Position numbers and translations under genes: made by a program. This document shows positions 1 to 35,120 of a DNA stretch of 35,120 nt, piece after piece. The notes below the pieces were generated by a model that worked only from the letters and a program-made list of their open reading frames with translations, was not told where the DNA came from and made no database searches. The stretch is from positions 1 to 35,120 of the forward strand of contig JAQGIF010000099.1 of the NCBI GenBank assembly GCA_028291345.1, in the 5' to 3' direction. The DNA is from Rhodospirillales bacterium (GTDB lineage Bacteria > Pseudomonadota > Alphaproteobacteria > BOG-932 > Roseiterribacteraceae). Position 1 is the first letter of the stretch. Each line of letters begins with the position of its first letter.

Positions 1-55
1 CGAAGGCTTGCCGATAGAGGCGTTCGATCTCTTTGTGTTGCTCCTGTGTATCCAT
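1..55 (-). CDS. N-terminal 18 codons of an unidentified protein (partial)
   Basis: An ATG at 55 opens a reading frame that runs off the left edge of the window; the visible residues begin MDTQEQHKEIERLYRQAF. The peptide is charged and looks helical. I do not recognise a family from so short a piece. No strong Shine-Dalgarno is visible, but an AT-rich upstream stretch with an inverted repeat (101-118) could hold its promoter. The frame could be chance; support is the lack of stops and the promoter-like DNA before it. Confidence 0.4.
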   Translation of the reverse strand, partial: MDTQEQHKEIERLYRQAF

Positions 56-399
56 CACTTTTACTACCACAGGGGCGGTCAAAAGGCAAGTTCTAATATA
101 TGATAAAGACCATTATCACATATAGGAACCAGAGTTAGAGGTTGGCGCTAGAGTCAGGATGGGGAGCGGGAGCAGCGCGAACGATCGCGTGATCTGTCCA
201 AGGATCGCGAGAGGGACGGGGATCGAGCGGTAAAAGGCGAATCTGATCGAGTTTTGAACCTGATAACGCTGGCTACCGACGAACCAATTCACATTGGTCA
301 ATGTTCGAAGCATCGGCAATCCGGCCCACGACAGTGACGGACGGCGATGCTGCGCCGCTCTCAATTTTGCCGATGAATCGAGGGCTCAGCGCAACGCGC
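56..399. other. Intergenic region with a TGATAA/TTATCA inverted repeat
   Basis: This 344-bp stretch lies between the leftmost partial gene and the 3' end of the HWE kinase. A short inverted repeat, TGATAA (101-106) and TTATCA (113-118), sits in AT-rich DNA about 50 bp upstream of the left gene and may be an operator or promoter element for it. I see no convincing coding region; the open frames here lack ribosome sites and family resemblance. Confidence 0.35.
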
Positions 400-1932
400 T
401 CAGCGAGTGCCTCCCTGGCATCGAGGAACAGAGGCTGGAAGGGGTAGCTCGAGCTTTGCCACAGGCGCCGTCAGGCGGCAGATTAATCCGCTCGGCATAT
501 AACGCACTTCGACATGTCCCTCGAATGCCCAGGCTAATTGACCTTCGATGAGCTGCGATCCAAAGCCCTTAATCGATGGGAGCACAACCGGAGGGCCTCC
601 ACTCTCGCGCCATAGAAAATGAAAAACGGCCACTCCGTCGTCGATCTTTTCCCACCAGGAAATCGCGATCCGCCCTCGGTCATTGGACAGCGCGCCGTAT
701 TTTATCGCGTTCGTCGCCAGCTCGTGAACGGCCAGACCCAGGGACAACGCCTGCTTGGATCCTATGACTATCTCCGGGCCAGACACCGAGATGCGGCGAT
801 GACCCATTCTGTGAGGCGTGAGTGCCTGCTCCACCACATCCCGAGTCGGGATGGCGGCGTGACTTTTGGCGGTAAGGAGTTTGTGAGCTTTGCCGAGAGC
901 ACCGAGGCGACTCATAAAAGTATCAAGCACGGTATCCGAGACCGCACCGCGGAATGTTTGCGACGCGATGCCGCTCACGACCGCAAGCGTGTTTTTGACC
1001 CGATGTTCAAGCTCGGCGTTGATCAGTTGCAAATGCTGTTCGGCATGAACGTGGTCTGTGACATCAACGCCCGCAACGAAAATGCCCGAAATTGCTCCAT
1101 TGGCCTCCACAATCGGCTGGAAGACGAAATCCACGAAGATTTCCTTAAGTGGCCCCCCAGCCAGAGGCCGTACCTTCAGGGGCGCCCGGGTGCCGACACG
1201 TGCTTTTCGCGCATTGTAAGCCTCCTCGAGGAGTTCCAAAGCCCCCTGCGGCACGATCTCGGGTATGATTTCTCGAAGCGGCTTACCGATGAAATCGCGG
1301 CCGCCGATAAGGTTCACAAACGCTGAATTGGTGAATTCGAACACTTGATCAGGGCCGCGTAACACCGCCATGTAGCCAGGGGCTTGCTCAAAAAGCTGCG
1401 TCAGCTGGCGTGTTTGACCCTCGAGAGATTCGTGTGACAAGTGCTGTGACGTCACTTCGCTGCAAAGCACAAACACGCCGCCGACGCCGCCTTCGATTGG
1501 TTCAAAACTATACGACCACCAGGCGTTTACCGGCTGCCCCCTGCGTATCACCGGCGCCAGACGATTTTCTTCCGATGTCGCCCCTTTACCTGCCATGACG
1601 TATTCGACCTGCGGACCGACAACGTCCCAGATATCCGCGCAGAAATCACGGGCGCGCCCCCCCAGCGCGCTCGGGTGTCGCCGAGCCTCCATCATTGGAA
1701 TGTAGGAATCATTATAGAATTGTATCAGCTGTGGCCCCCACCAAATGAGCATCGGTTGCTGAGCATTAAGTAGCAGCTGAAGGGTAACCTTTAGGCTTTC
1801 CGGCCAGCCTTCCGGTGGTCCGAGCACGGAACCTCTCCAGTCGTACGCACGAATACGGGCGCCCATTTCGCCGCCGCCGGCTAAAAAGTCGAACTCGTTC
1901 GATTGTGTTAAAGTCGTTTCCAATAGAGTCAC
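400..1932 (-). CDS. PAS-domain HWE-family sensor histidine kinase
   Basis: Soluble sensor kinase of 510 residues that should autophosphorylate on histidine and pass the phosphate to a response regulator not present here. Two PAS/GAF-like sensor regions fill residues ~25-165 and ~178-295. The kinase part follows: H-box LEHRVKNTLAV with His310, then HELATNAIKYG (His403, Asn408) and WRE at 441-443. The conserved N-box histidine and WxE are the family's defining marks. It has no signal peptide or membrane segment, so the sensor domains are cytoplasmic and could bind light- or redox-related cofactors, which the sequence does not settle. HWE kinases commonly act in the general stress response or light signalling of alphaproteobacteria. 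A perfect 8-bp dyad lies just upstream (1968-1984) and may control it. Confidence 0.9.
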   Translation of the reverse strand: MTLLETTLTQSNEFDFLAGGGEMGARIRAYDWRGSVLGPPEGWPESLKVTLQLLLNAQQPMLIWWGPQLIQFYNDSYIPMMEARRHPSALGGRARDFCADIWDVVGPQVEYVMAGKGATSEENRLAPVIRRGQPVNAWWSYSFEPIEGGVGGVFVLCSEVTSQHLSHESLEGQTRQLTQLFEQAPGYMAVLRGPDQVFEFTNSAFVNLIGGRDFIGKPLREIIPEIVPQGALELLEEAYNARKARVGTRAPLKVRPLAGGPLKEIFVDFVFQPIVEANGAISGIFVAGVDVTDHVHAEQHLQLINAELEHRVKNTLAVVSGIASQTFRGAVSDTVLDTFMSRLGALGKAHKLLTAKSHAAIPTRDVVEQALTPHRMGHRRISVSGPEIVIGSKQALSLGLAVHELATNAIKYGALSNDRGRIAISWWEKIDDGVAVFHFLWRESGGPPVVLPSIKGFGSQLIEGQLAWAFEGHVEVRYMPSGLICRLTAPVAKLELPLPASVPRCQGGTR

Positions 1933-1967
1933 GGGGCTCTTCCGGTTATTATGGACATATATTTGAG

Positions 1968-1984
1968 CAATTACTTAGTAATTG
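1968..1984. promoter_or_regulatory. Palindromic operator-like site upstream of the HWE kinase
   Basis: CAATTACTTAGTAATTG has perfect 8-bp arms around one central base, 36 bp upstream of the kinase start codon in AT-rich DNA. Its size and symmetry suit a dimeric helix-turn-helix regulator such as a MarR-type protein. That identity is inference; no such regulator is encoded nearby. Confidence 0.45.
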
Positions 1985-2427
1985 GCAGTGCTCCTACGGC
2001 CATGCTCTCATCACAGTGCACTAATTTTTGGCAACGAATCGTGGCGCTTCAAAAACCGTGCCTGATCAACTCCACCACCAAACGCAAAGCGCGCGCGCGT
2101 CGCTGCGTCAGGCTCTCACGGTTACTCCGCGACGCACGCTCACTCCCTGTCCACCGCAACACAAAGGGGCACTTATTCGGCGCGCCGATTGACAGTGTAC
2201 GTAACCTAATAGAGCTCTCGACAGAGCCCTTGCGCCCTTGCGCCCTTTCACCTGATCCGCCAGGCGGATACGCGGCTCAGGACCGCTCCCGTCGTTGCAT
2301 AGGCCATGCATCTCGGCAAAGTCCGTAGGCGTAATTAACTTCGCGCCGTTCGTGCCGTCCGCAGAAATTTTTCCTTGGAAATCCGCCAGCATCCGCAGGC
2401 TTTGGAGTCCTTTCCGTCTGATTTTGT
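1985..2427. other. Non-coding stretch downstream of phaB and upstream of the HWE kinase
   Basis: About 440 bp without a supportable gene. It contains a tandem TTGCGCCC repeat (around 2230-2243) and a small hairpin, ATCCGCC/GGCGGAT at 2255-2269 with a 1-base spacer. That hairpin lies ~160 bp past the phaB stop and has no T-run, so it is at best a weak terminator. Open frames on both strands resemble no family I know. Confidence 0.4.
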
Positions 2428-3150
2428 CTAGTACATGTGTTGCCCCCCATTGATCGACAGAGTCGATCCGGTGATGAAGCCGGCGTCGTCCGCGACCAGG
2501 AAGGCCACGCCGCGCGCGATCTCATGCCCTTGGCCGAGACGCCCCACCGGAATTCGCGCAACGATCTTATCCAGCACGTGCGCCGGCACTTTGCGCACCA
2601 TGTCGGTGTCAATATAGCCTGGCGCGATCGCGTTCACCGTGACGCCCTTGCCGGCGCCTTCCTGGGCCAGGGCTTTGGTGAAGCCGTGAATGGCCGATTT
2701 GGCGGCGGCGTAGTTCACCTGGCCGTACTGGCCGGCTTGGCCGTTGACCGAGCCGATATTGACGATGCGGCCAAAACCGCGCGAGCGCATGCCGCCGAAC
2801 ACCGGGGACGACATGTTGAAGCAGGAGCTGAGGTTGGTTTCGATGACCTCGGCCCAGTCTGTGTAGGTCATCTTGTGCATCGTTGCATCGCGCGTAATGC
2901 CGGCATTGTTCACCAGCACATCGGCGGGACCGAGTTCTTTCTCGATTTTGCCGATGGCGTCGCGGCACGAATCATGGTCGCCGACGTTCCATTTCCAGGC
3001 GGGAATGCCGGTTGCGGCCGTGAATTCCTGAGCCCTTTCATCATCGCCGCCGTAACCGGCCGCGACCTTGTACCCCTTGTCCCGCAATGCCAGCGCGATT
3101 GCTTCGCCGATGCCGCGCGTTCCCCCCGTGACGATAGCCACCCGTGTCAT
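2428..3150 (-). CDS. phaB: Acetoacetyl-CoA reductase (PHB synthesis)
   Basis: NADPH-dependent short-chain dehydrogenase that reduces acetoacetyl-CoA to (R)-3-hydroxybutyryl-CoA, the monomer precursor for polyhydroxybutyrate, in the cytoplasm. At 240 residues it has normal family length. The Rossmann motif TGGTRGIG is at residues 8-15, NNAG at 81-84, and the catalytic set Ser134, Tyr147 and Lys151 (NYAAAKS) keeps the spacing of characterised PhaB enzymes. The VNGQAGQYGQVNY stretch is typical of PhaB rather than FabG, although a FabG-like role cannot be fully excluded. The start has an AGGA ribosome site 7 bases upstream. It lies 76 bp downstream of the phasin gene on the same strand, so the two probably form a PHA operon; no phaA or phaC is in view. 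Confidence 0.92.
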   Translation of the reverse strand: MTRVAIVTGGTRGIGEAIALALRDKGYKVAAGYGGDDERAQEFTAATGIPAWKWNVGDHDSCRDAIGKIEKELGPADVLVNNAGITRDATMHKMTYTDWAEVIETNLSSCFNMSSPVFGGMRSRGFGRIVNIGSVNGQAGQYGQVNYAAAKSAIHGFTKALAQEGAGKGVTVNAIAPGYIDTDMVRKVPAHVLDKIVARIPVGRLGQGHEIARGVAFLVADDAGFITGSTLSINGGQHMY

Positions 3151-3226
3151 GATAATTCCTGAATTGTTGCGCGAATGGTGAAAGGAAGCCGGGGCGCCTA
3201 ATCCGAGCGCACCGGTGGTTCGTTCG

Positions 3227-3682
3227 CTACGGCGTCGGAGAACTGGGTTTCATAGCGGTTTTGGCTTTTGCGACGGCGTCTTTCATCTCGGTGAGGCTTT
3301 CGGTAACCCGTTTGGCGACCAGATCGCCGACCTCGGCATTTACTTTCGTGAGAAGGCCGGATGCTTCGCGCAAGTTGCTGACGCCCTTCTCGAAAGAGGT
3401 CTTCACGGCGTCGGCATGCTGCGCGAACTTCTCATCCGGCGCGCCTGGTGACCAAAGATGGCGCAATCCGTTCGCGCCCTCGGTGGCCGTTTGCGTGAGA
3501 ATCTCGACCTGGCGGCGATATATTGTCAGCCAGGACTCAGCGGCGATTCGCGTGGCCGCCGCGACCGCTTCGACATTTCGGCGCTGCACTGAAACTATGT
3601 GGTCGACCGGTAATACCTGGATTGGGAATGATGTTAATAAGCTGCCAAAATCAATAGGTTGTGCTGTACTCTGAGTTCTCAT
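3227..3682 (-). CDS. phaP: Phasin family protein (PHA granule coat)
   Basis: Small (151 residues) amphipathic helical protein of the Phasin_2 type. Such proteins coat polyhydroxyalkanoate granules and control their size and number. The N-terminus carries a hydrophobic stretch (residues ~14-30), followed by long alanine-rich helices with heptad character, including RRNVEAVAAATRIAAESW and a C-terminal helix with LTKVNAEVGDLVAKR. The tail is Lys/Ala/Pro-rich, as is usual for phasins. The ATG has a GAGG ribosome site. It precedes phaB on the same strand, which supports a PHA role. The gene symbol is by family only, because bacteria often have several phasins. Confidence 0.88.
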   Translation of the reverse strand: MRTQSTAQPIDFGSLLTSFPIQVLPVDHIVSVQRRNVEAVAAATRIAAESWLTIYRRQVEILTQTATEGANGLRHLWSPGAPDEKFAQHADAVKTSFEKGVSNLREASGLLTKVNAEVGDLVAKRVTESLTEMKDAVAKAKTAMKPSSPTP

Positions 3683-3739
3683 CGAATAATCGCCTCTTTA
3701 ATTTTGGGTTAGTCTGCGATGTGCTCCAGCCACGATCCG

Positions 3740-3772
3740 TGGACCGGTCCAAAAGTAATGCGGAATGCATTC
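3740..3772. promoter_or_regulatory. Two perfect palindromes between the Crp-like regulator and the phasin gene
   Basis: TGGACCGGTCCA (3740-3751) is a perfect 12-bp palindrome and GAATGCATTC (3763-3772) a perfect 10-bp palindrome. Both lie in the 132-bp gap upstream of phasin, where its promoter should be. They may be operators for a PHA-responsive repressor, or the first may help end transcription from the regulator gene. The function is inferred from position alone. Confidence 0.35.
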
Positions 3773-3814
3773 TTCTCGGCTACTATGATTTGCGCTGAAC
3801 CCTTTGTCCGTCTT

Positions 3815-4576
3815 CTAGCGTACAATACTATGCTGTCTCGCAGCATCGGCGCCGCCCCTCCTCGGACGCGCTACGCGCCAGGGTAGGTGCGAGTAGATCT
3901 CCCGGCGGGTCTGAATGCATTCGCATGCGACCTGCTCGAGCCCGTACGGGTCCATGATGGTGATTCGCCCCCGCGCCTGGGTGATCAGGCCGGCGCATTG
4001 CAACGCCCGCGCAACCGTGGTGATCCCGGGACGTCGCACGCCGAGAAGGTGGGCGATCACCTCCTGGGTCAGCGGCAGCACGTCGCTACCGGTGCAGTCG
4101 CGGGCCGCCAGCAGCTTGGCTGCGCAGCGCGCCTCGACCGAATGCCAGGCGATGCAGGCGGCCCGTTGCCCGACCAGCGCCAGGACCGCAACGGTAAATG
4201 CCCGCAGATAATAACGAAGAACGGGGGTGCCTTGGATCACGCCGCGAAGTTCGGAGCCTGAAACACACATCGCGGGTCCTCCGATCGTGCTGACCAACTC
4301 GAATGGATGGCTTAGAGGGCCCAAAACCGACGCCAAGCCGACGGCGCCTTGGTGGCCGACGCCCCCGATCTCGACCGAGTTGCCGTCGCGCATCGTCGCA
4401 AGCGACGAGATCATCCCGCCGCACGGGAAGATCACCCGATCCGATTCTTCGCCGGCGCGTTGCAGAACGGCGTTTGGCACCAGCAAGATGGGCTTGAGGA
4501 GCGGACGAAGGTGCGCAAGCTCCCCTCTCGGAAGCGAATTCAGCAGCTGGTTGGTCGGCCCGTAGCTCATGGCCAT
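3815..4576 (-). CDS. Crp/Fnr-family transcriptional regulator
   Basis: DNA-binding regulator of 253 residues with an N-terminal cyclic-nucleotide-binding-type beta-roll (residues ~20-130, including SSLATMRDGNSVEIG and the GGVGHQGAVG turn). A dimer helix follows, then a C-terminal winged helix-turn-helix (LTQEVIAHLLGVRRPGITTVARALQCAGLI, ~168-197). The N-terminal cysteine cluster that binds an Fe-S centre in FNR is absent, so direct oxygen sensing of that type is unlikely. The Arg/Ala-rich tail is longer than usual. It lies upstream of phasin-phaB on the same strand, 132 bp away, so it may regulate PHA metabolism, but this is inference. Its own promoter should be in 4577-4803. Confidence 0.88.
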   Translation of the reverse strand: MAMSYGPTNQLLNSLPRGELAHLRPLLKPILLVPNAVLQRAGEESDRVIFPCGGMISSLATMRDGNSVEIGGVGHQGAVGLASVLGPLSHPFELVSTIGGPAMCVSGSELRGVIQGTPVLRYYLRAFTVAVLALVGQRAACIAWHSVEARCAAKLLAARDCTGSDVLPLTQEVIAHLLGVRRPGITTVARALQCAGLITQARGRITIMDPYGLEQVACECIQTRREIYSHLPWRVARPRRGGADAARQHSIVR

Positions 4577-4803
4577 TCTCCGGCCACCGATGCTTAACTG
4601 GGCATTCTTGTCGGACTGCCCCCGGACAACGGCGGCTCGTGCAGCGTCAATTTGTCACGTTAGCACGAAGTTTATCTGATCAGGCAAAAAATCCGGTGAG
4701 GCGGCCCGCGACTTCCCCTCGCTCGACGGCGGACATTCGCTTCACTAAATGCGCAACGCGCCCGTCGATCATCAGGAAGACCCCTGAGCCAGCGCGCACC
4801 GAT

Positions 4804-5535
4804 TCATATCGGCGTGTTGCGCTCCAGAAACGCGCGTACGCGCCGAATTGACTCTTCGAGATAGTTTGGCCCGCGCCAGTCGGTCTGGACCTCGATATTC
4901 GGCGCGAGGGCGGCGATCTCCGCGCTTGTATGGGGCGGGTGCGGCTTGTCGGTGCCGGGCTGGAGAAACAAGGGCGTCCGGCAGTTCTTTACGAAATCAC
5001 GCGTGACGGAAAAGACGAAATCGCCACCGAACATGTTGCGGCCGAACGCGTCGATGGTCGCTTGGGAAATCGAAGGCTCGCGGGCGCGCACCGTCTCGCC
5101 ATAGCTTTCGACCCCGGCGTCCCAGACATCGCGGTTATCATCGAGGCCGATCGGATTCTGCAGCACGGCCGCGGTGACGCGACAGGGGTCGTGTTCGATC
5201 GCTTCGAAGCAATAGCTGCCGCCGATGCAGCCGCCCATCACATGGAACCTGTCAAAGCCCAGCTGATCCATCAGGGCGAAATGATCGCCGGCAAATGTGT
5301 GCCAGCCGTCATCGGGTTTGACGTCGCCCATCGACTTGCCGGCATTGCGCTGATCCATCGCGATCACGGTAAATCTGTCGGACAGCGCCGCGCGTGGGTC
5401 CATCCAGGGCGCGTTCGCGAGCGACCAGAAGCCAACCGCCGATTTTAGCCCACCAGGTGCAAACAGCAGAATGGGAAAGCCGGTGCCGTGGACCTCATAA
5501 TAAAGCTCCGCATCCGGACGCTTGAACATTGCCAT
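4804..5535 (-). CDS. Alpha/beta-hydrolase with a cysteine at the nucleophile elbow
   Basis: Single-domain alpha/beta-hydrolase of 243 residues, cytoplasmic, substrate unknown. The oxyanion region is LLFAPGG (~24-29), the strand-4 motif is DQRNAGKS (~61-68), and the nucleophile elbow reads GGCIGG (101-106). Cys103 therefore replaces the usual serine, as in dienelactone hydrolases. A probable acid region is QPGTDKPHPP. The final helix lacks an obvious HxxE-type catalytic histidine (it reads GPNYLEES), so the base is uncertain. I chose ATG 5535 because a GGAG ribosome site stands 9 bases upstream and homology begins there; the frame stays open further 5' but only inside the neighbouring gene. 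It follows the beta-lactamase-like gene by 44 bp and is probably co-transcribed. Confidence 0.85.
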   Translation of the reverse strand: MAMFKRPDAELYYEVHGTGFPILLFAPGGLKSAVGFWSLANAPWMDPRAALSDRFTVIAMDQRNAGKSMGDVKPDDGWHTFAGDHFALMDQLGFDRFHVMGGCIGGSYCFEAIEHDPCRVTAAVLQNPIGLDDNRDVWDAGVESYGETVRAREPSISQATIDAFGRNMFGGDFVFSVTRDFVKNCRTPLFLQPGTDKPHPPHTSAEIAALAPNIEVQTDWRGPNYLEESIRRVRAFLERNTPI

Positions 5536-5579
5536 GATGATCGCTCCGCATCGCCGCCCGATCGGCAGCGTGAAGAGGA

Positions 5580-6773
5580 TTAATCGTCGAGCGCCTGATA
5601 GGCCAGTGCCCAAATATCGGTATAGATCGGCTCGGGCACGGGGCTGCGCATCATCCGCTGGGTCAGCAAAATGCAGGTCAGACCCTCGTTCGGGTCGTTG
5701 CGCGCCGACGTGCCCAGCCCGCCGTCCCAGCCGTAGCTGCCGGGCGAGAGATAGCCGTGGCGCTGCGTCGTTACACCCATGCCGAAGCCCCAGCCATTGG
5801 TGTCCCAGAAGCCGGGATAGAACGGCGATGCCGCTTTTTGCGCCGGAGTCAGCTGATCTGTCGTCATCACCTCGACGGTCGGCCGCGACAGGATGCGCAC
5901 GCCGCCATGTTTGCCCAGACCCATCATCATCCGGCTGAAGGCGAGATAGTCGTCGGCGGTCGAGACCAGCCCGCCGCCGCCCGACGCGAAATCCGGTGGA
6001 CTGCCCCACCGCCCGCCCCGCGCCCGATCATAAAGTTTGAGCCCAGTTTCCGGATCGGATCCGTAGGAGGTTGCCAGCCGGTCCAGCTTGGTCTCCGGCA
6101 CACTAAAGGCTGTATCCGCCATGCCCAGCGGGGCGAATATCCGCTCCGCCAGGAAATCCGCGAGGTCCATGCCAGAGACGCGGGCGACCAGCACGCCTAG
6201 AATATCCGAGGCGGTGTGATAGAGCCAAGCCTCACCCGGCTGATGGATCAAGGGCAGAGTAGCCAGCTTCGCCATCCATGCGTCGGGGGAAATAGTCGGC
6301 GGGTTCGGCCCTGGCGCAAGACCGGCATCGGCGATTGCCTGCTGGATCGGGTAGGTGCCGGGATAGGTCATCACGGCGCCATACCCGCTGCGGAAGGTTA
6401 GAAGATCGCGCAAGGTGATCGGGCGATTGGCCGGTACCGTGTCGTCGACCTGGCTCGCAATGGTGCGCAGAACCTTACGATCCGCCAATTCGGGCAGCAG
6501 TCGGTCCACCGGCGAGTCGAGATTGAGCTTTCCCTCCTCCACCAGGGTCATGGCCGCCGCCGCCGCGATCGGCTTGGTCATCGAGGCGATGCGGAAGATC
6601 GTATCGCGCGCCATCGGCACCCCGCTCGTCAGGTCCTGCACGCCCCGCGTCTCGACATGTACGGTGTCGCCGCGCGCGATCAGCGCGACCAGACCGGCGA
6701 CCTCCCCACGGTCGACAAAACCCTGCATCGCGTCGGTCAAGCGCCGCAGCCTTGTGCGTGAAAATCCGGACAT
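5580..6773 (-). CDS. Serine hydrolase, beta-lactamase/EstB-like
   Basis: Penicillin-binding-protein-fold serine hydrolase (397 residues, class C beta-lactamase-related, family VIII esterase-like). The SxxK motif is Ser64-Met-Thr-Lys67, the second motif is Tyr185-His-Thr in place of the YxN of true AmpC enzymes, and the third is WDGG at 349-352 in place of KTG. This pattern fits EstB-type esterases more than resistance enzymes. There is no signal peptide, so it should be cytoplasmic. The ATG follows a strong GGGAGGG site. The start region lies inside a direct repeat shared with 7406-7458, and the last codons of a second SRPBCC gene copy immediately precede it. Likely operon order: SRPBCC, VOC, this gene, alpha/beta-hydrolase. 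Confidence 0.9.
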   Translation of the reverse strand: MSGFSRTRLRRLTDAMQGFVDRGEVAGLVALIARGDTVHVETRGVQDLTSGVPMARDTIFRIASMTKPIAAAAAMTLVEEGKLNLDSPVDRLLPELADRKVLRTIASQVDDTVPANRPITLRDLLTFRSGYGAVMTYPGTYPIQQAIADAGLAPGPNPPTISPDAWMAKLATLPLIHQPGEAWLYHTASDILGVLVARVSGMDLADFLAERIFAPLGMADTAFSVPETKLDRLATSYGSDPETGLKLYDRARGGRWGSPPDFASGGGGLVSTADDYLAFSRMMMGLGKHGGVRILSRPTVEVMTTDQLTPAQKAASPFYPGFWDTNGWGFGMGVTTQRHGYLSPGSYGWDGGLGTSARNDPNEGLTCILLTQRMMRSPVPEPIYTDIWALAYQALDD

Positions 6774-6818
6774 TCGACCCTCCCTTTAAGCTTGCCCCAG
6801 ATAGTCGGAGAGCCGGTC
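6765..6818. repeat. Direct repeat copy A flanking the VOC gene
   Basis: Fifty-four bases that match 7406-7458 with only a few mismatches and one single-base gap. The copy spans the start codon and ribosome site of the beta-lactamase-like gene. Beyond it lies an out-of-context copy of the SRPBCC 3' end, encoding DRLSDYLGQA-stop on the minus strand. The intact SRPBCC gene ends in DRLADYLGQA-stop. Confidence 0.85.
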
Positions 6819-6846
6819 AGCATCCCCCGTGAAGATTTGTCGGGGA

Positions 6847-7284
6847 TCAGCCGGCATAAGCCTTGTCGAGGTCAGCTATGACGATCTTTTGCATCTTCAT
6901 CATGGCCTGCATGGCGCGATCGGCCTTATTGCGATCGGGATCGCTCAGGTAACGGCCGAGGGCCGTGGGCACAACCTGCCAGGACAGGCCGAATTTGTCC
7001 TTGAGCCATCCGCATTTCGATTCCTCGCCGCCGCCGGCGATCAGTCTGTTCCAGAAGTAGTCCACCTCTTCCTGGCTCTCGACGCTGATGAAGAAGGAGA
7101 TCGCCTCGTTAAACTTGTATTTTGGGCCGCCACTGAGGGCGTTGAACTTCTGCCCCTCGAGCTCGAAACTCGCCATGAAGTCATTGACGGTTTCGATCTT
7201 CGCATTGGGAAACACCGATTTGTAAAAGGCGACAGCCTCGGAGACGTTATTGTCGAACCAGAGGAACGGCGTGATCGAAGTCAT
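6847..7284 (-). CDS. VOC-superfamily PhnB-like protein
   Basis: Small (145 residues) vicinal-oxygen-chelate fold protein of the PhnB/3-demethylubiquinone-methyltransferase-like group, whose members are mostly of unknown reaction. It begins with the typical ITPFLWFDNNVSEAVAFYKSVF and continues with FNALSGGPKYKFNEAISFFISVE and GWLKDKFGLSWQVVP, both diagnostic of this family. The C-terminus is a helix rich in Met and Lys (MQAMMKMQKI), again normal for the group. The ATG has an AAGGA site. The gene sits between two copies of a ~53-bp direct repeat (6765-6818, 7406-7458), which suggests it entered an existing SRPBCC-hydrolase pair by duplication or recombination. AHSA1-type SRPBCC and PhnB-like genes often neighbour each other in bacteria. 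Confidence 0.9.
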   Translation of the reverse strand: MTSITPFLWFDNNVSEAVAFYKSVFPNAKIETVNDFMASFELEGQKFNALSGGPKYKFNEAISFFISVESQEEVDYFWNRLIAGGGEESKCGWLKDKFGLSWQVVPTALGRYLSDPDRNKADRAMQAMMKMQKIVIADLDKAYAG

Positions 7285-7327
7285 TGGGGATGTCCTTTTG
7301 GTTGGGTTGGGTTGAGATGCCCCGCGC

Positions 7328-7414
7328 TCAGGCGGAAGCCTTGCTGGCCAGCAATTCGTCGAGACTGAGGCGCATCAAACTGTGCCGCATCCTTGCGGAT
7401 GAAAGTCCGGACAT
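7328..7414 (-). pseudogene. Remnant of the beta-lactamase-like gene start (28 codons)
   Basis: Downstream of the SRPBCC stop there is a GGGAGG ribosome site and ATG opening a 28-codon frame that begins MSGLSSARMRH. It resembles the intact hydrolase start MSGFSRTRLRR at 6773 and then diverges before a stop. It lies within and beyond direct-repeat copy B. The simplest reading is a truncated copy left when the VOC gene came between SRPBCC and the hydrolase. Translation of the short peptide is possible, because its ribosome site is intact, but a function is unlikely. Confidence 0.6.
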
Positions 7415-7458
7415 ACGATCCTCCCTTAAGCTTGCCCCAAATAGTCGGCGAGCCGGTC
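7406..7458. repeat. Direct repeat copy B flanking the VOC gene
   Basis: Partner of 6765-6818, in the same orientation, about 640 bp away. It covers the SRPBCC stop region, the ribosome site and the start of the truncated hydrolase frame. Recombination between the two copies would remove the VOC gene and leave SRPBCC directly joined to the hydrolase. Confidence 0.85.
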
Positions 7459-7899
7459 GAAAGTGCTGTTCCAGCCATAGCGATGGCCATCGCGTTCGAC
7501 CGCCGATTGGAACGGCGTCTGCCGAAATTCCATACGCGTCTTGCCGTCTTCGTCCGCGAAGTTCACGGTCACCAGAGTCGGCAGGCCGCGTTCGCCCTCC
7601 TCTTCCCACGCGAAGGTGAAGGAGAGGCGACCGGGCGGGGCAATCTGACGGAACACGCCGCCCTGCCACAGTTCGCCGCCGGTATCAGGCGAGCGCAAGC
7701 ACATTCGCCAAGCACCACCGAGACGGACATCCATCTCCAGATGCACTGCGGGCCATTCTTTCGGCCCCCACCAATGCAGGGCATGGTTAGGATCGGTCCA
7801 TGCCTTGAAGACCAGCTCACGCGGCGCGTCTAACACGCGGGTGATGGTGAGCTCGTCACCTGTTTCGGCCGGGGCTTCAGTCTTCGCCGCCATCACCAT
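7426..7899 (-). CDS. SRPBCC (AHSA1/START-like) domain protein
   Basis: Protein of 157 residues with the Aha1-C/CalC-like START fold, which forms a hydrophobic ligand cavity; the ligand is unknown. Family marks are ITRVLDAPRELVFKAWTDPNHALHWWGP (~19-46), LGGAWRMCLRSPDGGE-like (here SPDTGGELWQGG), and a C-terminal helix GWNSTFDRLADYL. The frame starts at 7899 without an evident ribosome site; a second ATG two codons in is an alternative. Upstream DNA carries AACCGTTCAGTT (7903-7914) and CGGTTAAC (7926-7933), possibly operator sequence. It is first in a same-strand run with the VOC, hydrolase and alpha/beta-hydrolase genes. Confidence 0.9.
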   Translation of the reverse strand: MVMAAKTEAPAETGDELTITRVLDAPRELVFKAWTDPNHALHWWGPKEWPAVHLEMDVRLGGAWRMCLRSPDTGGELWQGGVFRQIAPPGRLSFTFAWEEEGERGLPTLVTVNFADEDGKTRMEFRQTPFQSAVERDGHRYGWNSTFDRLADYLGQA

Positions 7900-7902
7900 A
7901 TA

Positions 7903-7933
7903 AACCGTTCAGTTAAATAACCCATCGGTTAAC
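7903..7933. promoter_or_regulatory. Possible operator/promoter upstream of the SRPBCC cluster
   Basis: AACCGTTCAGTT (7903-7914) and CGGTTAAC (7926-7933) are related AT-rich half-site-like sequences placed directly before the SRPBCC start. They sit in the only sizeable gap (73 bp) at the head of this minus-strand cluster. A TetR- or ArsR-like regulator is possible; none is encoded in the window. Confidence 0.3.
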
Positions 7934-7972
7934 TACTATCCGCCGCGCGAATCTGTCAAGCATCTAAGGCTA

Positions 7973-9667
7973 CTATGGTTTGAGCTTTTCCTGGGCAAGC
8001 GGAATGGGGTCGTCTGTGCCGGGAGGCGACCCGCCCTTCGGGTAGAAGGTGGCGGGATGGTTGTTCTGCAGGAACTGCCAGGCCCCTGCCAGCGCCGTAT
8101 CCCCGGCGGCTTGCGCCGGCACCACGATCCGGAATGCGGCCCAGGCGGCGGTCGGCGCAGTGCCGAAGGCGCGCGCCGAATCCTCGGCAGCGCGCTCGTC
8201 CAGCAGCCTCGCCGCAGCCACCATATCGAGTGCCAGAAGCCCGAACGTGGCGTCAACCGCCTGACGGGCGTGCCCAATTGCGACCATCCCCTCATCCAGC
8301 GGGGGCAACGCGCCCGGTAGCGATGCGCCGGTCCGCTGGGCAACCGCTAGATCGAGCATGCCGAGCGCGGTCGTGAAAAAGGTGATCTCGTTCGCCATCG
8401 GATAGGGGTCGCGATTGAGCGCGGGTACGATATAGCCTCGCTTTCCACCGTTCGCCTTCCCTCCCTTGACGAAATATTTCATCATCTGCGGTGTGGAAAG
8501 CTCGGGCGATTCGCGTGGCGACAGTCCAAGCCGGAAGGCCGGGCTCTGGTCTGACGAATTCAACGCGATCAATGTCGCATCCCGTAGCGCGCCCCAGGCT
8601 CGCCACGCCGCGCCCTGACGCGTCGGCGACAAGGTCAGGCTTGCCGGAACAGCGCGCGGCGGCGATCCCGCAACGGAAGCGCCGCCGTCGTCGAACAGAT
8701 AGCTGCCCTTCAGCATGTCCAAGACCCGCGCCGCGTCCCAATAGGTCCACTTGTACGGGCGATTGGCCTGCGCCGGCAGCGACAGCGGTGCGATTGCGGC
8801 ATTCATGCCGTTCATATCCATTGCGAAGATCAGGTCGGCCCACTCGAGCGCACGGCGTCCGTCCGCGAGCAAAAGGGCTGTGCGCCCGATATCATAGGCA
8901 TCGGTATCGGTCAGCGCCGCATAGTCCGCGTCCACCGGCACGAGCGGTGTCAATCCGGCCTGAGAGAGGGCCTGCGCGGCCGCGACGCGGATACCGTGGT
9001 AATATGCATCGCCCTTGCCGACCATCGCGGCGGCGATCCCCGCCAACGCGGTTTCCGGTCCTCCTGATGCCCCAGGCAATGCCGCGACGGGTGTGATGCG
9101 GCTATTGAGGAAATCGACCATCATCTGCAAGACCGGCGCACTAGCCGGGGAATAGGTCAGCGTATTGGCCCTGACGACCATCAGCGCGCGGACGCCCTCT
9201 TCCTCGGTGATCTGGGCCGCGCCGGCCGGGGCAGCGGCGCTTTCGAACGATGCCATCGCGCGGCGCTGCAACATCGCCGCGACTTCAGGCGCGGCCGGAT
9301 CACCATCGAACAGGACGACGTCGCCCGCCGCGCCGCGCCGGTTGAAACCAATGATCGGCATGCCCTCGAGCGCCCCCTCGAGCAGCAGGGCATGGGCATC
9401 TTCCTGGTGGCGGCGCGCCTCCGGCGTTGCTTCGACCGTTTGGCCATAGCGGGCGACGGCGACCACCTGATCGACAGTCAGATCGTGGCCGGACAGCGTT
9501 ACGGTCTGGTCCGTCGCCGGCATGCCGGGCACGATCGGGCGATAAGGCGCTGCAGCGATAGCGTGTTCAAGTCCAAGCGCGGTCAGCAGGCCGGCCGTTG
9601 CCACGAGACGCCGCCGACAGCGCCGCAGACCTGTTCCGCTATCGAATTGGATCACCCGATTCTTCAT
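7973..9667 (-). CDS. Exported HAL/PAL-family aromatic amino acid lyase-like protein
   Basis: Protein of 564 residues (571 if GTG 9688 is used). An Arg-rich N-terminus (LRRCRRRLVATAGLLTALGL) ending AIAA looks like a signal peptide, possibly Tat. The rest follows the histidine/phenylalanine ammonia-lyase fold: VTLSGHDLTVDQVVAVAR (the family's opening motif), an Ala-Ser-Gly triad (207-209 in the longer numbering) that in this family cyclises to the MIO electrophile, and LIALNSSDQSPAF, matching the family's NS-x-DNP segment. The motif normally read YGxNTGFG is IGFNRRGA, so the catalytic Tyr is Ile113, and the usual DLAPL after ASG is GPETAL. It may deaminate an unusual substrate, or be an inactive binding relative. 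It is transcribed away from the small exported protein at 9900. The start is uncertain because neither candidate has good Shine-Dalgarno spacing. Confidence 0.75.
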   Translation of the reverse strand: MKNRVIQFDSGTGLRRCRRRLVATAGLLTALGLEHAIAAAPYRPIVPGMPATDQTVTLSGHDLTVDQVVAVARYGQTVEATPEARRHQEDAHALLLEGALEGMPIIGFNRRGAAGDVVLFDGDPAAPEVAAMLQRRAMASFESAAAPAGAAQITEEEGVRALMVVRANTLTYSPASAPVLQMMVDFLNSRITPVAALPGASGGPETALAGIAAAMVGKGDAYYHGIRVAAAQALSQAGLTPLVPVDADYAALTDTDAYDIGRTALLLADGRRALEWADLIFAMDMNGMNAAIAPLSLPAQANRPYKWTYWDAARVLDMLKGSYLFDDGGASVAGSPPRAVPASLTLSPTRQGAAWRAWGALRDATLIALNSSDQSPAFRLGLSPRESPELSTPQMMKYFVKGGKANGGKRGYIVPALNRDPYPMANEITFFTTALGMLDLAVAQRTGASLPGALPPLDEGMVAIGHARQAVDATFGLLALDMVAAARLLDERAAEDSARAFGTAPTAAWAAFRIVVPAQAAGDTALAGAWQFLQNNHPATFYPKGGSPPGTDDPIPLAQEKLKP

Positions 9668-9899
9668 CCTCACAAAAAATTTCAACACCTTACGCCAGAT
9701 TTCCTTGTATCGAACGTATTAAGGTCAAGCTATGGTTCATCGGCCGGTTTGAGCAATCCAATTGAGAGGCGAAACGCCGATTGCACGCGCCGGTCATGTC
9801 CCAGGCGGATTGCTGATTTCGCAATCCACCCCAGTTGTATATGAAGGCACAATATCAGCGGTTTTGGTGTTGGATCATCACGACGGCAGGAGAGGGTCC

Positions 9900-10274
9900 A
9901 TGCGTTCAGAAATTTGTAAACAGTCCTTGCGGGCGGTCGCCTTCGCGTCGCTCGCGCTGGGCGCGGGTTCAGCGCTGGCACAATCCGCTTCGCCAGCGGG
10001 CCAATTGCCCGCCGACCGCGAGGAGATCATCATTACCCACCAACGACTCGGACCACTCAGCGACTGGGCGGCGATGCAGCAGCATTCGGCCGACTATCGC
10101 CGGTTGAAAGCGAAATACGACCCGACGACGGGCTCGTCCCACACTGATTCCTGGGCTTCGGACCGCAATCTGGCCTCCCATAATGGGTCGGGCGACAGTT
10201 TCATCCAGGAAAGCGCCGATACCCCGACGCCGCCCGCCGTCCAGGCGATCAAGGACGCGGTCATCCCTCCGTAA
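9900..10274 (+). CDS. Small exported protein of unknown function
   Basis: Protein of 124 residues with a clear Sec signal peptide (KQSLRAVAFASLALGAGSALAQ, probable cut after ALA). The mature part is hydrophilic, Ser/Asp/His-rich and probably periplasmic, with no cysteine and no motif I recognise. I chose ATG 9900 because a GGAGAGGG ribosome site lies just upstream and the signal peptide begins there; the frame is open further 5' without support. It sits between the divergent lyase-like gene and the thiC riboswitch, and is probably its own transcription unit because a promoter-like TTGACA follows its stop. Confidence 0.75.
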   Translation: MRSEICKQSLRAVAFASLALGAGSALAQSASPAGQLPADREEIIITHQRLGPLSDWAAMQQHSADYRRLKAKYDPTTGSSHTDSWASDRNLASHNGSGDSFIQESADTPTPPAVQAIKDAVIPP

Positions 10275-10306
10275 ACCCTGCTTCCACTGCTTGACCGCCG
10301 GAATGC

Positions 10307-10338
10307 TTGACACATAGACGGGCAAAGCCGACCATTAT
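10307..10338 (+). promoter_or_regulatory. Candidate promoter for the thiC leader
   Basis: A perfect TTGACA (10307-10312) stands just upstream of the riboswitch. A weak -10 (ACCATT at 10331, 18-base spacing, or CATTAT at 10333) follows. Transcription would then begin just before the aptamer. The -35 match is good; the -10 is poor. Confidence 0.35.
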
Positions 10339-10341
10339 CTT

Positions 10342-12366
<2,025 letters not shown>

Positions 12367-12404
12367 GAAAGCCGCCGTCTGCCCGGGCCACGACACAACG
12401 ATAG

Positions 12405-12431
12405 GGCCTGCGTCTTAGTAAGGCGCGGGCC
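12405..12431 (+). terminator. GC-rich hairpin downstream of thiC
   Basis: GGCCTGCG (12405-12412) can pair with CGCGGGCC (12424-12431) through eight pairs including one G-U, with an 11-base loop, 38 bases after the thiC stop. There is no T-run, so intrinsic termination would be weak. Confidence 0.35.
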
Positions 12432-13098
12432 GACGCGCCGCCTATACTTCATGAATTCACCGACATTCGCGATGCGCCCGGCGGCGGAGTAGTACCGGAC
12501 AAGGAACAACCTTGGCTCGCGTCGAGCGAGCCATCCCTACGGGTGCGGCGCACGCGCGCCATCAACCGCAATTAAATCACTCACTAAGGCTGAGCCCTGG
12601 ACTATAACTCGCCGCGATTAAATTCTCGCGGCGGCGCGATCTTACTATCTGGCAGAAATCAGGCCGAACAGCAATCGGATTTCAATGCCCGCACAGCTGC
12701 AATGAATTTATGCGCCCTGCCTTACGACGTAACTTACTTTGATATAGCTTATTTGCCCAAAATATAGTCATGCTTATGCACAGTGATAGAACACATTAAC
12801 AAAACGTAATGTAATTAATGTTGCATCGCACAAGGCTCCTGGTTAGGGTCCGGCGACCTGACGAAGGTCTAACGTCGAGGAAAAAAATGAACCAGCCTGT
12901 CAGCCGCCGCGCCCGGAAATCGGGGCGCAATCCTTCGCCTTTATAAGTTTTACCGCCGCTGCCCACGGGGGCGGACCGGCGAGACGTTCGTATTCGACAG
13001 ATAATCATTCGCGCGCGCGACAGACCAAGGACACCGTCGGCAGAGGACGGCCCGCACATGGCTGTCGTTATCAGGCGCACGCCAAAACAAGGACCGTC
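12432..13098. other. Long leader/intergenic region upstream of the TonB receptor gene
   Basis: About 670 bp with no convincing gene and several structured elements. CGCCGCGA (12610-12617) and TCGCGGCG (12626-12633) are perfect 8-bp inverted arms around the loop TTAAATTC. ACATTAA (12793-12799) and TTAATGT (12815-12821) form an operator-like pair. TTGCAT (12821-12826) and TAGGGT (12844-12849), 17 bases apart, are a possible promoter. This is followed by a short ORF (12887-12946). The region is unusually long and AT-rich in its middle (12720-12830) compared with its neighbours, consistent with complex control of the receptor. Confidence 0.4.
12887..12946 (+). CDS. Possible 19-residue leader peptide
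   Basis: ATG at 12887 is preceded by GAGG at suitable spacing and opens 19 codons (MNQPVSRRARKSGRNPSPL) before TAA. The peptide is Arg/Lys-rich. A hairpin GCGCCC/GGGCGC lies inside it. It could be a leader ORF coupled to expression of the receptor 150 bp downstream, or chance. Confidence 0.2.
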   Translation: MNQPVSRRARKSGRNPSPL

Positions 13099-15906
13099 AT
13101 GTCAAGCACTACGAAATCCAGAAATAAATCTTCCCTGCTCACCTGCACAGCATTACTTGCGCTAACGTCCGGAATATTTGGCAATATCGGCGACGCTTTT
13201 GCCGGCGACGATGTCACCGCCAATGGCGATCCTATCGAGACCATTGTGGTCACGGGCACTCGATTCAATACGGACGCTGCGCCGGCCAAAGCGTCGCTGG
13301 AGACGACCGAGCCGCAAACAATCATCAATCGCTCCTATATCGAGAACTTCGTTCCGCCACAGGCGGATTATGTGACGATCCTTGCCATCGTCCCCTCACT
13401 GACCGGCGGCGACTCAAACGGCCCGGGCCTGTCGGACGGCGGCGCCAAGAACACTCTGCGCGGCTTGCCGGACGGCAACTTCGCCATGCTGTATGACGGT
13501 GTCCCGTTCGGCGACACCAACGGCCCGACACATCACAATATCTCCTATTTTCCGGCCTCCACGATCGGTTCGATCGTTGTCGACCGCGGCCCCGGCAATG
13601 CCGGCAATCTGGCCTCGGCCACTTATGGCGGCACCATCAAGCTGTTTTCCCAGACCCTGAGCGCCGATCCCCAGGCAAACGGCACATTCAGCTTTGGAAG
13701 TTTCGACACCAAGCTTGGCGTGCTGAACGGACAGAGCGGCGATTTGGACGTCTTCGGCACCACCACGCGGGTTCTGGTCAATTTGCAAGGGCTTGAATCG
13801 GCCGGCGCGCTGACGCAGCAGGATGTCCGCTCATATAACGCAGTCATGAAGATTGAAACCAAGATCACGCCGGATTGGACGGTCACGCTGTTCGGCGATT
13901 ACAGCTATCTCAGAGAACATCTGGACGACAATAACGGCCTGACGCCCGCGCAGGTTCAGGTCTATGGCAAGGATTTCTCCTTGCAGAATACCAATCCTCT
14001 ATTGCCGACTTACTATGCCTATAATTACACGACAAAGGCGACGGACCTAGAATATTTCCATGTGAACGGGAACATCACGGATCGGCTCAAGATCGACAAT
14101 CTGGTTTATACCTATGCCTATTGGAACCATACATTCAGCCCGAACAGCCAAACCCAGACGCTCGCTCAGATCAACGCGAATACATCCGGCGATAACGGAA
14201 CCCTCACGCTCTTCTCGAACGGCACGAAGCTGCCCAATCAGCTACTCGCCTACGACAAGGAAAATAGATATCGTGTCTATGGCGATATTGTGCGCCTCTC
14301 GCAGGACTACGATTTCGGGTCGGTCACCGGCCAGGTCCGCACGGGCGCCTGGTTCGAGACCCAGGAAACCAATCGCTTCAAATATTTCTTCGACGCCAAT
14401 CTCTGCAATGCCAATCTCATCAATCCCTTGACCGCCGGCGGCGGCGCGGCGGCTTCGGCTTGCGGGGTGGTGAGCGGGCGAGCCTCGAACGGCTATCTCG
14501 GCTTCGGCAAGGACGATGAGCATACAACCTGGACTCAGTACCAGCCGTTCCTCGAGATCGATATCAAGCCGATCGAGGACCTGACCATCACGCCGGGCGT
14601 GAAATATGTTCACTGGATCCATGGTGTGAACGCCCCGATCGCACAGGGCTCGACCTGCGGCGTCTCCCTAGCTTGTCCGCCTTTCAACAAGCTTGGCCAG
14701 AATTATCAGACCAGCTTCATCACCCGCGATACGCTGCCCTTCCTCACCGTCAACTACAAGCTCGACAATTCTTGGAGCGTCTATGCCGAATATGCGAAAG
14801 GCATTTACGTACCGGATATCGCGTCATTCGAAACCAAAACGCCGACGGCCACGTTCCCGCAGGCGGAAAAGACGACCAATTACCAGCTGGGCACCGTGTT
14901 CTACGCGGACAATTTCACGTTCGATGCTGATATTTACTATATCGATATCAGCAACAACTATGTCAGTCAGCCTTGTAGCTATAACGTTTTGGAGACTTGC
15001 TACCTGAATAACGGCTCTGCGACTTATAAGGGCATTGAAGGCGAAGGCACCTACGCGTTCGACAAGGTATTGGATTTCGACCTCAGCGGCCTTTCCATCT
15101 TTGTGAACGGCGCCCTAATGTCATCGAAAGCGGGGGATGGCAGGTGGGAGCCGAACGCCCCAAAATGGACCGCGGCGGCCGGCCTACTCTATAAGAAGGC
15201 CGGCTGGAAATTCGGCCTGATCGCCAAGATAACCGGGCCGCAATATTCGGACACGACGAACTATTCCTTCTACAAACTGCCCTCCTACAGCAACGTGACT
15301 GCGACGGTCGGATATGATTTCGGCAATTACGAAGTGGGGGTCAATGTCGACAACGTGCTGAACTCCAGAGCGGTCCTGCAAATCGCCGAGGCCGGCGGTC
15401 TGCAGACAAACCCGGCAACCAGCCTCGATCAATATATCTTCCAGGCGCCGATCAGCGCGATGGCGACGTTAAAAGTTCATTTTGGCGGCAGCGACTTTTC
15501 ATCGGAAACGACGACGACCTATGCCCCGCCCCCGGTGATCGCTCCGGCTCCGGTGACGGCGCCGAAGAGCTATCTGGTGTTTTTCGACTTCAACAAGTCG
15601 GACCTGACGCCCCAGGCTATGAACACCGTGGACCAAGCGGCGCATAATGCCGGCCCCGCCCACGTGATGAAGTTGGAAGTAACAGGTCACACCGATACCG
15701 TCGGTTCCGAAGCCTACAATATGCGTCTCAGCCGCCGCCGTGCGGAATCGGTTGCGGCACGGCTGGAGAAGGATGGTGTCCCCTCCTCTGAGATCGAGAT
15801 CATCGCCAAGGGCAAGCGTGATCTTCTGGTCCCCACTGCAGACGGGGTGACAGAACCGCAGAACCGGCGCGTTCATATCGTCTATGAAGACGGTATGACC
15901 TCGTAA
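13099..15906 (+). CDS. TonB-dependent receptor with C-terminal OmpA-like domain
   Basis: Outer-membrane active transporter (935 residues) fused to a peptidoglycan-binding domain. Order: signal peptide ending DAFA (~1-35); TonB-box-like ETIVVTGTRF (~47-56); plug domain with TLRGLPDGNFAMLYDGVPFGD and the VDRGPGNAGNLASATYGGTIKL end; 22-strand-type barrel to about residue 795, closing with ATLKVHFGG; a Thr/Pro-rich linker (~796-820); then an OmpA_C domain (~821-935) with FFDFNKSDLTPQA, GHTDTVGS (Asp866) and NRRVHI (Arg923/924), the residues that grip diaminopimelate in this family. Standard TonB receptors stop at the barrel's last strand, so the fusion is unusual. The substrate is unknown. An acid phosphatase gene follows 116 bp downstream with a strong hairpin between, and a long structured leader precedes. 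Confidence 0.93.
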   Translation: MSSTTKSRNKSSLLTCTALLALTSGIFGNIGDAFAGDDVTANGDPIETIVVTGTRFNTDAAPAKASLETTEPQTIINRSYIENFVPPQADYVTILAIVPSLTGGDSNGPGLSDGGAKNTLRGLPDGNFAMLYDGVPFGDTNGPTHHNISYFPASTIGSIVVDRGPGNAGNLASATYGGTIKLFSQTLSADPQANGTFSFGSFDTKLGVLNGQSGDLDVFGTTTRVLVNLQGLESAGALTQQDVRSYNAVMKIETKITPDWTVTLFGDYSYLREHLDDNNGLTPAQVQVYGKDFSLQNTNPLLPTYYAYNYTTKATDLEYFHVNGNITDRLKIDNLVYTYAYWNHTFSPNSQTQTLAQINANTSGDNGTLTLFSNGTKLPNQLLAYDKENRYRVYGDIVRLSQDYDFGSVTGQVRTGAWFETQETNRFKYFFDANLCNANLINPLTAGGGAAASACGVVSGRASNGYLGFGKDDEHTTWTQYQPFLEIDIKPIEDLTITPGVKYVHWIHGVNAPIAQGSTCGVSLACPPFNKLGQNYQTSFITRDTLPFLTVNYKLDNSWSVYAEYAKGIYVPDIASFETKTPTATFPQAEKTTNYQLGTVFYADNFTFDADIYYIDISNNYVSQPCSYNVLETCYLNNGSATYKGIEGEGTYAFDKVLDFDLSGLSIFVNGALMSSKAGDGRWEPNAPKWTAAAGLLYKKAGWKFGLIAKITGPQYSDTTNYSFYKLPSYSNVTATVGYDFGNYEVGVNVDNVLNSRAVLQIAEAGGLQTNPATSLDQYIFQAPISAMATLKVHFGGSDFSSETTTTYAPPPVIAPAPVTAPKSYLVFFDFNKSDLTPQAMNTVDQAAHNAGPAHVMKLEVTGHTDTVGSEAYNMRLSRRRAESVAARLEKDGVPSSEIEIIAKGKRDLLVPTADGVTEPQNRRVHIVYEDGMTS

Positions 15907-15921
15907 CGCGAAGCCTTATTA

Positions 15922-15958
15922 GGGATAGCGGCCGATCGAACGGGCCGGCCGCTATCCC
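15922..15958 (+). terminator. Strong hairpin between receptor and phosphatase genes
   Basis: GGGATAGCGGCC (15922-15933) and its exact complement GGCCGCTATCCC (15947-15958) form a 12-bp stem with a 13-base loop, 15 bases after the receptor stop. No T-run follows. It may terminate or attenuate transcription into the phosphatase gene, or protect the receptor mRNA's 3' end. Confidence 0.6.
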
Positions 15959-16022
15959 GACGCCTTCATGACGTTCAACCTGATACGCCGCTAATCGATG
16001 CGGCCACTTAGCGAGGCCAAAC

Positions 16023-16727
16023 ATGAGAAACCTTCTTTCCGCCGCCGCGGTCATAGTCGCTCTTGCCGCGGGCGCCGCTTTCGCCAAGGATGGCCAAGCC
16101 CCATTCCTGCCGACGGATGCTATCGATCTGGCGGCGATCCTCCCGCCGCCGCCGACCCAGGATGGCGCGATCACAAAGGCCGAGATTGCCGAAATCCATC
16201 GCGCCGGCAGCGCCGCGACGCCTTCCGAAAAGGATGACGCTGTTGCCGATACCAAGGAGGAGGTGTTTCTGTTCGCCAACATCATGGGGCCGATGTTCAC
16301 GCCGGACCGGCTGCCGCTGGCGACGAAACTGTTCCAGTTGGTCGGGGAAACCGAAGGCGAGTTCGTCGGTCCAGCGAAAAAAGCGTTCGGCCGCCCGCGC
16401 CCGCCACTTGCCGACCCGACCATCATACCTTGCGAAAAACTGAGACCCAGCGGGGCCTACCCCAGCGGGCATGCGACTTTTGGGTATCTTGAGGCCATCG
16501 TACTGACCCAGATCGTCCCGGAAAAACGCGAAGCGATCTTCCAGCGAGCCGCCGAGTTCGGGCAGCATCGCGTCGTCTGCGGCGTTCATTATCCCAGCGA
16601 TATCGAGGCGGGCAAAGTGAGCGCATTCGCGATCGGCGCAGCGCTGTTGAAAAATTCCAGCTTCCAGGAGCAGCTTACACCGGCCCGGGCCGAGGTACGG
16701 AGGGTGCTCGGCCTTTCCGCGCAATAA
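16023..16727 (+). CDS. phoC: Class A non-specific acid phosphatase (PAP2 superfamily)
   Basis: Periplasmic phosphomonoesterase of 234 residues that releases phosphate from diverse organic esters. It has a signal peptide (LLSAAAVIVALAAGAAFA). The class A signature is complete in spacing: Lys119-x6-Arg126-Pro127, then PSGH at 147-150, then Arg183-x5-His189-x3-Asp193 in HRVVCGVHYPSD. The residue before Arg183 is His, where the consensus has Ser. Length and motifs match PhoC/PhoN enzymes; the symbol is by family. It lies directly downstream of the receptor-OmpA fusion on the same strand, which suggests that a phosphorylated compound taken up through the receptor is cleaved in the periplasm, though separate regulation is possible because of the hairpin. 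Confidence 0.9.
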   Translation: MRNLLSAAAVIVALAAGAAFAKDGQAPFLPTDAIDLAAILPPPPTQDGAITKAEIAEIHRAGSAATPSEKDDAVADTKEEVFLFANIMGPMFTPDRLPLATKLFQLVGETEGEFVGPAKKAFGRPRPPLADPTIIPCEKLRPSGAYPSGHATFGYLEAIVLTQIVPEKREAIFQRAAEFGQHRVVCGVHYPSDIEAGKVSAFAIGAALLKNSSFQEQLTPARAEVRRVLGLSAQ

Positions 16728-16779
16728 AGAGTTCTCGGTCGGGCGCGATGAGGTCCAGCCCGGACCGCATCGCAGGCCG

Positions 16780-17091
16780 TCAGTGCATGACGTCACTCTG
16801 CGCCTGATCCTCGGACTGCTCGAACGCTTTGCGTAATTTAGTATCAGCCAAGGCGACGCCGTGATTGTGCAAGTCCTGTCCGGCCTTGACGATGAGTTCG
16901 GCGGGCGTGCGCCCCAACGCGAACTCGACGAATGAATCGGCATAATCCGGGGGTGCGCCGTCACCCATCTGGTCCGCAACCCAAACCGCGAACAACTTGT
17001 TGCGATGGACCAGAATCCGGAATTTCAGCGCTTCGTCATGGGCGAATTTTGCCTCGAACTGGCGCTCTCGTGTCTTAAAAGCATCGTCCAT
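16780..17091 (-). CDS. ATPase inhibitor subunit zeta homologue (DUF1476)
   Basis: Protein of 103 residues matching the zeta subunit that inhibits F1Fo-ATPase hydrolysis in alphaproteobacteria. The conserved start is present: a short N-terminal arm, then RERQFEAKFAHDEALKFRILVHRNKLFAVWVADQMG. It is followed by a helical C-terminal half (FVEFALGRTPAELIVKAGQDLHNHGVALADTKLRKAF). I chose ATG 17091, which has a GGGGGAAG site; an in-frame ATG four codons earlier lacks one. It is isolated from any atp genes, and its FRILVHRN segment is more divergent than typical, so it may be a paralogue that does not serve the main ATP synthase. Confidence 0.85.
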   Translation of the reverse strand: MDDAFKTRERQFEAKFAHDEALKFRILVHRNKLFAVWVADQMGDGAPPDYADSFVEFALGRTPAELIVKAGQDLHNHGVALADTKLRKAFEQSEDQAQSDVMH

Positions 17092-17147
17092 TCTTCCCCC
17101 CAAAAAGCGCTGCTTGGGACCTAAGCCGGTTTCCGGTCTATCCTCGA

Positions 17148-17182
17148 CAAGGCGCTTGTTGTCTTAAGATATAAGCGCCTTG
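17148..17182. terminator. Hairpin between the zeta homologue and the zinc-motif membrane protein
   Basis: CAAGGCGCTT (17148-17157) and AAGCGCCTTG (17173-17182) are perfect 10-bp arms around a 15-base loop. They lie past the 3' end of the membrane-protein gene and before the zeta start. It likely separates two minus-strand transcription units; there is no T-run. Confidence 0.5.
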
Positions 17183-17231
17183 GCGAATCATAACAGGGCC
17201 GGGCCGCTATCGAGACCTTCGCGCCTCGACA

Positions 17232-17690
17232 TCAGAGATCGATGAAGCCGCTTCCACCGCAGGACGGGCACTCCACCTTAAGCCGCCTCGGAATATCCTC
17301 CCGTGCAAGCATGACATGGCCGCCTGAACTCGCCCGCGCCTCGGCGGGCACCAAGGTCCAGGTAAAACCTCGCCCGACGCAGGCCCGGCAAACGCAGTGT
17401 TCGGCCGTGAATTTAAGTCCTGCGCTCAAAACGCTGATCGTCCGTTGCCCGGCATCCGCCCGGGACGAATGAGCGGCCCATAGAGCGACGGCGCCGCCTG
17501 CGATAAACGCGAAGGTGCCTGCGCCCGTCATGATGCCGGCGATCGCCGCAGCCCATATCGCCAGCGGTTCGAAAGCCGGCAGAGCACCCAGGCGATGGGC
17601 TAGAACCACCACGGCGCTCCCGAAGGCAACGACGGCCATCGGCCACTCGCAGGCTCGCTGAATTTTCTGCCATTTGGGATTGACTGCCAT
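17232..17690 (-). CDS. Two-helix membrane protein with DnaJ-like CxxCxGxG zinc motifs
   Basis: Protein of 152 residues with no family I can name. Two hydrophobic helices (~17-33 and ~43-72) anchor it in the inner membrane. The soluble C-terminal half has CRACVGRG (Cys101, Cys104) and CPSCGGSG (Cys141, Cys144), both the CxxCxGxG repeat that binds zinc in DnaJ-type chaperones. Cys99 lies just before the first. The two motifs are 37 residues apart and could form one zinc site. It lies near the hsp20-lon operon on the opposite strand, so a role in protein quality control at the membrane is possible, but that is inference from position and motif. Confidence 0.75.
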   Translation of the reverse strand: MAVNPKWQKIQRACEWPMAVVAFGSAVVVLAHRLGALPAFEPLAIWAAAIAGIMTGAGTFAFIAGGAVALWAAHSSRADAGQRTISVLSAGLKFTAEHCVCRACVGRGFTWTLVPAEARASSGGHVMLAREDIPRRLKVECPSCGGSGFIDL

Positions 17691-18112
17691 GGCTGATAAA
17701 ATTACTCAGCGATGCGCCCGAGGGCGATGGGATCTGATGTCGCGCCCCTCATGGTTGAGGCTTTTTCACGATACGACCGCCGCAGCCTCTTTATGCCCCT
17801 GGCCCCCGAACGCATACGTCCTGACCTTGTTGCCGTCTGTTTTGACATGAACCTTGGTGCGTGCGTTCGGCAGCTTGCCGTTCCAGATCAGTTCAACGCC
17901 CTTCCGATCGAGCTTCCCCCGGTTATCGTTTCAGAATGCTCGAACGCCCATCGACCAGCGCCAAAATACAGGCAAACCTATCTGATCGATGCGCGGCGCC
18001 CATCGAGATCGCAGCCTGGATAGACACAAAGGCGTGGCCCGAGCCCAGCACTCTCTCCTTGAAGATCGCGCTTCCCTTCATCAGATGACGGGAAAGCAAT
18101 TCAGGTGACGCT
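17691..18112. other. Intergenic region with possible remains of a small minus-strand gene
   Basis: This 422-bp gap lies between divergent genes (membrane protein on minus, hsp20 on plus). No intact gene is convincing, but two adjoining minus-strand frames look partly coding: 17923-18081 and 17766-17930 (see the pseudogene entry). The hsp20 promoter should lie near 18060-18110, where I see no clear sigma-70 or heat-shock consensus. Confidence 0.35.
17766..18081 (-). pseudogene. Possible frameshifted small gene
   Basis: On the minus strand an ATG at 18081 opens a 52-codon frame (MKGSAIFKERVLGSGHAF...) that stops at 17923. A second frame then runs without stops from 17930 to 17766, encoding a coding-like basic peptide (KLDRKGVELIWNGKLPNA...). 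Neither has a good ribosome site alone; together they could be one gene of ~105 codons broken by a frameshift. I recognise no family, and chance open frames in GC-rich DNA are a fair alternative. Confidence 0.25.
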
Positions 18113-18529
18113 GTGGATAGAAATTACACCAACTGGATGTGGTCGGACGCCTGCGAAATGCTGGCCCGGGCCGAGCGACTGCACCGGCAGCTGTTTCACC
18201 CGGTGCGCGCCGTCGCCCGCCAACCAGCCTGGGAACCCCCTGTCGATATCCTGGAAACCGAAACCGAGGTTCTCATTTTCGTTGCTCTCCCCGGTGTAGC
18301 CGCCGAGCGCGTCGATGCCGGGATCCAAGGCGGCGACTTGCTGATCGCCGGTACGCGCGTGCTCCCTGCCGCATTGCAAACCGCAACCATTCATCGGTTA
18401 GAACTGCCGCAGGGCCGGTTCGAACGCCGCATCCGCCTGCCCGGCGGCCGTTACGGCGCCGTCCATCGCGTCGTTGCGGACGGTTGCCTGCTGATCACAT
18501 TGGAGAAAGCGGGAGGGGTCCATGTCTGA
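18113..18529 (+). CDS. Hsp20/alpha-crystallin family small heat-shock protein
   Basis: Holdase-type small chaperone of 138 residues. The alpha-crystallin domain spans ~43-135: PPVDILETETEVLIFVALPGV, a middle with GGDLLIAGTRVLP, and FERRIRLPGGRY...VADGCLLITLEKAG, the family's final strands. The N-terminal arm is Trp/Arg-rich. The C-terminal IxI tail is not evident (it ends GGVHV), which may limit oligomer size. I take the GTG at 18113 as start, with AGG upstream. The gene overlaps lon by 8 bp, so the two are translationally coupled: a chaperone that holds unfolded proteins paired with a protease that removes them. Confidence 0.85.
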   Translation: MDRNYTNWMWSDACEMLARAERLHRQLFHPVRAVARQPAWEPPVDILETETEVLIFVALPGVAAERVDAGIQGGDLLIAGTRVLPAALQTATIHRLELPQGRFERRIRLPGGRYGAVHRVVADGCLLITLEKAGGVHV

Positions 18530-20924
18530 CATGGAAATTCAGGGGCAAGCCAACGCCGGAACGGCCGTCCCGAACATCGACGAGCTGCCGCTGGATGCGC
18601 TGATCATCGTTCCCGTAAGAAACCTGGTGCTGTTCCCGGGCATGGTGACCCCGATCGCCATCGGCCGCCCGAAATCGATCGCCGCCGCCCAGCAGGCGGT
18701 GCGGGCACAGCGCCAGATCGGCGTCCTGTTGCAGCGCGATCCTGAGGTTGCGGATCCCGGCGCGGCCGATCTTCATAGAATGGGAACCATCGCCAACATC
18801 GCCCGCTATGTCACGGCGCCCGATGGCTCGCATCACCTCGTCTGCCAGGGCGAAGAGCGGTTTCAGATCGCCGAATATCTCGATGGGTGGCCTTTCCTCG
18901 TCGCCCGCATCCGGCGCGTTGTGGAAAGCGATACCCGCACGCCGGAAATCGAGGCGCACTTCCTACATCTGCGCGGACAGGCGCTAGAAGCCTTGCAGCT
19001 GTTGCCGCAGACGCCGCGGGAGTTGCTCGCCGCCGTCGAGAGCGTCGAATCGCCGGGTGCGCTGGCAGACCTGACCGTCGCCTACATGGATTTGAAGCCC
19101 GAGGAAAAGCAGGACATCCTCGAGACCATCGACAGCAAGGCGCGCATGGAAAAAGTCTCCCGCCTGCTTGCCCACCAGATCGAGGTGTTGCGGCTGTCGC
19201 ATGAGATCGGCAAGCAGACCAAGGCCTCGCTCGATGAGCGGCAGCGCGAGGTGCTGCTGCGCGAGCAGATGGCCGCGATCCAACGCCAGCTCGGCGAAGG
19301 CGACGAAGGCAAGAAGCTGGAGATGGCGGAACTGGCCGAGGCGATCGCCAAAGCCGGCATGCCGCCCGAAGTCGAGGAGCAGGCGCGCAAGGAGCTGCGC
19401 CGGCTGGAACGCATGCCTGAAGCCGCCGCCGAGTACGGCATGGTACGGACCTATCTCGACTGGCTGGTCGAACTGCCCTGGCGCCTGCCTGAGGAAACGC
19501 CGATCGATATCGCAGAGGCGCGCAGGATATTGGATGCCGACCATTACGGGCTCGACAAGATCAAGCAGCGCATCATCGAATATCTCGCCGTGCGTAAGCT
19601 CGCCCCCACAGGCAAGGCGCCGATCCTGTGCTTTGTCGGTCCGCCGGGTGTCGGCAAGACGTCGCTAGGCCAGTCGATCGCGCGGGCGATGAACCGCAAG
19701 TTCGTGCGCGTCAGCCTGGGCGGTGTCCATGACGAAGCCGAGATTCGCGGTCATCGGCGCACCTATATCGGCGCGTTGCCGGGGAACATTATCCAGGGCA
19801 TCCGTAAGGCCGGGCAGCGCAATTGCGTGATGATGCTGGACGAGATCGACAAGCTGGGCGCCGGCATCCAAGGCGATCCGAACGCGGCGCTGCTGGAAGT
19901 CCTGGACCCGGAGCAGAACAACACGTTCCGCGACAATTATCTCGGCGTGCCGTTCGACCTCAGCCGCGTGGTGTTCATCACCACGGCCAATATGCTGGAT
20001 TCGGTTCCAGGGCCGCTGCGCGACCGAATGGAGATCATCTCCCTGGCTGGTTACGGCGCGCAGGAAAAGTTCGAGATCGCCCGGCGTTATCTCGTTCAGC
20101 GGCAATTGGAGGCCAACGGCCTCCAGCCGGGGCAGGTCGAGATTTCCGACGACGCGCTGCGGGAGATCATCCAGTTTTATACGCGCGAGGCGGGTGTGCG
20201 CGCGCTCGAACGCGAAATCGGCAAGGTCTTGCGTAACGCCGCCGTTCGTATTGCCGAAGGGGCGTCTGGGCCGATCCGGATCGAGGTCAGCGACCTGACC
20301 GAGATATTAGGACAGCCGCGTTTCGAGAGCGACGTCGCGATGCGCACGAGCATTCCCGGGGTCGCCACCGGGCTGGCCTGGACGCCGGTGGGCGGCGATA
20401 TCTTGTTCATCGAGGCCACCCTGATTCCCGGACGCGGCAAGCTGATCCTGACGGGGCAACTTGGCGACGTGATGAAGGAAAGTGCTCAAGCCGCGTTCAG
20501 CATCGTCAAGAACCGGGCCATATCATTGGGGATCGACCCGGCCAAGTTCGAAACGTCCGATGTCCATGTTCACGTTCCCGCCGGCGCCACACCGAAGGAC
20601 GGTCCTAGCGCCGGTGTCGCCATGTTCATGGCGCTGACGTCGCTGCTGACTGATCGGACCATTCGGGCGGACACTGCAATGACCGGCGAAATCAGCTTGC
20701 GCGGCCTCGTGCTGCCGGTCGGCGGCATCAAGGAAAAGGTGGTCGCTGCGGCACGGGCGGGCATCACCAGGGTCATGCTGCCGGCCCGGAACAAGCGGGA
20801 CTATGACGATATCCCCGAAGAAGTCCGCAACCAGCTCGAATTCATCTGGCTTGAACATGTGGAGCAGGCGGTGGATGCAGCGATGAATGTCGTTTCCGGT
20901 CAGGTCCGGCAAGATGCCGCCTAA
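18522..20924 (+). CDS. lon: ATP-dependent Lon protease
   Basis: Cytosolic AAA+ serine protease (800 residues) that degrades misfolded and regulatory proteins. The order is N-terminal LAN domain (VPVRNLVLFPGMVTPIAIGR onward), coiled-coil region (~190-310), and AAA+ module with Walker A GPPGVGKT at 373-380, Walker B MMLDEIDKLG and the arginine-finger region. The protease domain has catalytic Ser696 (PKDGPSAGVAMF) and Lys739 (GGIKEKVVAA), 43 residues apart as in known Lon enzymes. The ATG overlaps the end of hsp20. Its place in an hsp20 operon, rather than beside clpX or hupB as is common for the main lon, suggests a second, accessory Lon. It is convergent with the Nudix gene. Confidence 0.96.
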   Translation: MSDMEIQGQANAGTAVPNIDELPLDALIIVPVRNLVLFPGMVTPIAIGRPKSIAAAQQAVRAQRQIGVLLQRDPEVADPGAADLHRMGTIANIARYVTAPDGSHHLVCQGEERFQIAEYLDGWPFLVARIRRVVESDTRTPEIEAHFLHLRGQALEALQLLPQTPRELLAAVESVESPGALADLTVAYMDLKPEEKQDILETIDSKARMEKVSRLLAHQIEVLRLSHEIGKQTKASLDERQREVLLREQMAAIQRQLGEGDEGKKLEMAELAEAIAKAGMPPEVEEQARKELRRLERMPEAAAEYGMVRTYLDWLVELPWRLPEETPIDIAEARRILDADHYGLDKIKQRIIEYLAVRKLAPTGKAPILCFVGPPGVGKTSLGQSIARAMNRKFVRVSLGGVHDEAEIRGHRRTYIGALPGNIIQGIRKAGQRNCVMMLDEIDKLGAGIQGDPNAALLEVLDPEQNNTFRDNYLGVPFDLSRVVFITTANMLDSVPGPLRDRMEIISLAGYGAQEKFEIARRYLVQRQLEANGLQPGQVEISDDALREIIQFYTREAGVRALEREIGKVLRNAAVRIAEGASGPIRIEVSDLTEILGQPRFESDVAMRTSIPGVATGLAWTPVGGDILFIEATLIPGRGKLILTGQLGDVMKESAQAAFSIVKNRAISLGIDPAKFETSDVHVHVPAGATPKDGPSAGVAMFMALTSLLTDRTIRADTAMTGEISLRGLVLPVGGIKEKVVAAARAGITRVMLPARNKRDYDDIPEEVRNQLEFIWLEHVEQAVDAAMNVVSGQVRQDAA

Positions 20925-20995
20925 CAGCCCAGGAGGCTTGATGGGCATCGGAATATCGCGTGACGCAAGGATGCCACCCTCGATTGCTCCGCAAC

Positions 20996-21430
20996 TCACA
21001 AGGAAGGCAGGCCGGGGGTGGCCGGAAGGGATTGTAATACCCGCGCGAGATTCTTGCCGACCCGCCGAAAGGCATCATCCCACGGGAATATGCCGAATCG
21101 ATCGAATTCCGGCAGGACGACCCCGGAAACGGTGAAAGTCGAGATACAGACCAGCACCGCGGGATCAGGCATCTCCGCCGGCTTCCAGGCCATGAGAGCC
21201 AGGTTTTTCCCCCTCAGATAGTCATAAACGCCGAGATCGGTAAGCTCCCCCGGCGGCGCAACCAGACCGGTCTCCTCGCAAAGCTCTCGTATAGCGGCGG
21301 CGGCGCGAGTCTCGCCGGGCTCGATCAGGCCCTTTGGAATATCCCAGCGCGGCGAACGCGTCGCATGGCCGAGAAGTACGCGATATCCATCCGTCACGAT
21401 TATGCCGCAACTCGTCGTACGCGCTGTCAT
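20996..21430 (-). CDS. Nudix hydrolase
   Basis: Protein of 144 residues that should cleave a nucleoside diphosphate linked to another group; the substrate is unknown. The Nudix box is complete, GLIEPGETRAAAAIRELCEETGL (roughly residues 35-57), matching GX5EX7REUXEEXGU. The N-terminal strand TTSCGIIVTDGYRVLLGHATRSPRWDIPKG is typical of small housekeeping or MutT-like members. The ATG at 21430 has weak upstream ribosome complementarity. It converges with lon and is divergent from the 72-residue gene. Confidence 0.9.
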   Translation of the reverse strand: MTARTTSCGIIVTDGYRVLLGHATRSPRWDIPKGLIEPGETRAAAAIRELCEETGLVAPPGELTDLGVYDYLRGKNLALMAWKPAEMPDPAVLVCISTFTVSGVVLPEFDRFGIFPWDDAFRRVGKNLARVLQSLPATPGLPSL

Positions 21431-21728
21431 CTCGGAAACCGCACCCCTCGGAATGATTATCCTCGTCGGTTCGATCGTAGCCTACATTTTGTACTGGGAG
21501 GCGTTGGTATCTGTTTAGTGTTTCCTTGGCGGGGCGGCGAGCAGCGATATTCGGCCAATTCGAATGGGCACATAGATGGCGTCGTCGCCTTGCCGGCGCC
21601 CAAGGCTGATCATCAGTGTTCGCGGCTATCTAAGCCGTTCACAACCAACTTTTGCAGGCGTGCTTTGATGCGGATCACCCCCGACACTTTCAAAAACTCC
21701 TAACCTGTCGGTCCGTCTTGGAGGGAAT
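21431..21728. other. Divergent intergenic region
   Basis: About 300 bp between the Nudix gene and the 72-residue gene. It should contain both promoters. I see no clear promoter consensus, repeat or gene; the only firm signal is the GGAGG ribosome site at its right end. Confidence 0.35.
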
Positions 21729-21947
21729 ATGAAAGCCTATCGAATCTGTTTCTTCAACGATCTGACAAACGATTCCGGCCATGTTTTCCACTGTTGTCAG
21801 CGGATCATCGAGATTCGCTCGGCGAAATCGCAGGACCGTGCGATTAAAGCCGCGAAACGACGCTTCGCCCGGCGCGAGAGCATCTCGCATTGGCACATTC
21901 GCGCGCATTCGATTGCGATCGAAGAAATCGGCCTCCGCGCAGACTGA
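21729..21947 (+). CDS. Small protein of unknown function (72 residues)
   Basis: A compact frame starting MKAYRICFFNDLTNDSGHVF with an excellent GGAGG ribosome site seven bases upstream. The protein is basic, with two cysteines (CC at ~23-24), several histidines and a regular helix SQDRAIKAAKRRFARRE. The alternation of strand and helix suggests a small folded domain. I do not know a named family for it. Codon use looks like that of the neighbours. It converges with the sensor kinase gene, with a 14-bp palindrome (21970-21983) between. Confidence 0.75.
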   Translation: MKAYRICFFNDLTNDSGHVFHCCQRIIEIRSAKSQDRAIKAAKRRFARRESISHWHIRAHSIAIEEIGLRAD

Positions 21948-21969
21948 AGGCTTCGAGGCCAATGTTCCG

Positions 21970-21983
21970 GCGCCGATCGGCGC
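21970..21983. terminator. Palindrome between convergent genes
   Basis: GCGCCGATCGGCGC is a perfect 14-bp palindrome directly beside the sensor-kinase stop codon and 22 bp after the 72-residue gene. A bidirectional pause or termination element is possible; there is no loop or T-run of the usual kind. Confidence 0.3.
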
Positions 21984-23342
21984 TTAGGCCCGCGGCGCGA
22001 TGATCTCGATGGTGCAGCCCGGACCCGCGCCGATCGCCAGGCGAAAGCCGTGAAGTTTGATGATCGCAGCGACCAGGCTGAGGCCCAATCCGACACCCTG
22101 AGTACACCGGCTCTTGTCCGAACGATAGAATCGCCTGGTTACGAAATCCCGCTCGGTCTCATTGATACCCGAACCGGTATCGGAAATTCGAATGACGATG
22201 TCATCCGCATGCTTCAGAAGCTTGAGTTCGACCCGACCATTGGCCGGCGTGAATTTGATCGCGTTATCGACTAGATTTGCGATGGCCTCGAAAAGCAGAT
22301 CGTGATCGCCGCGGACGTTTACGATGTCGGTCGCCTCGACATCCAACTGAACGTGACGATCCTCCGCGACGGGGTCATAGAGTTCCGCCACCTCATGCAT
22401 CACGCCGGCAAGCTCAACCTCGCCGAAGCCGGCGAGCCGCCGGCCGTGCTCGATCTCCGCGATGCGGAGTAGCGCGGTGACGATCGCCAGTGACTTATCC
22501 AACCCTCCGATCGCGCGATCGGCGATTGCCCTCAACTCTTCAAGAGTCGCTGCATTCTCCCGCCCGCGCTCTAGGCTGGCGCGCACCCGAGTCAGCGGGG
22601 TCCGGACTTCATGTGCAATGTCGTCGCCAACACCGGATATTTCCTGGATCAATCCTTCGATCTCATCGAGCATGCCGTTGACGATCAACGCGAGCTGATC
22701 GAACGGATCGCCGGCGCCGCGCACCGGAAGCCGCTCCCGCAGGTCGCCCGCAACGATGCGCCGAACGGTTTGAACCACCGCTTCAAGACGCCTCTGCGCG
22801 CGCAAGCTGAGGAGGACGCCGGCGGCAATGGCAATGGCGAGAGCGGGCAGAATGCCGAGCGTCAGCGCCCGCTCGACAATATCCGCAATGTCACCGAGCT
22901 CATCGATATTCCGGCCGATCACAAGCAGCCCGTTATCCGGCAGATTGAGTGCGACCGCCCGGATCATTTGCGGCTCGCTGCCGCGGACGTCGAGCCGCAC
23001 GATCTCGATATCGTGCGGCTTTCCGTCCGGCGTGAGGTCGCTCGGGCGTCTTTCAACATTGCCCGCGATACGGCGCCCGTCGGCGGCGAACAACCCAGCG
23101 ACCTTGATCCGACGGGGATCGCCTTCCAGCCTGGTATCGACCAGGTGCATCCTCAGCTCCGGCGGCTCGGCGGCGATCACCGTCAGTTCGCTGCCAATCA
23201 CGCTATCGATCCTGGCGGTCATGTAGGTCGCCGTCTCCCAATATACGAAGCCGAACAGAACGAGTGTACCCGTCGCGAAGGCGCCGGCGATGGCGATCGC
23301 CCATTGGAACGTCGTCGAGCGGGTGAACTCAGGCAGGGGCAC
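21984..23342 (-). CDS. Membrane sensor histidine kinase
   Basis: Inner-membrane two-component sensor of 452 residues, partner of the regulator just upstream. It has a first membrane helix (~13-34), a periplasmic sensor of ~125 residues (35-160) and a second helix (~160-181). A HAMP linker (RRLEAVVQTVRRIVAGDLRERLPV) follows, then the dimerisation helix with His244 in AHEVRTPLTRVR. The ATPase domain has NLVDNAIKFTP, DTGSGI and GVGLGLSLV. All catalytic boxes are intact. Its start overlaps the regulator's end by 14 bp, so the two are co-translated. The periplasmic domain could sense a substrate of the nearby RND pump or the PepSY protein's state; this is inference from context. Confidence 0.94.
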   Translation of the reverse strand: MPLPEFTRSTTFQWAIAIAGAFATGTLVLFGFVYWETATYMTARIDSVIGSELTVIAAEPPELRMHLVDTRLEGDPRRIKVAGLFAADGRRIAGNVERRPSDLTPDGKPHDIEIVRLDVRGSEPQMIRAVALNLPDNGLLVIGRNIDELGDIADIVERALTLGILPALAIAIAAGVLLSLRAQRRLEAVVQTVRRIVAGDLRERLPVRGAGDPFDQLALIVNGMLDEIEGLIQEISGVGDDIAHEVRTPLTRVRASLERGRENAATLEELRAIADRAIGGLDKSLAIVTALLRIAEIEHGRRLAGFGEVELAGVMHEVAELYDPVAEDRHVQLDVEATDIVNVRGDHDLLFEAIANLVDNAIKFTPANGRVELKLLKHADDIVIRISDTGSGINETERDFVTRRFYRSDKSRCTQGVGLGLSLVAAIIKLHGFRLAIGAGPGCTIEIIAPRA

Positions 23343-24006
23343 GAAGTACGAAGCCGGAGCCGCGCAGGCTATGGATCATAGGGGGTTCTCCGGGGGCGTC
23401 GACCTTGTGGCGCAGCCTGCCCATATGGACATCGACCAGATTGGAATCGGGAACGAAGCGGTAATTCCAGACTTCCTCGAAGAGCATGGCGCGCGTTACT
23501 GTCTGGCCCTCGCGGCGCATCATATATTCGAGCAGCCGGCATTCCCGGGGAAGCAATTCGATCTGGCGGCTGCCCCGGTGCGCTATGCGGTCGATCAGGT
23601 CGAGCTCAAGTGGGCCGATCCGCAATTTAGTCTCGCGTGTATCGGTCGGACGGCGCAGCAAAGCCTCGACCCTGGCGACGAGCTCGACGAGCGCGAACGG
23701 CTTGGCGAGATAGTCATCACCTCCGGAACGAAGTCCGCGCACCCGGTCGTCAACGCCCCCGAGGGCACTCAAGACCAGTACGGGGGTTCGAACCTGATCC
23801 CGTCGCAGCGTCTCAACGATGGTCAGCCCATCGATTTCGGGCAGCAATCGATCGATGATCAGAACGTCGTGTTCATCCGCCCGCGCTTTGTCGAGCCCGG
23901 TGCGGCCGGATGCCGCCCGTTCGACATGGAATCCGCGATCGACCATTTCGGCCACGATCTCGTGCGCCGTCTCGTCGTCGTCTTCAATAAGCAGGACTCT
24001 GGTCAT
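23329..24006 (-). CDS. OmpR/PhoB-family response regulator
   Basis: DNA-binding response regulator of 225 residues. The receiver domain (1-~118) has the acidic pocket IEDDD near the N-terminus, phospho-acceptor Asp52 in IIDRLLPEIDG, and a conserved Lys in YLAKPF. The winged-helix output domain (~128-222) has LLPRECRLLEYMMRREGQTVTRAMLFEEVWNY and VDVHMGRLRHKVD. I chose ATG 24006, where the receiver begins and GAGAGA precedes; in-frame codons extend upstream as far as 24324 without similarity. A dyad (24218-24235) like those before the RND operon lies in its upstream region, pointing to autoregulation. Likely targets are the PepSY gene and the RND operon. Confidence 0.94.
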   Translation of the reverse strand: MTRVLLIEDDDETAHEIVAEMVDRGFHVERAASGRTGLDKARADEHDVLIIDRLLPEIDGLTIVETLRRDQVRTPVLVLSALGGVDDRVRGLRSGGDDYLAKPFALVELVARVEALLRRPTDTRETKLRIGPLELDLIDRIAHRGSRQIELLPRECRLLEYMMRREGQTVTRAMLFEEVWNYRFVPDSNLVDVHMGRLRHKVDAPGEPPMIHSLRGSGFVLRAPA

Positions 24007-24373
24007 TCTCTCGGTCCTCGGCTGCGCTGGCACGACTTTCACATCGGACGTCGGGCTCACGCCACCATCGAGCAAGGTCTTTCCCTCCGGTAATTCGATC
24101 ATCTCTTCCTCGTCCATCCGCGGCAAGAGTGTCGCAGGCGAACAGCGTTCGCTTGACCGCGACTTCCAGGCAAACCGTCGCAAGCAGCGAAGATGCTTGG
24201 GGCGGCAAAACTGCTCGATTAAATTCGCATTTAAATGGCATTTGACGCCGTCGGCCACACTGCCGTGGGGTCTGCCAGCGCGATTTCGGGTCGCGGCGCG
24301 CGTTCGACAGGGCCGGCTCGTCAATAAGAGATGCCGACACCCATCGAACCGCTTTTCCGTTTCCGTCGTCGTA
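24007..24373. other. Upstream region of the response regulator gene
   Basis: A 367-bp gap between the PepSY gene's stop and the regulator start. Apart from the dyad at 24218-24235, it holds in-frame codons that extend the regulator frame but look non-coding. The dyad is about 210 bp from the start, so the promoter may lie far upstream and give a long leader. Confidence 0.4.
24218..24235. promoter_or_regulatory. Dyad site 3, upstream of the response regulator gene
   Basis: ATTAAATTCGCATTTAAA matches the reverse complement of site 2 (25399-25416) at 15 of 18 positions. It is the third copy of the ATTAAA-N6-TTTAAT pattern in this efflux locus, with one mismatch in the arm. Probable operator for the locus regulator; binding is inferred. 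Confidence 0.5.
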
Positions 24374-25012
24374 TTACTGCGGCGCTACCGGCAGGAACTC
24401 GGCGGGGTCGCGATCGCTCAATCCCAGCGCGCTTGGATCGGCGATGAGTTCGTCGGTTGTCGCATCGACGGCAACTCGCTGGGCACGACCGTACTTAACG
24501 ACCTCGATATTGTAGGCCAGAACGTCGTTAGAGGGCGTCAGCGGCGTGGCCAGCCCTGCATTGACGGCGGGCGTCCCGGCGACCTGCTCGACCGTTGCGA
24601 TCGCCTTAGAAAGTGGAACCGTGGCCTTTGCAAAGCTCTTCAGATCTCTCTGATGTTCCCAGTCGAAGCTCTGGTCTGAAACCTGGTTGTGATCGAATCC
24701 CGACAGGACTCCAGTCCGAGCATCGAGCCGCGCCAGGCCGACGTTATTCGACGTGGTGACGACCGCGTCATAGACGGGCGCGCCGCCTGCGTCATCGAAA
24801 CGAATATTCATGACTTTACCCCCTGTTTTCGCCTCAATGGTCGTGATCGCGGTGGGTAGCGATACCGAGGCGGGGTCGAAGTCTCCCAATGCGGACAACG
24901 GCTCCCGATGCTCGAGGAGCTGCGGCGCGGCGAGCGCTGTTCCAGCCAATAACAGGGACGGAGCCACGATAACGGCTCCAAGCAGATTCTTCCTGAGTGT
25001 TGTAGCCAGCAT
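24374..25012 (-). CDS. Exported PepSY-domain protein
   Basis: Periplasmic protein of 212 residues. A signal peptide (RKNLLGAVIVAPSLLLAGTALA) is followed by two PepSY-like repeats: one around SLPTAITTIEAKTGGKVMNIRFDDAGGAPVYDAVV with GLARLDARTG, and one around PLSKAIATVEQVAGTPAVNAGL with YNIEVVKYGRAQRVAVDATT. PepSY domains bind or inhibit partner proteins at the envelope. I chose ATG 25012, where a GGAG site and the signal peptide begin. Genes of this type often sit beside OmpR-type two-component systems, as here, and may act as signal modulators or stress effectors. It is divergent from the RND operon. Confidence 0.88.
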   Translation of the reverse strand: MLATTLRKNLLGAVIVAPSLLLAGTALAAPQLLEHREPLSALGDFDPASVSLPTAITTIEAKTGGKVMNIRFDDAGGAPVYDAVVTTSNNVGLARLDARTGVLSGFDHNQVSDQSFDWEHQRDLKSFAKATVPLSKAIATVEQVAGTPAVNAGLATPLTPSNDVLAYNIEVVKYGRAQRVAVDATTDELIADPSALGLSDRDPAEFLPVAPQ

Positions 25013-25110
25013 AATTTTCTCCAATACTGCTGATAAGAGGCAAACTCGCTGCCCCTGGCAACAAATTATGAATTTCATGGTGAATTCAATAGAGATTCTC
25101 GCCCACACAT

Positions 25111-25128
25111 GTTAAATTATTATTTATA
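25111..25128. promoter_or_regulatory. Weak dyad upstream of the PepSY gene
   Basis: GTTAAATTATTATTTATA keeps 9 of the 12 arm bases of ATTAAA-N6-TTTAAT, about 100 bp upstream of the PepSY start. AT-rich surroundings make chance more likely than for the other sites. Confidence 0.3.
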
Positions 25129-25314
25129 ATAGTTTGGACAATCTGTTTTAATATAGCCATTACCCTAAAGAATCACATTTTACATTGCGTGAGACCCCAA
25201 CAGCGGTTGCCGACGCATCAATCCGCAGTCGTCGATCAAAATTTGGACCGGGCGTGCGCGCCGCTCCCGCTCGATCGCATCCGCCGTAAATGGGATCGAA
25301 GCCAAGACGCGGCG

Positions 25315-25332
25315 ATTAAATTACAATTTAAT
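25315..25332. promoter_or_regulatory. Dyad site 1, upstream of the RND operon
   Basis: ATTAAATTACAATTTAAT has perfect 8-bp arms around AC. It lies 147 bp before the first gene of the RND operon and exactly 84 bp (eight helical turns) from site 2, so proteins bound at both would face the same side of the helix. Probable operator for the locus response regulator. Confidence 0.6.
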
Positions 25333-25398
25333 ATCCATCTTTCGACGATTTACTTGAGATTGCGGCTTTCTTATCAGATCTCCGATCGCATTATAATA

Positions 25399-25416
25399 AT
25401 TAAACGCAAATTTAAT
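25399..25416. promoter_or_regulatory. Dyad site 2, upstream of the RND operon
   Basis: ATTAAACGCAAATTTAAT keeps the ATTAAA/TTTAAT arms of site 1 and matches it at 14 of 18 positions. It is 63 bp from the first start codon, close to where a promoter would be. Confidence 0.6.
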
Positions 25417-25478
25417 GGTCGAATACGGATATCTGGTCCATTTGTCTTCGTGTTGCAACCTAGCGAGGAACGCAGCCG

Positions 25479-25772
25479 ATGACCGATAGATTCATCCCGG
25501 CAGAGAACGTCCGCATATCGGATCGGTCGCCCTTCCGTCTCGCTCGCAGCGGCCGGGCCCATCTCTATTCCACCGGCGTTGCGACCCTCGACATACTGAG
25601 GCCCGCGTTGCTCAACCCCAATTTCGGCTTGATTCTTCTGGCGCTCATCACCTTTGCCGGTGGTGTCCTCTACGGCGTCTTCAGGCCCACCGCGGACATG
25701 GACACGTCATCTGTTTTTGACGCGAATATCCTTGCCTCCGACGCAGCGCAACCGCTGGAGAGCCCGAAATGA
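25479..25772 (+). CDS. Small single-span membrane protein at the head of the RND operon
   Basis: Protein of 97 residues with one hydrophobic helix (LILLALITFAGGVLYGVF, ~51-68). The preceding ~45 residues are basic and cytoplasmic in predicted topology, and the ~30-residue tail is acidic and faces the periplasm. The ATG has a GAGGA site. Its stop overlaps the permease start (ATGA), so synthesis is coupled to the pump. I recognise no family. By analogy with small proteins bound to RND pumps, such as AcrZ with AcrB, it may modulate the permease, but no sequence similarity supports this beyond size, topology and position. Confidence 0.75.
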   Translation: MTDRFIPAENVRISDRSPFRLARSGRAHLYSTGVATLDILRPALLNPNFGLILLALITFAGGVLYGVFRPTADMDTSSVFDANILASDAAQPLESPK

Positions 25773-28700
25773 TCGGTATCGTAAAGATCGCGCTTCGGCG
25801 TCCTTATACTTTCGTCGTCCTGGCGCTGTTAATCCTGATCTTTGGGGTCGGGTCAGCGCTGCGCACGCCGACGGACATATTTCCCAATATCAATATCCCG
25901 GTGATCAGCGTCGTCTGGAGTTATAACGGCTTGCCGCCGGACGACATGTCCGGCCGCATTGTCGCCTTCTACGAACGCGCCCTCACCAACAGCGTGGACA
26001 ATATCGAGCATACCGAGTCGCAGTCGATCGCCGACTATGGCGTGGTGAAAATCTTCTTCCAGCCGAACGTAAACATTAACGCGGCGCTGGCAGAAGTCAC
26101 CGCGGTATCGCAGACGGTGCTTAAGCAGATGCCGCCGGGCATTACGCCACCCCTCGTCCTGAGCTTCAACGCGTCGAGCGTGCCGATTTTGCAACTCGCT
26201 CTGTCCAGCGAGCAGCTTTCGGAGACCAAACTCTACGATTACGGGCTGCAGTTCATCCGGCCGCAGCTCACGTCGGTCGCCGGGGCCTCAATTCCAGCCC
26301 CTTATGGCGGTAAGGTCCGGCAGGTCCAGGCCGACCTCAATCAGCAGGCGCTCCACACCTATGGGATTTCCGCCAACGACGTCATCAATGCTTTGTCGCT
26401 TCAGAATCTGATCACGCCGGTCGGCACCGAAAAGATCGGCAAGCTGGAATACACGGTCAATTTGAACGATTCGCCGCGGCGGATCGAAGCGTTCAACGAT
26501 CTGCCGGTCAAGACCGTCAACGGGACGGTTATCTATATGCGCGATGTTGCTTTCGTACATGACGGCAGCCCGCCCCAGACCAACGTCGTCCATGTCAACG
26601 GCAAGAGCGCCGTGCTGCTGTCGGTCGTCAAGGCAGGCGCCGCTTCGACACTGGATATCATTTCCGGCATCAAGGCGTTGCTGCCGAGTGTCGCCCAGAC
26701 GATGCCGTCCAGCCTCCATCTAACAGCGGTCGGCGACCAGTCGGTCTATGTGACGAGCGCCGTCTCCGGAGTCGTCCGCGAGGGCCTGATCGCCGCCGCG
26801 CTGACCGCCACCATGATCCTGCTGTTTCTCGGCAGCTGGCGGTCAACGCTGATTATCGCAATCTCGATCCCACTCGCGGTCCTGGCCTCGTTGACGACCC
26901 TTTCGATACTGGGCGAGACGATCAACGTCATGACGCTTGGCGGTTTGGCGCTCGCTGTCGGCATTCTGGTCGATGACGCGACCGTGACGATCGAAAACGT
27001 CAACCGCCATCTCGACCTGGGCCAAGACATCGAATCCGCGATCCTGAATGGAGCTCACGAGATCATGGTCCCGGCGACCGTCTCGCTAATGTGCATCTGC
27101 ATCGCCTTCGTTCCGATGTTCGGCCTCGGCGGCGTGGCCGGCTATCTGTTTCGCCCGCTTGCGGAAGCCTTCGTCTTCGCGCTGATCGCCTCCTACGCAT
27201 TGACCTATACGCTGGTGCCGACGATGGCGAATTTTCTCCTGCGCCATCAGGTTCACGGCGCTGGACAGGAGGGCGAGGTCAGCCGCAACCCCCTGGTGCG
27301 GTTCCAGAGGGGCTTCGAGCATCGGTTCGAGGCGTTCCGTGCGCATTACCGCGGCCTGTTACAGCTGTGCCTGAACAACCGCCGTAAGCTGATCGGCGGG
27401 TTCCTCGGCTTTTCATTGCTCTCGTTCGGGCTTGCGCCATTCCTGGGCCAAGATTTTTTCCCGAACGTTGATGGCGGGCAGATCAAAATCCATGTGCGGG
27501 CACGAACCGGTACGAGGATCGAGGAAACCACGCGTCTGAGCGACCGGATCGGCACCGAGATCCAGAAGATCATCCCGCCCGGCGAACTCGGCGGAGTCGT
27601 CGATAATATCGGCCTCAGCGCCAGCCCCATCAACACCGCCTATAACAATTCCGGCACGATCGGCGTCCAGGATGCGGATATATTGATCAGCCTGGGCGCG
27701 AAACACGCGCCGACGGCGGGCTATGTCAAGACGCTGCGTGAGACGCTGCCTCGCCTGTTTCCGGGCGTCAGCTTCTCCTTCCTGCCGGCCGACATGGTCA
27801 CTCAGGTGCTGAACTTCGGCGTGCCCGCCCCCATCGATTTGCAATTGGTGGGCGACGACGTCCAGGCGGATCGGACATACGCCGACGCTCTGCTGGCGCG
27901 GATTAGGCGCATTCCCGGCATCGCCGATGCAAGAGTTCAGCAGGCCTATGAGGAACCCACACTGGACGTGAATGTCGATCGATCGCTGGCGGGTCTCGTC
28001 GGTCTCAACGAGCGGGACGCGGCAACTGCCATGCTCGACACGCTGGCCGGAAGCACACAGACCAGTCCCACCTTCTGGCTGAATCCGACCACCGGCGTCT
28101 CCTATCCGGTTTCAGTGCAGACGCCCCAGTACAACATCGACACCATGAGCGGTCTGCGGAACATCCCCCTGACCACGGGCGCTGGCACTGGCCCGGGCCC
28201 TGGCAGCGACACGCAATTGCTCGGTGGCCTGGCCACGATCGGGCGGTCGATCAGCGACGCCAGCGTTTCACACTATAACGTCCGCCGGGTCGTCGATATC
28301 TATGCGACGCCGCAGGGGCGCGACCTAGGGGCCGTCGCCGCCGACATCCGCAAGGTTATGCAGGACACCGCCAAGGACGTCCCGCATGGCGCCAACCTGG
28401 TTCTGCGCGGCCAGGTAGCGACGATGACGAGTGCCTATCAGCAACTGTTTGTCGGTCTCGCCCTCTCGATCGTGCTGATCTACATGCTGATCGTCGTCAA
28501 CTTCCAATCCTGGCTCGACCCCTTCATCATCGTCATGGCGCTCCCAACCGCGCTCGCCGGCATCGTTTGGATGCTGTTCTCCACCGGGACCACTCTGTCC
28601 GTCCCGGCGCTCACCGGTGCGATCATGTGCATGGGCGTCGCGACCGCGAACAGCATCCTCGTGATCGCCTTCGCACGGGAACGAATGGAGAAGGGCGTCG

Positions 28701-28993
28701 ATGCGGTGACCGCGGCGATGGAGGCGGGCAGCACCCGTTTCCGACCGGTTTTGATGACCGCGCTGGCCATGATTATCGGTATGGCGCCGATGGCCATCGA
28801 ACCCGGACAGAACACCCCGCTCGGGCGGGCGGTCATCGGCGGCCTGATCTTCGCCACCTGCGCGACCCTGATCTTTGTGCCGACTATGTTCAGCCTGGTT
28901 CATGCGCGCGACCGTAAAAAGGCTGAGGCCCCGTCGCCCGGCCACCCTTCTGACGCAAGCCTCTCCCTGAATGGAGCTACCCATGGAACCTGA
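25769..28993 (+). CDS. RND-family efflux transporter permease
   Basis: Inner-membrane proton-driven pump (1074 residues, AcrB-like). It starts with the helix RRPYTFVVLALLILIFGVG, has two large periplasmic loops and 12 helices. The TM4 motif GILVDDATVTIENVNRH gives Asp402-Asp403 of the proton relay. At the place of AcrB Lys940 the sequence reads GVATANSIL, so the lysine is replaced (Ala960 by alignment to AcrB LSAKNAIL). This occurs in some RND subfamilies and implies a different relay. Substrate unknown. It is coupled to the small membrane protein before it and overlaps the adaptor gene by 11 bp. The genes, with the outer-membrane factor, form a full tripartite system. Confidence 0.95.
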   Translation: MIGIVKIALRRPYTFVVLALLILIFGVGSALRTPTDIFPNINIPVISVVWSYNGLPPDDMSGRIVAFYERALTNSVDNIEHTESQSIADYGVVKIFFQPNVNINAALAEVTAVSQTVLKQMPPGITPPLVLSFNASSVPILQLALSSEQLSETKLYDYGLQFIRPQLTSVAGASIPAPYGGKVRQVQADLNQQALHTYGISANDVINALSLQNLITPVGTEKIGKLEYTVNLNDSPRRIEAFNDLPVKTVNGTVIYMRDVAFVHDGSPPQTNVVHVNGKSAVLLSVVKAGAASTLDIISGIKALLPSVAQTMPSSLHLTAVGDQSVYVTSAVSGVVREGLIAAALTATMILLFLGSWRSTLIIAISIPLAVLASLTTLSILGETINVMTLGGLALAVGILVDDATVTIENVNRHLDLGQDIESAILNGAHEIMVPATVSLMCICIAFVPMFGLGGVAGYLFRPLAEAFVFALIASYALTYTLVPTMANFLLRHQVHGAGQEGEVSRNPLVRFQRGFEHRFEAFRAHYRGLLQLCLNNRRKLIGGFLGFSLLSFGLAPFLGQDFFPNVDGGQIKIHVRARTGTRIEETTRLSDRIGTEIQKIIPPGELGGVVDNIGLSASPINTAYNNSGTIGVQDADILISLGAKHAPTAGYVKTLRETLPRLFPGVSFSFLPADMVTQVLNFGVPAPIDLQLVGDDVQADRTYADALLARIRRIPGIADARVQQAYEEPTLDVNVDRSLAGLVGLNERDAATAMLDTLAGSTQTSPTFWLNPTTGVSYPVSVQTPQYNIDTMSGLRNIPLTTGAGTGPGPGSDTQLLGGLATIGRSISDASVSHYNVRRVVDIYATPQGRDLGAVAADIRKVMQDTAKDVPHGANLVLRGQVATMTSAYQQLFVGLALSIVLIYMLIVVNFQSWLDPFIIVMALPTALAGIVWMLFSTGTTLSVPALTGAIMCMGVATANSILVIAFARERMEKGVDAVTAAMEAGSTRFRPVLMTALAMIIGMAPMAIEPGQNTPLGRAVIGGLIFATCATLIFVPTMFSLVHARDRKKAEAPSPGHPSDASLSLNGATHGT

Positions 28994-30206
28994 ACACAAC
29001 ACAGCGCCGATCGAACCGATCAGGACGCCTCACCGCCGGTTCCTCTGGTTGGCTGGCGGAGTCGCCTTTGTCATTTTGGGGGCGGTCGCGGTGACCGGCA
29101 TGATCGCGCGAGCCAACAGCGAGCGGCAACTTGTGACATGGACGGACGCTCAGGCGATACCAACCGTGGCACTCGCGACGCTTACATACGGCGACGCGGG
29201 CGGAGGGCTGACTCTCCCCGGCAGGATCCAGCCCTTTAACAAGGCGTTAATTTACGCCCGGGTCAGCGGCTACCTCAAGAGTTGGCAATCCGATATCGGC
29301 GCGCAGGTCAAGGCTGGTCAGGAACTGGCGGTGATCGATACGCCCGATCTCGACCAGCAGCTGGACCAGGCGAAGGCGGATCTGGCCAGCGCCGACGCCA
29401 ATGAGCAACTGGCGGCCCTGACCGCCAAGCGTTGGCGCGCACTGCTGACGACGCAATCGGTGGCCCAGCAGGCGGCCGACGAGAAGACCGGCGACGCTGC
29501 GGCGAAGAAGGCCATCAAGGACGCTGCCGAAGCGAATGTGCGGCGGCTGGAGGCGATGGAAACTTTCAAAACGATCGTTGCGCCCTTCGATGGTATCGTC
29601 ACTGCCCGCACCACGGATATCGGCGCCCTGATAAACGCCGGCGGCGGCACGGGGCAGGAGCTGTTCGAAGTGTCGGACCTGCACAAGATCCGAATTTATG
29701 TGCAGGTCCCGCAGGCTTTTACGGCCGAACTGCAGCCTGGGATGCAGGCGAGTTTTGAGATGCCGCAACATCCCGGCCGCCAATTCACCGCCACCCTGGT
29801 GACGACGTCGAACGCGATGAATATGAATTCGGCCAGCATGTTGGTCGAATTGCAAACCGATAATGCAGACGGCGCGCTTAAAGCCGGCGCCTATTGCCAG
29901 GTGCATTTCCAGCTTCCCAATGATGCGAAATTGGTGCGCCTGCCGGCCACCGCGTTGGCGCCGACCGATCGCGGCCTACAAGTTGCCGTACTCGGTGACG
30001 ACAACAGGGTGACCCTCAAAGCGGTTCAGCTCGGCCGGGACTTCGGCGACAATGTCGAGGTGGCTGCCGGCCTGTCGCCGTCGGATCGCGTGATCGACAA
30101 TCCCCCCGAGACACTGGAAAGCGGGGACGCAGTTCAGCTGGCGGCGGCGAAGCCGTCATCAAGCACGAAACAGGTCGCCGGGCAGCCGGCGGCCAAAGGA
30201 AATTGA
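28983..30206 (+). CDS. RND efflux periplasmic adaptor (membrane fusion protein)
   Basis: Adaptor of 407 residues linking permease and outer-membrane channel. An N-terminal membrane anchor (LWLAGGVAFVILGAVAVTGMI, ~20-40) precedes the barrel-sandwich half (IYARVSGYLKSWQSDIGAQVKAGQELAVIDTPDL). An alpha-helical hairpin (~120-195, rich in Ala, Gln, Lys) follows, then the second lipoyl half (FKTIVAPFDGIVTARTTDIGALI) and a beta-barrel/membrane-proximal C-terminus. I chose the second ATG (28983), which has GGAG seven bases upstream; an ATG four codons earlier does not. The gene ends 3 bp before the outer-membrane factor. Confidence 0.93.
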   Translation: MEPEHNTAPIEPIRTPHRRFLWLAGGVAFVILGAVAVTGMIARANSERQLVTWTDAQAIPTVALATLTYGDAGGGLTLPGRIQPFNKALIYARVSGYLKSWQSDIGAQVKAGQELAVIDTPDLDQQLDQAKADLASADANEQLAALTAKRWRALLTTQSVAQQAADEKTGDAAAKKAIKDAAEANVRRLEAMETFKTIVAPFDGIVTARTTDIGALINAGGGTGQELFEVSDLHKIRIYVQVPQAFTAELQPGMQASFEMPQHPGRQFTATLVTTSNAMNMNSASMLVELQTDNADGALKAGAYCQVHFQLPNDAKLVRLPATALAPTDRGLQVAVLGDDNRVTLKAVQLGRDFGDNVEVAAGLSPSDRVIDNPPETLESGDAVQLAAAKPSSSTKQVAGQPAAKGN

Positions 30207-30209
30207 ACC

Positions 30210-31679
30210 ATGCGGTTCCGTAATCTTCCGGTCATCGGTTTTGGTTTGCTCCTGACCGCCTGCAATTTGGCGCCGGAGTATCATCCGCCGCTGATTGCCA
30301 CGTCTGCGTCGTATAAGGAATCGGGGCCGTGGCATCCGGCCCAGCCGTCGGACACCCTGCCGCGTGGCCCGTGGTGGGAGCGGTTCGGCGATACTACGCT
30401 CAACGAACTCGAACCGCGGATCGACGCAGCCAATCCGACCCTGGCGGCAACGGTCGCGATCTACGACCAGGCCCGCGCTTTCGCCGCGCAAGCCGAAGCG
30501 GGCCTGTATCCCCAGGTCAATCTCGGGGCCAGCCTGTCAGCCAACCGACAGTCAGATACCCGCCCGCTGCGCGCGTCAAAAGCATCGGGCAGTCAGTTCG
30601 GCGCAAATGAGCTGAACGCCCAAGCGAGTTACGAAATCGACTTTTGGGGCAAAATGAGGAACACGGCGCTTGCCGGCGAGGCCTCGGCACAGGCGAGCGC
30701 CGCTGATCTGGCGACCATCCATCTCAGTTTGCAGGCGGAGCTGGCGAGCGATTATTACTCGTTACGCGGCCTCGATGCCGACGCTCAATTACTGGCGGAC
30801 ACGGTAACCGCCTATCAGAAAGCACGCGACCTGACGGAGAGGCTCTTCCAGGGAAAGATCGTGTCGAGTATGGACGTGTCGCGCGCCGATACTCAGTTGG
30901 AAACAGCGCGGGCGCAGGTCTCGGACATCGCCGCGCGGCGGGCGCTTCTGGAGCACGCCATCGCGATCCTGGTTGGCGAACAGCCGTCCAGCTTCTCGCT
31001 GCCCGCCAAGGTGCTGCCGTTCAAGCTCCCCGACATTCCCACGGGCATGCCGTCGACGCTGCTCCAGCGACGGTCGGACATTGCGATGGCCGAGCGGAAC
31101 ATGCAGGCGGCAAATGCCGAAATTGGCGTGGCCCGCGCTGCTTTCTACCCGTCGGTATCGCTCAATTTCCTCGGTGGCACCCAATCGACGAGCCTTAGCC
31201 TCCTCAGCCTGGCAAACAGCTTCTGGTCGGTCGGCCCGAGCGTTTCGCTGCCGCTGTTCAACGGTGGCGCGCTTGACGCCCAGGAATCCGCCACCTATGC
31301 CAAGTTCCGCCAGACGAACGCCGATTATCGCGCGACAGTGCTCAGCGCCTTCGCCGAGGTCGAGGACAATTTGGCCTTGCTCCAATGGCTGGGCAAGGAG
31401 TCCGGCAACGAGGACGCGGCCGTCACGGCAGCCCAGCATACACTCGATGTCGCGCTCAACCTTTATCAGCAGGGCGCCGACAGCTATCTTGAGGTGGTGA
31501 CGGCGCAAACGCCGCTTCTTCAGGCACAGCAAACGGCGCTCGACCTCCGGACCCGCAGGCTGCTGGCCGACGTCGCGCTGATCCGAGCGCTCGGCGGCGG
31601 CTGGGATACCGGGGAAATGCCGTCCGAAGCCGAAGCAACCAAGCTAGCGGCCAACGACTACCCTGATCCCGGCCGGTGA
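30210..31679 (+). CDS. NodT-family outer-membrane efflux lipoprotein
   Basis: Outer-membrane channel of the tripartite pump (489 residues, TolC/OprM-like). The lipobox LLTAC places the lipidated cysteine at residue 18. Two repeated helical-barrel halves are visible: WWERFGDTTLNELEPRIDAANPTLAATVAIYDQARAFAAQAEAGLYPQVNLG, and later LLQRRSDIAMAERNMQAANAEIGVARAAFYPSVSLNF with SYLEVVTAQTPLLQAQQTALDL. These are standard for the NodT/OprM group. An AAGGAA site lies in the last codons of the adaptor gene. Immediately past the stop the sequence changes to a DUF3604 gene fragment. Confidence 0.95.
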   Translation: MRFRNLPVIGFGLLLTACNLAPEYHPPLIATSASYKESGPWHPAQPSDTLPRGPWWERFGDTTLNELEPRIDAANPTLAATVAIYDQARAFAAQAEAGLYPQVNLGASLSANRQSDTRPLRASKASGSQFGANELNAQASYEIDFWGKMRNTALAGEASAQASAADLATIHLSLQAELASDYYSLRGLDADAQLLADTVTAYQKARDLTERLFQGKIVSSMDVSRADTQLETARAQVSDIAARRALLEHAIAILVGEQPSSFSLPAKVLPFKLPDIPTGMPSTLLQRRSDIAMAERNMQAANAEIGVARAAFYPSVSLNFLGGTQSTSLSLLSLANSFWSVGPSVSLPLFNGGALDAQESATYAKFRQTNADYRATVLSAFAEVEDNLALLQWLGKESGNEDAAVTAAQHTLDVALNLYQQGADSYLEVVTAQTPLLQAQQTALDLRTRRLLADVALIRALGGGWDTGEMPSEAEATKLAANDYPDPGR

Positions 31680-31750
31680 CGCCGCAGTTGACGACAAAAG
31701 CTACCACAGTCATTCCTTGCGGCGACCCAAAGACCAGTCTCCAGGACCCC

Positions 31751-32663
31751 ATGATCCCGAGGGCCATCTCCTTCCCGCATGTCGGGGGCCGACGGGCCAA
31801 TCTGGACTGGCACTACCCTGCGCTGGAAAAACTGATTGAAGTCGGCTCGAGCTGGGGCCATTTCCCCTGGTTCTTCCAGGATGCGGTGGCGCGCGGCTAT
31901 CAGCTCGGCGCATCCGCTGCCGGCGACGAACATCGCGGCCGCTGTGGCGGCGGCGTTCCCGGCACCGCGGTGTTCGGCACGAAAGGTGGGCTGACGGGAG
32001 TGCTCGCGCCGACGTTGAGCCGCACCGATATCGGGAGCGCTCTGCGCGCCAGGCACACCTGGGCAACAACCGGCGAGCGCCTGGTCGGCCTCATCGCTTC
32101 CTCCGGCTATGTCCAGGGCGACGCGTTCAGTCGTGCGGGCCAGGCCAGCATCGGCTACCGCTTTCTGGGGATGCCGGGTGGGATCAGATCGCGGCCTACG
32201 ACCATACCGGCCTCATCTGGGAACGCGATCTGCAGCGCGAAGCGGGCTACAGCGAGCGGCGCATCGGCTTCCGCAGCGACACCTATGGCGATGCCGACGC
32301 CATTGAAATCGATGCGAGCAATCTGGCTGATGCCGTGATCACCGTCGAAGGCACGATCGATGGTTATTCCAAGGTCGGCGACCCGACCCAAGGCCACCCG
32401 TTCGAGCATTGCCCGTCATTCCATTGGGAGGTCTCCGGCGCCGATCTGCTGACCGATGGCGGATTGCGGCACGAGCTGGGGGATTCGACCTGTTCCTGGG
32501 GCTGGAGCGGTTGACGGAACAATCCCTGCCTCGCGAGGTGTCTGGCACGATCAGCGTCGAGCCTGCCAACGGGCTCCATGGATTTCGACCGATTTATTTT
32601 TTCGCTCGCCAGATCGACGACGCCAAGGTCTGGACGTCGCCGCTCTACATTTCTTTCGGTTAG
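31751..32663 (+). pseudogene. 5'-truncated, frameshifted DUF3604 gene
   Basis: Remains of a DUF3604-family protein, a ~600-residue metal-dependent hydrolase-like family of unknown role. Frame 1 has FPHVGGRRANLDWHYPAL, GSSWGHFPWFFQDAV, DEHRGRCGGGVPGT and ATTGERLVGL, all family motifs. Near 32,165-32,180 the reading shifts to a frame with WDQIAAYDHTGLIWERDL and SERRI. Near 32,475-32,485 it shifts again to FDLFLGLERLTEQSL and the typical ending VWTSPLYISFG (stop 32663). Roughly the N-terminal half is absent. The open frame itself can be read from GTG 31676, overlapping the lipoprotein stop, but similarity begins near 31751. Confidence 0.85.
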
Positions 32664-32807
32664 AGCGGCGGGTCGCCGGCGTTGTTTTCGATTCAATTGA
32701 TCTCCGTGCCATGGATGCATAGTTTGTTGGCTCCGGCGTCGGGTTGAGTAAGGTTCCATGTTTCGACGGCTCCAGGTCCTTCCAGCTCACCTTTCGCTTG
32801 GTCATTG

Positions 32808-34079
32808 ATGAGAATTCTGTTCACCTTCGAAAATCCGCTGCCCAGCGCCGAGGCCGATGCCGAAGTCTTTGTAACGACAGCTAAATATCTTGCACCTCTG
32901 ACGTCGGGGTCGTGGCTGCATGTCCCTGTGGCGGACGCTGCCGGTCTCGATTCGGTCGCCACGCTAGCCGGACTGCCCGTGGTTCGCGCCCGGGCACCAG
33001 TTCGGCCGGCGGCTCTACGGCATTTCTGCTGCGGGCTGACCATGCCGTTTCGAAAGGAATTCCGGCTGGCCGATCTCGTCTATACACGCAATCTATGGAT
33101 CGCCTGGATGGCGGTACTGTTCGGACAGCGGGTTGTGTTCGATCACTATCGCCCTTGGCCCGACCAGATTCCGCCGCTGCAGCTTTGGATCTATCGCCTG
33201 TTTTGCAATCGGCGTTTCCTCGTCAATATCTGTCACTCCAACTACACCAGGACCAAGTACCTCAAGCTTGGGATTCCGGCCGACAAATTGCGGTGCGTCC
33301 ATAATGGTTTCGAGCCGCAGCGCCTGCAGGCCACAATCCCGATAGAAGAAGCGAAACGGAAAATCGGCATTTGTCCCGACCAGAGAACGGTCGTCTACAC
33401 CGGACGCGTCAATCAAAAGAAAGGGCTGGACCTCGTAATTGAGGCAGCGAAAAAGCTGCCGAATGTCTTGTTCCTTCTGGTCGGCTCATATGGGCAGGGC
33501 CCGATCGAAGCGCTGGCAAACGGCGTCGGCAATGTCCGCATCGTCCCCTGGCAACCGCCGGAACTGCTTTCAAACTATATCTTTGCTGCGGATGTACTCC
33601 TGATCCCGCCATCCTGGCAGCCGCTGGCCAAATTCGGTTCGACCGTGCTGCCGCTGAAATTGTTCTTCTACATGGCCTCGGGCCGCCCGGTTCTCGCGGG
33701 CGAAACGCCAGATGTGCTGGAAATTGTGAAGCATGGCGAGAATGCGTTTCTATGCGAGCCGGATTGCCTGGAATCGCTTGTTGCAGGAATCGGCACGTTG
33801 ATCGGTGACGCTGAACTCGCGGCGCGCCTCGCCGCGAACGCGCTGGCAGACAGTCGTGATTTCACCTGGAGCGCACGTGCGCAAACGATCGCCGCCATTA
33901 CCGCAAGCCGACTGCAATCGGCGCCGGCGGGACATGGTGTCTGGAGCCGCACCCAATTTCGCGCCTGGGTGCAGCAGTCGAAGCGCTGGCTGGTTCATCT
34001 GATCCGCGAGCGATCGCTTGTGCTGCCGCCCGACATCGTCTTGCCTGCCGCGCGCCTGCTTCCCGCCAAGCACGACTAG
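32808..34079 (+). CDS. Family 4-type glycosyltransferase
   Basis: Cytoplasmic GT-B sugar transferase of 423 residues, likely for exopolysaccharide, capsule or lipopolysaccharide. The N-terminal Rossmann half starts MRILFTFENPLPSAEADAEVF. The C-terminal half has VVYTGRVNQKKGLDLVIEAAKKLPNVLFLLVGSYG, IVPWQPPELLSNYIFAADVLLIP and LPLKLFFYMASGRPVLAGETPDVLEIV, matching GT4 nucleotide-sugar site architecture. The Glu normally found in LKLFEYMA is Phe287. A basic tail (~365-423) could bind the membrane. The ATG at 32808 follows a TTG; no strong ribosome site is seen. A flippase gene follows, so this is the start of a polysaccharide locus. Confidence 0.88.
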   Translation: MRILFTFENPLPSAEADAEVFVTTAKYLAPLTSGSWLHVPVADAAGLDSVATLAGLPVVRARAPVRPAALRHFCCGLTMPFRKEFRLADLVYTRNLWIAWMAVLFGQRVVFDHYRPWPDQIPPLQLWIYRLFCNRRFLVNICHSNYTRTKYLKLGIPADKLRCVHNGFEPQRLQATIPIEEAKRKIGICPDQRTVVYTGRVNQKKGLDLVIEAAKKLPNVLFLLVGSYGQGPIEALANGVGNVRIVPWQPPELLSNYIFAADVLLIPPSWQPLAKFGSTVLPLKLFFYMASGRPVLAGETPDVLEIVKHGENAFLCEPDCLESLVAGIGTLIGDAELAARLAANALADSRDFTWSARAQTIAAITASRLQSAPAGHGVWSRTQFRAWVQQSKRWLVHLIRERSLVLPPDIVLPAARLLPAKHD

Positions 34080-34101
34080 ACGGACCGGCCCCGGCGCCTG
34101 C

Positions 34102-35120
34102 GTGGATAGCCATCAAAAACATCTGGACCGCGGCTTCAACTGGCTGGGCAGCGCGACGATCATTGCCAAGATCATCGATTTTTCGACGATCCTGGCGGTG
34201 CTGTTGCTTCTGACCAAAGAACAGGTCGGCGTCGCGTCGCTCGTGGTGTCGATCGCCATGGTGGTCGAGGCGTTCGATGGGCTGGGCACCGGCGAGGCGC
34301 TGGTGCAGGCCCCCTCGATTACTCGGCTTCAACTAGACACGCTGTTCTGGTTTGTCATCGGCGCAGCGATATTGGTCGCCGGATTGACGTTGCTCGCAGC
34401 CCCCTGGATCGAGGCGATCTATGGCGTTCCCGGAATGAAGACCTACTTCATCGCCGCAGCAATCAAACAGCCCTTGGTGGGCGCCGCGCTGATCCCGTTG
34501 GCGATCATGAACCGGGACCTGCAATATGAGCGAATTGCGGTCGTCAGCGTGTGCGCGACCTTGGCAGCCGCGTTGACGCGCCTGGGTCTTGCGGTTCTTG
34601 GAGCCGGGGCTTGGGCGATTGTCGCCGGCTATACGGCGAGCGGCCTTTATATGCTAATCGGTGCATTGCTGGCCCGGCCTTTTCGCCCGGGGTTTCAGTT
34701 CCACATGTCGGCGATCCGGCCGCTTGTGCATTTCGGGATGCGGGCAGCCGCATCGAACATATTCGAACAGATCTTCAAGAATATCGACTTCCTGCTGGTC
34801 GGGTGGTTTTACGGAGCTGCCCAGCTCGCGGTGTACCGGGTTGCATTCGAGGTTGCCATGGAACCCGCGATGGCCGTCGGGACAGTGGTCAATCGCACCG
34901 CCTTGCCTGTGTTTGCACGCGTATCGGCGGTCAGGGATCATCTGGCGCAATCTCTGACATGGTCGCTGCGCAGGCTGGTGATACTGGTTGCGCCGCTGAT
35001 GGTGGGTCTAATACTGGTGGCCGATCCGCTGAGCGCGCTGCTTCACGACGAGCAGGGCAATAGTTACGCGGCGGCCGCCTTGCCGCTCAAGCTGCTGGCG
35101 GCAGCAGCTCTGCTGCGCGT
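34102..35120 (+). CDS. Oligosaccharide flippase-like membrane protein (partial)
   Basis: The first 339 codons of a multi-pass membrane protein that continues beyond the window. It reads from GTG 34102 with no stop. Hydrophobic helices include STILAVLLLLTKEQVGVASLVV, TLFWFVIGAAILVAGLTLLAAPWI and LVILVAPLMVGLILVADPL. Typical Wzx/PST-family features are the FDFSTILAVLLLL-like first helix, IKQPLVGAALIPLAIMNRDLQYER and NIDFLLVGWFYGAAQLAVYRVA. Such proteins move lipid-linked sugar units across the inner membrane. The start is the earliest plausible codon, 22 bp after the glycosyltransferase stop, with no clear ribosome site. Confidence 0.85.
   Translation, partial: MDSHQKHLDRGFNWLGSATIIAKIIDFSTILAVLLLLTKEQVGVASLVVSIAMVVEAFDGLGTGEALVQAPSITRLQLDTLFWFVIGAAILVAGLTLLAAPWIEAIYGVPGMKTYFIAAAIKQPLVGAALIPLAIMNRDLQYERIAVVSVCATLAAALTRLGLAVLGAGAWAIVAGYTASGLYMLIGALLARPFRPGFQFHMSAIRPLVHFGMRAAASNIFEQIFKNIDFLLVGWFYGAAQLAVYRVAFEVAMEPAMAVGTVVNRTALPVFARVSAVRDHLAQSLTWSLRRLVILVAPLMVGLILVADPLSALLHDEQGNSYAAAALPLKLLAAAALLR

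Follow-up and report, generated by a model that had tools for sequence, protein, structure and literature searches.

TonB has to pull on its receptors through the wall between the two membranes, and it is an unsettled matter how these receptors are held or positioned for this. In Neisseria the OmpA_C protein RmpM (the class 4 protein) is associated with the TonB receptors TbpA, LbpA and FrpB, and its loss results in fewer larger receptor complexes and in less iron-dependent growth (PMC8497027). The protein described here, encoded within a 35,120-nucleotide stretch of DNA that was analysed as a whole (the window), resembles RmpM in that an OmpA_C peptidoglycan-binding domain is tied to TonB receptors. 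However, RmpM acts in trans as a separate protein, whereas in the window the OmpA_C domain lies inside the reading frame of the receptor itself, and in this organism it does so on many receptors. None of the components is new, and OmpA_C is found combined with many other domains; in the open-access literature we found no description of a TonB receptor-OmpA fusion or of a genome-wide tail that evolves in concert.

A TonB receptor and an OmpA_C domain in one reading frame

The receptor-OmpA_C fusion is real. A frame of 935 codons without an internal stop begins at position 13099 and closes with the stop codon at 15904-15906. Its parts, and two features upstream of it, are as follows.

13099..15906, + strand: TonB-dependent receptor and OmpA_C fusion gene, 935 aa (open reading frame)
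13234..13257, + strand: TonB-box-like motif IETIVVTG, about residues 46-53 (sequence motif match only)
13300..13605, + strand: Plug domain, residues 68-169 (Pfam PF07715)
13933..15483, + strand: TonB-receptor barrel, residues 279-795 (Pfam PF00593, model, Foldseek and the end of a tail-less orthologue)
15484..15567, + strand: proline-rich linker, residues 796-823, 28 aa (sequence; low pLDDT in the model)
15580..15867, + strand: OmpA_C domain, residues 828-923 (Pfam PF00691, full length)
10336..10473, + strand: TPP riboswitch, 59.9 bits, directly upstream of thiC
10462..12366, + strand: thiC

The Plug, barrel and OmpA matches each exceed the curated Pfam cut-offs (PF07715, residues 68-169, 32.4 bits against a cut-off of 23.9, 1.4e-7; PF00593, TonB_dep_Rec_b-barrel, residues 279-753, 102 bits against 27, 9.3e-29; PF00691, residues 828-923, profile positions 1-98 of 98, 69.5 bits against 27.2, 3.2e-19), and they bear out an earlier sequence-only reading of this gene as a true TonB receptor joined to a complete OmpA_C domain. 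The protein has the Plug, the large TonB-type barrel and the TonB box of a TonB receptor, and its tail has the full-length domain match and the Asp/Arg pair of the diaminopimelate (DAP) type that mark an OmpA_C domain; it is not a porin of the OmpA type, since no OmpA_membrane or OMP_b-brl Pfam match was found at its N-terminus. As the Plug and TonB box are kept, transport should remain TonB-driven, and TonB_C proteins are encoded in the same genome. An attempt to name the substrate gave no assignment, the FecA model scoring far under its own cut-off on this receptor.

A structural model of the protein, built from 27 sequences and of moderate to low confidence (mean pLDDT 52.6), shows strands predicted with confidence in the barrel's second half, a final barrel strand at residues 786-795 that closes at Phe795, an unstructured stretch, and helices at residues 838-854 and 871-891 in the OmpA part. 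The top Foldseek matches of this moderate-confidence model are the TonB receptors PqqU/YncD, BtuB and FecA. Phe795 is conserved in at least 90% of an alignment of 27 sequences, most of them fusions, and it is at this terminal Phe that a more distant orthologue (L106, on JAJPHO010000097; 62% identity) stops without a tail: its end, ...GTLKARF, aligns with ...ATLKVHF-GGSDF... of the window protein, which continues into the linker. The tail has thus been added to a barrel that is complete, given that the tail-less orthologue terminates at the same residue. The genome of that orthologue has OmpA matches solely in short frames of at most 374 aa. Two nearer orthologues, on PLTD01000094 (72% identity) and CAJCJC010000005 (68-70%), come from independent metagenome-assembled genomes (MAGs) and have the identical junction. 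These relatives, together with the absence of a stop codon between the two parts, exclude for this gene both of the circumstances that had been named as able to undo the fusion, namely a stop codon missed in sequencing and two separate genes misjoined in this copy.

OmpA_C domains that have this Asp/Arg pair bind the DAP of the cell wall. In the OmpA of A. baumannii the published DAP ligands are Asp271 and Arg286, to which Asp866 and Arg881 of the window tail correspond both by motif and by an identical spacing of 15 residues; each is at least 90% conserved in the same alignment of 27 sequences, mostly fusions. The earlier proposal of Asp866 paired with Arg923/924 as ligands is therefore right as to the aspartate and needs correction as to its partner, which is Arg881: Arg923/924 are conserved, yet they are not the equivalent of A. 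baumannii Arg286. Judged by this correspondence of residues, the window tail would grip the diaminopimelate of peptidoglycan non-covalently.

We considered and rejected control of the receptor by the TPP riboswitch, which stands before thiC. We note that thiC, 91% identical, also lies beside the receptor on PLTD01000094 (L104); that the receptor is linked to thiamine is only a guess. The window also encodes an aromatic amino acid lyase family protein of 571 aa (7973-9688, - strand) and a complete tripartite efflux operon (25769-31679, + strand) consisting of an AcrB-type pump, an HlyD-type adaptor and an OEP outer-membrane factor, and none of the three efflux proteins has an OmpA match.

Breadth of the tail across receptors and genomes

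What the sequence-only reading overlooked is that many outer-membrane proteins of the genome share this tail, as a module that recombines among them. The organism is a peat-bog bacterium, whose genome (5.63 Mb, 97% complete) contains 39 OmpA-domain places, as against 1-19 in each of 59 other Pseudomonadota genomes, and 64 Plug places. Tail-bearing receptor frames number 28, all of them with a Plug and 26 with an OmpA match at the Pfam level, the remaining two being cut within the tail by contig ends. About half of the TonB receptors of the genome carry the tail and about half do not, which shows that transport as such does not depend on it. The same module is found at the C-terminal end of an autotransporter (L034), of a PagL deacylase (L037) and of a small OmpA-type barrel (L035), and N-terminal to the barrel in a BBP2 porin (L036). 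This last arrangement, with the module ahead of the barrel and the order thus reversed relative to the receptors, occurs in three genomes (L036, L082 and L211).

Outside this genome, the PagL, BBP2 and small-barrel fusions have counterparts in a second genome, G001, in which the orthologue of the autotransporter is 68% identical. Two genomes of the same genus have 32 and, in the one that is 65% complete, 14 places that match, each of two genomes of the sister genus contains one receptor fusion, and the MAG JABDBE010000044 contains a single fusion to a receptor and a single one to a BBP2 porin; the genus data are draft MAGs throughout. Among the matches listed for 54 genomes from other families of the class there was no receptor-length frame, and the two longest frames among those listed for the 59 other Pseudomonadota genomes were OmpA-plus-WD40 proteins. 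The plasmid matches listed extend over no more than 73% of the junction query, and those with an annotation are OmpA-family or similar proteins.

Of the 57 long frames in the genus that bear the tail (56 TonB receptors plus one autotransporter family counted twice at most), 51 have a TonB-box-like motif. Measured by an automatic rule from the terminal aromatic residue of the barrel to the module, the linker of these 57 frames is 23-30 aa long, mostly 27, with 52% Pro+Ala, and its length is nearly constant across unrelated barrels. Tail-bearing receptors also occur in tandem, five at L065 (G001, contig C234) and three at L017 (the window's own genome, contig C298), and these arrays are likely hot spots of tail exchange. 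In another tail-bearing receptor of this genome (L029:4170-4510, contig C252) a TAG stands at the conserved Tyr of the module (LPHS*LVFFDF), which reflects either an error of sequencing or a nonsense mutation.

Gain, loss and homogenisation of the tail

Beyond the lineage, the module is most closely related to OmpA-type proteins about 340-410 aa long, which are the likely source of the tail; the donors would have been small OmpA-type proteins of the lineage itself. In a tree of the modules those of PagL and of the small barrel fall outside the receptor modules. The tail has been gained or lost repeatedly: when 57 receptors of the window's genome are placed on a tree (made by a quick method, and having some long branches), its presence or absence requires 14 changes, at least 11 of which are forced by well-supported branches, and close paralogues with and without the tail coexist in the genome.

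Barrels track species orthology and tails group by genome. G000 and G001 share 11 reciprocal-best pairs (receptors and the autotransporter) with barrels 59-76% identical, and in 10 of them, in one case narrowly, the tail is nearer to some tail of its own genome than to that of its orthologue. PagL and the small OmpA-type barrel behave differently: the orthologue's tail is closer than any own-genome tail, from which it follows that neither of the two is undergoing homogenisation. In each of the three orthologues of the window gene the tail is typical of its own genome, and a tree that forces these tails into one group is worse by 102 log-likelihood units (AU p=3.25e-5). The longest exact DNA tracts shared between tails measure 110 nt in G000 (between L011 and L015, whose barrels belong to different subfamilies) and 131 nt in G001, as compared with at most 50 nt between genomes of the genus. 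In 7 of 12 pairs these tracts exceed what shuffled codon columns yield at p<=0.005, a result that serves only as a guide since the pairs were picked for long tracts; some tracts within genomes are no longer than shuffled columns yield. Together these observations indicate that ectopic recombination or gene conversion acts within the tail. We rejected the idea that all tails stem from entire receptors copied recently, since the barrels have diverged and fall into several subfamilies, and also constraint alone as a full account of the likeness between tails, because of the long exact DNA tracts and the clustering by genome.

Possible roles of the tail and comparison with known systems

We think it probable that the tail acts as a wall tether in cis, that is, as an OmpA_C anchor on a TonB importer that is selected for and is homogenised within each genome by recombination. 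A periplasmic OmpA_C domain in the same chain as the barrel would grip the diaminopimelate of the wall and so anchor the receptor. The tail may have come from small OmpA-type proteins, joined just behind the last strand of many outer-membrane barrels. It is retained under purifying selection, and ectopic recombination or gene conversion keeps its copies within a genome alike.

An unlikely account is that recombination simply spread the tail over outer-membrane genes, where it is tolerated and of little benefit to the receptors. The recombination evident inside the tail, the close paralogues that stand side by side with and without it, and the paralogue with a TAG at the conserved Tyr all agree with this possibility. 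The tails, however, have a median dS of about 0.9 and a dN/dS of about 0.10, and so low a ratio at such high synonymous divergence shows that their protein sequence is under purifying selection; the ligand residues, moreover, are invariant, the linker is almost uniform in length, and in more than one species the tail is carried by several families of outer-membrane proteins that are unrelated to each other. It is also improbable that the tail primarily clusters or recruits receptors through parts of Tol-Pal, through TonB or through a tail dimer, with wall binding secondary. The receptor modules of one genome have a mean amino-acid identity of 87%, which seems more than wall binding alone would require, the OmpA domain of the genome's own Pal is only about 33% identical to that of the window protein, and RmpM has been linked to larger TonB-receptor complexes; nevertheless, recombination that homogenises the tails accounts for their likeness without a partner, and the DAP-ligand pair is invariant. 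Finally, assembly of MAG contigs might have joined a TonB receptor to an OmpA gene, the sources being draft MAGs in which several contigs terminate inside the module, as repeats cause, but we dismiss this for the window gene on the strength of the junction in PLTD01000094 and CAJCJC010000005, identical and on the same barrel, and in general because the fusion is found also in G003 (a genome of the sister genus in 3 contigs, 99% complete) and because more than 20 different barrels have in-frame junctions.

If the tail is indeed a tether in cis, its benefit could lie in cohesion of the outer membrane, in the positioning of receptors or in resistance to the pull of TonB; it may also stabilise the receptor or bring it nearer to TonB, as the sequence-only reading proposed. 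A tether might, on the other hand, impede the movement of receptors, which is a point against this model. The question of assembly that the sequence-only reading raised over an internal last strand is weak: OmpA itself is assembled with an internal last strand and a periplasmic OmpA_C tail behind it, and since OmpA is built in this way BAM can handle a barrel followed by a tail. We also suggest, tentatively, that OmpA_C might be a general outer-membrane anchoring tag of this lineage, one that replaces RmpM-like linkers and sets the position of receptors with respect to the wall and TonB. With about half of its receptors carrying a predicted wall anchor in cis beside close relatives without a tail, this lineage, the bacterium together with its nearest relatives, would offer natural paired comparisons. 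It also provides an unusually clear bacterial example of concerted evolution, in each genome, of a small domain that has spread across membrane proteins of unrelated kinds.

Several known systems share parts of this arrangement. PsaB of a photosystem I (PDB 7f4v), presumably that of Gloeobacter, is likewise an unrelated membrane protein with an OmpA-like domain at its C-terminal end; unlike the receptors described here, it is a single protein of an inner-membrane photosystem. TpgA provides an OmpA_C-type wall anchor for another outer-membrane machine, the trimeric autotransporter adhesins, but it is a separate protein that serves a different machine, and its NCBIfam model (NF047726) matches the window tail weakly and far under the cut-off. 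Proteins of the OmpA/OprF type have the same succession of barrel, linker and C-terminal periplasmic OmpA_C domain, and the nearest kind of tail is that of L035 in the same genome; their barrel, however, is small and passive, whereas that of the window protein is of the TonB-receptor type, large and fitted with a plug. Receptors of the FecA, BtuB and PqqU/YncD type share with it the TonB box, the plug and the barrel, and are its best fold matches, but known TonB receptors stop at the last barrel strand, where the window protein adds a further 140 residues.
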